From positions 1-42,799 of the IMG/VR virus record IMGVR_UViG_3300026334_000002: 42,799 nt of DNA; one strand, given 5' to 3'. The stretch comes from a virus. Under the pieces are notes generated by a model that searched no databases, had not been told where the DNA came from, and was given only the letters and a program-made list of their open reading frames with translations. Position numbers and translations under genes: made by a program. Position 1 is the stretch's first letter. The number at the start of each line of letters is the position of its first letter. Positions 1 through 42,799 of this stretch are shown in pieces.

Positions 1-369
1 ATTCTGCAGCGCTTCTTCGCCTTGCTGCTCGGCGAACTTATAGCCAGGCTCGTTTTGCGCCTGCTCGAGCGTCGGAGCCTGAAATTGTTCCGTCCAGGGA
101 GTGAGCAGGCCTTCGCCGGGAGTGTTGGTGAGATTCTGGAGATTAAAGAGCCCTTCCTTGCCCGCCGCGAGCCAGGGCGCTTCATTCTGCTGCTGCTTAT
201 TCCACTCCTGCTTTTGAAAATCAAGAGACGACTGGGCATCTTGGTGTTGCAGCTCAGCAGCCTGTTCCGCGGCGCTGGCTTGCGTCGAGGCCGCTTTTCC
301 TGCGGCGTGCGAACCGATCGCTGCGCTGGCGACCGAAGCGACCGCCATTCCGACTAGGGCAAGGGGCAT
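1..369 (-). CDS. Ejection-type virion protein, allele A, C-terminal part cut off by the window edge
   Basis: Starts at the ATG at 367-369 and stays open to base 1, so only about 123 N-terminal residues are present. It is collinear with the first part of the complete protein at 40812-41699: the same Ala-rich N-terminal helix, then HAAGKAAS, SSLDFQKQEW, GKEGLFNLQNLTNTPG and EQAQNEPGYKFAEQQGEEAL. Differences are scattered substitutions, as expected between related strains. Role inferred from the full copy: an internal virion protein released with the DNA. It lies directly downstream of the GNAT gene, as the full copy does. This is best read as a second allele of one locus, not a second gene in the same genome. 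Confidence 0.75.
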   Translation of the reverse strand, partial: MPLALVGMAVASVASAAIGSHAAGKAASTQASAAEQAAELQHQDAQSSLDFQKQEWNKQQQNEAPWLAAGKEGLFNLQNLTNTPGEGLLTPWTEQFQAPTLEQAQNEPGYKFAEQQGEEALQN

Positions 370-370
370 C

Positions 371-745
371 TTAAATATCCTTCGTCCACACGGTGAGTGG
401 AGATTTCTGGAAACCGAGACGCTCTAGATAGTTCTCGATGCTCGCTTCCGCAGCGTAAGAGAAGAGCCGCGCCAGGCCAGCCTTCTTGGCTTCGCATTCC
501 AGTTGGCGCAGCAAGCGGTAGCCCGTGGTTCCGCCTCGCAATCGCTCGTGCACCCAGGTTCCTTCAATGTGCCAAGGCCGGATGAGCATCGTGCGGGCAA
601 CGATTTCTCCGAGTTCTTTCGCGACCACGACAAGACTGTGATCGGGATCGGGCTTGTAGCCTTCCTCGACCTTCGCAAGTTCGTCGTACTCGGAAGGCTC
701 AAGCCTGCGAATGTCTAGAACGCGCTGAGGGCGATTCGTTTCCAC
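371..745 (-). CDS. GNAT-family N-acetyltransferase (allele A)
   Basis: About 124 residues from a GTG start. The C-terminal half shows the GNAT acetyl-CoA loop and helix (RGGTTGYRLLRQLECEAKKAG) followed by NYLERLGF, the usual last strand and helix. GNATs transfer an acyl group from acyl-CoA to an amine; the substrate cannot be told from sequence. The start was chosen because (G/A)TGGAAACGAATCGC is also the start of the acyl carrier protein at 42375 in allele B. Both genes thus begin inside the end of the conserved 86-residue gene and then diverge completely. A longer GTG start at 763 is possible. GNATs occur near tail genes in other podoviruses, so a virion or host-modifying role is plausible but unproven. 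Confidence 0.75.
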   Translation of the reverse strand: METNRPQRVLDIRRLEPSEYDELAKVEEGYKPDPDHSLVVVAKELGEIVARTMLIRPWHIEGTWVHERLRGGTTGYRLLRQLECEAKKAGLARLFSYAAEASIENYLERLGFQKSPLTVWTKDI

Positions 746-975
746 TGGTTTTGACCCACGCACACGTAAATAAAGTTCTGATCACTCTGAATCTGTCCAG
801 GAGTCCCTGGTGAGCCCGACGTCGTCGGGACCTTGGCATTCAGCACAGTCAGCAGCGGCGGAACCTTGTCGAGCCATTTCCGATACGCTTCGGTCGGATG
901 GCCGGTTTCCTCGACGAGCTTATTGCCTTGAAGGGGCTGCGGCTGAAAGGTTCCGCCAGTCGGTCCGCCGGGCAT
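715..975 (-). CDS. Small conserved tail-region protein (allele A)
   Basis: 86 residues, ATG start, nearly identical to the protein at 42345-42605. The ending GTPGQIQSDQNFIYVCVG..WKRIAL resembles short C-terminal segments seen in phage tail and receptor-binding proteins (a polar turn, then Y-x-C-x4-W-K-R). The N-terminus is Pro/Gly/Gln-rich. It lies between the gp10-like tail factor and the GNAT cassette and overlaps the next start by 31 bases, implying translational coupling. Probable minor structural or tail-assembly protein; no catalytic motif seen. Confidence 0.7.
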   Translation of the reverse strand: MPGGPTGGTFQPQPLQGNKLVEETGHPTEAYRKWLDKVPPLLTVLNAKVPTTSGSPGTPGQIQSDQNFIYVCVGQNQWKRIALSAF

Positions 976-990
976 CGTCTCTCTTTACCT

Positions 991-2880
991 TCAGGCTCTC
1001 TTCCTGGCCTCGCTCGCCAGGCGCGTCGTGGGCTGTTTGTCTTCCGGATCGGTGAACAAATAGGCGTCGATGATTTTCCAGTCCGCTGGATCGGTCATCA
1101 CAATCTGGTACACACGATCGCGCGCCGAGCCCAGCTGCCGGGTGATCACGCGGGTCAGCGTCTGGCCCGCCTGGCCGCAATCGAGCAGGCGCGGATTCGA
1201 GAAAGTCTTTCCGCCATCGTTCGACCAGCTCAACTCGATCACCGGTCCGCGGCCGACGATGCCTTGCGGAATCGCCTGCAGGATGCCGATCCCGCCGCCG
1301 AGGTTCTGGATCTGCAGCGTCCAGTTCTGGTCGCCTTCCGGTACAGTCACGAAAGGAATGGCGGAAGGGTACGAGTCGATGAAGTTCGCGAGCTTCGAAA
1401 CCGAGATCACGCCGGCCGCAGAGATGTGGATCTGCCATGAGGTCACGCCGGCGGGATCGTTCAGGAATAAGTTCTGCGCGGTCGAGACATCACCACCAGG
1501 CACAAGCGGTGCCGCGAGGATGCCGTTCTCCCGCATCTGGAAGTTGCGCAGGGCGCCGGCGGCGTCGAGCATGGGAATCAATGTCGGCACTGCGGTGCCC
1601 TGAAACGTAGGTCCAAGGCCGACTTCGACGTCGAGCTGTAATTCAATGTGGAAGATGCGCGCTTTTTCTTTCGAGATGTGCGGAGCGCGGCGCACGCGGC
1701 GGATCACGTTGCCGTTGTCGGAGAAGATGGTGATCGCTTGCTGGTACACCAGGCCGGTGGTGGGATCGGCGACGATGTGGATGCCGAAGTTCGAGGTGTG
1801 GAAGCCGGCGCGGCTCTGCAAGAAGACACCAACCTGCGCATTCCAGTAACCGCGCTGGTGCCAGGTCTGGCTGGCGCAGTCATAGACCCAAGTCTTCTGC
1901 GCCGTCGGGAAGTTCATCACATAAAAGGTGTGGCCCTGGTCTTCGTAGGCGTAACAGACGGCGTCGGCGACCGTGGCATAGGTTCCGAACTCGTACTCGA
2001 TCGCAAAGGTCGAGATGCGCTGCGGTTGATAGCCGTTCGCTCTCCAGACAAACAGCCCGCCGCGCTCGCTGCCGCCCAGCCAGAAGATGGAGTTGTCGAG
2101 CTTCGCCACTGAGAATGGCGCGGCGAGTCCCTGCTCGATGATGCCGCCGTCGACGACATCGAAAGGGAAGGGAAAGTTCCCGGAGTCGTAGTAGGGCTGG
2201 ATCTGCTTCGGGCCGAACACCCAGACAATGCGGTGATCGACGTAGATCCCTGAGACGTTGTCCGAGAAGACTGATACGCCGGTCTGTACCACGCCCTGCC
2301 AGCTGGAGCCGTCGAATTTATTCGAGCCCTGGATCTGGTTGGAGTTGGAGATCAGCGCCAAAAATGACCCATCGGAGTAGCCCACCTGGTAGACGTTGCC
2401 GAGCAGTCCGTAGCCGGCTGCGCTCAGCGGATTGCCGAACTGCGGGATCAGCGTCAGCGAGTTGGCGGCGAGAATCGCACCAGTCGCATTCGTGGTGGTG
2501 CCGGCGACCAGCTGGAAGCAGTAAAGGTTTCCCTGGCTCGCGATCAGCACCTGCGTCGGGCCTGACGCCATCGAAACCGGCTGGCCATCGGAGGCGAGAT
2601 TGCCGCGGTTGATCTTGTTCGGGTTCGCCGTCGGCGCGAGCAACTCCCAGAGCACGGTTCCCGCGACCACAAACGTCCGGCCCTGTGCGGTGATGATGCC
2701 GCGGCAGGCGACTCCGCCGAGATTCCACAGGGCCAGCAGTCCAGGAGTGCGATAGAGCGCAGCCGCGGATTGTCCCTCTCCGCTCTCGATCATCTCGAGG
2801 TAGAGGTTCATCAGCACCTGGCAGTCGGCGATGACTGACTGGGAGCGGTAGGCGGGACCGACTAGGGCGAAGCGGGCCAT
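991..2880 (-). CDS. P22 gp10-like tail accessory factor (packaged DNA stabilisation protein)
   Basis: 629 residues. The N-terminus (MARFALVGPAYRSQSVIAD, then NLYLEMIESGEG and YRTPGL) and the following run of short beta blade segments (for example YVDHRIVWVFGPKQIQPYYDSG, NSIFWLGGSERGG and FYVMNFPTAQKTWVYD, a propeller-like pattern) match the P22 gp10 family, which closes the portal channel after packaging. P22 gp10 is about 470 residues; this one carries roughly 150 extra C-terminal residues with a second beta-rich domain (PVIELSWSNDGGKTFSN, then VYQIVMTDPADWKIIDAYLF). Neighbours are the tailspike and gp4-like genes, as expected for tail-hub assembly. The 3' end is present again at 42612-42799. 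Confidence 0.75.
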   Translation of the reverse strand: MARFALVGPAYRSQSVIADCQVLMNLYLEMIESGEGQSAAALYRTPGLLALWNLGGVACRGIITAQGRTFVVAGTVLWELLAPTANPNKINRGNLASDGQPVSMASGPTQVLIASQGNLYCFQLVAGTTTNATGAILAANSLTLIPQFGNPLSAAGYGLLGNVYQVGYSDGSFLALISNSNQIQGSNKFDGSSWQGVVQTGVSVFSDNVSGIYVDHRIVWVFGPKQIQPYYDSGNFPFPFDVVDGGIIEQGLAAPFSVAKLDNSIFWLGGSERGGLFVWRANGYQPQRISTFAIEYEFGTYATVADAVCYAYEDQGHTFYVMNFPTAQKTWVYDCASQTWHQRGYWNAQVGVFLQSRAGFHTSNFGIHIVADPTTGLVYQQAITIFSDNGNVIRRVRRAPHISKEKARIFHIELQLDVEVGLGPTFQGTAVPTLIPMLDAAGALRNFQMRENGILAAPLVPGGDVSTAQNLFLNDPAGVTSWQIHISAAGVISVSKLANFIDSYPSAIPFVTVPEGDQNWTLQIQNLGGGIGILQAIPQGIVGRGPVIELSWSNDGGKTFSNPRLLDCGQAGQTLTRVITRQLGSARDRVYQIVMTDPADWKIIDAYLFTDPEDKQPTTRLASEARKRA

Positions 2881-2919
2881 GAGAGAGTGTGCAGACGTGC
2901 GGATTTCAGGTGGTGATGG

Positions 2920-5082
2920 CTAACTCGTCGGTGCTGTCCAGGTGTGGTAGAAGGTGATCAAGCGAATCGCGCCAGCGCCGGGATTCACGTTAGTGGTTAC
3001 GCGAACCGTAGTTGCGCTAGCCTGACGCGGACCCGCTGCGCCCGTCTGATCCGCCTGCACAAAGCAGATTCCTGTCGTTCCCGCGGTCAATACACTTTGT
3101 GCAGCACAGAAGCGCGCCGCGGTCGTGGAATCTCCGATCGTAAAATTGGCAGCCGTGGTGATCGTCGTGGTGATGCGATAGACGACTACATCAATGATGG
3201 CGTTTGCCGGAAGGCAGTTCAGGCCAGTGTTGGTGGTGGTTGCTCCCGTCGAAAGTGTGGTGGCAGCGAAAGTGGTCTCGCATGCTGATTTGTTCTGCTG
3301 TGCCATCGCGCCGAAGGGTGAAGGCGTGCCGGCATTGCCGCTGGAATCTACCCGGAAACTTTCATTCGTCGCAGCGGAGCCGCCGGTGTATACGCGGTAA
3401 GCTCCGGTCGAGCTGGGAACTTCTAAGACGTCGACGCCGTTGCCGTTCACCACCGTCACCCAGCTGTTATTGGCGATCGAGGGAGCAGTCAGGGCCGTGA
3501 TCGCGCAAGCAGAGCCGCAAACCCCCGACATGCCGCGGAGCACACCACCCGTCCATGATGCAAAGCCGCCGAGATCGGCGGTCGCGGTGCCGGACATCCC
3601 CATCGCTTCATGGTTGGCGCTTTCTAAACTACTCGCGAAGAAATTGCCCGGCGCGGAAGTTTGCGTCGCATCGATTTGGGTGTAGTTGCATCCTGGCCCA
3701 GCTCCACAGGTTCCGCCTATAATCTGGTCGCCGTGGCTGATAAGCGCGCATTTCTGAAAAGGTCCGGCGGGATCCCAACACGCGTTGTTCGTCAGTATAG
3801 TTTGCCAGGTTGTAGACGTCGAGCCGACTTTGGTCGGACCGCCTAGATTAATGCCGTACTGGTAATTCACCGCCTCGATCAGGTTGTTCGCGAGATAGTT
3901 GCCGACGCAGTTGAAGCTAGCATTACAGTTGAATTCGATGGCGCCGCCGGTCGCGAAGCCCGCGTTGTACCAGATCACATTGTCGGAAATCGTGATCGAG
4001 TTCACCCAGTTGAGCGCGTAGACGGCGCGCTGCACGCGGTCGAAAAAGTTGCGCTGGATCTTGGTGTTGTAGCCCTGAAAGATGGAGCTCACGGTGCCGT
4101 TCGAAGTGGTGGCGGTGGTGCCGAGCTGAACGGCGTCGTTGCAGGAGTAAATAGGGATGGTGTGATCAGAAGCGGTCGAGCCGAGTACCGCGTTCTCGTG
4201 AAAGACCAGACTGGTGTTGGTGGTGAGAAAGAACGTAGCGCAGTCCGTGTTGTGGTCGACGAAAGTGAGATGATCGATTTCCAGCTGCCCTTGGCCGAGG
4301 GTCACGATCTTGGCGTTGGCGGCGTTGAACTGCATATCGAGAATACATCCGCCGTTGGTCGCCGTGGTGAAGCCAGTCGACAAACTGTCGTTAGTGAGCA
4401 CGCCGATACCCTGGCCTGTGATGCGGATCGGCTTGTTTGCCGGAACCAGTCCGCCATTGTCAGGCCAGGTTCCGCCGTCGTTCGGAATTGTGATTTGCGC
4501 CGAGTTGAAAAGGTAGGTACCCGGCTTGTCGCAAATCAGCGTACCTCCGCCTGCGGTGAAGATGGTCGCCAGTGCGCTGTTCAGGGCAGCGGTGTTATCT
4601 ATCGCGTCGCCAGCGACGAATCCAGACGTGGAAAAAGCCAAACTGAAGGGACCGGCCCCACCGCCGCTGCCGCTCGCACTGCTCGGCGTGATCTGCGCAT
4701 TCACTGGTCCGGACGCAAAAGATGAAGCCCGCGCCCGCACACCGTTGTAACCGGCGACTGTGAAGGTAGTTGTTCCTGCTGTAGAGGAAGATGCGGTCGC
4801 GGCGGAGATCCAAGTCCTTCCCCCGTCGGCCGAGATCTCGAACTGGATCGTCGCCGTGAAAGTTCCGGAGAGAACAATCGAAGCCGTTCCCGCGGTCGAA
4901 GGCAGCTGCATCGAAATGCAGTTCGATGGGCTGGAATTCGTAGAGTCCATCACCAACGACGTGCAACTCGATCCAGCCGAGACGATCTGGCCATTGACCG
5001 GCGCAATTTGAGGAGCCGCTTGGGCGAGAGCGCAGACAGTGATGAAGGCCAACGCCAGCACAGCAATCAGGAGTTTTCGCAT
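2920..5082 (-). CDS. Beta-helix tailspike-like protein with Sec signal peptide
   Basis: 720 residues. Residues 1-23 form a classical signal peptide (MRKLLIAVLALAFITVC, ending around LAQAAP). After an N-terminal beta domain (about 25-140) and a Gly/Ser linker comes a DNTAALNSAL segment and a right-handed parallel beta-helix region typical of pectate-lyase-like tailspikes (GGGTLICDKPGTYLF, then repeated ITISDNVIWYN and NYLANNLIEAV turns, about 160-440). The C-terminal about 120 residues form a separate Thr/Ala-rich beta domain. The mature part has 18 cysteines, many closely paired, unusual for a virion protein assembled in the cytoplasm. Expected role: host surface recognition or glycan cleavage; active-site residues cannot be assigned. 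Lies between the gp4-like and gp10-like genes. Confidence 0.75.
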   Translation of the reverse strand: MRKLLIAVLALAFITVCALAQAAPQIAPVNGQIVSAGSSCTSLVMDSTNSSPSNCISMQLPSTAGTASIVLSGTFTATIQFEISADGGRTWISAATASSSTAGTTTFTVAGYNGVRARASSFASGPVNAQITPSSASGSGGGAGPFSLAFSTSGFVAGDAIDNTAALNSALATIFTAGGGTLICDKPGTYLFNSAQITIPNDGGTWPDNGGLVPANKPIRITGQGIGVLTNDSLSTGFTTATNGGCILDMQFNAANAKIVTLGQGQLEIDHLTFVDHNTDCATFFLTTNTSLVFHENAVLGSTASDHTIPIYSCNDAVQLGTTATTSNGTVSSIFQGYNTKIQRNFFDRVQRAVYALNWVNSITISDNVIWYNAGFATGGAIEFNCNASFNCVGNYLANNLIEAVNYQYGINLGGPTKVGSTSTTWQTILTNNACWDPAGPFQKCALISHGDQIIGGTCGAGPGCNYTQIDATQTSAPGNFFASSLESANHEAMGMSGTATADLGGFASWTGGVLRGMSGVCGSACAITALTAPSIANNSWVTVVNGNGVDVLEVPSSTGAYRVYTGGSAATNESFRVDSSGNAGTPSPFGAMAQQNKSACETTFAATTLSTGATTTNTGLNCLPANAIIDVVVYRITTTITTAANFTIGDSTTAARFCAAQSVLTAGTTGICFVQADQTGAAGPRQASATTVRVTTNVNPGAGAIRLITFYHTWTAPTS

Positions 5083-5087
5083 AGAAG

Positions 5088-5861
5088 CTACTCTCGCATT
5101 CCAGTGAGGAAGTTGAAGTCAGGACGGCCGCCGCGGCCGGACTGCGGCATGCCGGAGCTGGTCTCGATCCGCGGCGGGCCGTCGTTATTTCCTTGAATGA
5201 TCCGCATGGCACGGTTCCAGCTTTCGCGCAGTTCCATCGACACGGCTCGCTGGTAGGACGGCGCCAGGCGAACCGCCAGATCGAGCACGATCGCATCCCA
5301 GTAGCCCTGGACCAATCCCAGAGAGGTGTTCAGGTTGATGGCTTGCGCAAGCGAGTTCCAGATCTCGAGCCGGACCGGATTCGCGACATTGCAGATGGGG
5401 AAGAAGTTGCAGTTGCCGAGTGGGGAGGCCGCGTCGTAGTAAAGGTCGGTGACAATCGAGGACGTGAGCGACTTCAGCGGGTTCGCGGCCCACCAGTCAT
5501 CGTCGCGCATGTTCAGAAACGGAGAGTCGACCGGATTGGCGCTCGCGGCGTTCAGGATAAAAGACGCGGAGACGATCTTCACAGGGCGGATGGGCAGATT
5601 GAAGTCACCCTGCGGTCCGATGGTGTGCGGCGCGTGGTTGGCCTGCAGATTGAACTGCAGGAAGCTGTGGGAGTAGATCATCTCCATGCGCGCGTTGTGC
5701 TGATCGATGGCGCGCTGCAGCTTCTCGAGTACCCACGCGCCATCCTGCGGCGTGATGGGATCTTCCGGCGCGACGACGCCCAGCTCGAGGAGCGCGGCGC
5801 GGCCGATATCGCGGACCGTCGCCGAGATCGCCTGATTCGCGGGACTGAGTGTAGTTGTCAC
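5088..5861 (-). CDS. P22 gp4-like head-to-tail adaptor (tail accessory factor)
   Basis: 257 residues. The first 55 residues fit the gp4 fold signature (ALLELGVVAPEDPITPQDG, VLEKLQRAIDQHNARMEMIY). A central insert follows, then the conserved last helices (GYWDAIVLDLAVRLAPSY, ELRESWNRAMRIIQGNN) and a disordered Gly/Pro tail. This family forms the first ring below the portal. P22 gp4 is 166 residues; the extra length is the internal beta insert, as in many environmental podoviruses. Gene order (coat, small proteins, gp4-like, tailspike, gp10-like) supports the role. Identification rests on pattern and context. Confidence 0.7.
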   Translation of the reverse strand: MTTTLSPANQAISATVRDIGRAALLELGVVAPEDPITPQDGAWVLEKLQRAIDQHNARMEMIYSHSFLQFNLQANHAPHTIGPQGDFNLPIRPVKIVSASFILNAASANPVDSPFLNMRDDDWWAANPLKSLTSSIVTDLYYDAASPLGNCNFFPICNVANPVRLEIWNSLAQAINLNTSLGLVQGYWDAIVLDLAVRLAPSYQRAVSMELRESWNRAMRIIQGNNDGPPRIETSSGMPQSGRGGRPDFNFLTGMRE

Positions 5862-5864
5862 GAC

Positions 5865-6230
5865 TTAGGCTTGCTTCTTCGGCTCGCCGTCGTACAGGCT
5901 TTCGGTTTTCGCGGGCGGAGTCTCCGGGATGTAAGGCTCTTTCAGCCATCCCGACTTCAGTGCCTTCTCGAGCTCGGTCTTGTCTTTGACTGACATGGTC
6001 AGGTGTTCGGTGGGAACGACTTCTTCCTCGACTACTTCATGGCGCGCGTTGCGGTGTTCGATGGTGGTGAAAGCCTCGCGCGGGTGTTTGTAGACGATGC
6101 GCGGGAATTCCATGTGGGGGATCGATTTCACCGGCGGCTTGTGGGGATCGAGCGAGATCAAAATGCTCGTATCCTCGCCGGGCTTCGGCTTCGACTGCAT
6201 TCTCTCTTCGTCAATGGTGAAAGGTGACAT
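5865..6230 (-). CDS. Small charged protein of the head-tail region
   Basis: 121 residues, highly charged and probably partly disordered, with no signal or membrane segment. The C-terminal part (DKTELEKALKSGWLKEPYIP) resembles the A-x-x-x-G-[YW] ending of the neighbouring 95-residue protein at 6669-6956, so the two may be distantly related. Stop and next start are 4 bases apart. Function unknown; its place between the head decoration gene and the gp4-like adaptor suggests a minor virion or assembly role. Confidence 0.6.
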   Translation of the reverse strand: MSPFTIDEERMQSKPKPGEDTSILISLDPHKPPVKSIPHMEFPRIVYKHPREAFTTIEHRNARHEVVEEEVVPTEHLTMSVKDKTELEKALKSGWLKEPYIPETPPAKTESLYDGEPKKQA

Positions 6231-6255
6231 TTGCTTCTCCTGTTAACATCGCGGC

Positions 6256-6678
6256 ATGGATCGCCGCGGATTTCTGCAACTCTTGGGAGCCGGTGTCGCT
6301 GGCATCGCGCTGGAGCAGGCGATTCCGCTCGGAAGGGTGTGGAGCTTTCCGAAAGAGATCGTCCTGGCTCGCCCGACCACCGTGCGTTTCATCAAGGCTT
6401 GGGACATTTACGAACGCCGGAGGATGTGTCGCTTCGATGTGCTCTACGGCTGGAAGCCCCATGCGGTCGGAGGCATTGAGAACTACGGGGCCGTCGAAAT
6501 CTCCCGGCACTCGCAGATCCAAGATGCACTCGATTATCTTGCTCGGGAATTCGGAGTTGAAGCGCCGCCTGCAATGGTGTTCCAGCCACCAAATCCGGAC
6601 GACGACTGCCCGCAAGTCTACGGAGTGACTTTTGTGGACCGACCCGCCGCTCGCAGGGCATCGAAACGTTATTCCTGA
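6256..6678 (+). CDS. Tat-signal protein with a coat-protein-like motif, inserted antisense in the head operon
   Basis: 140 residues on the plus strand. It fills the gap between two minus-strand genes and overlaps the downstream one tail to tail by 10 bases. The N-terminus reads MDRRGFLQLLGAGVAGIALE, a twin-arginine export signal (R-R-x-F-L, then a Gly/Ala-rich hydrophobic core). Residues 45-66 (FIKAWD..Y..R....RFD..YGW) align without gaps to the last 40 residues of the coat protein (FVRAWD..Y..K...RFD..YGF), about half identical. The rest matches nothing I know. No good ribosome site precedes it. Possible roles are an exported regulator of capsid function or an assembly decoy; both are inference. 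Confidence 0.7.
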   Translation: MDRRGFLQLLGAGVAGIALEQAIPLGRVWSFPKEIVLARPTTVRFIKAWDIYERRRMCRFDVLYGWKPHAVGGIENYGAVEISRHSQIQDALDYLAREFGVEAPPAMVFQPPNPDDDCPQVYGVTFVDRPAARRASKRYS

Positions 6679-6956
6679 GCCGGAGCTGCCGTTGCTTCTT
6701 CCGTGACCGGCGCAACGTAATCGCCGTAGCCCTTCGCGATCGCGTCTTCTTCTTCCTCTTCGTTGTTCACGACCAAGAGCTCGGTCACTTTGCCGGTCGT
6801 CTTGTAGACATGCTTCGGATATTCGTTGTGCACGTGCAGCGTGAGCTTCACGCTGATCTCGCGCGGGGCGTGCGGATCTTTCTCTAACTCAGCCAGGGCA
6901 TCAGCGATGCGCTTCTGTTCCTCGAGTGAGATGGAAGCGCCGGGGATTGCTTTCAT
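6669..6956 (-). CDS. Small acidic head-region protein
   Basis: 95 residues: an N-terminal helix (SLEEQKRIADALAELEKD), a beta-rich middle (ISVKLTLHVHNEYPKHVYKT), an acidic run (NNEEEEEDAIAKGYGDY) and a disordered Ala/Pro tail. No known domain. It lies just after the terminator at 6983-7023, so it would be expressed less than the coat and decoration genes. Probably a minor structural or assembly protein. Confidence 0.6.
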   Translation of the reverse strand: MKAIPGASISLEEQKRIADALAELEKDPHAPREISVKLTLHVHNEYPKHVYKTTGKVTELLVVNNEEEEEDAIAKGYGDYVAPVTEEATAAPAQE

Positions 6957-6982
6957 AAAAATCTCCAGAAACTCTGATTTGG

Positions 6983-7023
6983 AAAAACTCCGGCGCGGGT
7001 GAGATGCGGCCCGCCCGCGCCGG
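6983..7023 (-). terminator. Rho-independent terminator after the coat/decoration genes
   Basis: Arms CCGGCGCGGG (6990-6999) and CCCGCGCCGG (7014-7023) form a perfect 10-bp GC stem with a 14-base loop. Read on the minus strand, the stem is followed by AG and a run of five T (6983-6987). It lies immediately downstream of the 7031-8068 stop. It probably lowers read-through into the tail genes, keeping coat and decoration mRNA in excess. Confidence 0.8.
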
Positions 7024-7030
7024 TTGTCAG

Positions 7031-8068
7031 TTAAAACAGCATGAAATAGGGAACCTTCGCCGTGGTGAACGTGGAAGGTGGTGTGATCACTGCGGCCGTT
7101 CCGAACGTCTGCGCGGTGATGGTTCCACCGAGCACGTTGTCGTTGGTCGAAGTGATCGCGTGACGGATGGTGTCGGTCGTACCATTCAGCCCATCGCAGG
7201 CGAAATAGCGCGCCGGACCTACGGCGTAGTATTTCGTCACGAAGTTCATCTTCTGGTACGTCGACGCGCCCGCTGTCGTGGTTCCCCCGGTGGCGGTGTT
7301 GGCCAGCACGTTGCCGCTCGAGTCGTAGAGGATGGCAAAGTGCTTGTTGGTCCCGACCGTGGTGCCATTGAGCGGAGCGAGTCCGGTCAGCAGCATACTG
7401 AACGAAAGATCGATTTCCGTGCAGTAGATTTCGGTCGCAGCCGCCGCGGCCGTGCCTGCGGTTTCAAGCGCGGTATAGGCGGCGCCGCCGGGATCCGGGA
7501 AACGGAAGCCGCTGTAGGTCAGCCGCTGGGTCTGCATGGCGTCGCCGTTGACCCACTGTCCGCCGATGCAATCCGAGACAACGCCTGTCGTGAATTGAAT
7601 GCGGGGCAGGAGGATCTCGTTCGACCGGGTGCAGGAGCCCGCCGGCACTGTCTGCACCTGGCCGGAGAAGCCTCCGTCCATCCACGGATTGTTTGCCGTG
7701 GGTACGACGAAGACTAGAGCGCCGGAAGCGTGCGAGGTGCCCGCCGTTGCGCCTGCTCCGCGCACCACGGTGATGGTTGTGCCGGAAACGCTGCGCACCT
7801 CCATCAGTTCGCGGTCGACGTAGAGCAGGGTCTGAGCGCCAGAGGTGGCAAAGCCCTGGATCAGGCCCGTGTTCGGGGTCGGGGCGTTGATGCCGGTGGC
7901 GGAGGCAACCACGACGATCGCCTGCTGGCCGGAAATCACGGTGCTGGATGCCGCAGATCCGCCAACAGCCGAGGACAGCGTGGTCAGGGGAAGGATGGTC
8001 TGGCCTAATGCGGAGCCGCAAAGGACCAGGCCCAGGAAGAAAGCAGCGATTTTCGTAAGTTTGTTCAT
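7031..8068 (-). CDS. Putative secreted head decoration protein (Sec signal peptide)
   Basis: 345 residues from the ATG at 8066-8068 with GGAG upstream. Residues 1-22 are a signal peptide (MNKLTKIAAFFLGLVLCGS, cleavage probably after ALG before QT). The mature part is beta-rich and Thr/Ala/Gly-rich, with TLLYVDRELMEVRSVSGTTI and RGAGATAGTSHASGALVFVV early on, like turns in phage head fibre and decoration proteins, and four cysteines. It is the first gene after the coat gene and is followed by a strong terminator, the place of a high-copy capsid protein. Why such a protein should be exported is unclear. A host-surface or lysogeny role is possible. Confidence 0.6.
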   Translation of the reverse strand: MNKLTKIAAFFLGLVLCGSALGQTILPLTTLSSAVGGSAASSTVISGQQAIVVVASATGINAPTPNTGLIQGFATSGAQTLLYVDRELMEVRSVSGTTITVVRGAGATAGTSHASGALVFVVPTANNPWMDGGFSGQVQTVPAGSCTRSNEILLPRIQFTTGVVSDCIGGQWVNGDAMQTQRLTYSGFRFPDPGGAAYTALETAGTAAAAATEIYCTEIDLSFSMLLTGLAPLNGTTVGTNKHFAILYDSSGNVLANTATGGTTTAGASTYQKMNFVTKYYAVGPARYFACDGLNGTTDTIRHAITSTNDNVLGGTITAQTFGTAAVITPPSTFTTAKVPYFMLF

Positions 8069-8123
8069 GGGTTTTTGTCTCCGAGGGTGTGACTTTGAAA
8101 TCACGCCTGGTCGGAAATCTCCT

Positions 8124-9422
8124 TTAGGCTCCCGCCACGGCCGAAACGCCGTAGTCGAGGTTCAGGTTGCCGAAGCCGTAGCACATATCGAAACGGTTCG
8201 TCATCTTGCGGTTGTACTGATCCCAAGCGCGGACGAAAGCGACCGATGCTCCGGTCTCTGGATCTTCAGCGCGCTCCGCTTTTTCAACGGCTTCCGGGTT
8301 TTCGAACTTGCCGAAGGCCTTGGCGAAGGCGTACTTCGAAAGGCCGAGCGAGATCGTTCCAGAAAGACCGCTGGGAGTGGTGGTGCCGGGCCAGAAGGTC
8401 AGCGCGGCTGCGTTTGCGGGCAATGCGTCGACGTTCTGGTATTGCGATCCGGGTCCAAAGATGGCCGGAGCGATTGCGATGGTGTCGTTGCCACCGGTGA
8501 GCGTGAAAGGCGCGCCGCCGACGTAGCTGAACTGCTTCAAACCCAGACCGTTGACCACGCGGGTCATTGGATTGACCGCATTCACCAGGGCGACGTTGAA
8601 CTTGTCGCCAGGGTTGATGACGTCGTTCAGTGTTCCGGTGATCACCAGCGATCCGCCGGACTGGCCAGCGCCGACGACCGTGGTTGCATGGGCAGCTGCA
8701 GTGCCGGCGGTGTGGCGTGCCAGTGAGTTCGAACGCACCCACTTCCAGCCCGCGGCATCGCCGATCACGCCCTTGCGGTACATATCGGAGATAGCCTTCT
8801 GCGGGTTGAACTGGGTGACGTTGTTCTTCACGTAGGAACGCATGAGCTGCGGTGACAGGCAGAGATAACGCTCTCCATCTGGCGGGCAGGCATAGGCGAA
8901 CAGGATCTGCTCGGCGTTCAGCGCGAAGTCGATGGTGGTCGAATCCGTCCCGAGTGTTCCGACGACGTTCGAGGCGTAGATGCGAGCCCAGTCCGCGGCG
9001 TCAGAATCGATCTTCTGCGCCAGGGCTTGGCCGGCGGGATAAAGGTAGCTCTCCTCGAGCTCCTTCTCGGAGCGTTCCATCTTCACCAGGCGCTCGTAAG
9101 AGTCCCAGCCGAAGTGCACGCCCTTGATACGGTCGAGGTTGACGGTCGTCACCAGGCGGTTGATGCCTTGTTCCTGGTATGCCAGGCCGTCAGTCACGAG
9201 CCAGCGCTGCGGATATTTGATTTGCGCTTGGGAGCCGATCGGAAAAGATTTTCCGAATTCCGATTCCCACTCGCTGTTGAACTGCGCGGCAACTTCGTAA
9301 CTGTTCTTGAAGAACCACAGGATCTTCATCGAGACCCAGTTGGTGGTTGCGAAGTTGTTGAGGAACTTGCCGAAGGCAGGGAAGAGCCATACCTGCAGCA
9401 AGAAAAGAAGAATTTTCTGCAC
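8124..9422 (-). CDS. Major capsid protein, P22 coat-like
   Basis: 432 residues, as long as P22 gp5 (430). The N-terminal helix runs into NSEWESEFGKSFPIGSQAQI, the conserved E-F-G-K-x-G entry to the HK97 fold. DADWARIYASN-type and EQILFAYACPPDGERYLCLS segments lie in the core, and the C-terminus is FVRAWDQYNRKMTNRFDMCYGF. It sits directly after the scaffold gene. The start is uncertain: GTG at 9422 is preceded by AACAGGA but gives an oddly hydrophobic start (MQKILLFLLQVWLFPAFG), while the ATG at residue 32 would cut into the first conserved helix. Forms the icosahedral shell. Confidence 0.85.
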   Translation of the reverse strand: MQKILLFLLQVWLFPAFGKFLNNFATTNWVSMKILWFFKNSYEVAAQFNSEWESEFGKSFPIGSQAQIKYPQRWLVTDGLAYQEQGINRLVTTVNLDRIKGVHFGWDSYERLVKMERSEKELEESYLYPAGQALAQKIDSDAADWARIYASNVVGTLGTDSTTIDFALNAEQILFAYACPPDGERYLCLSPQLMRSYVKNNVTQFNPQKAISDMYRKGVIGDAAGWKWVRSNSLARHTAGTAAAHATTVVGAGQSGGSLVITGTLNDVINPGDKFNVALVNAVNPMTRVVNGLGLKQFSYVGGAPFTLTGGNDTIAIAPAIFGPGSQYQNVDALPANAAALTFWPGTTTPSGLSGTISLGLSKYAFAKAFGKFENPEAVEKAERAEDPETGASVAFVRAWDQYNRKMTNRFDMCYGFGNLNLDYGVSAVAGA

Positions 9423-9444
9423 GGGATTTTGTCCTGTTTCTGGC

Positions 9445-10503
9445 CTAGCCTTTGCTGGCCCGCAGGCGGCGAGTCATTTCCGTATCGAAAGAGCGAAAAT
9501 CACCAGCCGCTGCCGCCGTCCGAAGCGGATCATCGGGAGCGGATCCACGTCCGCCGACTTCGGTGATCGGTTTCGGGGCGCGCGGTTTCGTTTGAGAAGC
9601 CGCCGTCTCAGAAGATCGTGAGGATTTATCGCCGTCGTCCTTGCCCGTGCCGCCGCTAGCTTTCGCGAGTTCAGCCTGCACCAGTTGCTCGGTGAGCATG
9701 ACCTTGCGCAGGGCGGCGGTGGGATTGGTACGGGCGGTAGCGATGAGATCCTTGAGCGCTTCGGGCTCGCCGAGTACATACATGAGATCCGCGAACACGG
9801 GCGAGTCGTTGATCACAGCCTTGACGGCGAAGGGAACGTGGTCGGCCATCAGGCCTTCCGACGCCGGCTTCACGCGGCTCTGATATTCGTCTTTCCCGTA
9901 TCGTTTCTCGGCTTCGGCGACCTTGGCGCTGAGGTCTTTGCTGGCTGCTTCCACCGCAAGTCGCTGACGTTCGGCTGCGATCGCTTCAGTGACTCGGCGA
10001 TCGGCTTCCCATTTCGCTTCATGCTTGGCAGCAGTGCGGACAAAGTCCTCATACGTCGCTTTCGGATTCGCTTTGAAGTACTCGGTTTCGTCGAGCGGCT
10101 TGTACTCTTCCTTCGCCGGTTGCGAGGCCGGCTTGGTGTCTCGCGTGTCGGAAGGTTTCGCCCGCTCCAGTGCGTCGAGACGCGACTTGAGCGTTTTGTT
10201 CTCGTCGAGGATTTCGCGAAAGCGGCGATCGGTATCCTGTTTGGTCTTCTGGTGGGGCTTCTGGTCCTTGTCGGTGGCCGAATCCGACGCGCTATCGGCG
10301 GTCTTCTGATCTTTTTGCGGGGCCGAGTCCGCTGCGGCTTTGTCTTTCTCTGCAGGGGCCGAGTCCTGCTTTGCCGGCGGTGTCTCTGGTTCTATGCGGA
10401 TGGGAGTACCGTGTTCATCCCAACCGTTGAAGTCGGTGACTGCTGGTGTTTCTGTTGTGGTGGCCGAGTCCACAATTGTCGCGGCAGATGCTGCTGTGCT
10501 CAT
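9445..10503 (-). CDS. Capsid scaffolding protein
   Basis: 352 residues, very hydrophilic with no cysteine. Long charged helices predict coiled coil (RFREILDENKTLKSRLDALE at about 95-115; HEAKWEADRRVTEAIAAERQ and on to about 200), and both ends are disordered (Ala/Lys/Asp-rich N-terminus; Ser/Lys/Pro-rich C-terminus with a basic final helix, TEMTRRLRASKG). Basic C-terminal helices bind coat protein in P22 scaffold. It lies between portal and coat genes, the usual place. The start has AAAGG close upstream. It should direct procapsid assembly and then leave the shell. Confidence 0.8.
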   Translation of the reverse strand: MSTAASAATIVDSATTTETPAVTDFNGWDEHGTPIRIEPETPPAKQDSAPAEKDKAAADSAPQKDQKTADSASDSATDKDQKPHQKTKQDTDRRFREILDENKTLKSRLDALERAKPSDTRDTKPASQPAKEEYKPLDETEYFKANPKATYEDFVRTAAKHEAKWEADRRVTEAIAAERQRLAVEAASKDLSAKVAEAEKRYGKDEYQSRVKPASEGLMADHVPFAVKAVINDSPVFADLMYVLGEPEALKDLIATARTNPTAALRKVMLTEQLVQAELAKASGGTGKDDGDKSSRSSETAASQTKPRAPKPITEVGGRGSAPDDPLRTAAAAGDFRSFDTEMTRRLRASKG

Positions 10504-10541
10504 GGTTTACCTTTCAACTAAACTTGTGCGCGTCTAGACTT

Positions 10542-10721
10542 ATGCGCGTGAGAGTCGACGAGGTGAAGCTGTTCTACTGCAGGGAATGTGAGCTTTTGCT
10601 GCTGGTTCACAAAGCCGAAGCCGACGTCTCCGCTTGCCCGAAGTGTTCCCGTCCCACGGTTACTGTCCAGCCGGCGGCGATGCGGCGCCTGCTGCCGGCG
10701 GACTTCCTGCCGGTTGAATAG
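10542..10721 (+). CDS. Small zinc-ribbon protein antisense to the portal 3' end
   Basis: 59 residues on the plus strand. It fills the gap between scaffold and portal genes and overlaps the portal C-terminus tail to tail by 62 bases. It has two Cys knuckles, FYCRECELLLLVHKAE and SACPKCSRPTVTV (C-x2-C, 17 residues, C-x2-C), the normal spacing of a zinc ribbon. There is no clear ribosome site. A four-Cys pattern is unlikely in a shadow frame, and the gene fits the gap; hence moderate confidence. Function unknown; such proteins often bind nucleic acid or a polymerase. Confidence 0.5.
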   Translation: MRVRVDEVKLFYCRECELLLLVHKAEADVSACPKCSRPTVTVQPAAMRRLLPADFLPVE

Positions 10722-12750
10722 CCACATTCTGCGCGGCCATCTCTTTCGCCTGGTTGTGCTGCTGAATGGTCATCGCCAGATCGTGAGCTTGGGTGTGCCA
10801 CTGCTTCATCAGGTCCTCAAACGCGGTCATGCGCTCCGAGAGGTTCTGCGCCTTGGTGGTAATCTCGGCGACCAGGACCTTGGTCTCGCGGTCCTTGTCG
10901 GCTTCCGTCATGCGCGTGATGTGATCGGCCATGTGGACGTCCATCTTGCCCTTGGTCTCGATCACCTTGCCGAGCTTCTCAATGCGCAATTGCTGCACTT
11001 CGGCCTGCGCCTGCTGCACTTGCGCCTGAGCCTGCGCCAGCAGGGCCTTGGCTTGCGGCGGGAGATTGCTCGGATCGGGCGGCGAGAGCAGGTCGGCGAT
11101 CTCCTGGCCGTAGGTCCCGATGTTTTTGAGCTTGACGGCGATCGCCAGGATCTCCTGCGTGATCTGCGGCGGCAGCCCGAGTGAGGGAAGCGTGGACAGC
11201 AGCGTATCGGCGAAGGCTGAGGCCTCGTCGCGCTCCGATTGATAGTTCGGGCCGTCCGAGATGGTGACTTCGAACTGGCCGCGGTGGGCGAAGAAGTATT
11301 TGGCTTCCGGAAGCTGCTCAGAAGCTGCATCCTGCGGCGCCATATCGCGGGCGGCGACCTTCAGGACCATGTCTTCGTCCTTCTGGTTCTTGCCGAGGAG
11401 CTGCTTCGGAAGTGAATCGAGTTCCGCGAGCTTGGTGATCAGTTCGTTCAATTGGCGGCCGCTATTGTTGAGTGCGCGCACGAAGTTGTCGGTGAAGTGA
11501 AAACTGCCCACCGCTTCCTGGTTCTGGATCTTTTCAAGCGCGACTCCGGATTTCTCGTTCTGGCGCTGGGCGGACGTCGGCAGAGGCGTGATGCCCATCG
11601 CGGACTGGATGGCACGGCGCCAGGATTCGCGCGAGAGTTCATAGGCTTGTGCGTTCGGAGTGAACGGATTGCGGCTGGGACCAGGGAATGGTCCCATCTG
11701 CGCAGCGTTCCACTCCATCGGGATCTTGTACTCGAGGTACGCGGTGGGAACTTTGTGGGCAAACTTCCATTTCTCGGGATCGACTGAGCCTTCGACGACC
11801 AGCATCGGAGCCCGCGGCGCCATGCCAAACTCTTCTGCTTCCTGTGAGGCGATGTAAGCCAGCATCTGCTGTGGAGCTCGAGCCCGGCGGACCAGAGAGA
11901 GAAACAGGCGTTTGACCTGACCGCTCGAGCGAATGTAGAGCTCTTCGCCAAAGACGCCAATGATCGGGATCCAGGAGCCGATCCATTCATTGGTCTCGAG
12001 GATCTCGACGCCGTTGGTGATGTACTGCGTGACTTTATAGCGGGCCTCGCCATCGTCCTTGTCGATTTCCTTGCGCTTCCAGTACTCGGCCGGGACCACG
12101 TTTCCAGCGTTGAACCAGTCAGGTGCGCGGGTGACATCGTCTGCGGTAAAGCTGCGCTTCTTGGCGTTGGGATAGCGTTTCTCGAAGGCTTTCGGCCGCA
12201 TCGCTGGCCCGAGCACGAAACATTTATTGCCATCGGAGAAGTCTGCTTCGAGAGCATCGGGATCGGGATAGACCGAGAACTGGTTCGGGATGCGGCAGAT
12301 CCGCGGCTCTTGCTCGCCTTTCGGACCGGTGATGATGGTCTTCAGTCGCCAGAAGCCAACCGAGCACTGAATGCAGGCCTCTGATGCCGTTGTGTAAATC
12401 GATTGCGCCTTTGAAGCATCTTCGATCCCGCGGATGTAAGCCTGGCGGTGTTCGGCATCGTCGTTGGTGGCATCTTCCGTTTTCGGGGAGATCTTAGTCG
12501 AGCGCTTGTTCTGCCGCAGGCTGTTGTTGGCCTGCTTGACGTATTGCGAGATCTCGTCGGGCCACAGGCACGGCCGCCCTTTGCGATCTTCCTTGAATTC
12601 AACCGGCGGGATGCAGGCGACCGCATCCATGTCCTTGGCGGCTTCGTCGTGACTCTCGCGCCAGTACTCCTTGTGATAGCGGAAGTCCTCGCGGATCTCG
12701 GAGAGCAGTTCTTCATTTGAATCCTGCTCTTTCTTGGTTTCGTCAGCCAT
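10660..12750 (-). CDS. Portal protein, P22-like
   Basis: 696 residues (P22 gp1 is 725). The N-terminal part has FRYHKEYWRESHDEAAKDMD, RPCLWPDEISQYVKQANNSL and DDAEHRQAYIRGIEDAS. The clip and wing region includes RICRIPNQFSVYPDPDALEA, and the stem and crown are helical (YELSRESWRRAIQSAMGITP). The C-terminus is a long Gln/Ala-rich coiled coil ending in a Pro/Ala tail, like the P22 barrel. The dodecameric portal is the packaging entry and the tail attachment point. Position after terminase and small genes, before scaffold, is typical. Confidence 0.85.
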   Translation of the reverse strand: MADETKKEQDSNEELLSEIREDFRYHKEYWRESHDEAAKDMDAVACIPPVEFKEDRKGRPCLWPDEISQYVKQANNSLRQNKRSTKISPKTEDATNDDAEHRQAYIRGIEDASKAQSIYTTASEACIQCSVGFWRLKTIITGPKGEQEPRICRIPNQFSVYPDPDALEADFSDGNKCFVLGPAMRPKAFEKRYPNAKKRSFTADDVTRAPDWFNAGNVVPAEYWKRKEIDKDDGEARYKVTQYITNGVEILETNEWIGSWIPIIGVFGEELYIRSSGQVKRLFLSLVRRARAPQQMLAYIASQEAEEFGMAPRAPMLVVEGSVDPEKWKFAHKVPTAYLEYKIPMEWNAAQMGPFPGPSRNPFTPNAQAYELSRESWRRAIQSAMGITPLPTSAQRQNEKSGVALEKIQNQEAVGSFHFTDNFVRALNNSGRQLNELITKLAELDSLPKQLLGKNQKDEDMVLKVAARDMAPQDAASEQLPEAKYFFAHRGQFEVTISDGPNYQSERDEASAFADTLLSTLPSLGLPPQITQEILAIAVKLKNIGTYGQEIADLLSPPDPSNLPPQAKALLAQAQAQVQQAQAEVQQLRIEKLGKVIETKGKMDVHMADHITRMTEADKDRETKVLVAEITTKAQNLSERMTAFEDLMKQWHTQAHDLAMTIQQHNQAKEMAAQNVAIQPAGSPPAAGAASPPAGQ

Positions 12751-13020
12751 TTAGACGGAGCGGCGGAGAGTCTTGCGAACCGGGCGGCGGAAGCTGTGTT
12801 GGGCTGAGTCGCCGCGGAACTGTGATATGTCGGCGTGCATCTTTTCTCGGGTCTCGGCGTGGTGCTTCTCTTCCATAGCCGCGCCCTTGGCGGTTTCTTT
12901 GTTCCCGCGCATGGCGCCCATGTTGTTCATCGCCCCGTAGACGTAGCGATCGGCGCGCTTGCCCTTGAAGCCCTTCTTTGCGGCTTCGGCTTTCAGTTTG
13001 TCTTCCAGGAATTTAGGCAT
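12751..13020 (-). CDS. Small basic phage protein near portal
   Basis: 89 residues, strongly basic. The N-terminal motif KFLEDKLKAEAAKKGFKGKR followed by YVYGAMNNMGAMRGNKET is a short pattern often seen in small phage proteins beside terminase or portal genes. The C-terminus (FRRPVRKTLRRSV) is Arg-rich. Its stop abuts the portal ATG. No enzymatic motif. May bind DNA or help portal assembly, but no function is established. Confidence 0.6.
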   Translation of the reverse strand: MPKFLEDKLKAEAAKKGFKGKRADRYVYGAMNNMGAMRGNKETAKGAAMEEKHHAETREKMHADISQFRGDSAQHSFRRPVRKTLRRSV

Positions 13021-13609
13021 CGAGCTTGCACGCGCGGCGGTCGTACACTGCCAGGTTCTCGTTGTTCGAGAGCCGGACCAGGCTTGCCGCCACAGCTTCA
13101 GAGCATTCGGGGCAGGTTTCTTTGTTGATGCCCTTCTCGCGCGTCCAGCCAGCTTTCCGCGCTTCGGTCATCGCGCCCACCGGCGTGTCGGCCAGGAAGC
13201 GATCGCTTCTCTCACAGCGGTGGCAGCGCACGGTCGCCAAAGCGTGAGTGGCTTCGCTCTTGGGAGACATCGCCAGCTTGTGTCCGCCAATCTCAATCGG
13301 CCGCGGCCGGTCGCCTTCAACCCGCATGCGTCCCTGCGAAACCATTGCGCCGGCTTTCAACGCGATCTGGGATTCGTACTGCGGCAGCGACAACGGTTTG
13401 AACCTGAGTTTCGGGGCGATCGCGTGGTACATCTCGTAACGATTCGCCGGGTCGCATTCGTTCAACAGATCCCGCAGGTACTCATGCTTGTCCCCTGGCC
13501 AGTTCGAAACCAGGTCGGCGAGCTGCTGGATGAGTTCCGGATCGGTGAGCCCGGCCAGACCCATGGTGTAGAGCTGGTTCTCGAGCTTGCGTTTGGAGTT
13601 CTGGTCCAT
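13013..13609 (-). CDS. Zinc-ribbon protein of the packaging region
   Basis: 198 residues. The N-terminal 80 residues are helical (ELIQQLADLVSNWPGDKHEY, LRDLLNECDPANRYEMYHAI), followed by a possible beta hairpin and a C-terminal zinc ribbon: C-x2-C in ATVRCHRCERSDRF and C-x2-C in NKETCPECSEAV. Overlaps the next gene by 8 bases. No assigned function. Location between terminase and portal suggests a packaging or head role, or a host-interaction gene carried in the late operon. Confidence 0.65.
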   Translation of the reverse strand: MDQNSKRKLENQLYTMGLAGLTDPELIQQLADLVSNWPGDKHEYLRDLLNECDPANRYEMYHAIAPKLRFKPLSLPQYESQIALKAGAMVSQGRMRVEGDRPRPIEIGGHKLAMSPKSEATHALATVRCHRCERSDRFLADTPVGAMTEARKAGWTREKGINKETCPECSEAVAASLVRLSNNENLAVYDRRACKLDA

Positions 13610-13611
13610 CG

Positions 13612-13884
13612 CTAGTCTTTATCCGGATGCGCCAGCTCTTCGTCCGGAGCTTCGCTCTTGATGCCCATGTGTTCGGAGATGTGAGAAAGCATCTTCTCGC
13701 CTTCGTCCGCGCCGAAGACGTGGGTCGCTGGTTCCTTGTAGCGGGATTCCGGGCCGCTCTCGAAGTGGTGCTCGACCACGTGTCCGCCATTCTCTGCGGG
13801 AGTGATGCGAATGTGGTCCAGTTTCGGTTCTGACTTCTTGCCCACCTTCGGGCGACTGCCGACTAGCTCTGCGTATTCCGCCAT
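13612..13884 (-). CDS. Hypothetical small protein, His-rich
   Basis: 90 residues, ATG start with GGAG in the upstream context. Contains an N-terminal basic segment (SRPKVGKKSEPKLDHIRITP), a His-containing strand (GGHVVEHHFES) and an acidic C-terminal helix (EKMLSHISEHMGIKSEAPDE). This suggests a small beta-beta-alpha unit. Nothing links it to a known family. It is in line with neighbouring late genes with a 2-base gap to the next start. Confidence 0.55.
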   Translation of the reverse strand: MAEYAELVGSRPKVGKKSEPKLDHIRITPAENGGHVVEHHFESGPESRYKEPATHVFGADEGEKMLSHISEHMGIKSEAPDEELAHPDKD

Positions 13885-13908
13885 GATGTGCTCTCCTGAA
13901 GAAAATCT

Positions 13909-14112
13909 TTATTCGCCGAGAATTCGATCGGCCTTGGCGCGGATCTTCGCGGCCGTCGATGCTGACAATCGGCCGCGCTTAACCTGCTGTGTGGCGCGGG
14001 CCTTCGCGTTGGCGGCGTGTGCACGATCGGGCATCGGATATTTGCGTTTCTTGGGTTCGCCGAATTCACTCGACGGAATCCGCCGGCGCGATGCTGCTGT
14101 GAGTTTTGCCAT
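13909..14112 (-). CDS. Small basic conserved phage protein (DUF6582-like pattern)
   Basis: 67 residues. The pattern LTAASRRRIPSSEFGEPKKR, KYPMPDRAHAANAKARA and LSASTAAKIRAKADRIL is a well known small phage and prophage protein type: an (R/K)xPxSxFA-like segment, then YPxPDxxHAxNAxAR, then a helix of Ala/Lys repeats. Its function is not established. Basic and helical, it may bind DNA or a virion component. Located between TerL and the portal block. Confidence 0.65.
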   Translation of the reverse strand: MAKLTAASRRRIPSSEFGEPKKRKYPMPDRAHAANAKARATQQVKRGRLSASTAAKIRAKADRILGE

Positions 14113-14119
14113 GTGTGAT

Positions 14120-15628
14120 TTAGCTCCAGACTCCGACGCGAACCGGCGGACCGGAGCTGGCCGGCTTCCGCGGTGCTACCGGATGCGCAAAGGTCAGAGC
14201 GAGTGCGTCGCCATCGTCCGGCGAAGAGGAATCGAGCCCCATTTTTGCCAGGCGCTTCTTCATCTCGTCTTTCGATTCGAGCTTTACGCGCTGCTTGCGA
14301 TCGTGCACCAGGATCGGCTTCTGCAGGTCCGCGGCCAGCTCGTGGTCTTTGTCGATCGCGCCCCCGGCCAGCAGCCACTTCTTCATCTCGTCCCACATGT
14401 AGTCGCGCCAGTAGGCGCAATGCGGCTTAGGTGAATCGGCGCCAAAGTTCACGAGCAGGATCCGTTCCTGGTAGCCGAGAGCGCGCACGCCGGAATGAAC
14501 GGAGGACGCGATCCCGGCGGAATCGAAAAACAGCATCGCTACCTTGTCGCCGTTGTAAGTGCGGTTCAGCACATCGACAATCTTGCCCACCATGACGGCC
14601 GGGTCTTTAGTGAATTCGCCTTTGACCTTAACCGGCGGGATCGAGCTGGCATCGAGACCTTTGCGGAAGCGAATGACGTTGTCGTCCGATCCGCCCCATG
14701 CGAAGTCGACGCCGGCAACGAGAGGATCGGTGGAGTTTGATCGGGCCTGACGCTCGCGCGCGGCGTTGACCAGGTCAAGATCGATGAACTTGCCGCCGCC
14801 GGCCAGAGGGAACAGGCCAAGATAGCGGACCCGCACGTGATCAGAATTCTCGCCATAGATCTCGATCGATTCATTGATCTCCTCGACGTTGGTGCCTTCG
14901 ACGTCGCGGCTGTCGATGACTTCCGGTCTCCAGCGGTGGCGCTGGTCTCCGAAGACTGCTTCATAAAAAGCGCCGTCCGGCCGGTGGCACTGGCTGAAGA
15001 GCAGCCAGATGATTTCCGTGTTCTTGTCGGTGAGCGCGCCTTCGACTGTTCTGTAGATCGCGTCGGAGACCGTCGAGGCCTCGTCGAAGATCATCAGCAG
15101 GCGCTTGCCTTTGTTGTGTGCGCCGGCGAAGGCCTGCGGATTGTCTTCCGACCAGGTCTGGAAGTCGGTGCGCCAGGTGGTCTCGTGTTCCGCGTCGTTG
15201 ACCTTGATCGACGTGACGTGCACATCGAACCAGTCTTTGTTGATGCAGTTGCGAAACCATTTCGAGATCTCCGGCTGCGTCTTGGTCTTCAGCTGATCAC
15301 CGGTGCCGGCCGTGATCAGAACTTTGGCGTCGAGGCACGTGGACTTTGCCCAGTGCACGATCTGGCCGATGAGCGCTGACTTGCCGATACCGTGCCCGGA
15401 TGAAACTGCTTTCCGAAATGGCTTGAAGCGAGTCTCGGGGTTCTGCAGGTGCCGGCCGAGTTCCTCGAGGAATTTTCGTTGGAATGTGCGCGGACCTGGT
15501 TCGTCGACGAGCTCGCCCTCGCCCCATGGAAATGAATACAACGCGCAGCCCAACGGATCCTGGCGGAAGTCGTAGAGCCGCTCGACCAGCTCCTGCTCGT
15601 GATCAATTGGCTCGGCCGTTGCGGACAC
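14120..15628 (-). CDS. terL: Terminase large subunit
   Basis: 502 residues with both domains. ATPase: Walker A SSGHGIGKSAL (about 77-86) and Walker B LLMIFDEAS (about 177-185), with SQCHRPDGAF following as the coupling region. RNase H-like nuclease: VAGVDFAWGGSDDN (first Asp), AMLFFDSAG (second) and SPDDGDALALTFA (third acidic site). It packages DNA into the procapsid through the portal and cuts the concatemer. The reading frame overlaps the small subunit by 26 bases, suggesting coupled translation. No phage-specific oddity. Confidence 0.93.
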   Translation of the reverse strand: MSATAEPIDHEQELVERLYDFRQDPLGCALYSFPWGEGELVDEPGPRTFQRKFLEELGRHLQNPETRFKPFRKAVSSGHGIGKSALIGQIVHWAKSTCLDAKVLITAGTGDQLKTKTQPEISKWFRNCINKDWFDVHVTSIKVNDAEHETTWRTDFQTWSEDNPQAFAGAHNKGKRLLMIFDEASTVSDAIYRTVEGALTDKNTEIIWLLFSQCHRPDGAFYEAVFGDQRHRWRPEVIDSRDVEGTNVEEINESIEIYGENSDHVRVRYLGLFPLAGGGKFIDLDLVNAARERQARSNSTDPLVAGVDFAWGGSDDNVIRFRKGLDASSIPPVKVKGEFTKDPAVMVGKIVDVLNRTYNGDKVAMLFFDSAGIASSVHSGVRALGYQERILLVNFGADSPKPHCAYWRDYMWDEMKKWLLAGGAIDKDHELAADLQKPILVHDRKQRVKLESKDEMKKRLAKMGLDSSSPDDGDALALTFAHPVAPRKPASSGPPVRVGVWS

Positions 15629-16136
15629 GTTCCTCTGCTCTCTCCATGGCGAGCCGGAAGCGCTCGCTGAGCCTCATGTTCACGTTCATCTCCATCGGCT
15701 TGTCGTGCAGGTGGTTCACTGTGATCACAGCCTTGCCTTTGGCGCGATCGTAAAGATATTTGCGAGTCTCGAGCGCCGTGCGCGAGGCAAACCAGAGCAG
15801 CGCCCAGCCCTGCACTTCATAGTCCAGCTTCTGGAACTTGGCATCGGCTGCGTTTCTTAGAGCGAGCGCGAGCTCGCGTCGCGCTTCCAGCTTCTCTAGC
15901 TCTTTGCGGCTTTCACTGGTCGCATCTTCGGGGACTTCGTAGGGCTCCGAGCTCACCAGCAGAGCGCGGTGCTCCATGATTTCCGGATCGATCGCGTTCA
16001 GCTCATCGATGAGGTGCTGCGCGTGATCTTTGCCGGTGACGGTGCGGCCGTCGATGACCTGGACCGGCGCTTCCCGTTTCTTCCGGCCGGCGTTGGGCCG
16101 CGCGCCGCCCTTCCTCTTTGGGGGCTGCGGGGTCAC
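15603..16136 (-). CDS. terS: Putative terminase small subunit
   Basis: 177 residues from GTG. The N-terminus is basic and low-complexity (PKRKGGARPNAGRKKREAP, a GGARPNAGRKK motif common in phage small terminases). A long charged helical segment follows (SRKELEKLEARRELALALRN), and near the end TRKYLYDRAKGKAVITVNHL precedes HDKPMEMNVN. It should recognise the packaging site and bring DNA to TerL. It is the first gene of the late transcription unit. A promoter at 16150-16180 would start mRNA only a few bases before this GTG. Confidence 0.7.
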   Translation of the reverse strand: MTPQPPKRKGGARPNAGRKKREAPVQVIDGRTVTGKDHAQHLIDELNAIDPEIMEHRALLVSSEPYEVPEDATSESRKELEKLEARRELALALRNAADAKFQKLDYEVQGWALLWFASRTALETRKYLYDRAKGKAVITVNHLHDKPMEMNVNMRLSERFRLAMERAEERVRNGRAN

Positions 16137-16149
16137 CTTTGAAAACAGC

Positions 16150-16180
16150 TATATAAATCAACCGAAATCAATGAATTCAA
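16150..16180 (-). promoter_or_regulatory. Putative late promoter before terS
   Basis: Read on the minus strand: TTGAAT (16175-16180), 19-base spacer, TATATA (16150-16155). The start site would fall around 16142, about six bases before the GTG at 16136, so the message would be nearly leaderless. The spacer is longer than the ideal 17. The promoter lies inside the TTGATT-containing repeats at 16156-16326, which could be regulator sites. Confidence 0.45.
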
Positions 16181-16326
16181 CCCCTTTTCAATCGCTTGCG
16201 GAGGCGGCCCCACGTGTTTGCAACGACTTGCGAGCCGCAGCGCCGCGAAATCCACGCACGGCACGGTTGATTTAAGTATTGAAAAACCAACCATTTGCGT
16301 TGAATTCGGTTGATTTCCGATTGATT
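16156..16326. repeat. Inverted and iterated TTGATT/AATCAA repeats upstream of the late operon
   Basis: AATCAACCG (16156-16164) is mirrored by CGGTTGATT (16307-16315). GAATTCAACC (16173-16182) is mirrored by GTTGAATTC (16299-16307). Further copies of TTGATT occur at 16267 and 16321. The stretch 16137-16410 has no gene. It separates the serine recombinase gene from terS, so it could be an operator for late genes or a recombination site. Confidence 0.55.
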
Positions 16327-16410
16327 GTTTCGGCCATCTCACGAGGAAAACTGCCTCAAAAAGGGTCTAAGTCGTTGATGTTTCTCTTCGGACGATATGA
16401 AACACGCGAA

Positions 16411-16962
16411 TCAGGCGGATTTCCGCTGAGTCTGGCGCCAGAGGGTAGTTCGACTGGGTCCGCGGCGCGGATCGATCTTTCTCCCTGGGACGCGGCCTTC
16501 CGCTCGAGCCAGGGCCAGGCCGGCCTTGGTGCGCTCGGCGATCACGTTGCGCTCGAACTCGGCGAAGACGGCGAGAACTCCAAAGATCAGTTTCCCCATC
16601 GAGGTCGAGAGATCAAAGTTGTCTTTCAGGGAAACGAAGGCGACGTCGGCATCGCGCAGCGCGGCGATCAGATTGTGCAGATCCATCACCGATCGGCCGA
16701 AGCGATCGAGACGCCACACGACGACGGCGTCGATGTCACGCAGGCCTTTGGTTGCATCGCGCATCATCTTCTGCAGCTGGGGACGGTTCGCGTTCTTGCC
16801 GCTGAGCCGCTCGACGTATTCGAAGGCTACGATGTGCCGATTCGATCGACACCACTCGCGCAACTCGCGCAGCTGTACTTCGGGATTCTGTTCTTTTGCC
16901 TGGATGTCGGCGAGCTGGCCGCGCTGGGGTTTCGAGACGCGGGCGTAGAGGGCGACTTTCAT
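16411..16962 (-). CDS. Serine recombinase (resolvase/invertase family)
   Basis: 183 residues from ATG 16962, which overlaps the preceding stop as ATGA. Catalytic N-domain: MKVALYARVS with Ser10 as nucleophile and Arg8; VVVWRLDRFGRSVMDL for the conserved arginines; the long dimer helix with FAEFERNVIAERTKAGLALA. Small serine recombinases cut two sites as a tetramer. The C-terminus after GRVPGRK is only about 23 residues, so the DNA-binding helix-turn-helix appears truncated or very divergent (PSRTTLWRQ resembles only the last helix). Could act as integrase substitute, dimer resolvase or tail-gene invertase; no inverted segment was identified. Confidence 0.85.
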   Translation of the reverse strand: MKVALYARVSKPQRGQLADIQAKEQNPEVQLRELREWCRSNRHIVAFEYVERLSGKNANRPQLQKMMRDATKGLRDIDAVVVWRLDRFGRSVMDLHNLIAALRDADVAFVSLKDNFDLSTSMGKLIFGVLAVFAEFERNVIAERTKAGLALARAEGRVPGRKIDPRRGPSRTTLWRQTQRKSA

Positions 16963-17162
16963 GCAGCGATGCGCTTCCGTCCCATCGTTATACTCCGGCT
17001 TCTCTGCCAGCGCCTCAGCCAGTAGCCGGCCGCCCCGATCACGTAGACGGGATCGGCGGTGCGCCGCAACCTGGCGAGCATTGCGAGTTCGGCCTGGCGG
17101 ACCTGGAGCTCGGCCTGACGGGCCATCTTCAGTCGGTCGCGTTCGTATTGCTCGCGGGTCAT
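16959..17162 (-). CDS. Small basic helical protein upstream of the recombinase
   Basis: 67 residues from the ATG at 17162 (ATGA overlaps at both ends). An N-terminal coiled-coil helix (REQYERDRLKMARQAELQVR, QAELAMLARLRR) is followed by a short hydrophobic stretch with Arg/Trp (VYVIGAAGYWLRRWQRSRS). Translational coupling to the recombinase suggests a linked job, for example an accessory DNA-binding or membrane-associated protein. No family recognised. Confidence 0.6.
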   Translation of the reverse strand: MTREQYERDRLKMARQAELQVRQAELAMLARLRRTADPVYVIGAAGYWLRRWQRSRSITMGRKRIAA

Positions 17163-17461
17163 CGCAAGAGCCGATACACCCAGCGGACAATCTCCGGAAG
17201 TCTTGCCGCTGCCGCGGACATCAAGACCAGGGCCATTCCACGCCAAAATCGCAACGTCTCCATCCGCCGGATGTGCGCCCACTGGTAGTTGTCGGAGCGC
17301 AGCAACATTTCCGGTGAGTAGCGGCCTTCGTACTGCTTGGTGCGATCGATCTTGCGGTAGGTCCCAATCCGTTTCGCTCGTTCCAACTCGTTTTCGCGGA
17401 GCCCGTTCATGGCGATGTCGTAGAGAAAATCAGTGGCAGAGTTTATGTCCGGGGCGGGCAT
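17159..17461 (-). CDS. Hypothetical protein with C-terminal membrane helix
   Basis: 100 residues. The N-terminus is polar and helical (DINSATDFLYDIAMNGLREN, ELERAKRIGTYRKIDRTKQY). The C-terminus has one likely membrane segment (FWRGMALVLMSAAAARLPEI) and a short basic end. Joined to its neighbours by ATGA at 17159-17162 and by a 19-base overlap upstream. Function unknown. Confidence 0.55.
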   Translation of the reverse strand: MPAPDINSATDFLYDIAMNGLRENELERAKRIGTYRKIDRTKQYEGRYSPEMLLRSDNYQWAHIRRMETLRFWRGMALVLMSAAAARLPEIVRWVYRLLR

Positions 17462-17661
17462 CCATCGGATTTCTTAGCGGGGAACAGTTCGTACCCTTCG
17501 AAAATCACCAACGCCAGCATCAGCCTCATCCTCAAACTCACCTTCCCATCCGACCCATCCCTCGTAGCTTCGATCCAGGCGGTGCGCCAGGGCCACTTGC
17601 CCACGGCTCTGCGCAGCTCGACCATCTCCTCCACCAGGGCAAGAATTTCGGAAACCTTCAC
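17443..17661 (-). CDS. Hypothetical helical protein
   Basis: 72 residues from GTG 17661: VKVSEILALVEEMVELRRAV, then KWPWRTAWIEATRDGSDG and SLRMRLMLALVIFEGYELFP. Helix, short polar loop with aromatics, helix. The GTG start was chosen because the reading frame upstream of it looks non-coding; an ATG start lies in another frame. It overlaps the next gene by 19 bases. No known family. Confidence 0.5.
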   Translation of the reverse strand: MKVSEILALVEEMVELRRAVGKWPWRTAWIEATRDGSDGKVSLRMRLMLALVIFEGYELFPAKKSDGCPPRT

Positions 17662-17668
17662 GCATGGG

Positions 17669-18037
17669 TTAAGCGGGGATCGCGGCGGTGATGCATCGAG
17701 CGGCGATCGAATCGATCGAACTGGAATCGATGGACCAATCCCAACCGGCGCGGACGGAAGCAAGGCGCGGACGCGAGTCGCTCGAGGGTGGAACGTATTT
17801 GACTCCTGGCAGTTCAGCGCGCGGCATGTTCAGGGACTCAACGGCCACAGGATCGGGAGACTGGGCTTTGCCGGAGGGGAGGTATTCGCGGGCAATGATG
17901 CCGCAAGCAGGATCGCAGGGATCGACCCAGTCCGCAAGTCCTTCATGGACTTGGGTTTCGAGGTAGTTAAGGTTTTTACGGACGATCGGGCGATCCACAC
18001 GGGGATCGGCCCGGCGAGCGAACACAGGAAATCTCAT
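17669..18037 (-). CDS. Hypothetical protein at the head of the recombinase operon
   Basis: 122 residues from ATG 18037. N-terminal basic segment (RFPVFARRADPRVDRPIVRK, NLNYLETQ), a middle with DWVDPCDPACGIIAREYL and a Ser/Asp-rich C-terminus. No clear domain or membrane helix. It is the first gene of a five-gene minus unit ending in the recombinase. The plus strand is also open here, but its translation is rich in Arg/Gly and looks less coding. Confidence 0.5.
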   Translation of the reverse strand: MRFPVFARRADPRVDRPIVRKNLNYLETQVHEGLADWVDPCDPACGIIAREYLPSGKAQSPDPVAVESLNMPRAELPGVKYVPPSSDSRPRLASVRAGWDWSIDSSSIDSIAARCITAAIPA

Positions 18038-18105
18038 AAGGTGGGTGGTGAAAGTCGGCTACCGCTTTGGCGCGCGGGCAGGCGCTCGAGACGTCGGACG
18101 AAGAA

Positions 18106-18140
18106 GGGAAGGGTCGCGTGCTGAGTCGCAAGCCCTTCCC
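18106..18140. repeat. Inverted repeat in the gene-free stretch 18038-18301
   Basis: GGGAAGGG (18106-18113) pairs with CCCTTCCC (18133-18140) around a 19-base loop. The stretch 18038-18301 has no convincing gene; it separates the leftward recombinase unit from rightward small genes and must hold their promoters. I found no clear -35/-10 pair in it. Confidence 0.45.
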
Positions 18141-18301
18141 GGAACGACTGGTCGGAGGACGGGTCGTTATGTCGCCGTCTAGCTTAAGCGATGAGCCCGG
18201 AGCGAGCGCAAGTTACCGACGGGGGATGACGGTTACCAAGGGCCATGGACCGAGGGGTGTTGTGGCTCAGGGTTTTTCCTGATATGCCCGAAGGAGCTGC
18301 T

Positions 18302-18319
18302 ATGAGAGTCTCGTCTCAT
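18302..18319. promoter_or_regulatory. Short palindrome, possible operator
   Basis: ATGAGA (18302-18307), spacer GTCTCG, TCTCAT (18314-18319) is a perfect 6-bp palindrome 18 bases upstream of the 18337 gene. AAGGAG precedes the ATG inside it, so this ATG could also start a short leader peptide in another frame. Operator role is inferred only from position. Confidence 0.35.
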
Positions 18320-18336
18320 TTACGGACCAGCAGGCC

Positions 18337-18522
18337 ATGCGAATCTTCCTTTCACCCTACGCGCACGAACTCCATCACACCGGAGACCGGTGCGCCGACG
18401 ACTGCCCAGCGTGCAAGTGGGCGGAGGAATTCGAGTCTGAAGTCGAGCTGGTAAAGAAGCCTTCCCGATCGTTTGTTCCGGTGGTGGTCAAGAAGGGGTT
18501 GGAGCAGAGGTTGGGGAGCTAG
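18337..18522 (+). CDS. Small Cys/His metal-binding-type protein
   Basis: 61 residues. The middle HELHHTGDRCADDCPACKWA has three cysteines and several histidines spaced as a compact zinc site. The ending is basic (KKPSRSFVPVVVKKGLEQRL). It is a single rightward gene in the regulatory stretch. Similar tiny Cys/His proteins fill the leftward early region of this genome. Function unknown. Confidence 0.55.
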   Translation: MRIFLSPYAHELHHTGDRCADDCPACKWAEEFESEVELVKKPSRSFVPVVVKKGLEQRLGS

Positions 18523-18687
18523 CCGTTTTATCTTCTACGATTTTGGGGCTTTGAGCGAGGGTGCGCCGGGTCCCTGCCCTCCGTCAGTGTTGCTCCTAGT
18601 GAGAGAATGAACCCATGGTCAGTTTTAGCGCCTACCAGCGCCAGTTTCACACGGCGCTCCGAACAGCGATGCGGACGTTGCCCCTGC

Positions 18688-18966
18688 CTATTTCTTCCCC
18701 GGCGATGGTTTCGATGACGGTGGCCCGGCTGGCGGTTCGCCTAGCCCAGTTAGGACCCCTACCGTTTTTGCGCACTTCAGATATTCCGTCAAAGCCAATG
18801 CCGCACATTCAAGAATCCGGCGATCATCCAGTTGCGCCACGGCACGAAAAGCCTGCTCGTCGGCTCCAGTCCAAATCCCCTCGCGCTTTAAAGCATCGCT
18901 GAGCGTGCTCATCGCCTGAATGAGACGGGCGAACATCAACACCATCAGTTCATGTTCTTGGGGATT
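18688..18966 (-). CDS. Hypothetical helical protein
   Basis: 92 residues from GTG 18966, which overlaps a short frame ending ARWSKQKK...K* as GTGA. Helices: EHELMVLMFARLIQAMSTLS, DEQAFRAVAQLDDRRILECA, ALALTEYLKCAKTVGVLTGL, then a Pro/Lys tail. An ATG at 19044 would add 26 residues that overlap the upstream gene. The plus strand over the same bases is open but Pro/Ser-rich. No known family. The stretch 18523-18687 holds no clear gene. Confidence 0.5.
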   Translation of the reverse strand, partial: NPQEHELMVLMFARLIQAMSTLSDALKREGIWTGADEQAFRAVAQLDDRRILECAALALTEYLKCAKTVGVLTGLGEPPAGPPSSKPSPGKK

Positions 18967-18983
18967 CACTTCTCTGCCTTCTC

Positions 18984-19011
18984 CTTCTTCTGCTTGGACC
19001 AGCGGGCTTGC
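18984..19011. repeat. 28-bp direct repeat, copy 1 (copy 2 at 19384-19411)
   Basis: The 28 bases beginning CTTCTTCTGCTTGGACC are identical to 19384-19411, exactly 400 bases away, and differ on both sides. A partial third copy (14 bases) is at 19686-19699. On the minus strand all three encode ARWSKQKK or ARWSKQKN in one frame, the C-terminal tail of the 53-residue protein at 19664-19825. This points to duplication of a gene end. Confidence 0.8.
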
Positions 19012-19018
19012 CAGAGGT

Positions 19019-19327
19019 TCAAAACTTCTCGATTTCCTTTTCAAGTTCGTGTAGTTTGCTGGCCTTCTCGATCAATTCGCTGGAATGGTCGAAAAAGCCG
19101 GGCTGGCAGAGTTGCCGCTGCAGCTGATTGACGTGGTCGATCTGAAGCCGCTCGTCCGGGGCGCGGCCGGAAGGTTCAGCCAGAAATCGAAACAGGGCCG
19201 CCTTGGTGGTATCGAGCAGCTCGCCGTACTCCCGGAAGAATGCCTGCAGGGTGGCGACTTCGGCGCGCAGCTTTTTGGCCGCATCGCGGGCCCTGCCCTG
19301 CGCGATATATCTCTGCTCGTCGGTCAT
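19019..19327 (-). CDS. Hypothetical coiled-coil protein
   Basis: 102 residues from ATG 19327. Mostly helical: RYIAQGRARDAAKKLRAEVA, TLQAFFREYGELLDTTKAAL, VNQLQRQLCQPGFFDHSSEL, ending KASKLHELEKEIEKF. Heptad spacing suggests a coiled coil. It belongs to a leftward set of small genes between 19.8 and 18.7 kb. No family or function recognised. Confidence 0.5.
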   Translation of the reverse strand: MTDEQRYIAQGRARDAAKKLRAEVATLQAFFREYGELLDTTKAALFRFLAEPSGRAPDERLQIDHVNQLQRQLCQPGFFDHSSELIEKASKLHELEKEIEKF

Positions 19328-19365
19328 GCTTCGGACTTTACCGTCTCAGTGGAAAGAGCGCCAAG

Positions 19366-19434
19366 TTACGACTGTGCTTTCATCTTCTTCTGCTTGGACC
19401 AGCGGGCTTGCTCTGAATGAGAGAATGAAGGCAT
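19366..19434 (-). pseudogene. 22-codon remnant carrying the ARWSKQKK tail
   Basis: A short frame MPSFSHSEQARWSKQKKM... ending in TAA. The last half repeats the C-terminal tail of the 53-residue protein at 19664-19825; the first half does not match it. It contains copy 2 of the 28-bp repeat (19384-19411). Best read as a leftover of a duplicated gene whose body was lost, though a functional micropeptide cannot be excluded. Confidence 0.4.
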
Positions 19435-19451
19435 GGCAGAGACCGTTTCTA

Positions 19452-19667
19452 CTACTCCGACTCCAGTCTCCGTTGAAGATTTTCGAGAGACACTAGCAGC
19501 ATATCGTGAGCTTTCGAACTTCTTAGATTCTCTAACTCCCGCAGGAAGGCGGCGTAGAGAGCTGGATGCTGCAATTCTAGGACACGCTCCAGAGCGGTAA
19601 GCCTGGTTCGAGCGTCCGCCGCATCGGCCACTGCCTGGACGAGATCCCGCGCGCTCTGTTTGTTCAC
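19452..19667 (-). CDS. Hypothetical helical protein
   Basis: 71 residues from GTG 19667, which overlaps the preceding stop as GTGA. Sequence is helical: VNKQSARDLVQAVADAADAR, TRLTALERVLELQHPALYAA, FLRELENLRSS. It may be an adaptor-type or DNA-binding helical bundle but shows no known motif. A 55-codon plus-strand frame (19433-19600) lies antisense to it; the coupled start favours the minus strand. Confidence 0.5.
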   Translation of the reverse strand: MNKQSARDLVQAVADAADARTRLTALERVLELQHPALYAAFLRELENLRSSKAHDMLLVSLENLQRRLESE

Positions 19668-19825
19668 TTCGCCGCTTTCTGGTTTTTCTGCTTGGACCAT
19701 CTAGCTTGGGCAGCGCGGCGCATCTTTTCGATCCGCTCTTCTGGCGTCATCTTTTCGGCAGTGGCTTTTCCGCCCTTCCGCCCGAACTTGGCAAAATAAT
19801 CGCGGATTTCCTGCTTAGTGGCCAT
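19664..19825 (-). CDS. Small basic phage protein with GRKGG...ARW pattern
   Basis: 53 residues: MATKQEIRDYFAKFGRKGGK, then TPEERIEKMRRAAQARW and a Lys/Gln tail. The order G-R-x-G-G-x-x-A, T-P-E-E-R and A-x-x-A-R-W is a common architecture of tiny bacterial and phage proteins, basic and probably nucleic-acid binding. It is the first leftward gene opposite the strong promoter at 19870, so it is a candidate regulator next to the early switch region; that is inference. Confidence 0.6.
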   Translation of the reverse strand: MATKQEIRDYFAKFGRKGGKATAEKMTPEERIEKMRRAAQARWSKQKNQKAAK

Positions 19826-19869
19826 GCATTGCACCGTACCAGATTCTTAGGGGGTGTGCAAGAATTATC

Positions 19870-19899
19870 TTGACACTGCACAGGGGCTGAGCATATTAT
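19870..19899 (+). promoter_or_regulatory. Strong sigma70-type promoter giving a leaderless early mRNA
   Basis: TTGACA (19870-19875), 18-base spacer, TATTAT (19894-19899). The predicted start site, about seven bases after the -10 box, is at 19906, the A of the ATG of the next gene. No ribosome site lies between. This is the best promoter match in the window and drives the rightward recombination operon. Confidence 0.8.
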
Positions 19900-19905
19900 T
19901 GCCTC

Positions 19906-20136
19906 ATGAACATCGATGAACGAATCGAGGCGTTGGTCCAGTCGGTAGAGCTTCTCGCATCGCTCCACAAAGACAACGAGCGGCGAAACACGGAACAGAT
20001 GGATAAAACCGACCGACAAATCAAGCGGTTAGGCCGCTACATTCACAACGTTTCTGAGTTGATTTTAGATCACGAAGCGCGGCTTCGGGCTGTCGAAGGC
20101 GACGACGAAGAAGACGACAACGAAATCGAGCAGTAA
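19906..20136 (+). CDS. Small coiled-coil protein, first gene of the rightward operon
   Basis: 76 residues: MNIDERIEALVQSVELLASL, an E/R/K-rich middle (HKDNERRNTEQMDKTDRQIK), NVSELILDHEARLRAVEG and a very acidic tail (DDEEDDNEIEQ). Heptad-like helices suggest a coiled-coil oligomer. The start codon coincides with the predicted transcription start, so translation is probably leaderless. Unknown function; the position suggests an early regulator or host-factor binder. Confidence 0.65.
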   Translation: MNIDERIEALVQSVELLASLHKDNERRNTEQMDKTDRQIKRLGRYIHNVSELILDHEARLRAVEGDDEEDDNEIEQ

Positions 20137-20148
20137 AACATAAGCGCC

Positions 20149-20178
20149 CCGGGTGGCGTGTTTCCCCACGCACCCGAG
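20149..20178 (+). other. GC-rich hairpin between the first two early genes
   Basis: CCGGGTGGCGTG (20149-20160) pairs with CACGCACCCG (20167-20176) with one bulged G. No T run follows, so it is not a standard terminator. It lies 30 bases upstream of an AGGAGG ribosome site and could be an RNA processing or stability element. Confidence 0.4.
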
Positions 20179-20210
20179 GCTAACCAGATGAACCTAGCTA
20201 GGAGGCTCAC

Positions 20211-20810
20211 GTGGCTGCGCACCATCTTACCGTCCTTCACTCCCCTGATTTTCCACAGACCTATTCCGGTCAACTCATCGACTCTCTGATCCGCTCGGCG
20301 GAAATCGCACAACCACGTCTTGGTGTTTGCTGGTACGACGACGGCTGCGAAGTCTGCTCCCAGCCGGGAGTGGTTCACCAGCTCGGGACTGACTACGAAT
20401 TCTGCCTCGACCACTTCCGCAAGGTGATGCGCCCCCTTCTGCTGGTGCTGATGCTCTCTGTCGGCGCTTCCGCTCAGACTCGCTTCTGGGATGCGCCGCG
20501 GACAACCGAGGTCGGTATCTATGCCAGCGCGATCGCGCTGGATGGCTGGGCAACACAGCGCGGATTTTCAATGCCGGGTTTCGTCGAGGAGAATCCCTTG
20601 GCTCGGCCATTCGTTCGTCGCGGCATTGGAGGCCAGTTCGGGGCTTCGGCTCTAGGCTTCGCCGCCGGCGTAGGTCCGAGCTACCTGCTGTACCGCAGCG
20701 GTCACCGGAAACTCTCACGGATTTGGTTGCACGTCTTTGCCGCGGGTGAAGCCGCGAACTCCGTACAGATGGCATGGATGGTTACGCACCGGAAGGTGAC
20801 CCGTGACTGA
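20211..20810 (+). CDS. Fusion: Cys/His N-terminal part plus secreted-protein paralogue
   Basis: 199 residues from GTG with AGGAGG six bases upstream. Residues 1-72 contain CWYDDGCEVC and YEFCLDHFRK, a possible zinc site. Residues 73-199 begin MRPLLLVLMLSVGASAQT, a complete signal peptide, and then match the protein at 35341-35721 along its whole length (FWDAPRT.EVG.YASAIALD, GWATQRG, MPGFVEENP.ARPFV, LGFAAGVGPSYL.YR, HRKLSRIWLHVF.AGE). The internal ATG at 20427 is the paralogue's start and lies in a TGATG, as in the late copy. Either an in-frame fusion, or two products from two starts. The C-terminal half has Gly/Ala membrane-like segments. Function unknown. Confidence 0.65.
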   Translation: MAAHHLTVLHSPDFPQTYSGQLIDSLIRSAEIAQPRLGVCWYDDGCEVCSQPGVVHQLGTDYEFCLDHFRKVMRPLLLVLMLSVGASAQTRFWDAPRTTEVGIYASAIALDGWATQRGFSMPGFVEENPLARPFVRRGIGGQFGASALGFAAGVGPSYLLYRSGHRKLSRIWLHVFAAGEAANSVQMAWMVTHRKVTRD

Positions 20811-20973
20811 TCTCCGCTCTCCACAGCTGGAAGATTCCGTGGTCCGCGCCATCGTCCACCTCAACTTCAACGAGCCGGAGCAAGCGCTCGCAATCCTTTT
20901 GGGCGCACTCAGCGACTGCAACTTTGAATCCAGAAAGGAAAACTCTGATGGCAACCACGCCCATTCACTCTGA
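20803..20973 (+). CDS. Possible small helical protein between the fusion gene and the recombination gene
   Basis: 56 residues from GTG 20803, overlapping the upstream stop by 8 bases and the next start by 26. Sequence: VTDLRSPQLEDSVVRAIVHL, NFNEPEQALAILLGALSDCN, then a polar end. The first 40 residues look like an acidic helical protein; the last 15 run through the next gene's ribosome site and may be accidental. Included because it fills the gap exactly. Confidence 0.4.
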   Translation: MTDLRSPQLEDSVVRAIVHLNFNEPEQALAILLGALSDCNFESRKENSDGNHAHSL

Positions 20974-21736
20974 TGTTCCGAAGATGCCGCCGCAGTCAAG
21001 CGAGATCATCCACGTCGAGGCGCATCCGCAGCTCCGATTGCAGCGCGCTCCGGAAGAGATTCTCGCCGAAGCCGCGAAAGCTGCGAAGGCCCTGCGCGAC
21101 CTGGTCGAGTCGAAGCCGAAAAAGGTAGTACTCAACGGTAAAACCTTTTTGCAGTTCGAGGACTGGCTCACCGTCGCGCGTTTTTACGGAATCACTGTCG
21201 CCGCTCGTGCGACGAATTATGTCGAGCGCGGCCGCGTGCAGGGGTACGAGTGTCATGCCGAAGCGATCCTGGTCTCGACGAACCAGGTGATCGGCGCCGG
21301 GCAAGCTGAGTGCCTCGATGACGAAAAGAACTGGAACATGCGGCCCGTCTACCGCGACGGCCGTTGTGTCGGAGAGGAGAAAGTGCCGCTCTTCCAGCTG
21401 CGCTCGATGGCGCAAACCAGAGCACAGGCGAAGGCGCTGCGCAGCATACTCGCTTGGGTGGTCGTGCTCGCTGGCTACGCGCCCACCCCGGCAGAAGAGA
21501 TGGACTCGAACGGCTCGAACGGCAACGGCCGCGCCATCGCCTCGCGCCTCGAATACACTCCCATGCACCCAGACCGCGTGCGCAAACTTTGCTTCGAGAT
21601 CGCCAACGCCTCCAACATCAACGAACTCCGCGGCCGCTACATCTCCGCCGGGAATGAAGCCAAGAAAGCCAACGACCGAGCCGCGCTGGATGCCTTCATT
21701 CAGGCGAAGGACGCGAGAAAGCGAGAGCTGCAATGA
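20948..21736 (+). CDS. Putative phage recombination protein (single-strand annealing type, by context)
   Basis: 262 residues from ATG 20948 with AGAAAGGA seven bases upstream. The core has KVVLNGKTFLQFEDWLTVAR, FYGITVAARATNYVE, GYECHAEAILVSTNQVIGAG and SMAQTRAQAKALRSILAWVV followed by VLAGYAPTPAEEMD, a pattern common in phage proteins placed just before an exonuclease. The C-terminus (HPDRVRKLCFEIANASNINE onwards) looks like a separate small domain after a Ser/Asn/Gly linker. Together with the YqaJ-type exonuclease 265 bases on, an annealing role like Redbeta/RecT is likely. Sequence alone does not prove it. Confidence 0.55.
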   Translation: MATTPIHSDVPKMPPQSSEIIHVEAHPQLRLQRAPEEILAEAAKAAKALRDLVESKPKKVVLNGKTFLQFEDWLTVARFYGITVAARATNYVERGRVQGYECHAEAILVSTNQVIGAGQAECLDDEKNWNMRPVYRDGRCVGEEKVPLFQLRSMAQTRAQAKALRSILAWVVVLAGYAPTPAEEMDSNGSNGNGRAIASRLEYTPMHPDRVRKLCFEIANASNINELRGRYISAGNEAKKANDRAALDAFIQAKDARKRELQ

Positions 21737-22005
21737 ACGAGATGTACGTCCACTTCTCCCACTTCAACTTCAACGCCGATGAGTGGCGCGAAGCCGCAAA
21801 GCGATACGTCGATCTCTGCAAGAGAATTCGAGAAATCGCCAAATTCGACGATGACATCGACCATGATGCGCTTGGGGAGAATTTCATCAGCTGCGATGTA
21901 TGCGAAGAACTGCGCGACCTCGAAGACCGCCAAGAGGAATTCGCCAAGGAATTCGCGCACATCTGGGCCGCGAAAATTATCGAGTTAACGAAGGAGGCCG
22001 CATGA
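21733..22005 (+). CDS. Small acidic protein between annealase and exonuclease
   Basis: 90 residues, linked to both neighbours by ATGA overlaps. MYVHFSHFNFNADEWREAAK, a helix YVDLCKRIREIAKFDDDIDH, ENFISCDVCEELRDLEDRQE and EFAKEFAHIWAAKIIELTKE. Aromatic at the start, acidic helices after. The tight coupling suggests it works with the recombination pair. No family recognised. Confidence 0.6.
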   Translation: MNEMYVHFSHFNFNADEWREAAKRYVDLCKRIREIAKFDDDIDHDALGENFISCDVCEELRDLEDRQEEFAKEFAHIWAAKIIELTKEAA

Positions 22006-22685
22006 GCACACCCGGCACCATCGTCCACGTCGAGCAGGGAAGTCTCGAATGGAAGGAAGTCCGCTGCGGGATCGTTACCGCCTCCCGCTTCGCAGACGTC
22101 ATGGACTTCACCAAGAAAGGCGAAGGCGCGGATCGCATAAAGTACCGCTCGGAACTCATCTGCGAAATCCTCACCGGAGTTCCATATCCGCAATACGAGT
22201 CCGCAGAGATGCGGTGGGGAAGGGAACAGGAACCCTTTGCGCGTGCAGCCTACGAAATACAGAACGACGTCCTGGTCGAAACCCACGGCTTCATCAAGCA
22301 CGCCACCATTGCGCGCTTCGGCGGATCGCCAGACGGTGCCGTCGGCAAAGGCGGAATCCAGATCAAGTGCCCCAACACCACGACGCACCTGAACTGGATG
22401 CTGGCCGGGACAATCCCGATCAAGCACGCCCCGCAGATGGCTGCAGAGATGGCAGTCTACGGATGGGACTGGATCGATTTTGTGAGTTTTGATCCGCGGC
22501 TTCCCGAACATCTTCAAATGTTCCAGCGTCGCTGGGAGCGGAACGAGCGCATCATCGCCGGGGTCGAAAGAGAAGCGATTCAGTTCAACCGCGAGATCGA
22601 CCAGGTCATAGCCGCGCTTCCGCAGAAGCCGCAGGGAGTGCTGATCGCCATGGACCAGGTAGCTCAGGATGAGGTTCAGTTTTGA
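22002..22685 (+). CDS. YqaJ/lambda-type exonuclease
   Basis: 227 residues from ATG 22002 with AAGGAGG five bases upstream. Motifs in order: SLEWKEVRCGIVTASRFADV, EMRWGREQEPFARAAYEIQN, RFGGSPDGAVGKGGIQIKCP with the catalytic Asp and the I-x-I-K motif, and QMAAEMAVYGWDWIDFVSF with the conserved Gln. This is the PD-(D/E)xK fold of viral recombinases; it resects double-stranded DNA 5' to 3' so that the annealing protein can load. Length is near that of lambda exo (226). Confidence 0.9.
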   Translation: MSTPGTIVHVEQGSLEWKEVRCGIVTASRFADVMDFTKKGEGADRIKYRSELICEILTGVPYPQYESAEMRWGREQEPFARAAYEIQNDVLVETHGFIKHATIARFGGSPDGAVGKGGIQIKCPNTTTHLNWMLAGTIPIKHAPQMAAEMAVYGWDWIDFVSFDPRLPEHLQMFQRRWERNERIIAGVEREAIQFNREIDQVIAALPQKPQGVLIAMDQVAQDEVQF

Positions 22686-22918
22686 TTTCCGACTCCGAAA
22701 TTCGCGGCGTTCTCGCTTGGGAGCGCAACTGGTTTCGCCGGGTGAAGCAGACAGCACTTGGCGAAGTAGGGCGGGAGGATGGCCGGGGGGCTGTCCTCCC
22801 GAAATTGATTGCCCGTCGTCTCTTGCGGCATGCGGTGTGGTATCTGCGCGCGCGCGGCAGAGATACGAACGATTTTCAGGCAGCCTGGGTGCTGCTGGTG
22901 TGCTTGCGGAAAGTCTGA
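22682..22918 (+). CDS. Hypothetical basic protein after the exonuclease
   Basis: 78 residues from TTG 22682 (TTGA overlap with the exonuclease stop). Trp/Arg-rich: SEIRGVLAWERNWFRRVKQT, a Gly linker, then PKLIARRLLRHAVWYLRARG and FQAAWVLLVCLRKV. Helical and basic; may bind DNA. The overlap start supports reality, but a later ATG is not available. Confidence 0.5.
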   Translation: MISDSEIRGVLAWERNWFRRVKQTALGEVGREDGRGAVLPKLIARRLLRHAVWYLRARGRDTNDFQAAWVLLVCLRKV

Positions 22919-22961
22919 AGGAAACTCTTACCATTTTTCGACCGAAAGTGAGGAGAACAAT

Positions 22962-23291
22962 ATGAGCGAAGCGAAGCACACGCCAGGACCGTGGAAGGTC
23001 GAAGCCGTATTTATCAACCAACCCAGCGAGCCCGCTCTGCATTTTGGGGAGTACGTACTGAAACTCTCCGACATGATGAAGGGCGTTAAGCCCACCGAGT
23101 TCGCCCTGTGCTTGACGCTTTCGCGCGAAGTAGCGGAGGCCAACGCCCGCCTGATCGCCGCCGCGCCAGACCTGCTCGCCGCCTGCGAACTCGTGACACG
23201 CCCCGAATTCCGGGAATCCTTTCTTGACGTAATCGGAAAATCGACCATTGCCGACATCAAGGCCGCGATTCGAAAGGCAAAGGGTCTGTGA
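22962..23291 (+). CDS. Conserved phage HTPGPW-type protein
   Basis: 109 residues from ATG with AGGAG eight bases upstream. The N-terminus SEAKHTPGPWKVEAVF and the later NARLIAAAPDLLAACELV are the hallmark of a widespread small phage family (HTPGPW...NA.LIAAAPDLL..L). Its function is not established. Located between exonuclease and HNH genes. Confidence 0.75.
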   Translation: MSEAKHTPGPWKVEAVFINQPSEPALHFGEYVLKLSDMMKGVKPTEFALCLTLSREVAEANARLIAAAPDLLAACELVTRPEFRESFLDVIGKSTIADIKAAIRKAKGL

Positions 23292-23635
23292 TTCGCCGCC
23301 GCCCCATCCCGCGCTCCCGCCTCAAGCCGGAATTCTCCCAGCACTACGAGACCATTCTGGGCGGAGCCGTTATGCGCTACCGCGACGGCAGGGAAGTGTG
23401 CCAGGACAATGCGGCAGGGTGGAAGGAGTACAAGCGGCGCGTGGAGGCCATGCTATTGCGTCAGGGAGGCCGCTGCTGCCTTTGCGGGAAGCGGTTGGCC
23501 CTGACCCAAGCCACTTTTGAACATCAGCGACGGAGAGGCATGGGAAGCGCTTGGAGAAGGGATGAAATTCTCGATAAGGATGGCACACCGATCAACGGGG
23601 CGGCGCACTGGGTGTGCAATTCGGAGAAGGGCTGA
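23288..23635 (+). CDS. HNH-like zinc protein
   Basis: 115 residues from GTG overlapping the previous stop (GTGA). Basic N-terminus (IRRRPIPRSRLKPEF), then a zinc knuckle RCCLCGKRL, ATFEHQRRRGMGSAW and NGAAHWVCNSEKG. The order C-x2-C, E-H-x, G, N, H-x2-C-N is that of the HNH/beta-beta-alpha-metal nuclease fold. It could nick or cut DNA during packaging or replication. The end overlaps the leftward gene at 23592 tail to tail by 44 bases. Confidence 0.7.
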   Translation: MIRRRPIPRSRLKPEFSQHYETILGGAVMRYRDGREVCQDNAAGWKEYKRRVEAMLLRQGGRCCLCGKRLALTQATFEHQRRRGMGSAWRRDEILDKDGTPINGAAHWVCNSEKG

Positions 23636-23831
23636 GCTGCGCTCGTACCTGAGTGCAAATGTCGCAATCGCATGAAAATGCGCGGCCAGGGAATTCATAC
23701 TGGACGAACTTATCGTGGTCGGCGCGGTACGCCTCTAACAGCGTCTTCAGCGCTTTGATCTCCGCAGAGTGGAGGAGCGCCTCAATCAGTTTCACGACTT
23801 CTTCTCCTCTACTCAGTTTCCATTCCCCCAC
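23592..23831 (-). CDS. Hypothetical protein, last gene of the leftward operon
   Basis: 79 residues from GTG 23831. A charged helix (EEVVKLIEALLHSAEIKALK, TLLEAYRADHDKF) is followed by YEFPGRAFSCDCDICTQVRA, a three-cysteine cluster, and a Ser/Pro tail that overlaps the HNH gene. It overlaps the upstream mini-gene by 19 bases. No known family. Confidence 0.5.
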   Translation of the reverse strand: MGEWKLSRGEEVVKLIEALLHSAEIKALKTLLEAYRADHDKFVQYEFPGRAFSCDCDICTQVRAQLSPSPNCTPSAPPR

Positions 23832-23914
23832 TTCCAGTGCAACGATAAGATCAACATCCAGAGAACCAGAGCCGCGAAAATCGCCAGCCCGAGGAGCGAT
23901 AGAACTCGCCTCAT
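23813..23914 (-). CDS. 33-residue single-span membrane peptide
   Basis: MRRVLSLLGLAIFAALVLWM followed by LILSLHWKWGNGN: a two-Arg start and one hydrophobic helix. Its ATG is two bases from the stop of the upstream membrane gene and it overlaps the next start. The signal-anchor shape and the gap-filling position support it despite the small size. Role unknown. Confidence 0.5.
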   Translation of the reverse strand: MRRVLSLLGLAIFAALVLWMLILSLHWKWGNGN

Positions 23915-23915
23915 T

Positions 23916-24317
23916 TCAGAGGTATCGCAGCGCCAAGAAATTGATGGTCAGGTGAAGGATGTTATCCGCAATGATCAGCAGCCACACCGCCAGAAAGTCG
24001 GGCCTTCCTTCCGGGTAGCCGGTTGGGGTGAGCGTGTGATACCACATGACCGGACCGTGCTTGCGCCAGAATTCAGGGCGAACGGGCGACCAGTTCTTCG
24101 CGAAGACTACGAACCGCGCGACACGATAGCGATCGATGAAGTAGTGCGTGACGGCGATCACTGCGAATGCTTTCCAGCTCGGATGCAGGAACAGAAAGGT
24201 CGTTGAGTAGAACGCGACGTGCAGCAAGCAGGGAAGCCACCAGATCGATTTGTCCTTCGCCATCCAGTCCGATTGCAGGATGTAGTCGCCCCACAGATGG
24301 CAAAGCAGCTGGCTCAT
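23916..24317 (-). CDS. DUF3307-like membrane protein
   Basis: 133 residues. The N-terminus LLCHLWGDYILQSDWMAKDK matches the D-F/Y-x-L-Q-x-D-W-M-A-x-x-K hallmark of the DUF3307 family. It continues with membrane segments WWLPCLLHVAFYSTTFLFLH and AFAVIAVTHYFIDRYRVARF (conserved H-x-x-I-D) and a last one near AVWLLIIADNILHLTINFLA. Family function is unknown; it also occurs in other phages. ATGA overlap with the upstream gene. Confidence 0.7.
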   Translation of the reverse strand: MSQLLCHLWGDYILQSDWMAKDKSIWWLPCLLHVAFYSTTFLFLHPSWKAFAVIAVTHYFIDRYRVARFVVFAKNWSPVRPEFWRKHGPVMWYHTLTPTGYPEGRPDFLAVWLLIIADNILHLTINFLALRYL

Positions 24318-24511
24318 CGGCGTTCTTTCCAGTTCTCCGCGCCTTCCTTGCAGGCGGGATTGTCGTTGCAGTACTTCACGTTCCGCGTTGCAACTCCAGG
24401 CTGCTGCGGATAGATGTCGACCTTATGAACACTGATCTGCGCATCGGGTCGCTCGAGGTGGCAGATGTCGCACTTCCAGGTGAGGCTCTTCATCCAGTCG
24501 ACGATGCTCAC
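24314..24511 (-). CDS. Small Cys-rich protein
   Basis: 65 residues from GTG 24511 (GTGA overlap). LTWKCDICHLERPDAQISVH and VATRNVKYCNDNPACKEGAE give C-x2-C and C-x5-C, a likely zinc site. Charged C-terminus. One of the chain of coupled small genes; unknown function. Confidence 0.6.
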   Translation of the reverse strand: MSIVDWMKSLTWKCDICHLERPDAQISVHKVDIYPQQPGVATRNVKYCNDNPACKEGAENWKERR

Positions 24512-24696
24512 GCGCCCTCCTTCCAGATCTCCTGCCGCGCCTGGTCCACTTCGGTTTCCAGCTTTACGATCCAGTCCTCGGCATCTTTCCAGCCTTTCTG
24601 GTAGCCGCGCGCCCACGCTTTTCTCTGGCCGAGCAATTCGAGGATGACTAAGGCAGCCACCAGACATACGCCGCCGAGAACTTGAGAGAGCGTCAT
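24508..24696 (-). CDS. Single-span membrane protein with charged coiled coil
   Basis: 62 residues: LSQVLGGVCLVAALVILELL is a membrane helix; the rest (QRKAWARGYQKGWKDAEDWI, VKLETEVDQARQEIWKEG) is a charged helix. This shape is like short phage spanin-type or anchoring proteins, but it is far from the lysis genes. ATGA overlaps on both sides. Confidence 0.6.
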   Translation of the reverse strand: MTLSQVLGGVCLVAALVILELLGQRKAWARGYQKGWKDAEDWIVKLETEVDQARQEIWKEGA

Positions 24697-25007
24697 TGGT
24701 GCCTCTTCAGTTCTTCCGCGGTGCGGTTGCGAATGACCACGGGCTTGCGACCTAGGCTTTCCTGTAGGATGTCGGCGAGTTTCGACGCATCACGGCCGCC
24801 ATTCTTTTGCATCTGCTCGGCGACCCAAGGCACGTCGGGCGAATAGGCGAAGAGCAGCTCGATCTGCGTTGGCAATTCGGGGATGAATTCGTTCAGCCAT
24901 TTATGAATCGGCTCGCCCCGTTTGAGCTTCTCGATGTTGCCCGGTTCGAGCACCAGCAGGATGCAGACACCTTTGCCGTTTTCGTTGTGCAACCTCGCAG
25001 CGATCAT
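24693..25007 (-). CDS. Hypothetical protein
   Basis: 104 residues. Alternating strands and helices: GKGVCILLVLEPGNIEKLKR, GEPIHKWLNEFIPELPTQIE, LLFAYSPDVPWVAEQMQKNG, DASKLADILQESLGRKPVVI. Looks like a small soluble alpha/beta protein. No motif recognised. Coupled by ATGA on both sides. Confidence 0.6.
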   Translation of the reverse strand: MIAARLHNENGKGVCILLVLEPGNIEKLKRGEPIHKWLNEFIPELPTQIELLFAYSPDVPWVAEQMQKNGGRDASKLADILQESLGRKPVVIRNRTAEELKRHQ

Positions 25008-25366
25008 GCCACCACCTTCCTCTCACATCTGCACACTCTATCGCCGCCCAGCTTCTCCCCGCATTCCGCTTCTTCGGTGTGGACGTGTCCGCAGTCGGGA
25101 CAGGTTTCATGGAAAGGGAAGCGTTCGCGCGCGGAAGCAGGACTGAAGACTCCGATCTGCGCTGGTTTCGCAGGCGTGAGCAAGTCGATCATCTCCCGGC
25201 AGAGTTCCATCACGTCGGGCACGTCGCGCACGTGAGCGTCGTTGCGCAGCTTCAGCATGGGCAGGTTGTCGTGCAGCTGGCGGAACATCAGCCGCAGTTC
25301 GAGCGGCAGAAGTTCCGAGCGCGGACCTTGACTGAGAATGTCGGCCAGCCATTCGCGGGAAGTCAT
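25004..25366 (-). CDS. Hypothetical protein with C-terminal zinc ribbon
   Basis: 120 residues from ATG 25366 (ATGA). The N-part is helical (SREWLADILSQGPRSELLPL, RLMFRQLHDNLPMLKLRNDA, VMELCREMIDLLTP); the C-part has HETCPDCGHVHTEEAECG and RVCRCERKVVA, a four-to-five cysteine zinc ribbon. Unknown function. Confidence 0.6.
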   Translation of the reverse strand: MTSREWLADILSQGPRSELLPLELRLMFRQLHDNLPMLKLRNDAHVRDVPDVMELCREMIDLLTPAKPAQIGVFSPASARERFPFHETCPDCGHVHTEEAECGEKLGGDRVCRCERKVVA

Positions 25367-25563
25367 TGGATCGCTGATCCTTTCGTCAGCGGGAAGGGCG
25401 AACGCCGCTGACACTTTGTACATTCCACCACAACCCAGATCGAGCCTTGGGTTTCGTAGACTTCGACCGGAGCGGAGCGGGGAAGGTCTTCGTAGCAGTT
25501 CGAGCAGCGCGGAGAGATTACACCGCAGTCGGCCAGAATTTGGAATTGCGGGATGGTGCTCAT
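25363..25563 (-). CDS. Zinc-ribbon protein
   Basis: 66 residues. SPRCSNCYEDLPR and VVECTKCQRRSPFPLT give two C-x2-C knuckles around a beta hairpin (VEVYETQGSIWVV), the plain zinc-ribbon layout. ATGA overlap with both neighbours. Likely nucleic-acid or protein binding; no specific role. Confidence 0.65.
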   Translation of the reverse strand: MSTIPQFQILADCGVISPRCSNCYEDLPRSAPVEVYETQGSIWVVVECTKCQRRSPFPLTKGSAIQ

Positions 25564-25925
25564 TTCGCGTCCCGCGTCATCTGGAAGCGCTGGCGTTCCA
25601 CATCTTTGACCAGCGTCACGTCGACTCGCGCAATTTTGTCCTTGGATACCGGCACGCCTTCAGCCCCCACCCAGGCCTCCGGAACGAGAGGGATCACGGA
25701 AACTTTCGTGAGAAACAGTTCCTCTTTGATTCCGGCTACATGAGTTCGATAGCCAATCTCGACGACGGCGCGGTCTGCGTCGATTGTCTTCGGCACCATT
25801 ACCGAAACGAAAAACTGGCCTCCGTCCTCGTGGTATAGCACGCGAACGTGGCCCTGGATTACTTCGTCGCTGCTGAACTGCGCTCCGAGGGCGCAGAGCA
25901 GAAACAAAAACACAATCGCTTTCAT
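25560..25925 (-). CDS. Secreted protein with signal peptide
   Basis: 121 residues. Signal peptide MKAIVFLFLLCALGAQFSS. The mature part is beta-rich (GHVRVLYHEDGGQFFVSVMV, VVEIGYRTHVAGIKEELFLT, DKIARVDVTLVKDVERQRFQ). It may act in the host envelope, for example in superinfection exclusion; that is inference. ATGA coupled. Confidence 0.6.
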   Translation of the reverse strand: MKAIVFLFLLCALGAQFSSDEVIQGHVRVLYHEDGGQFFVSVMVPKTIDADRAVVEIGYRTHVAGIKEELFLTKVSVIPLVPEAWVGAEGVPVSKDKIARVDVTLVKDVERQRFQMTRDAK

Positions 25926-26176
25926 GCTTTCTCCTCAAACAGCCCTTTCTGTCTTGCTCTGTGTTCCCCCTGAAACAGATGCGTGCGAAACCAACTGAGA
26001 CAAGCGACGTAAGCCTGCTCGAATCCGGAGCCGAATCTTTGCCAGAGAGCATTCTGCAGCGCCTTCGGAAGTTCGCGGTAGCACCAGTTGCAGAAGGCGT
26101 GATGGCGCTTCTTGGTGCCCGAGCAGCCTTCGCAGACGGTGCCGGAGAACTTGGCGAAGATGTCAGAGGACTCCAT
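25922..26176 (-). CDS. Small zinc protein of a common phage type
   Basis: 84 residues. AKFSGTVCEGCSGTKKRHHA, then FCNWCYRELPKALQNALWQR and FGSGFEQAYVACLSWFR: two C-x2-C knuckles followed by C-Y-x-x-L-P-x-x-L-x-x-x-L and F-x-x-G-[FY]-x-x-A-Y, a layout seen in many phages. Function unknown. Its ATG directly follows the RNA ligase stop. Confidence 0.7.
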   Translation of the reverse strand: MESSDIFAKFSGTVCEGCSGTKKRHHAFCNWCYRELPKALQNALWQRFGSGFEQAYVACLSWFRTHLFQGEHRARQKGLFEEKA

Positions 26177-26725
26177 CTATCGCCTCTTGAAGCCGAAGTC
26201 TTTCTTTTTGATTTTCACCATGCGCCCGTCCGGGTGATGCCAGACGATCCCTTCGATGTCAGTGTCCTGGAAGAACTGGCGCAACTCATCAAACGTGCGC
26301 GGCGTGCGGGAGGGAAGAATTCTGGAGCCGTGAGCAACCAACGCGTGCCCGACGTACATTTCGGGATTACCTTGGACTTTCGGACCGACGAGTTCATACG
26401 TCCCGTCTGGCAAGGGTTCGCGTGCGAATGCTTCGCGATGCCAGCGATCTTCCGAACCAGTGCCGACGGGAACCCACCCGGGACAATCGCCCGTCACTGG
26501 ATCGGGCTCTTGCGCGGGCTCGAATCCGACTGGCGCTGGCTTGCCGTTCTTGAGTTCGAACCGCTTGAAGAGTTTTCCGCCGCGCACCATACAACACGTC
26601 CCATCGAGCTTCCGCGTTGGCGTTCCTTCACCAGCGGCAACCCATTCCGCGCCAGGAACGATATGGTCGCGGACGAGTCGATCTCCGTCGTAGTTGCGCT
26701 GAAAAAGGCTGATGATTTTCTTCAC
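26177..26725 (-). CDS. RNA ligase 1 family protein (DUF5565-like)
   Basis: 182 residues from GTG 26725 (GTGA overlap). Nucleotidyltransferase motifs: motif I TPTRKLDGTCC with the nucleophile Lys39, GKLFKRFEL, PDGTYELVGPKVQGNP, motif IV IEGIVWHH with Glu158, and motif V MVKIKKKDFG. It lacks a DNA ligase OB domain and is short, as in this family. It should seal RNA ends with ATP; a likely job is repair of tRNA cut by a host anticodon nuclease. A longer frame upstream is the shadow of the neighbouring gene. Confidence 0.85.
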   Translation of the reverse strand: MKKIISLFQRNYDGDRLVRDHIVPGAEWVAAGEGTPTRKLDGTCCMVRGGKLFKRFELKNGKPAPVGFEPAQEPDPVTGDCPGWVPVGTGSEDRWHREAFAREPLPDGTYELVGPKVQGNPEMYVGHALVAHGSRILPSRTPRTFDELRQFFQDTDIEGIVWHHPDGRMVKIKKKDFGFKRR

Positions 26726-27078
26726 GCCGCCTTCCTTTCCGTGCTCGGCTCCTCCCGCACGCTCTGCATCAGTGACCAGGGCCACTGGTTTCTGAGCTCG
26801 CGCTTGTACCACTCGGAACGAATCGCGGAGTGAGTCGAGAGTTCGTGTGGGTGCTCGCGTTGGGGGCAGCGGCAAAGAAGGGGAGCGATGCTTTCTTCTC
26901 GCGGGCTGGCTTCATAACGAGCCGTGGCCAGTTCGCGCTGCCGATCCATCTCGCGTTTTTCTGCTGAGTGGTTGTACGAGCGCGTGCCGACGCCGTAAGA
27001 CGTGACAGCTGCCGCTGCGCGTTCGTTCAGTTCAGCGGGCGAGAGAGATTCGAGAGCGAATTGCTTGGCGGCGCTCAT
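26722..27078 (-). CDS. Conserved phage protein with CxC-PQR-HPHEL motif
   Basis: 118 residues. Charged helical N-part (SPAELNERAAAAVTSYGVGT, SAEKREMDRQRELATARYEA), then LLCRCPQREHPHELSTHSAI and WYKRELRNQWPWSL. The C-x-C-P-Q-R-x-x-P-H-E-[LI]-S-x-H and W-P-W-S-L segments are a familiar phage pattern of unknown function. The Cys/His cluster may bind metal. Coupled to the RNA ligase. Confidence 0.65.
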   Translation of the reverse strand: MSAAKQFALESLSPAELNERAAAAVTSYGVGTRSYNHSAEKREMDRQRELATARYEASPREESIAPLLCRCPQREHPHELSTHSAIRSEWYKRELRNQWPWSLMQSVREEPSTERKAA

Positions 27079-27377
27079 GCTTCACCTTCCGGATCCGGCA
27101 ACACCTGCATCCTTCCGATCAGATAGGCGTGCCCGCGCCGCCGATTCCACCAGTGACTGCGATCGCAGATCCAGACGAGAGGCTTGCGTTTGTGCGGAAC
27201 CAGATTGCCACCGCAGTGGCAGCGGGCCGTCAGCTGCACATGTATGCTCTTTACGTTCGCAGCGATTGCGTTCGCAGGAATCGGTCCGAACATGAAGACT
27301 CCTTCCTCGGGTCCGAGATCGAATGGCTCGTCCGGCTGAACTTGTTTCACGCAGCCTCCGAATTCGTTCTCGTCCAC
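27075..27377 (-). CDS. Hypothetical Cys/His protein
   Basis: 100 residues from ATG 27377. ANAIAANVKSIHVQLTARCH, CGGNLVPHKRKPLVWICDRS, HWWNRRRGHAYLIG: a C-x-C with a later C and several His, a possible metal site in a beta sheet. Overlaps the upstream gene by 31 bases and the next by ATGA. No family recognised. Confidence 0.6.
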   Translation of the reverse strand: MDENEFGGCVKQVQPDEPFDLGPEEGVFMFGPIPANAIAANVKSIHVQLTARCHCGGNLVPHKRKPLVWICDRSHWWNRRRGHAYLIGRMQVLPDPEGEA

Positions 27378-27628
27378 CGCTCAATTCTTTCCTCCCCACA
27401 CCCAAAGCACACTCCCACTCTTCCCGCTTCACACTCGTACACTTCCACAAACAACTGCTCTCCTCCGCAGTGCATACACCAGCGCATGTCGCGATAGATG
27501 AAAGGGTCCAGAGCGGCGATCGTCTCTCTTCCCGGAGAAACACCGAGCGGAGAAACACCGCACGGATCGCCGCTCTGCGCATCCGAGTTGGGGAAGCGCT
27601 TACAGGGAGGCTCGGATGCGAAAGTCAT
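27347..27628 (-). CDS. Zinc-ribbon protein
   Basis: 93 residues from ATG 27628 (ATGA). A disordered Pro/Ser N-part, then MRWCMHCGGEQLFVEVYECE and VGVCFGCGEERIERW, two C-x2-C knuckles plus one more Cys. Typical zinc ribbon; unknown role. Confidence 0.6.
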   Translation of the reverse strand: MTFASEPPCKRFPNSDAQSGDPCGVSPLGVSPGRETIAALDPFIYRDMRWCMHCGGEQLFVEVYECEAGRVGVCFGCGEERIERWTRTNSEAA

Positions 27629-27843
27629 ACTCCCACCATCCAATCTGCGAAGACGACGTGCATGTGAGCGCCGCAGTAGGGCATTGGACCGTACTCGTCG
27701 GTCTCGGCCGCGCAGCGCGTGTCATTGTGGCAATCCTCGTCCCCGCATTGCACGGTGTGATCGAGCAACACGACGCGGAAGAATTGTCCGGCATCCGGCG
27801 CGACGGCCGGGTCGGGCTTCGGTGTATGTACAACTCGGCTCAT
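27625..27843 (-). CDS. Small Cys/His protein
   Basis: 72 residues from ATG 27843 (ATGA). FFRVVLLDHTVQCGDEDCHN, DTRCAAETDEYGPMPYCGAH: C-x4-C-H, C, and C-G-x-H, a plausible zinc site with conserved spacing of a treble-clef type. Ends in FADWMVGV. Unknown function. Confidence 0.55.
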   Translation of the reverse strand: MSRVVHTPKPDPAVAPDAGQFFRVVLLDHTVQCGDEDCHNDTRCAAETDEYGPMPYCGAHMHVVFADWMVGV

Positions 27844-28028
27844 GCGGCTCTCTCTAGCGGCCGATAGCGCGTGATCGTCTGCTCGTCCTGGAATGCTTCC
27901 ACCAGTCCAAGCGCACATAATTCACTGAGCGTCTGTGCGATCTGGGCCAGCGTGAGCTGTTGTTCGAGATGAGATTCTAGTGCGAGAGTGGGTTGCAGTT
28001 TGCGGTATGATCGAGCTGACGTTGCCAT
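27840..28028 (-). CDS. Small winged-helix-like protein
   Basis: 62 residues from ATG 28028, with AAAGGAC upstream. SHLEQQLTLAQIAQTLSELC, ALGLVEAFQDEQTITRYRPL: a helix-turn-helix followed by a two-strand wing. Likely a DNA-binding regulator of the early region; target unknown. ATGA overlap with the next gene. Confidence 0.55.
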   Translation of the reverse strand: MATSARSYRKLQPTLALESHLEQQLTLAQIAQTLSELCALGLVEAFQDEQTITRYRPLERAA

Positions 28029-28077
28029 CGTTTTTGTCCTTTCCTTGGTCGGTCTGGGTGAAAACATCTTGAAGCGC

Positions 28078-28118
28078 GGCGCAGATTATCGGGATCTGCG
28101 CCGTTTCGCTTTTGAAAC
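28078..28118. repeat. Two adjacent hairpins in the 28029-28187 gap
   Basis: GGCGCAGAT (28078-28086) pairs perfectly with ATCTGCGCC (28094-28102); next to it GTTTC (28103-28107) pairs with GAAAC (28114-28118). No T run follows on the minus strand, so a processing site or weak bidirectional terminator is possible. It separates two parts of the leftward operon. Confidence 0.5.
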
Positions 28119-28187
28119 GCTCTGGCGATTCTCCGCTATCTCCCTTCCATAGGCCGTGCTTTGCGGCAGATCGAACCCGCAAACTGT

Positions 28188-28439
28188 TTACGAGGCCAGC
28201 GGCAAGCGGCTCACTGCCGGACGCGCCGTTTTTCGCCGGCGCAGCTTCCATGCTTCGCGCGACAGGCGGGAGATCCGCGCTTTTGTTGCCGCCTCGCGTA
28301 ATTGTTCATTACGTATTACGCGGGAGATCAGCAACGCGTCTACCGGATACTCGCTTTCCACGGGCGGCGTCTTAAACCAGCCAAGAAGCATCTCGCGCTC
28401 CTCAAGTAGCTCACGGAATAATTGCTGGTCGGCCTCCAT
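28188..28439 (-). CDS. Hypothetical helical protein
   Basis: 83 residues from ATG 28439. EADQQLFRELLEEREMLLGW, FKTPPVESEYPVDALLISRV, IRNEQLREAATKARISRLSR, ending in a basic segment (WKLRRRKTARPAVSR). Charged helices with a basic end. It follows the 317-residue HTH protein by 11 bases. No known family. Confidence 0.55.
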   Translation of the reverse strand: MEADQQLFRELLEEREMLLGWFKTPPVESEYPVDALLISRVIRNEQLREAATKARISRLSREAWKLRRRKTARPAVSRLPLAS

Positions 28440-28450
28440 CCTCTCCGCCT

Positions 28451-29404
28451 TCAGGAGTCTTCCGGAAGTTTGTAGCCCCAAAACTTGAGCGCATCCCGCA
28501 CGACCTGCGGATCGCGCTTCCATTGCGCACATTCCGCTTCAAATGCGGCTTTCCATGGAATCGGCGGCGAGTAGCCCTGCTCGCCGGGATGCAGCGCGAT
28601 ATTCATTCCGTCCGCACGCGAGAAAAAACTGGTGTGTCCGCGCTTCCGCTGCTCGACGTTCGCCATGAACTTCGCTGCTTCGCGCCGGGTCATCCTTGGT
28701 TGCGCGGGTTTCGGCTCAGGGCGTACCGTGCTGCGATGTTCCGCGGCGGGCTGCTTCACTGGCGCGACCGTTGTCGGCGGGGGATCGTCGGGCGGTGGCG
28801 TCGGCTGCGCTGGCTTGCGCGCCGGCATCTCCGTGACGTTCAGATGCTCGCCGCGTTTGGCTGCAGCTTTATACTCGGCGTACGTGCGGGCGTCGAAGTG
28901 GCGGATCTCGCGGCAACGCGGCGCTGTCCGGAATTTCTGGACGTCGAATTCATAGACGGGCACGCGCATGAATTCGCCGGTCCAATTGCCGTTCGCGTCC
29001 TTGCTGCGGCCTCGGTAGGGACATCCATCGCACTTCCCGGTGGCGCGCGGCTTGCCGCACTTCGGACAGTTCGTCCAGGAGTTCGCACTGCGCACGCGCC
29101 GCCAATAGGTATCTCTCATGGCGCGCTTGATGCGCCGCTGCACCGTGCTCCTGCAGCAGTTGTCTTCGAGCATCACGCCAAGGATCGCAACCGAGAGAAC
29201 AGTCGTTGCGGGACCGTCTTCGCGGGGCCACTCTCCGCGCGCTAAAAGCGCAGAGATCGTCAGTGCGCGAACGGAGTGGGGAGCGCCAGAACCATCAACG
29301 ATTGCAAGCATTTCCGCGAGAGAGTATCCCTGTTTTCCACTGGGATGCACTTCGGGATTGCGATATAGTTCGGCTGACGGACGCATTGCGGCTGTTGAGC
29401 CCAT
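28451..29404 (-). CDS. Putative replication/regulatory DNA-binding protein with zinc ribbon
   Basis: 317 residues. Possible winged helix near the N-terminus (HSVRALTISALLARGEWPRE, VLSVAILGVMLEDNCCRSTV, QRRIKRAMRDTYWRRV), zinc ribbon TNCPKCGKPRATGKCDGCPY, a Pro-rich linker (about 195-245) and a C-terminal helical unit (WKAAFEAECAQWKRDPQVVR, DALKFWGYKLPEDS). It is the largest early leftward gene. A replication initiator or transcription regulator is the best guess by architecture; no helicase or polymerase motif is present. Confidence 0.5.
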   Translation of the reverse strand: MGSTAAMRPSAELYRNPEVHPSGKQGYSLAEMLAIVDGSGAPHSVRALTISALLARGEWPREDGPATTVLSVAILGVMLEDNCCRSTVQRRIKRAMRDTYWRRVRSANSWTNCPKCGKPRATGKCDGCPYRGRSKDANGNWTGEFMRVPVYEFDVQKFRTAPRCREIRHFDARTYAEYKAAAKRGEHLNVTEMPARKPAQPTPPPDDPPPTTVAPVKQPAAEHRSTVRPEPKPAQPRMTRREAAKFMANVEQRKRGHTSFFSRADGMNIALHPGEQGYSPPIPWKAAFEAECAQWKRDPQVVRDALKFWGYKLPEDS

Positions 29405-29439
29405 AAGTTCGTCTTTGGTTCGCGGAGAACCTTGCTAGG

Positions 29440-29472
29440 AACGGCGCGAGAGCTGCTAACTCTCGCGCCGTT
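29440..29472. repeat. Perfect 13-bp inverted repeat at a gene end
   Basis: AACGGCGCGAGAG (29440-29452), loop of seven bases, CTCTCGCGCCGTT (29460-29472). It overlaps the stop codon of the 29456-29995 gene and lies 36 bases before the next gene. It has no T run on either strand, so it could be a terminator without tail, an RNA processing site or a protein-binding site. Confidence 0.7.
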
Positions 29473-29995
29473 CATGTTTCAAAGCAGAGCTTTTCGTGCG
29501 CGCTCCAATGCCGCCACTTCTTTCCAAGACAGCGGCTTCCAACTGCACAGACTGAACAGGCTTGCGGGGTAAAGATCCTGCGCTCCAGAATTCGGCGTAG
29601 AGCGGGCCGAGAGCGGCTCGGCGGTGCGCCTCGATGCGAGGCCAAACGCGGTCGGGATGGAGCCCTAGCACGCGGTACGTGGCCTCGATGTGAGGGATCG
29701 GGCTGCCGCGGCGAGCGAATCCCAGCGTGACGCGCGCGATGCGGTAGTCATCGCGATACCACGCATCCGATTCCTTCGCTTCAGCCTTCACCAGGTACAC
29801 CACTACTCGATCGGCCAGAGACACTCGAGTGCTCGCTCCGGGGGGAAGCGCGCTGAAAGTTGTACAGCCGAGAACATGGAGATGGAGCGAGAGGGTTGCG
29901 GCTGTTACGGAAAGCGGAAAAGCGACAAAGACAGCCAGCCAGAGAGCGCAGCGCACTGCGAGCGAACTTGGCAAACGAAGCGACCTAGGCTTCAT
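29456..29995 (-). CDS. Exported hypothetical protein
   Basis: 179 residues. A basic start and hydrophobic core (SLAVRCALWLAVFVAFPLSV, then TAATLS) form a signal peptide or anchor. The mature part has VVVYLVKAEAKESDAWYRDD, ARVTLGFARRGSPIPHIEAT and a helical C-part (WPRIEAHRRAALGPLYAEFW). The last six codons lie in the 13-bp inverted repeat. No known domain. Confidence 0.55.
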   Translation of the reverse strand: MKPRSLRLPSSLAVRCALWLAVFVAFPLSVTAATLSLHLHVLGCTTFSALPPGASTRVSLADRVVVYLVKAEAKESDAWYRDDYRIARVTLGFARRGSPIPHIEATYRVLGLHPDRVWPRIEAHRRAALGPLYAEFWSAGSLPRKPVQSVQLEAAVLERSGGIGARTKSSALKHERRES

Positions 29996-30297
29996 GCAGC
30001 CGCCGAGAAATTTCGCTCAAAGGGGACCGTGGGTGCGGGGATGCGAGCGACTGACTCCGAAGGTCCGATAACAGGTACATTGACCTTCAAACTGGCCACA
30101 TTTCCGGGTGGCGTTGGAAAGGGGCCAGCTCCAGGATATCGAGAAGCATCCCATTTCACCGATCTGCAGCCGTCTTTAGGGCATCGCCGCGGCGGCTTTG
30201 GAAGAGACATCCACTCATGGTTGCACTTCTGGCAGTGACGGTAGACGAACGTCACGGTCACTCCAGGGACTAGGGCGGTCGGCTGCGAGTTCTCCAT
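29992..30297 (-). CDS. Zinc-ribbon protein, first gene of its transcript
   Basis: 101 residues from ATG 30297. VTFVYRHCQKCNHEWMSLPK and PPRRCPKDGCRSVKWDASRY give C-x2-C and C-x4-C, a zinc ribbon close to those that read CxxCxHxW in DNA-binding proteins. Pro-rich C-terminus. A promoter at 30308-30336 puts the transcript start within about four bases of this ATG. Confidence 0.6.
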   Translation of the reverse strand: MENSQPTALVPGVTVTFVYRHCQKCNHEWMSLPKPPRRCPKDGCRSVKWDASRYPGAGPFPTPPGNVASLKVNVPVIGPSESVARIPAPTVPFERNFSAAA

Positions 30298-30307
30298 GGC
30301 GCCAGCA

Positions 30308-30336
30308 AGTATCCGTCGCGGACAAATATCAGTCAA
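30308..30336 (-). promoter_or_regulatory. Leftward early promoter
   Basis: Read on the minus strand: TTGACT (30331-30336), 17-base spacer, GATACT (30308-30313). The predicted start is about 30300, three or four bases before the ATG at 30297, so the message is nearly leaderless. It would drive the chain of small genes ending at 23592. Confidence 0.65.
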
Positions 30337-30697
30337 GCCTTAAATCCAGTTTCCTTTGTAAAAAAACATTAATCTCCTGGATTCCGCTGTCCGGTGGTAT
30401 GACCAATGCTACCGGTAGCAAGTTGCAGCCGCTGCGAGATGCAGCCGCCGCGACATGCTGCCGCAGCAACACGCTATATAAAAAGTGTTGGGTTTAAAGA
30501 AGAGTACTTAAGACTCCCCCCTTACCCCCCTCACACAGTTGCGGAGGCGCTTCGCGCGATCAGAGTCAAACCCAAAAGCATTTTCTGGACGAACAACCCC
30601 AACCCCTTGCCTGTGAGTGCGGCAAAACAAGCCAGGTTCCAGACGGAAACAGGAAACAACGGGAGAACTGCAGGCAGGAACTGCAAAAACTCAAAAG
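30337..30697. other. Gene-free control region
   Basis: 361 bases between the leftward promoter and the 30698-31114 gene. It holds an A run (30360-30366), two near-copies of GATGCAGCCGC(T/C)GCGA-type sequence around 30423-30457, AACAC (30469-30473) mirrored by GTGTT (30486-30490) around TATATA, and a pyrimidine-rich run (30511-30536). Such features fit operators or a replication origin, but nothing proves either. No convincing gene on either strand. Confidence 0.45.
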
Positions 30698-31114
30698 CTA
30701 GGCAGGAACCGAGACTTCCACGGTGTAGGAGTACGTCGTCGGTGTGTTGGCGCGGATCTCAGCCGCGGCGGTCTCGCCTAGTTCTTCAATGTAGAGTTGC
30801 GACCAGGCGGGATAGCGGCCTTCAGAAGATTTCGAGAACATGAACGTGGGTGCGCCGCGTTCCGGCTTCCAGTCGCCCGCGGTGAGGTGCTGAGCGTAGA
30901 GCCGTGCGACCTGGCTCGGGGAGAGCCGCTTGAGTTCGTCGGCGGTTTTGATGCCGAGAACTTTTTCGGCCAGCGCGATCCGGCGGAAGGAGAGTTCCTT
31001 TTCGGCTGCGCTGGCTTTCTTTTTGGCGTCCGCGTACTTCCGCTCCCAGTCGGCGAGCTCCAGGAGTTCGTCTTTGCTGACGAGGGAGGTTGTTTTGGTG
31101 GCGGCGGTGGGCAT
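30698..31114 (-). CDS. Hypothetical protein with coiled-coil N-part
   Basis: 138 residues from ATG 31114, overlapping the RyR gene stop (TGATG). SKDELLELADWERKYADAKK and KASAAEKELSFRRIALAEKV are charged helices; the C-part (APTFMFSKSSEGRYPAWSQL, YIEELGETAAAEIRANTPTT, YSYTVEVSVPA) is beta-type. It looks like a soluble two-domain protein. No family recognised. Confidence 0.6.
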   Translation of the reverse strand: MPTAATKTTSLVSKDELLELADWERKYADAKKKASAAEKELSFRRIALAEKVLGIKTADELKRLSPSQVARLYAQHLTAGDWKPERGAPTFMFSKSSEGRYPAWSQLYIEELGETAAAEIRANTPTTYSYTVEVSVPA

Positions 31115-31488
31115 CAGGCAGCGATTCGGAGTGTTGCGACGTAGAAAGCCTTCACCACGGCGCAGAAAATAAAATCTTTCAGCTTCTGTTCGGCGGGGAG
31201 TTGATCGTACGGTACGAAGCAGGGGTGCTCTTTTGTGGCGGGGTTTTTCACCGGGCCGAATTTCCAGCCGCCGGCACTTTTCTCTGCGAGCCAGGAGTCG
31301 TGCGACGCGGAAGGGAGAGGCTCACGGCCAGATTCGAGCGTCTGCAGGTGAAACTCGACGCCAGTGATGGCCGATTTCTTCTGCCAGTCCGGGGCTTCAT
31401 CCCATGCGGGCTGTGAGCGATCGCCGAGCGTTAAACAGTAAGCTCGATTCGCTTCGTGACAGACCACAGCAATTTGCGCGATGTCCAT
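31114..31488 (-). CDS. RyR-domain protein
   Basis: 124 residues. IAVVCHEANRAYCLTLGDRS, PAWDEAPDWQKKSAITGVEF and SHDSWLAEKSAGGWKFGPVK followed by HPCFVPYDQLPAEQKLKDFI. The H-x-x-W-x-x-x-K-x-x-x-G-W-x-x-G-P and H-P-x-x-V-P-Y-x-x-L-P-x-x-x-K-x-x-D motifs are those of the RyR fold known from phages. It probably binds a nucleotide-like ligand; its phage role is not established. Confidence 0.85.
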   Translation of the reverse strand: MDIAQIAVVCHEANRAYCLTLGDRSQPAWDEAPDWQKKSAITGVEFHLQTLESGREPLPSASHDSWLAEKSAGGWKFGPVKNPATKEHPCFVPYDQLPAEQKLKDFIFCAVVKAFYVATLRIAA

Positions 31489-31620
31489 TGCGTTTAATTC
31501 TCACTTCCACCCCACTCCAAAGGCCAGAGACTTCGGTACTCAGGGCAAACCGAGGTAACCACAAGGCTTCTGTGTTGACCAGGCTGAGTCTAGCCACCAG
31601 ACCCCTCAGACGGCCGGAAT

Positions 31621-31659
31621 GAGTTAATTAATCAACTTATGGTATTAATTAATTAACTC
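31621..31659. promoter_or_regulatory. AT-rich palindrome, probable operator
   Basis: GAGTTAATTAAT (31621-31632) and ATTAATTAACTC (31648-31659) form a perfect 12-bp inverted repeat with a 15-base centre. It stands out in GC-rich DNA, 15 bases upstream of the 31675 start and its GAAGGAG ribosome site, between divergent genes. Suited to a dimeric repressor; an origin or attachment site is an alternative. Confidence 0.65.
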
Positions 31660-31674
31660 TCAGAAGGAGACCTA

Positions 31675-32049
31675 ATGCCACGTCCAAGCCTGCCCCGCGA
31701 GTGCATGAAGTGCGGTTGTTTCCTAGGTCCAAGCGATCCCTCAGCCGCCTGTGTGCTCTTCTACCAGACAGTAAACATGGGAAAACAGCGCAGCTCAAAA
31801 TCGCGGCGACTTCACTTCTGTTCCCGGTGCGCCGTTGCGGTCTCATTCAGCAACGCCCCGCCTGCCAGTCACCCGATCGAAGTCGAGGCTTACTACTCGC
31901 TTCAGGACCTTGTGAGCAGCGACCCCGCGGTCAATGAGATGGGACTGGAGAATCTCCGCCGCATCGTGACGGAGCGAAGACAGGAGATGAAGCAACTGGC
32001 AGAGCCCGAGTTTCTGCCCCCACAAAAACGGCTGAAGGAAGCCAGCTAG
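31675..32049 (+). CDS. Zinc-finger-like protein behind the AT-rich palindrome
   Basis: 124 residues from ATG with GAAGGAG six bases upstream. PRECMKCGCFLG and RRLHFCSRCAVAVSF give two C-x2-C knuckles; the C-part is helical (EMGLENLRRIVTERRQEMKQ). It is the only plus-strand gene between 23.7 and 42.8 kb. It could autoregulate at the palindrome. Its stop and the stop of the convergent gene share one CTAG. Confidence 0.55.
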   Translation: MPRPSLPRECMKCGCFLGPSDPSAACVLFYQTVNMGKQRSSKSRRLHFCSRCAVAVSFSNAPPASHPIEVEAYYSLQDLVSSDPAVNEMGLENLRRIVTERRQEMKQLAEPEFLPPQKRLKEAS

Positions 32050-32399
32050 GGCTTCGCCGGAACGGCATTCAGGATCGTAACCACGGAGTCGATGTACTTC
32101 TGCACATCGGCGTCCGTCGCGGCTTTCCCGGCATCCGTGAGTCCCTGCTTGATAAGTCCGCCCGCGATAGTGAGCACTGCGGCGAGTTTCGATGCGCCCG
32201 TTCCAGTCTGTTTTCCAATGGAGGTGAAGTTCTGTTCAGCCATAACAACTGCGCTCACGGTCTGATTGAACAGCGGCCCCAGTTGCGGCGCGAAAACTCC
32301 GACCGCAACTTCCCCGGCGGTCGCCGCGATCGGCAGAACGAAGTCGAGGCCCTTCTTGAAGTCCTCACCCACTTTTTGCAACCACGATTTAAAACTCAT
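32046..32399 (-). CDS. Small phage protein of the lysis region
   Basis: 117 residues: SFKSWLQKVGEDFKKGLDFV, LPIAATAGEVAVGVFAPQLG, AEQNFTSIGKQTGTGASKLA, AVLTIAGGLIKQGLTDAGKA. The S-F-K-x-[FW]-L-x-x-V-G-x-D-F-K-K-G-L-D-F start and G-T-G-A-x-K-L-A-x-V segment recur in small phage proteins next to holins. Amphipathic to hydrophobic; may be membrane-associated. It is the last gene of the late transcript. Confidence 0.65.
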   Translation of the reverse strand: MSFKSWLQKVGEDFKKGLDFVLPIAATAGEVAVGVFAPQLGPLFNQTVSAVVMAEQNFTSIGKQTGTGASKLAAVLTIAGGLIKQGLTDAGKAATDADVQKYIDSVVTILNAVPAKP

Positions 32400-32725
32400 T
32401 TTTTCTCCTCTGATTTTTGAATGACCTGAAGATCTGTTTCCAACTCCTTGGCTGCTTCCGCGGCCGGCAGGATTACAAGCATTCCACGGGTCAACTTAGA
32501 GCTTTCCCTGCGGAACAACACCGCCATGCAAATCGCGGCCGTCACCATGCCGTCGCCGATCGCCATTCCAACTTCAGCGCCCGAAGCCAGCGCCAGTCCG
32601 GCGATAAAGAGAAACGAGGCTACCGCGGAAAAAATCAGCTCGAAGAGAAACTTCGCCCACGCGACGAAGATGCCTTCCTTGATTTTTCCGAGGATCAGCT
32701 CGGCGATGGCCGAAAAGGGATTCAC
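32396..32725 (-). CDS. Holin-like membrane protein
   Basis: 109 residues with two or three membrane segments (FLFELIFSAVASFLFIAGLA, GDGMVTAAICMAVLF, GMLVILPAA) and a charged C-terminus (ELETDLQVIQKSEEKK). ATGA overlaps with both neighbours. Layout fits a holin or accessory membrane protein of the lysis cassette, but none of the candidates can be singled out. Confidence 0.6.
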   Translation of the reverse strand: MNPFSAIAELILGKIKEGIFVAWAKFLFELIFSAVASFLFIAGLALASGAEVGMAIGDGMVTAAICMAVLFRRESSKLTRGMLVILPAAEAAKELETDLQVIQKSEEKK

Positions 32726-33009
32726 TGCTGGGGAGTTGCGGGAACTTCTGCGGTTTTGGTTAGATTCTCTGCCTTAGCTTGTGCGACGAGCTGCGCGTTC
32801 CCGCGCGGCAGCATGTAGAAGGCACGCACCGCCACGATTCCCGCGACGACTGCTGTTCCCAGCATGTGTTTCGCGTCCGCTAAGTTGTGCGGGAAGATTC
32901 CGTCCTCGATGGAGTGCGCGATCGTCGTGCCTACGGTGGTCACGAATAAAATCACAAGCGCCTGCACAGCGTGGGGCAGGGAAGCCCAGAATGCTTTCAA
33001 TTTGTTCAC
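32722..33009 (-). CDS. Holin-like membrane protein
   Basis: 95 residues with two helices: LPHAVQALVILFVTTVGTTI and MLGTAVVAGIVAVRAFYMLP, then a polar tail (NAQLVAQAKAENLTKT). The LPHxVQA start and RAFYMLP segment recur in small membrane proteins of phage lysis regions. Candidate holin. Confidence 0.65.
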   Translation of the reverse strand: MNKLKAFWASLPHAVQALVILFVTTVGTTIAHSIEDGIFPHNLADAKHMLGTAVVAGIVAVRAFYMLPRGNAQLVAQAKAENLTKTAEVPATPQQ

Positions 33010-33224
33010 TTCGTTTTCTCCTTCAGTTTTCTGCGGGCTTTCGTGAGGCGCGAGTTGCGGCGCAGATAGATCACCAGGGACGCGCCGTCAGGAAGTTTCT
33101 CGGCCCAGACTTCTACGTCGTGCACCAGGTGGCAGTCGCAGCAGGCCAGGCGGAAGGTTTCTCCGTTGCGGATCTCGGCCGAGTCGTTGTCTTTCGTGAT
33201 GTGGGTGAAGCTATCGCCGCGCAT
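33006..33224 (-). CDS. Small conserved phage protein with CCDCHLVHDV motif
   Basis: 72 residues. GETFRLACCDCHLVHDVEVW and KLPDGASLVIYLRRNSRLTK followed by a Lys/Arg-rich end. The [FA]-x-C-C-D-C-x-L-V-H-D-V strand and R-R-N-x-R-x-T end are a familiar small phage protein, probably metal-binding and nucleic-acid related. Function unknown. Overlaps the next gene by ATGA. Confidence 0.65.
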   Translation of the reverse strand: MRGDSFTHITKDNDSAEIRNGETFRLACCDCHLVHDVEVWAEKLPDGASLVIYLRRNSRLTKARRKLKEKTK

Positions 33225-33405
33225 GAAAATTCTCCGGCTCTGTTACGCGGCAGCTACAGGCCCGGATGATCCGAGTCGGAGGTGGTGTGGATGCACTCGC
33301 CCATGTGCAGAAAATCACGGCTAAGATCAACAGCAAAACCGTGAAGCGTGCCTTCTGCGCAGTGAGGCATCTGGAATTCCGGCTCGGAACGATGGATGTC
33401 GGCAT
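33211..33405 (-). CDS. Small membrane or secreted peptide with strong ribosome site
   Basis: 64 residues. AAAGGAGG lies four bases before the ATG at 33405, the best ribosome site in this cluster. A basic start (SIVPSRNSRCLTAQKAR) is followed by one hydrophobic helix (FTVLLLILAVIFCTWASAS) and a short Cys/Pro/Arg outer part. Shape fits a small spanin-like or signal-anchor protein, but it has no lipobox. Confidence 0.55.
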   Translation of the reverse strand: MPTSIVPSRNSRCLTAQKARFTVLLLILAVIFCTWASASTPPPTRIIRACSCRVTEPENFHARR

Positions 33406-33427
33406 GGAACCTCCTTTCCTCGGGGGT

Positions 33428-33634
33428 TTACGGCTTCTCGTCGTCCTTCTTGTTGTCGTCTCTCTTGCTGCTGAAAGCCCACTGCGTGAAGCCGCCCGCC
33501 AGGGTTGCGAGCGCGCCGAGGATGTACTGCAGGCCGAAGCTGGTCTGTTGTTCGACCTTCCCGAGCGCGATGATGCTGGCGAGAACTGCCAGCAGGACCA
33601 ACAGAAAGAAGCCGAATACCATGCGACTATTCAC
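33428..33634 (-). CDS. Holin candidate
   Basis: 68 residues from GTG 33634 (GTGA overlap with the endolysin stop). Two membrane helices, MVFGFFLLVLLAVLASIIAL and LQYILGALATLAGGFTQWAF, then a charged C-terminus (SSKRDDNKKDDEKP), the classical class II holin layout. Directly after the endolysin gene. Best holin candidate of the three. Confidence 0.65.
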   Translation of the reverse strand: MNSRMVFGFFLLVLLAVLASIIALGKVEQQTSFGLQYILGALATLAGGFTQWAFSSKRDDNKKDDEKP

Positions 33635-34080
33635 GTCGCGGTGTACTCCTGGTAGATCGAGAGAACTTTTTCTGCTCTCATCGGGTCCGTGCTCCACGTC
33701 TTACTCACTTCCGTGATGTAGGTTGTCGCGTCCTGCGCTTCGATCGCGGCCTTGTAGTGCGGGAAGGCGTTCGAGAGTCTTTGCAGCGTGGCCAGGCGGT
33801 CGGCGAAACATCCACGCAGGTCGGGGTAACTCACCCAGTTCGCCGTCACCTGCTTCCACTCGCCCAGCATGAATTCTCTGGTCGGCAGCGTCATCGTCCC
33901 GTAGATCGGGTGCGCGTGCTGCTTCATGCCGAACAGATTGTTGCCTTCGCGCGCCAGTTGCGAGTTGCCCCAACTGCTTTCGAGTGCGGCTTCACATGCC
34001 GCCATCTGTGGGAATGGGTGACTCGCTTTCGCGGCTTCGGCCGAAGCGCGATCGAGGAAGTCTCGTTGCAGGGAGTTCAT
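33631..34080 (-). CDS. Endolysin, glucosaminidase type (GH73/FlgJ-like)
   Basis: 149 residues. MAACEAALESSWGNSQLARE contains the catalytic Glu34 in A-L-E-S-x-W-G, followed by GNNLFGMKQ. Then TREFMLGEWKQVTANWVSYP, CFADRLATLQRL and ATTYITEVSKTWSTDPMRAE, the conserved lysozyme-like core. No signal peptide, so it needs a holin. Cleaves peptidoglycan glycan chains for host lysis. Confidence 0.9.
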   Translation of the reverse strand: MNSLQRDFLDRASAEAAKASHPFPQMAACEAALESSWGNSQLAREGNNLFGMKQHAHPIYGTMTLPTREFMLGEWKQVTANWVSYPDLRGCFADRLATLQRLSNAFPHYKAAIEAQDATTYITEVSKTWSTDPMRAEKVLSIYQEYTAT

Positions 34081-34096
34081 TTACTTGGGGTTCAAT

Positions 34097-35308
34097 TTAT
34101 TTGTGCGCCAGCTGCATGCCGTAGAACGCCGCGCTGACCGCATTGGCAGTGTTCTTGTTGTCGCCGGTCCAGAACAGATCGCCCCATGAATCCGCCAACT
34201 GAGCGGGAAGCGGCAAGTTCGTCGTGATGGTCGCGACCAGCGCGTTATCGATGAAGAAGTTGACCGCGGTTCCGGTGGTGTTGGTGGTCATCTCGTAGGT
34301 GTGGATGCCGGTGTCGGGGGTGATGCCCGTGTCGGTGGTGGTTTGCGATCCGCCCGCCACCGCTGAAACGGCTTGCCAGTGCGTATCGGTGCCCGCCGAG
34401 AAGCGGAATCCCAAAGTAGTTTTGTTTGGAGTGTCACTCGCGTAGCCGGCCGAATTCAGTACTCCGAGGCCGTTATTCCCGAGGCCTCCCGAACCGCGCC
34501 AGCAGCCGAGGCCCATCCAGTAGCGGGCGTTGGTTGTGGTGTTAAACGAAATCGTCAGGGTCCAGCGATAGAAGGCCAGCATGCCCTGCTGGGATTGGTT
34601 GCCGTTTTCGCCGGTGCGCACGCCGATCACAGTGTTGGTGGATGCGGAAGAGAGTGAGGTGTAACGCGTGCCGAAGCCAGTGGTGGCCGTAGGGTTGACG
34701 TCGCTGGCGGTTCCGCAGGAACACAAATTGTTGGTGTCGTTGGCGCCCGAAAACAGAGGGCCGATCACATTCGGTATGCCAGTAGCCACGCCTTGAACCG
34801 GAGAAACCACGGTGACTCGCTGCGCGTAGTTGACCGCATCCCAGGAGTTGTCGCCGTTGACGTTGAAGCGCGGAATGTCGCCCAGTTGCACCGGGGCGCC
34901 TGTAGGCCCAGAGATCCCGAGCCCTGGCGAAACAACCGAATAGCTCACACCGGAGGAAAACAGCAATGTGCCCTGGCCGGCGGAGAGCAGAAGAGTTGCC
35001 GCACCACTCGCTCCATTGGTGAAGATCAGGCAGCTGGTGCAAGTGATCGTAACCAGGCCTGGTCCGAGATTCTGCGCGTCGAACTCGTAGCCCTGCTGGA
35101 AGCCTAGGGTGGCGGGATTCGGCAGCGTGACGGCGACTGCGGACGCATTCTGGAATGTCGTCAGGCGCGTGGCGTCCACGGCGACGAAGGTATAGCTCGT
35201 TCCCGCCTGCGCGTTCACGCCCGAGAGCATGCGGGCATTGTTGGTCTGAGCAGAGAGAAGGGCGCACGCGAACGCCAGCACTAGAGGAAGAGGAATAAGT
35301 TTTTTCAT
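34097..35308 (-). CDS. Fibre-like virion protein with Sec signal peptide
   Basis: 403 residues. Signal peptide MKKLIPLPLVLAFACALLSA ending in Q. The mature part begins with a beta region (SYTFVAVDATRLTTFQNASA, AVTLPNPATLGFQQGYEFDA, then DIPRFNVNG), with CTSC and CSCG pairs; the C-terminal about 200 residues look like a lectin-type jelly roll (YRWTLTISFNTTTNARYWMG, HTYEMTTNTTGTAVNFFIDN). Likely adsorption or receptor-binding protein. It sits between the endolysin and the small secreted protein. Confidence 0.6.
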   Translation of the reverse strand: MKKLIPLPLVLAFACALLSAQTNNARMLSGVNAQAGTSYTFVAVDATRLTTFQNASAVAVTLPNPATLGFQQGYEFDAQNLGPGLVTITCTSCLIFTNGASGAATLLLSAGQGTLLFSSGVSYSVVSPGLGISGPTGAPVQLGDIPRFNVNGDNSWDAVNYAQRVTVVSPVQGVATGIPNVIGPLFSGANDTNNLCSCGTASDVNPTATTGFGTRYTSLSSASTNTVIGVRTGENGNQSQQGMLAFYRWTLTISFNTTTNARYWMGLGCWRGSGGLGNNGLGVLNSAGYASDTPNKTTLGFRFSAGTDTHWQAVSAVAGGSQTTTDTGITPDTGIHTYEMTTNTTGTAVNFFIDNALVATITTNLPLPAQLADSWGDLFWTGDNKNTANAVSAAFYGMQLAHK

Positions 35309-35340
35309 GGGAAAGGGTTCGAGATTTTAGAGGACGAGAA

Positions 35341-35721
35341 TCAGACGTGGTGGTGCGTGACCAGCCAGGCCATCTGCACCGAATTAAAGCCCTCACCGGC
35401 AGTGAAGACGTGCAGCCAGATGCGGGAGAGCTTGCGATGTCCGCCGCGATAAAAAAGGTAGCTCGGGCCCACGCCGGCGGCGAAGCCTAAGAGTGAGGCC
35501 GCGAACTGGCCTCCGGCGCCATGACTCACAAAGGGGCGCGCGAAAGGATTCTCTTCCACAAACCCCGGCATCCCCTCTCCGCGCTGAGTCGCCCAACCAT
35601 CGAGTGCGATCGCGCTGGCGTAAACACCGACCTCGATCGTCCGCGGCGCGTCCCAGAACGTCTGGGCGCAAGCACCCACCGGGAAACTCAGCATCAACAG
35701 CAGCGGTCGCAGGAGCCGCAT
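35341..35721 (-). CDS. Secreted small protein, late paralogue of 20427-20810
   Basis: 126 residues from ATG 35721, overlapping the upstream stop as TGATG. Signal peptide MRLLRPLLLMLSFPVGACAQ. Then TFWDAPRTIEVGVYASAIAL, GWATQRG, MPGFVEENPFARPFV, LGFAAGVGPSYLFYRGGHRK and IWLHVFTAGE. About three quarters of positions are identical to the early paralogue. Gly/Ala-rich segments could insert in a membrane. Lies between two secreted fibre-like genes. Unknown role. Confidence 0.7.
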   Translation of the reverse strand: MRLLRPLLLMLSFPVGACAQTFWDAPRTIEVGVYASAIALDGWATQRGEGMPGFVEENPFARPFVSHGAGGQFAASLLGFAAGVGPSYLFYRGGHRKLSRIWLHVFTAGEGFNSVQMAWLVTHHHV

Positions 35722-37259
35722 CAATTGAGCTGCTCCACGATGAGCTGGTTCTGGGTGCAGGTGTTCGAAGCGGACGCAACTGAAAAGTTGCATTCGTTGC
35801 CAAAAAAGACGCTTTGCGTCAGGTCAACCGTGGGCGTCCATTGCGTAAAGGTGAACGAGCCGATGTTGCTGAAGGTGTTCAGTGAACATATGAACTGGCC
35901 CGTGGCTCCTATCACCTTGACCGTGCAGGTCAATGTTCCCGTGGTATCGATGGTTGTGCTATTGCCGGCCGTGGTCCACATGCTGATCGTCGAGGCGCCG
36001 GAGGACAGCAAGGCATCGTTGCCCACGCCCCACGACAGCGCCTGGTTGCTGGCTCCGCCGCCAACAACGATGTGGAACTGCCCGGTAAGTCGAATGCTGG
36101 CCTTGAGTTTATTCAGCGCGCCGGCTGCAAATGCAGAAGAGACCTTCAGGAGCTGCTGCGCAGTGGTCGAGGCATTTGCAGTCGTTGAAGTCCCGTCGGC
36201 GAAAGTGGTTTGCACGCGGGACACCGAAGACGGCGGCAAAATCTCCGGACCGAACAGGTTCATGGAGTACGTGCCGCCGCCGCCGTTGGTGGAGAGCGTG
36301 CGGCCGATCACTACACCAGTGAGCGGATAAGTGCTTCCGCCATCGTGGCAATTTCCTGCCACGGTTGCGCTGATCTGCACGTAATCGCCCGCCGTCGTCG
36401 CTCCATCAAAAACGCAGGAAGCCTGGCCGGATTGTTGAATGGTGGCATTCGAAGTAGCGCCGCATCCCGCAACACAGACGCCCACCACCCCCCCCGTATC
36501 GGTGATGGCCGCGATCTGCGCCTGCGAGGGCGCATTGACCAGCTTGGTGAGCGTGCTAATCGTGGTGCCGGTCGGATTCTGGTTGGCGATCGTGAAGTAG
36601 GCGCCTGGAGAATTCGTCAACTGCGTGCCGTTCACCGTCGGCGTGTTGAGCGTCGGAGAAGTAAGAGTTTTGTTCGTCAGCGTGTCGGTCGTGGTTCTCG
36701 CGATGACCGTGTCGGTGATGTTGGGGAAGTGCAGGGTTACGTTCCCGGTGGGCGGAGGGAAGTCGAGGGTGGTTTGATTGCCACCAGCTCCGAGCACAAA
36801 CTGATTGTCGGTTTGCGTATCGATGATCGGCTGGGTGAACGTCTGCTGGAAGGTCCAGGTGTTCGCTAGGTTCAACAGGTTCAGATAGCCGGTGACGTTG
36901 TCGACACACCACTGCTGCACCAGAGCCGCGGAGTAAGCGCAGAATTTGTAAGACTGGTTGGCCAGCCAGATGCCGGTTTGCGCGGAACCGTTGGAGGGAG
37001 CGCCGGTGGCGTCAAGCGGGATCGGATTCGCGTTCTGGATGGTGCCGGTTGAATCGATGTAGGTTGCTTGCAGCGTGGTGGTGCCGGCCTGGTAGGTATA
37101 GAGAAAGCCGCTGGCCAGGAGTTTGTTGTTGGCGTCGACGAACTGCGGGTGCATCGGCGGGGCGATCGAGACCGAAACCTGCGAGTGGGCGAAGACTGTC
37201 GAGAGCATCAGCAGGCCCGCGAAAAGCAGTGCGGAGAAGCGTGCAAAATGTGGTTTCAT
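35721..37259 (-). CDS. Tail-fibre-like protein with Sec signal peptide
   Basis: 512 residues. Signal peptide ARFSALLFAGLLMLSTVFAH within the first 27. The next part (SVSIAPPMHPQFVDANNKLL, ASGFLYTYQAGTTTLQATYI) is an attachment-like domain known from phage tail fibres. A region with TDTLTNKTLTSPTLNTPTVN repeats follows, and the C-terminal half is beta-rich with ten cysteines (VCVAGCGA, ASCVFDG, LTCTV). Probably a fibre or adsorption protein; the signal peptide and cysteines are unusual. Confidence 0.65.
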   Translation of the reverse strand: MKPHFARFSALLFAGLLMLSTVFAHSQVSVSIAPPMHPQFVDANNKLLASGFLYTYQAGTTTLQATYIDSTGTIQNANPIPLDATGAPSNGSAQTGIWLANQSYKFCAYSAALVQQWCVDNVTGYLNLLNLANTWTFQQTFTQPIIDTQTDNQFVLGAGGNQTTLDFPPPTGNVTLHFPNITDTVIARTTTDTLTNKTLTSPTLNTPTVNGTQLTNSPGAYFTIANQNPTGTTISTLTKLVNAPSQAQIAAITDTGGVVGVCVAGCGATSNATIQQSGQASCVFDGATTAGDYVQISATVAGNCHDGGSTYPLTGVVIGRTLSTNGGGGTYSMNLFGPEILPPSSVSRVQTTFADGTSTTANASTTAQQLLKVSSAFAAGALNKLKASIRLTGQFHIVVGGGASNQALSWGVGNDALLSSGASTISMWTTAGNSTTIDTTGTLTCTVKVIGATGQFICSLNTFSNIGSFTFTQWTPTVDLTQSVFFGNECNFSVASASNTCTQNQLIVEQLN

Positions 37260-37269
37260 GGGAAGTCGT

Positions 37270-38841
37270 TTACTTCTTGGCGGCTTTCACTGCTTTCAGG
37301 GATTCCTGGAGGATCGAAGTCAGATCATCCGCTGCTGCAGCAGTTGGCGGCTTTGGAGTTGCTGTTTTCGATGCGGCCGTTTTTGCTGCGGCCTGCTTGG
37401 CCTCGACGATACTCGCGAGCTCCGGCTGTCCTGTTTCCGGATCGATCATCATCGAGCGCGAACCGGCCGACGGCGAAAATGCAACCCTTTGGCCGTTGAT
37501 CACCTTCGCGACTCGCACGACTCCGGGAGCTTTTCTGAGGTCGTTCCAGGCTGTTCCTTTTGAGTCCGTCGCCTCGAACGTGGCGGCTTGATCAGGATCG
37601 ACGCCTCCGTGAATGTAGTGCTGCCCGGTGTTGGTGATCGTTTCCATTTCCTGTTGGGCCGCGTTGTACTTGTAGCCTTTGATCGCGCTCGATCCTTCGA
37701 CCGCGGTGAATCCCTTCGGCAGCGGTGTCTGCGCTTGAATGTCAGCTTTGATCTGGTTCTTGAGCGAAACGCCAGGCTTCAGCGGTGTTGGCGGTTCGAC
37801 GCCCATCGCTTCCGGAATGGCCGCGTCGAGCTGGCGGCCGAGAGCGGCGCGGGAGGTGGGACGAATCGGAGTTGGCGTTTCGGGCGCGGCAGCCGCGGTT
37901 GGCGTAGCTTGTGGGGCGGCGACGGATTCCACCATGGAACCAGCGGCACCTGGCGGGACCTGGCGAACCGGAATCTGAGAGAGGCCTGCGGCGGGATCAA
38001 TGACGGGCTGCGCGCCGCGACCGAGAGAACTTGCCTGCAGGACTTCTCTTGGAGGAGTTGCAGGATTCGGAGCGCCGGGATCGACGAAAGCCTTCTCCGG
38101 TTGTGCGAGAGCATCCGCCAATCGGCCGGCGAGGCGTTGCAAGTGCGCCGCTCGCGGCGAAATCACGCCGGTGACTTCAGGGGAAACGACATCAGCGGCC
38201 GTGCGGAGCGCGGTGGCTGCCACGGGACGAAGCGCTCCGGACTTTACGGATCCGACAACTGCAGGCACCCCGCGCGTGATGCCTTCCGTTGCCGCCATGA
38301 CTGCGGGGACTGCGGCCGCGTGGCCAGCAACTCCACCAACGTCACCTTCTTCTGCAGACTTCTCCTCGCCGGCGACGTTGACGCCCAGCATCTCGTTCGC
38401 GCTCGCGCCCCACGAGTAAGCCTGGCCGTGCGCTTTCACGCGCGCGGCATTCTTGGCGGCCGCGGCCGACTCCTGCTGTTCAACTAACTTCCATTTCTCG
38501 GCATCCGAAATATCCGGATCGGTCATGGGATCCGGATCAGCGAGATGCCGCAATCCTTGCCCCATACCCCTCACATCGTCGTAGAGCGTCGACCAGAAGC
38601 CGGGGTGTTTCACGTCCTGCTGTTCAAGGGGAAGAACCTTACCGCCTGCGTCGTAGGCTTCGCGAGTACGGTTGGCGGGGACGAAACGAATCTTCGGCGT
38701 GCCGTCCGAATCCTTCTCTGGCGTTTGGAACTTCACCGCGGGCATGCCTCCGCCTCTCACCGCGGCGGCGAGTTGATCTTGTGGAACGTCGCGGAGGACG
38801 CCCTGCGGATCGAAGACTGGAACTGTGGCTTGAGTGCTCAC
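37270..38841 (-). CDS. Internal/ejection protein with KTSC domain
   Basis: 523 residues with no cysteine. N-part: FDPQGVLRDVPQDQLAAAVR; a helical middle (EKWKLVEQQESAAAAKNAAR); long Pro/Ala-rich linkers. Residues about 384-437 (SSAIKGYKYNAAQQEMETIT, GQHYIHGGVD, ATDSKGTAWNDLRK) match the KTSC domain found in phage and lysyl-tRNA synthetase-related proteins. Lies beside other ejection-type genes, so it is likely delivered with the DNA. Function of the KTSC domain is not established. Confidence 0.6.
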   Translation of the reverse strand: MSTQATVPVFDPQGVLRDVPQDQLAAAVRGGGMPAVKFQTPEKDSDGTPKIRFVPANRTREAYDAGGKVLPLEQQDVKHPGFWSTLYDDVRGMGQGLRHLADPDPMTDPDISDAEKWKLVEQQESAAAAKNAARVKAHGQAYSWGASANEMLGVNVAGEEKSAEEGDVGGVAGHAAAVPAVMAATEGITRGVPAVVGSVKSGALRPVAATALRTAADVVSPEVTGVISPRAAHLQRLAGRLADALAQPEKAFVDPGAPNPATPPREVLQASSLGRGAQPVIDPAAGLSQIPVRQVPPGAAGSMVESVAAPQATPTAAAAPETPTPIRPTSRAALGRQLDAAIPEAMGVEPPTPLKPGVSLKNQIKADIQAQTPLPKGFTAVEGSSAIKGYKYNAAQQEMETITNTGQHYIHGGVDPDQAATFEATDSKGTAWNDLRKAPGVVRVAKVINGQRVAFSPSAGSRSMMIDPETGQPELASIVEAKQAAAKTAASKTATPKPPTAAAADDLTSILQESLKAVKAAKK

Positions 38842-40379
38842 TTATGCTCAGGCATGGTGTCCCACGAGAATGCGCCGGGAGCGCCGGGAGCTGCGGTGGT
38901 TGCAGGTTTCGGCTCCACAATCCCGATCCTTCGCTGAATGTCTTTGATCTGCGAATCGTAGGACTGGTGCCGGTTCGCGAAGTCCTGCTTCAGTGTGGCG
39001 ACAACTTGCTTCGCTGCGGAGTACGAGAGGTTCCCGGAGAGGATGTCTTCCGCTTCTTTTTTCTGGCTGTCGCTCAACACTCCGGAGGCGTTCGCGCTCG
39101 ATAGAACTTTCGCCGCTTCCGCCGCGGCCGTCTGCTGCGCGGCCTTCATCGCCTGATAATTGTCGGAGCCGATCATCTTCTCGTCGATCAGGCGGAGTGG
39201 CGTGTTCGCGAACTTCACGCCGAGATCGGGAATCTTATTGAGTTTGTCGAGGAAGAGATCGAGGTTCTTCCCTGCGGTGCTTTCAAACGCAGAGACCTGG
39301 TCGAAACTGGTTTGCAGTTTCTGTAGCGAGGCTTTGTTTGCGGCCAGATTGACTTTATTCGCGGCGATGTTCGCGTTCGGGTCCATCTCCGCCGCACGCT
39401 TCAGGATTGCAGTCGTGGATCCAGGGCTGCGCGCGAGTCCCTGCGGCATCTCGCCGCTCTGCAGATAGCGTTGTGCGGCCTGATCGAGCGCACCTCCTTC
39501 TCCGCCCGGCCCGAGCATATTGCCCATTACCAAGCCCATCGGAGACTGCTTTGCCTTCCAGGCCAGGAAGTCGGCGGCGTCTTTTCCTTTATTCTCCGGA
39601 CGCGCGAGCCAGGAATTCTGCTGCTGGATTTCCGCGGATACACCCGGCGCGCCACCATGTGTTGCGTAATAGTTCGATTCGTCGCGCTTGAGATCAGCCG
39701 CCGCGCTCGCCTCGCCTGCTTGCTCTGTATCTTTGTGGGTTTCTGCTTCTGTCTTTGCCTGTTCTGCCGCTGCCTTCGCTCCCATCACCGATTTGGCGAA
39801 CACATCAATTTGTGCCCGCAGCGCCTTCGGATCGGAAGTCTGTTGAATCTGAGCGATGGCTCCCTGCGCCATGGCCGGATCCATGATTCCGTTCTTTGCG
39901 AGATCCTGCACGGTGGCGACTGCCTTGTCGTGCAGTTGCTCGTCGGGTACGTTCTCGATTCCTTCGAGAGCGTCGCCGATCGCTTTGTGTATGCTGATGA
40001 AAGTTTCGATCTTCTTTGATCCCGTCTCTGCGTCCTGCTTCGCGATATCGGAAACGGTCTTCTTGATCGTCAGGCCGTGCTGCTGGATTCCGGTCGCCGC
40101 GTTGGCGGAGCCGCCGTTGTCCAGCACTGACTTCGAAAGATCCGCGTAGTAGCCGTCGGAATCATTTTTGTATTTGGGATCAAGCGGGTTAATTGCCTTC
40201 ATCGCCGTCGTGGTCGCCTGCTGATCGGCAATCGTCTGCTGCTGCTCCTGGATTCGCTGCTGCTGCTCCTGTTGCTGGTTCATCATCGAGCGCATTGCCA
40301 TCAGTTTCGACACATCGCCCATCATGTCGGGCTGCTGTGGCGGTTTGATATCGAGAGCGGGAAGAGGAATTGAGCCCAT
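38838..40379 (-). CDS. Internal virion/ejection protein
   Basis: 513 residues, no cysteine, mostly helical. Gln-rich start (MNQQQEQQQRIQEQQQTIAD); long charged helices (IETFISIHKAIGDALEGIEN, QTEAETHKDTEQ-type); GAPGVSAEIQQQNSWLARPE near the centre. Size, composition and place between other ejection-type genes suggest a P22 gp16/gp20-like injection protein, though sequence similarity is not seen. ATGA overlap with the next gene. Confidence 0.6.
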   Translation of the reverse strand: MGSIPLPALDIKPPQQPDMMGDVSKLMAMRSMMNQQQEQQQRIQEQQQTIADQQATTTAMKAINPLDPKYKNDSDGYYADLSKSVLDNGGSANAATGIQQHGLTIKKTVSDIAKQDAETGSKKIETFISIHKAIGDALEGIENVPDEQLHDKAVATVQDLAKNGIMDPAMAQGAIAQIQQTSDPKALRAQIDVFAKSVMGAKAAAEQAKTEAETHKDTEQAGEASAAADLKRDESNYYATHGGAPGVSAEIQQQNSWLARPENKGKDAADFLAWKAKQSPMGLVMGNMLGPGGEGGALDQAAQRYLQSGEMPQGLARSPGSTTAILKRAAEMDPNANIAANKVNLAANKASLQKLQTSFDQVSAFESTAGKNLDLFLDKLNKIPDLGVKFANTPLRLIDEKMIGSDNYQAMKAAQQTAAAEAAKVLSSANASGVLSDSQKKEAEDILSGNLSYSAAKQVVATLKQDFANRHQSYDSQIKDIQRRIGIVEPKPATTAAPGAPGAFSWDTMPEHK

Positions 40380-40380
40380 A

Positions 40381-40806
40381 TCAGTATCCGAGCATCATGC
40401 GCAGAGCCATCAGTTTGTCCATGCCGTTGCCCGGCTGCGCGGACATGCCAGACATGCCAGGAGCGCCGCCGCCCATGGGATACAGCGGCCCGCCGCGGAC
40501 CGGCATCGGTCCAGAGATCGGGGGCACGGGCGCTGTCATCGGCGGGCCTTCCATTCCAGGGGCAGGCATCGGCCGCGGAATCGGAGCCACCGGATAAGGC
40601 CCGGCGATCGGCGGTTGCCCGCCCCACACCGGAGCAGGAGCTGGGCCAGGAGGTCCAAACCCAGCAGAACCGGGGGCACCGGCTTCCGGCATGTTCACCG
40701 GGTAAGCCGGTCCGACCGGTCGAGCAACTGGAGGCGTACCGCCCATGCTGAGATTGCGCAGGGCGGCGAGGTTTGAGAAGTTGTTGGGAATGAAGTTGGG
40801 AAGCAT
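40381..40806 (-). CDS. Pro/Gly-rich virion-associated protein
   Basis: 141 residues from ATG 40806. Short N-terminal helix (LPNFIPNNFSNLAALRNLSM), then a disordered Pro/Gly/Met-rich stretch and a helix at the end (GMDKLMALRMMLGY). No fold recognised. The end resembles the start of the following ejection protein (KLMAMRSMM), hinting at shared interaction motifs. Position among ejection genes suggests a virion role. Confidence 0.55.
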   Translation of the reverse strand: MLPNFIPNNFSNLAALRNLSMGGTPPVARPVGPAYPVNMPEAGAPGSAGFGPPGPAPAPVWGGQPPIAGPYPVAPIPRPMPAPGMEGPPMTAPVPPISGPMPVRGGPLYPMGGGAPGMSGMSAQPGNGMDKLMALRMMLGY

Positions 40807-40811
40807 AGAAG

Positions 40812-41699
40812 TTATCCGTATCCTGCTGCCGCCGTCGCGGCGCCACCATCGCTGCCACCGCCCCACGTTCCGCTGCCGCCACCACCACCGCCGCCGAACA
40901 TCTGCTGCATAAGCAACATCTGCGTCAGATTGTTGGTCATGCCGCCGAAGGCGCCACTCCAGGCATTCGCGCCGCCGACGTATCCAGACGCTCTCGCCGC
41001 GGCTGCATTTTGGTAGTCCTGGCCGATCTGCGCGCCGGAGGTGAGGTTAATGTTTCCGATGTTGCTTGCGGCTTGCTGGCCTTCGCTTCCAAGCGTCGTC
41101 GCCGCGGTCTGCCCGATGCCGGCAGTAGCTGCCAGGCGATTGAAGGTGTTGGTCTGGTTGTTCTCGAAGATTCCATAGCGCTGGTTGTACTGCTGTAGAG
41201 CGCGGTTATAAACGTTCGAGTAGTTGGTGGTGGCGGAGTTCTGCGCGTAGTTGTTCAGCGCTTCAAGCGTGTTGCCGGAAAGCAGCGATCCGCGCGCACC
41301 GGCTGAGTTCTGCAGCGCTTCTTCGCCTTGCTGCTCCGCGAACTTGTAGCCAGGCTCGTTCTGCGCTTGCTCAAGCGTCGGGGCCTGAAATTGTTCCGTC
41401 CAGGGAGTAAGCAGGCCTTTGCCGGGAGTGTTGGTGAGATTTTGGAGATTGAAAAGCCCTTCCTTGCCCGCCGTCAGCCACGGCGCCATATTCTGCTGCT
41501 GCTTTTCCCACTCCTGCTTCTGAAAATCAAGAGAGGACTGCGCGTCTTCGTGCTGCAGTTCCGCCGCTGATTGCGCGGCGCTGGCTTGCGCCGAGGCCGC
41601 TTTTCCGGCAGCGTGAGCCGAGATCGCCGCGCCGCCAACAGAGCCAGCGGCCGCGGCGGCGGCGGCAACTGCCAGAGCTACACCAGTTGCAATTGGCAT
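40812..41699 (-). CDS. DNA transfer/ejection protein
   Basis: 295 residues, no cysteine. N-terminal hydrophobic Ala/Gly segment (TGVALAVAAAAAAAGSVGGA), then HAAGKAASAQASAAQSAAEL, SSLDFQKQEWEKQQQNMAPW, GKEGLFNLQNL, AARGSLLSGNTLEALNNYAQ-like core and a Gly-rich end. The order A-H-A-A-G-K-A-A, L-x-F-Q-K-x-x-W and A-P-W-x-x-A-G-x-x-x-L is common in podovirus internal proteins that enter the host with the DNA. The allele-A copy starts at 1-369. Confidence 0.7.
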   Translation of the reverse strand: MPIATGVALAVAAAAAAAGSVGGAAISAHAAGKAASAQASAAQSAAELQHEDAQSSLDFQKQEWEKQQQNMAPWLTAGKEGLFNLQNLTNTPGKGLLTPWTEQFQAPTLEQAQNEPGYKFAEQQGEEALQNSAGARGSLLSGNTLEALNNYAQNSATTNYSNVYNRALQQYNQRYGIFENNQTNTFNRLAATAGIGQTAATTLGSEGQQAASNIGNINLTSGAQIGQDYQNAAAARASGYVGGANAWSGAFGGMTNNLTQMLLMQQMFGGGGGGGSGTWGGGSDGGAATAAAGYG

Positions 41700-42137
41700 T
41701 TAGAGTTCTTTCTGGTAGCTGACTTCAATGGGCTGATAGCCGAGAGCTTTGTAGGCGTCTCCCACAGCTGCGGTCGGCGCCGTGAACTGCATTCGCTTGG
41801 CGCCGGCGGCGCGCGCCAGAGACTCGGCCCTGCGCAAGAGAGCCAGCGCCGTGAAGCTCTTTCTGAATTCCGGCTCGACGTACCACATCAGCTCGCCGGC
41901 CGTGATCTCTCCGGAAAAGTAGTGCGGGAAAATGACAAAGCCCAAGAGACCGATGACCTCTCCTGATTCTTCTGCAACCAGCACCTTTCCTTTTTGGCTG
42001 TTCATCACCTGCAGCGCCAGCTTCGCGGACTCTTCCGGATTGTCGGCAATCTGATCGCGGTACGGCCCCTCGAGAAGCGAGCGGGAGCCCATTTCCACGA
42101 TGCGCGGCAGATCTTTAGGTGTGGCTTCGCGAATCAA
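41700..42137 (-). CDS. GNAT-family acyltransferase (allele B)
   Basis: 145 residues from the proposed TTG 42137: (M)IREATPKDLPRIVEMG, then LVAEESGEVIGLLGFVIFPH, ELMWYVEPEFRKSFTALALL, RRAESLARAAGAKRMQFTAP and AYKALGYQPIEVSYQK. Complete GNAT fold; the acetyl-CoA loop reads E-F-R-K-S-F-T-A-L and lacks the usual Gly-x-Gly. Start was chosen because residues before it lie on the ACP coding region; an ATG at 42209 would give 169 residues. It overlaps the ACP gene by 23 bases. It is not related beyond fold to the allele-A GNAT. Using acyl-ACP instead of acetyl-CoA is possible, as in GNAT-type N-acyl amino acid synthases paired with an ACP. Confidence 0.75.
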   Translation of the reverse strand: MIREATPKDLPRIVEMGSRSLLEGPYRDQIADNPEESAKLALQVMNSQKGKVLVAEESGEVIGLLGFVIFPHYFSGEITAGELMWYVEPEFRKSFTALALLRRAESLARAAGAKRMQFTAPTAAVGDAYKALGYQPIEVSYQKEL

Positions 42138-42375
42138 GGTAGTTGAGGATGTCCTGTACAGTGAAGAGCTTCTCTGCGTCGTCGTCGGGGATCTCGATGC
42201 CGGCGACATCCTCGAGATCCAGAATCAACTGCGCGCGATCCAGCGAAGCGATGTCGAGATCACGTACCAGGTTCGACGTGGGTGTAACTTCGCGAGGATC
42301 GATGCCGATAGAGTCCGCAATGGCGACGCGGATCTCCTCGAAGGTCAAAATGGCGTGAGTGCGATTCGTTTCCAT
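42115..42375 (-). CDS. Acyl carrier protein (allele B only)
   Basis: 86 residues, the usual ACP length and acidic composition. TFEEIRVAIADSIGIDPREV, TPTSNLVRDLDIASLDRAQL, ILDLEDVAGIEIPDDDAEKL, FTVQDILNYL match the four-helix ACP. The phosphopantetheine site is Ser44 in I-A-S-L-D (normally D-S-L-D; the Asp before Ser is Ala). Holo form would need a host phosphopantetheinyl transferase. The first codons overlap the end of the 86-residue gene and the stop overlaps the GNAT gene. No ACP was seen in allele A. Confidence 0.85.
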   Translation of the reverse strand: METNRTHAILTFEEIRVAIADSIGIDPREVTPTSNLVRDLDIASLDRAQLILDLEDVAGIEIPDDDAEKLFTVQDILNYLDSRSHT

Positions 42376-42605
42376 GTGTTAGCTGCAGTGCAAATGTAGA
42401 GAAAATTCTGATCACTCTGAATCTGTCCGGGAGTTCCCGGCGAGTTCGATGCTGTCGGGACCTTGGCATTCAGCACAGTCAGCAGCGGCGGAACTTTGTC
42501 GAGCCATTTCCGATACGCCTCGGTCGGATGGCCGGTTTCCTCGACGAGCTTATTGCCCTGAAGGGGCTGCGGCTGAAAACTTCCGCCGGTGGGTCCGCCG
42601 GGCAT
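42345..42605 (-). CDS. Small conserved tail-region protein (allele B)
   Basis: 86 residues, same length and start as 715-975 (GGPTGG.FQPQPLQGNKLVEE, YRKWLDKVPPLLTVLNAKVP), diverging near the end (NFLYICTAANTWKRIALTPF against NFIYVCVGQNQWKRIALSAF). The divergence begins just before the cassette boundary. Same likely role as the allele-A copy. Confidence 0.7.
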   Translation of the reverse strand: MPGGPTGGSFQPQPLQGNKLVEETGHPTEAYRKWLDKVPPLLTVLNAKVPTASNSPGTPGQIQSDQNFLYICTAANTWKRIALTPF

Positions 42606-42611
42606 TGCTCT

Positions 42612-42799
42612 TTATGCTCTCTTCCTGGCTTCACTCGACAGGCGGGTCGTGGGCTGCTTGTCTTCCGGATCCGTGAACAAATAGGCGTCGATGATTTTCC
42701 AGTCCGCTGGATCGGTCATCACAATCTGGTACACACGATCGCGCGCCGAGCCCAGCTGCCGGGTGATCACGCGGGTCAGCGTCTGGCCCGCCTGGCCGC
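42612..42799 (-). CDS. gp10-like tail factor, C-terminal end of allele B copy (cut by window edge)
   Basis: The minus-strand end of the gp10-like protein (last 62 codons, SEARKRA then TAA). From 42673 to 42799 it is identical to 1052-1178. In a closed circle this is the same gene as 991-2880 with the allele-B 3' end. Its N-terminal part lies outside the window. Confidence 0.8.
   Translation of the reverse strand, partial: GQAGQTLTRVITRQLGSARDRVYQIVMTDPADWKIIDAYLFTDPEDKQPTTRLSSEARKRA
42673..42799. repeat. 127-bp exact terminal overlap with 1052-1178
   Basis: All 127 bases match 1052-1178; base 42672 (C) differs from 1051 (G). The length equals a common maximum assembler k-mer, so it is best seen as an assembly-graph overlap that closes a 41,621-bp circle, not a biological terminal repeat. 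Confidence 0.85.

Follow-up and report, generated by a model that had tools for sequence, protein, structure and literature searches.

A phage gene family in which a Tat-type leader precedes modules akin to head proteins of the same phage

Introduction

Bacterial hosts sense phage capsids through systems such as Lit/Gol and CapRel, and even a short coat peptide (Gol) triggers defence (PMC9712102). Capsid sensing by a bacterial defence has also been reported for Sau-Thoeris (PMC11312562). Fv1 and enJSRV Gag are endogenous gag-derived restriction factors (PMC6361761), and P22 SieA is an example of a superinfection-exclusion gene (PMC10883804).

Here, we describe a phage gene family in which a Tat-type leader precedes a body of modules akin to head proteins of the same phage, most often its coat protein. 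From one member to another, these modules have been exchanged, duplicated or put in a different order. The starting point was a gene at positions 6256-6678 (+) of the IMG/VR record IMGVR_UViG_3300026334_000002, the whole 42,799-nt stretch of which is referred to as the window. The family differs from Lit/Gol, CapRel and Sau-Thoeris, which are host systems and their triggers. With phage morons and superinfection-exclusion genes such as P22 SieA it shares a promoter-like box of its own, an antisense position in a structural operon, occurrence in some relatives only and apparent targeting to the membrane or for export; to our knowledge, none of the morons and superinfection-exclusion genes consists of segments taken from virion proteins of the phage that carries it. 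With Fv1 and enJSRV Gag it may share the use of a capsid-derived protein, encoded as a separate gene, that acts on related viruses, but those are host genes of retroviral origin, larger and devoid of an export leader or permuted fragments.

The two parts of the encoded proteins also have known counterparts. The leaders resemble those of TIGR01409 Tat proteins in the invariant RR, the RRxFL consensus and a moderately hydrophobic h-region, and differ from them in that the h-region is followed by a long conserved sequence (IPLGRVWSFPKEIVI or LDPERLLWVPGxKTIFIP), in that AxA is mostly absent in the first of the two leader families (leader 1), and in that no recognised enzyme domain follows. The bodies align in frame to segments of the P22-type coat (PF11651; CUS-3, Sf6, P22 gp5), namely the N-arm, the E-loop strand, the start of the spine helix, and the middle and C-terminal strands; unlike that protein, they are made up only of pieces (roughly 17-80 residues each), which in some members are permuted or stem from two proteins and which stand behind an export-type leader, and they cannot form the coat fold.

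Results

The window gene and its surroundings

The major coat protein gene of the window (8124-9422, -) was assigned to the P22 type by PF11651 (7e-17), phrog_283 (1.7e-49) and its fold. An AlphaFold model built from a 44-sequence alignment had a pLDDT of 81 (36 for the first model) and matched the CUS-3, Sf6 and P22 coats (8skg, E 1.1e-23), with a TM-score of about 0.7. The same operon contains a gp4-like connector gene (K000; 5088-5861, -), recognised by a phrog_12985/head-tail adaptor Ad3 match and synteny, the gene K070 (5865-6230, -), placed by synteny and divergent from the leader gene, and a gene called next to the leader gene and convergent with it (6669-6956, -), the 3' end of which is overlapped by the last 10 nt of 6256-6678. 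The region is G+C-rich and contains many long spurious ORFs.

The leader gene encodes 140 amino acids starting with MDRRGFLQLLGAGVAGIALEQAIPLGRVWSFPKEIVLA. Residues 1-38 (6256-6369) form the Tat-type leader that is common to all relatives, residues 42-66 (6379-6453) form a coat-like module, and the remainder with the stop codon (6454-6678) matched no family and has no identified source. The RRxF motif is present in the leader, and the protein scored 17.3 against the NCBIfam TIGR01409 cut-off of 16.7, so that by motif and NCBIfam cut-off the leader is a predicted Tat signal; Pfam PF10518 remained under its cut-off. The module aligned without gaps to coat residues 393-417 (8172-8246, -), with 12 of 25 residues identical and 18 of 25 positive (pairwise BLASTP, E 9e-7), and a coat profile of 37 sequences raised the match to E 1.5e-8. 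In a six-frame search of the whole 42.8-kb record, the only other match was the coat C-terminus itself (8172-8249, E 8.6e-5). PF11651 was not matched by the window protein in Pfam, and the best leader-gene member scanned against it reached 10.1 bits (cut-off, 24) with alignments to short pieces only; by the Pfam criterion, the body is not a coat protein. These results agree with a sequence-only reading of the window, in which a plus-strand gene amid minus-strand head genes, an N-terminal Tat signal and an ungapped likeness to the coat C-terminus had been noted, and the likeness persisted against coat homologues.

Several other genes of the window were recorded. Directly after the coat gene lies 7031-8104 (-), a member of a family (K003) found in 36 records, with a Sec-type signal peptide (e.g. 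MKKTLKIAAFLLSLALGGSAFGQ) that is present in most members with a readable start; an exported-type protein beside the coat in a head operon is odd. A further head-operon protein of 720 aa (2920-5082, -) also starts with a Sec-type signal (MRKLLIAVLALAFITVCALAQA), a feature found in many members of its family. The two ends of the record (1-423 and 40812-41699, -) each encode an ejection-type protein; the two are closely similar and may be neighbouring paralogues in a circularly permuted record. A serine recombinase (16411-17190, -; phrog_125 DNA invertase, 1.7e-49) is encoded near the terminase gene; several relatives carry a short tyrosine recombinase at that place, and tyrosine recombinases were found in 17 of 28 larger records. 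The recombinases are compatible with a temperate life.

Genomic place and expression signal

All 51 cases of the leader-1 family that could be judged are antisense to head genes. The commonest site is convergent with the 3' end of the gp4-like gene, and the others are at several different junctions. In the window, TAACAT (6244-6249, +), a -10 box of the TANNNT type as in leaderless-type promoters, starts 12 nt before the start codon, and of about 58 leader genes, 28 have the box at exactly this distance and 7 have it at 13 nt. A -10 box at such a position has been reported for leaderless genes, which are found in Acidobacteria among others (PMC3160421); an acidobacterial host, suggested by this promoter type, is only a guess. 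A sigma-70 consensus pair was looked for at the window gene and none was found. Downstream of the gene are two terminator-like sites on the plus strand, where 0.8 would be expected by chance on both strands.

The leader gene was not found in L081, the record with the closest coat relative (94% identical coat). At the corresponding site, this record carries another antisense gene (9395-9976, -) for a 193-aa protein with a Sec-type signal, and the site is probably a hotspot for exported accessory genes.

A common leader with differing bodies

Scanning of IMG/VR with the window protein yielded 16 contigs, with the likeness mainly in the first ~38 residues, and the pattern IP[LF]xRVWSFP yielded 53 contigs; 58 unique sequences were gathered. 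The 57 phage records contained 60 leader ORFs with 56 unique bodies of usable length. The leader frame was kept in these relatives, and the leader of ~38 residues was their only common part, the bodies being different and carrying different head-protein pieces. RRxF occurred at a fixed spacing in all 48 unique leader-1 sequences, with RR absent from the search pattern.

The clearest sign of body swapping is the pair G054 and G032, whose leaders are 97% identical and whose bodies are unrelated: that of G054 corresponds to the coat N-arm, and that of G032 to coat positions 36-71 with a short match near 250-269. In the sister pair G037 and G028, all six leader differences of one copy fall at third codon positions. 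Tandem or repeated copies were present in six records (G003, G014, G016, G028, G036 and G037), with one end of the coat in one tandem copy of G014 and the other end in its partner. In G052, a truncated copy lies upstream.

The whole leader-plus-body protein was not named by any of the family libraries scanned (PHROGs, NCBIfam, Pfam, PADLOC). No match to PADLOC defence models was obtained for three members, and the leader gene was not found in the cultured phages and GTDB genomes searched.

Bodies as pieces of head proteins

The ORFs of the 57 phage records were grouped into 78 families, against which the bodies were scanned at a domain E<0.01. A family was matched by 28 of the 56 unique bodies: coat in 22, portal in 2, head-closure Hc3 in 2, gp4-like connector in 2 and an ejection-type protein in 1. 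The other 73 families gave no body match at this threshold, and none of 56 reversed or 224 shuffled bodies matched any family. Half of the bodies have no recognisable source. The coat makes up about 3% of the genome, yet it is the source in 22 of 56 bodies.

The coat pieces of the members correspond to the N-arm, the E-loop strand, the start of the spine helix, the 'GDxFSIxxVN' strand and the C-terminus. They cluster in the N-arm, the E-loop, the spine-helix start and the C-terminal strands and avoid coat positions 160-220, although conservation along the coat is flat. Besides the window gene, the strongest cases are G006, whose piece corresponds to coat 84-121 (E 4e-11, with 62% identity to the own coat in a stretch of 39 residues), G020 (coat 4-58, 1e-10) and G007 (coat 34-61). 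Pieces are also combined: G017 joins ejection and portal pieces, copy 1 of G036 has coat 101-154 with a weak portal match (0.015), and G050/G053 have a permuted order, with coat 100-119 ahead of coat 24-59. Of the sequence-only reading, a Tat-leader antisense protein with a body resembling the coat C-terminus held for the window gene, but the likeness of the family is not limited to that end of the coat. As other members carry other coat regions or pieces of other head proteins, a reading that concerns the coat C-terminus or a receptor alone is unlikely. As putative functions, the sequence-only reading had named binding to the coat, binding to a receptor and protection of the membrane.

The idea of a common tail behind the piece from the coat C-terminus was rejected, the tails of four such bodies being unrelated. 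The bodies in G011, G032, G042 and G052 start with a GFDPA-like stretch that by eye resembles a terminase nuclease motif; TerL nuclease pieces (GFDPASG...) are not claimed, because a motif profile scored controls equally high. Small head-operon proteins of the K032 family (e.g. G027 5985-6410, +) have a motif, AEKYLAPAVIELE, like the coat spine-helix start, and may be an alternative source of some bodies. Coat sequence is reused without a leader as well. In three records (L010:7448-7972, L215:4837-5349 and L217:3950-4492, all -), proteins of about 175 residues that have no leader end with a segment from the C-terminus of the coat (E values between 5e-8 and 8e-5), and L005:7150-7536 (+), antisense to the head operon and without a recognisable leader, combines coat N-arm and C-terminal pieces (E 1e-4).

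Reading frame, divergence and likeness to the own coat

The DNA after each leader was translated in six frames and searched for coat matches at E<0.01. All matches, from 21 genes, were in the frame of the leader, and none was in the other five; what was hit in the other frames was mostly the convergent gp4-like gene, which overlaps in antisense, and its shadow frames. The pieces were 32-62% identical to the own coat in amino acids, and third-position identity was 0.14-0.64 (average about 0.36; 11 comparisons). The window module, at 0.64 over 25 codons, is less diverged than the others. Silent sites have mostly diverged and the peptide likeness is kept; at the DNA level most pieces are thus of old date, and it is the peptide that persists. 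The frame test and the silent-site divergence speak against random capture of DNA from the neighbourhood.

Modules also resemble each other between bodies, as VGTAIRIRLPQRFIIRDYIGDFSQP in G032 does its match in G007 (E 7e-14), and therefore they have been passed on within the family besides coming from coats. The likeness to coats is thus partly descent within the family and not a fresh matching to each coat. When each piece was compared with the coats, the own coat stood at a mean quantile of 0.73 against 0.50 +- 0.06 for random (25 pieces; 0 of 2000 permutations; uncorrected for shared ancestry). In four phages with divergent coats (G019, G044, L275 and L278), the own coat was the best match of all. 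In G030, which has a coat of another family, the body matched the own coat at 2.7e-6, and PHROGs independently assigned this body (L190) to the major head protein (E 0.0055), its one notable match in the set. G016 has yet another candidate coat, to which two weak permuted matches (E 0.09 and 0.16) are suggestive only.

A second leader family

A second pattern was based on DPERLLWVP, which we take to be a stretch of Tat-leader proteins in viromes, and retrieved 26 contigs. RRx[FLV] was present in all 21 leader-2 sequences, again with RR absent from the search pattern. AxA occurred in the tested stretch after the h-region in 17 of 21 leader-2 sequences and in 7 of 48 leader-1 sequences. The coat profile was matched by 4 of 24 unique leader-2 bodies at E<1e-8 and by none of 120 controls; L275 matched its own coat over 63 residues (5.8e-10), L278 its own coat (1.5e-11), and L288 (3.5e-9) and L276 the coat profile. 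With the reversed and shuffled controls at zero, chance likeness was ruled out for both leader families. Leader-2 genes lie on the strand of the coat in the loci that show both.

A tblastn search of cultured phages with one leader-2 protein returned 29 records, in which the matches lay at coat or major head genes (a few hypothetical), and the leader gene was not found in these records. In an unbiased scan of 42,992 small ORFs, coat pieces turned up in about 40, the majority of which have a leader, and new leader variants were seen in L251, L272 and L273; L272, a variant of leader 2, has coat pieces in permuted order.

Discussion

The architecture as described here is very probable; genes made of permuted own-virion pieces behind an export signal were not described in the family libraries or the open-access literature searched. 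For the function of the family, a decoy mechanism is tentatively proposed. The gene would be an accessory gene ('moron') with expression of its own, apart from the late operon, and its leader would direct the product to the membrane or into the periplasm. At that place, the capsid-like module would stand in for the virion protein and tie up whatever recognises or binds that segment, the likeliest target being host factors that sense or attack capsid or head proteins. A decoy is plausible because bacterial defences respond to capsid proteins and even to a short peptide of the coat; it is favoured for this reason and because it needs mimicry of the own coat. The open-access literature searched contained no description of a phage decoy assembled from parts of the coat. 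The decoy mechanism taken separately is, on these sequence comparisons, rather more doubtful than probable. Weighed jointly with the architecture it falls just short of an even chance, and a broader statement, that a modular shuffling family places capsid, portal and connector pieces behind an export leader as mimics that would block recognition or use of those proteins, is possible at a slightly lower level.

The export leader is the weak point of the decoy, and equally of interference with assembly, because the known capsid sensors and head assembly are cytoplasmic. The Tat pathway exports folded proteins, and fragments of 25-50 residues may fail to fold, which counts against an exported decoy. 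A Tat precursor held at the cytoplasmic face of the membrane would reconcile the leader with cytoplasmic targets, but this is speculation. The scarcity of AxA in leader 1 and the bodies without a source also count against a decoy, as do the likeness of body modules to each other and the less diverged third positions of the window's own module.

The main rival is dominant-negative interference, in which membrane-held or exported pieces would poison the assembly or genome entry of co-infecting or superinfecting relatives. It has an analogue in the gag-derived restriction factors Fv1 and enJSRV Gag (PMC6361761). The sources (coat, portal, connector, head-closure and ejection proteins) are all partners in assembly or entry, the avoidance of coat 160-220 under flat conservation would suit it, and an antisense gene with its own promoter fits expression outside the late operon. 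However, the producer's own assembly would suffer too, head assembly takes place in the cytoplasm where the leader suggests export, and a likeness to the own coat would not single out rival phages; we consider this explanation unlikely. Still less probable is that only the leader or the transcript is functional and the body is a passenger, any soluble in-frame piece from the neighbouring head genes. The leader is indeed far more conserved than the body, the sources are neighbours in the head operon and half of the bodies have none that is recognisable; on the other hand, the coat matches are all sense and in frame, the peptide likeness outlasts silent-site divergence, the pieces track the own coat, and the coat is used out of proportion to its share of the genome.

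It is quite improbable that the exported pieces serve as periplasmic placeholders, which would hold the phage's exported virion-associated proteins (e.g. 7031-8104) until lysis. The gene after the coat has a Sec-type signal in most of the 36 records, and some head-operon products are therefore probably exported; but portal, connector and internal coat segments, which an exported neighbour would not contact, are used as well, and binding of the module to that neighbour is conjecture in this explanation. Chance resemblance or an unused shadow frame might be suspected in a G+C-rich region full of long spurious ORFs, and it is hardly credible given a leader kept in dozens of contigs, the promoter box, the controls at zero and the second leader family.

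Two leader families show the pattern, which tracks the coat of the phage concerned even where coat families differ, and proteins now called hypothetical become candidates with a testable function. If the decoy mechanism is true, this would be a virus-encoded, protein-level decoy system with a logic like that of gag-derived restriction factors. Should the pieces be mimics, they would show which capsid segments face recognition pressure in nature and offer direct access to capsid-sensing defences yet to be found or to phage-phage competition.
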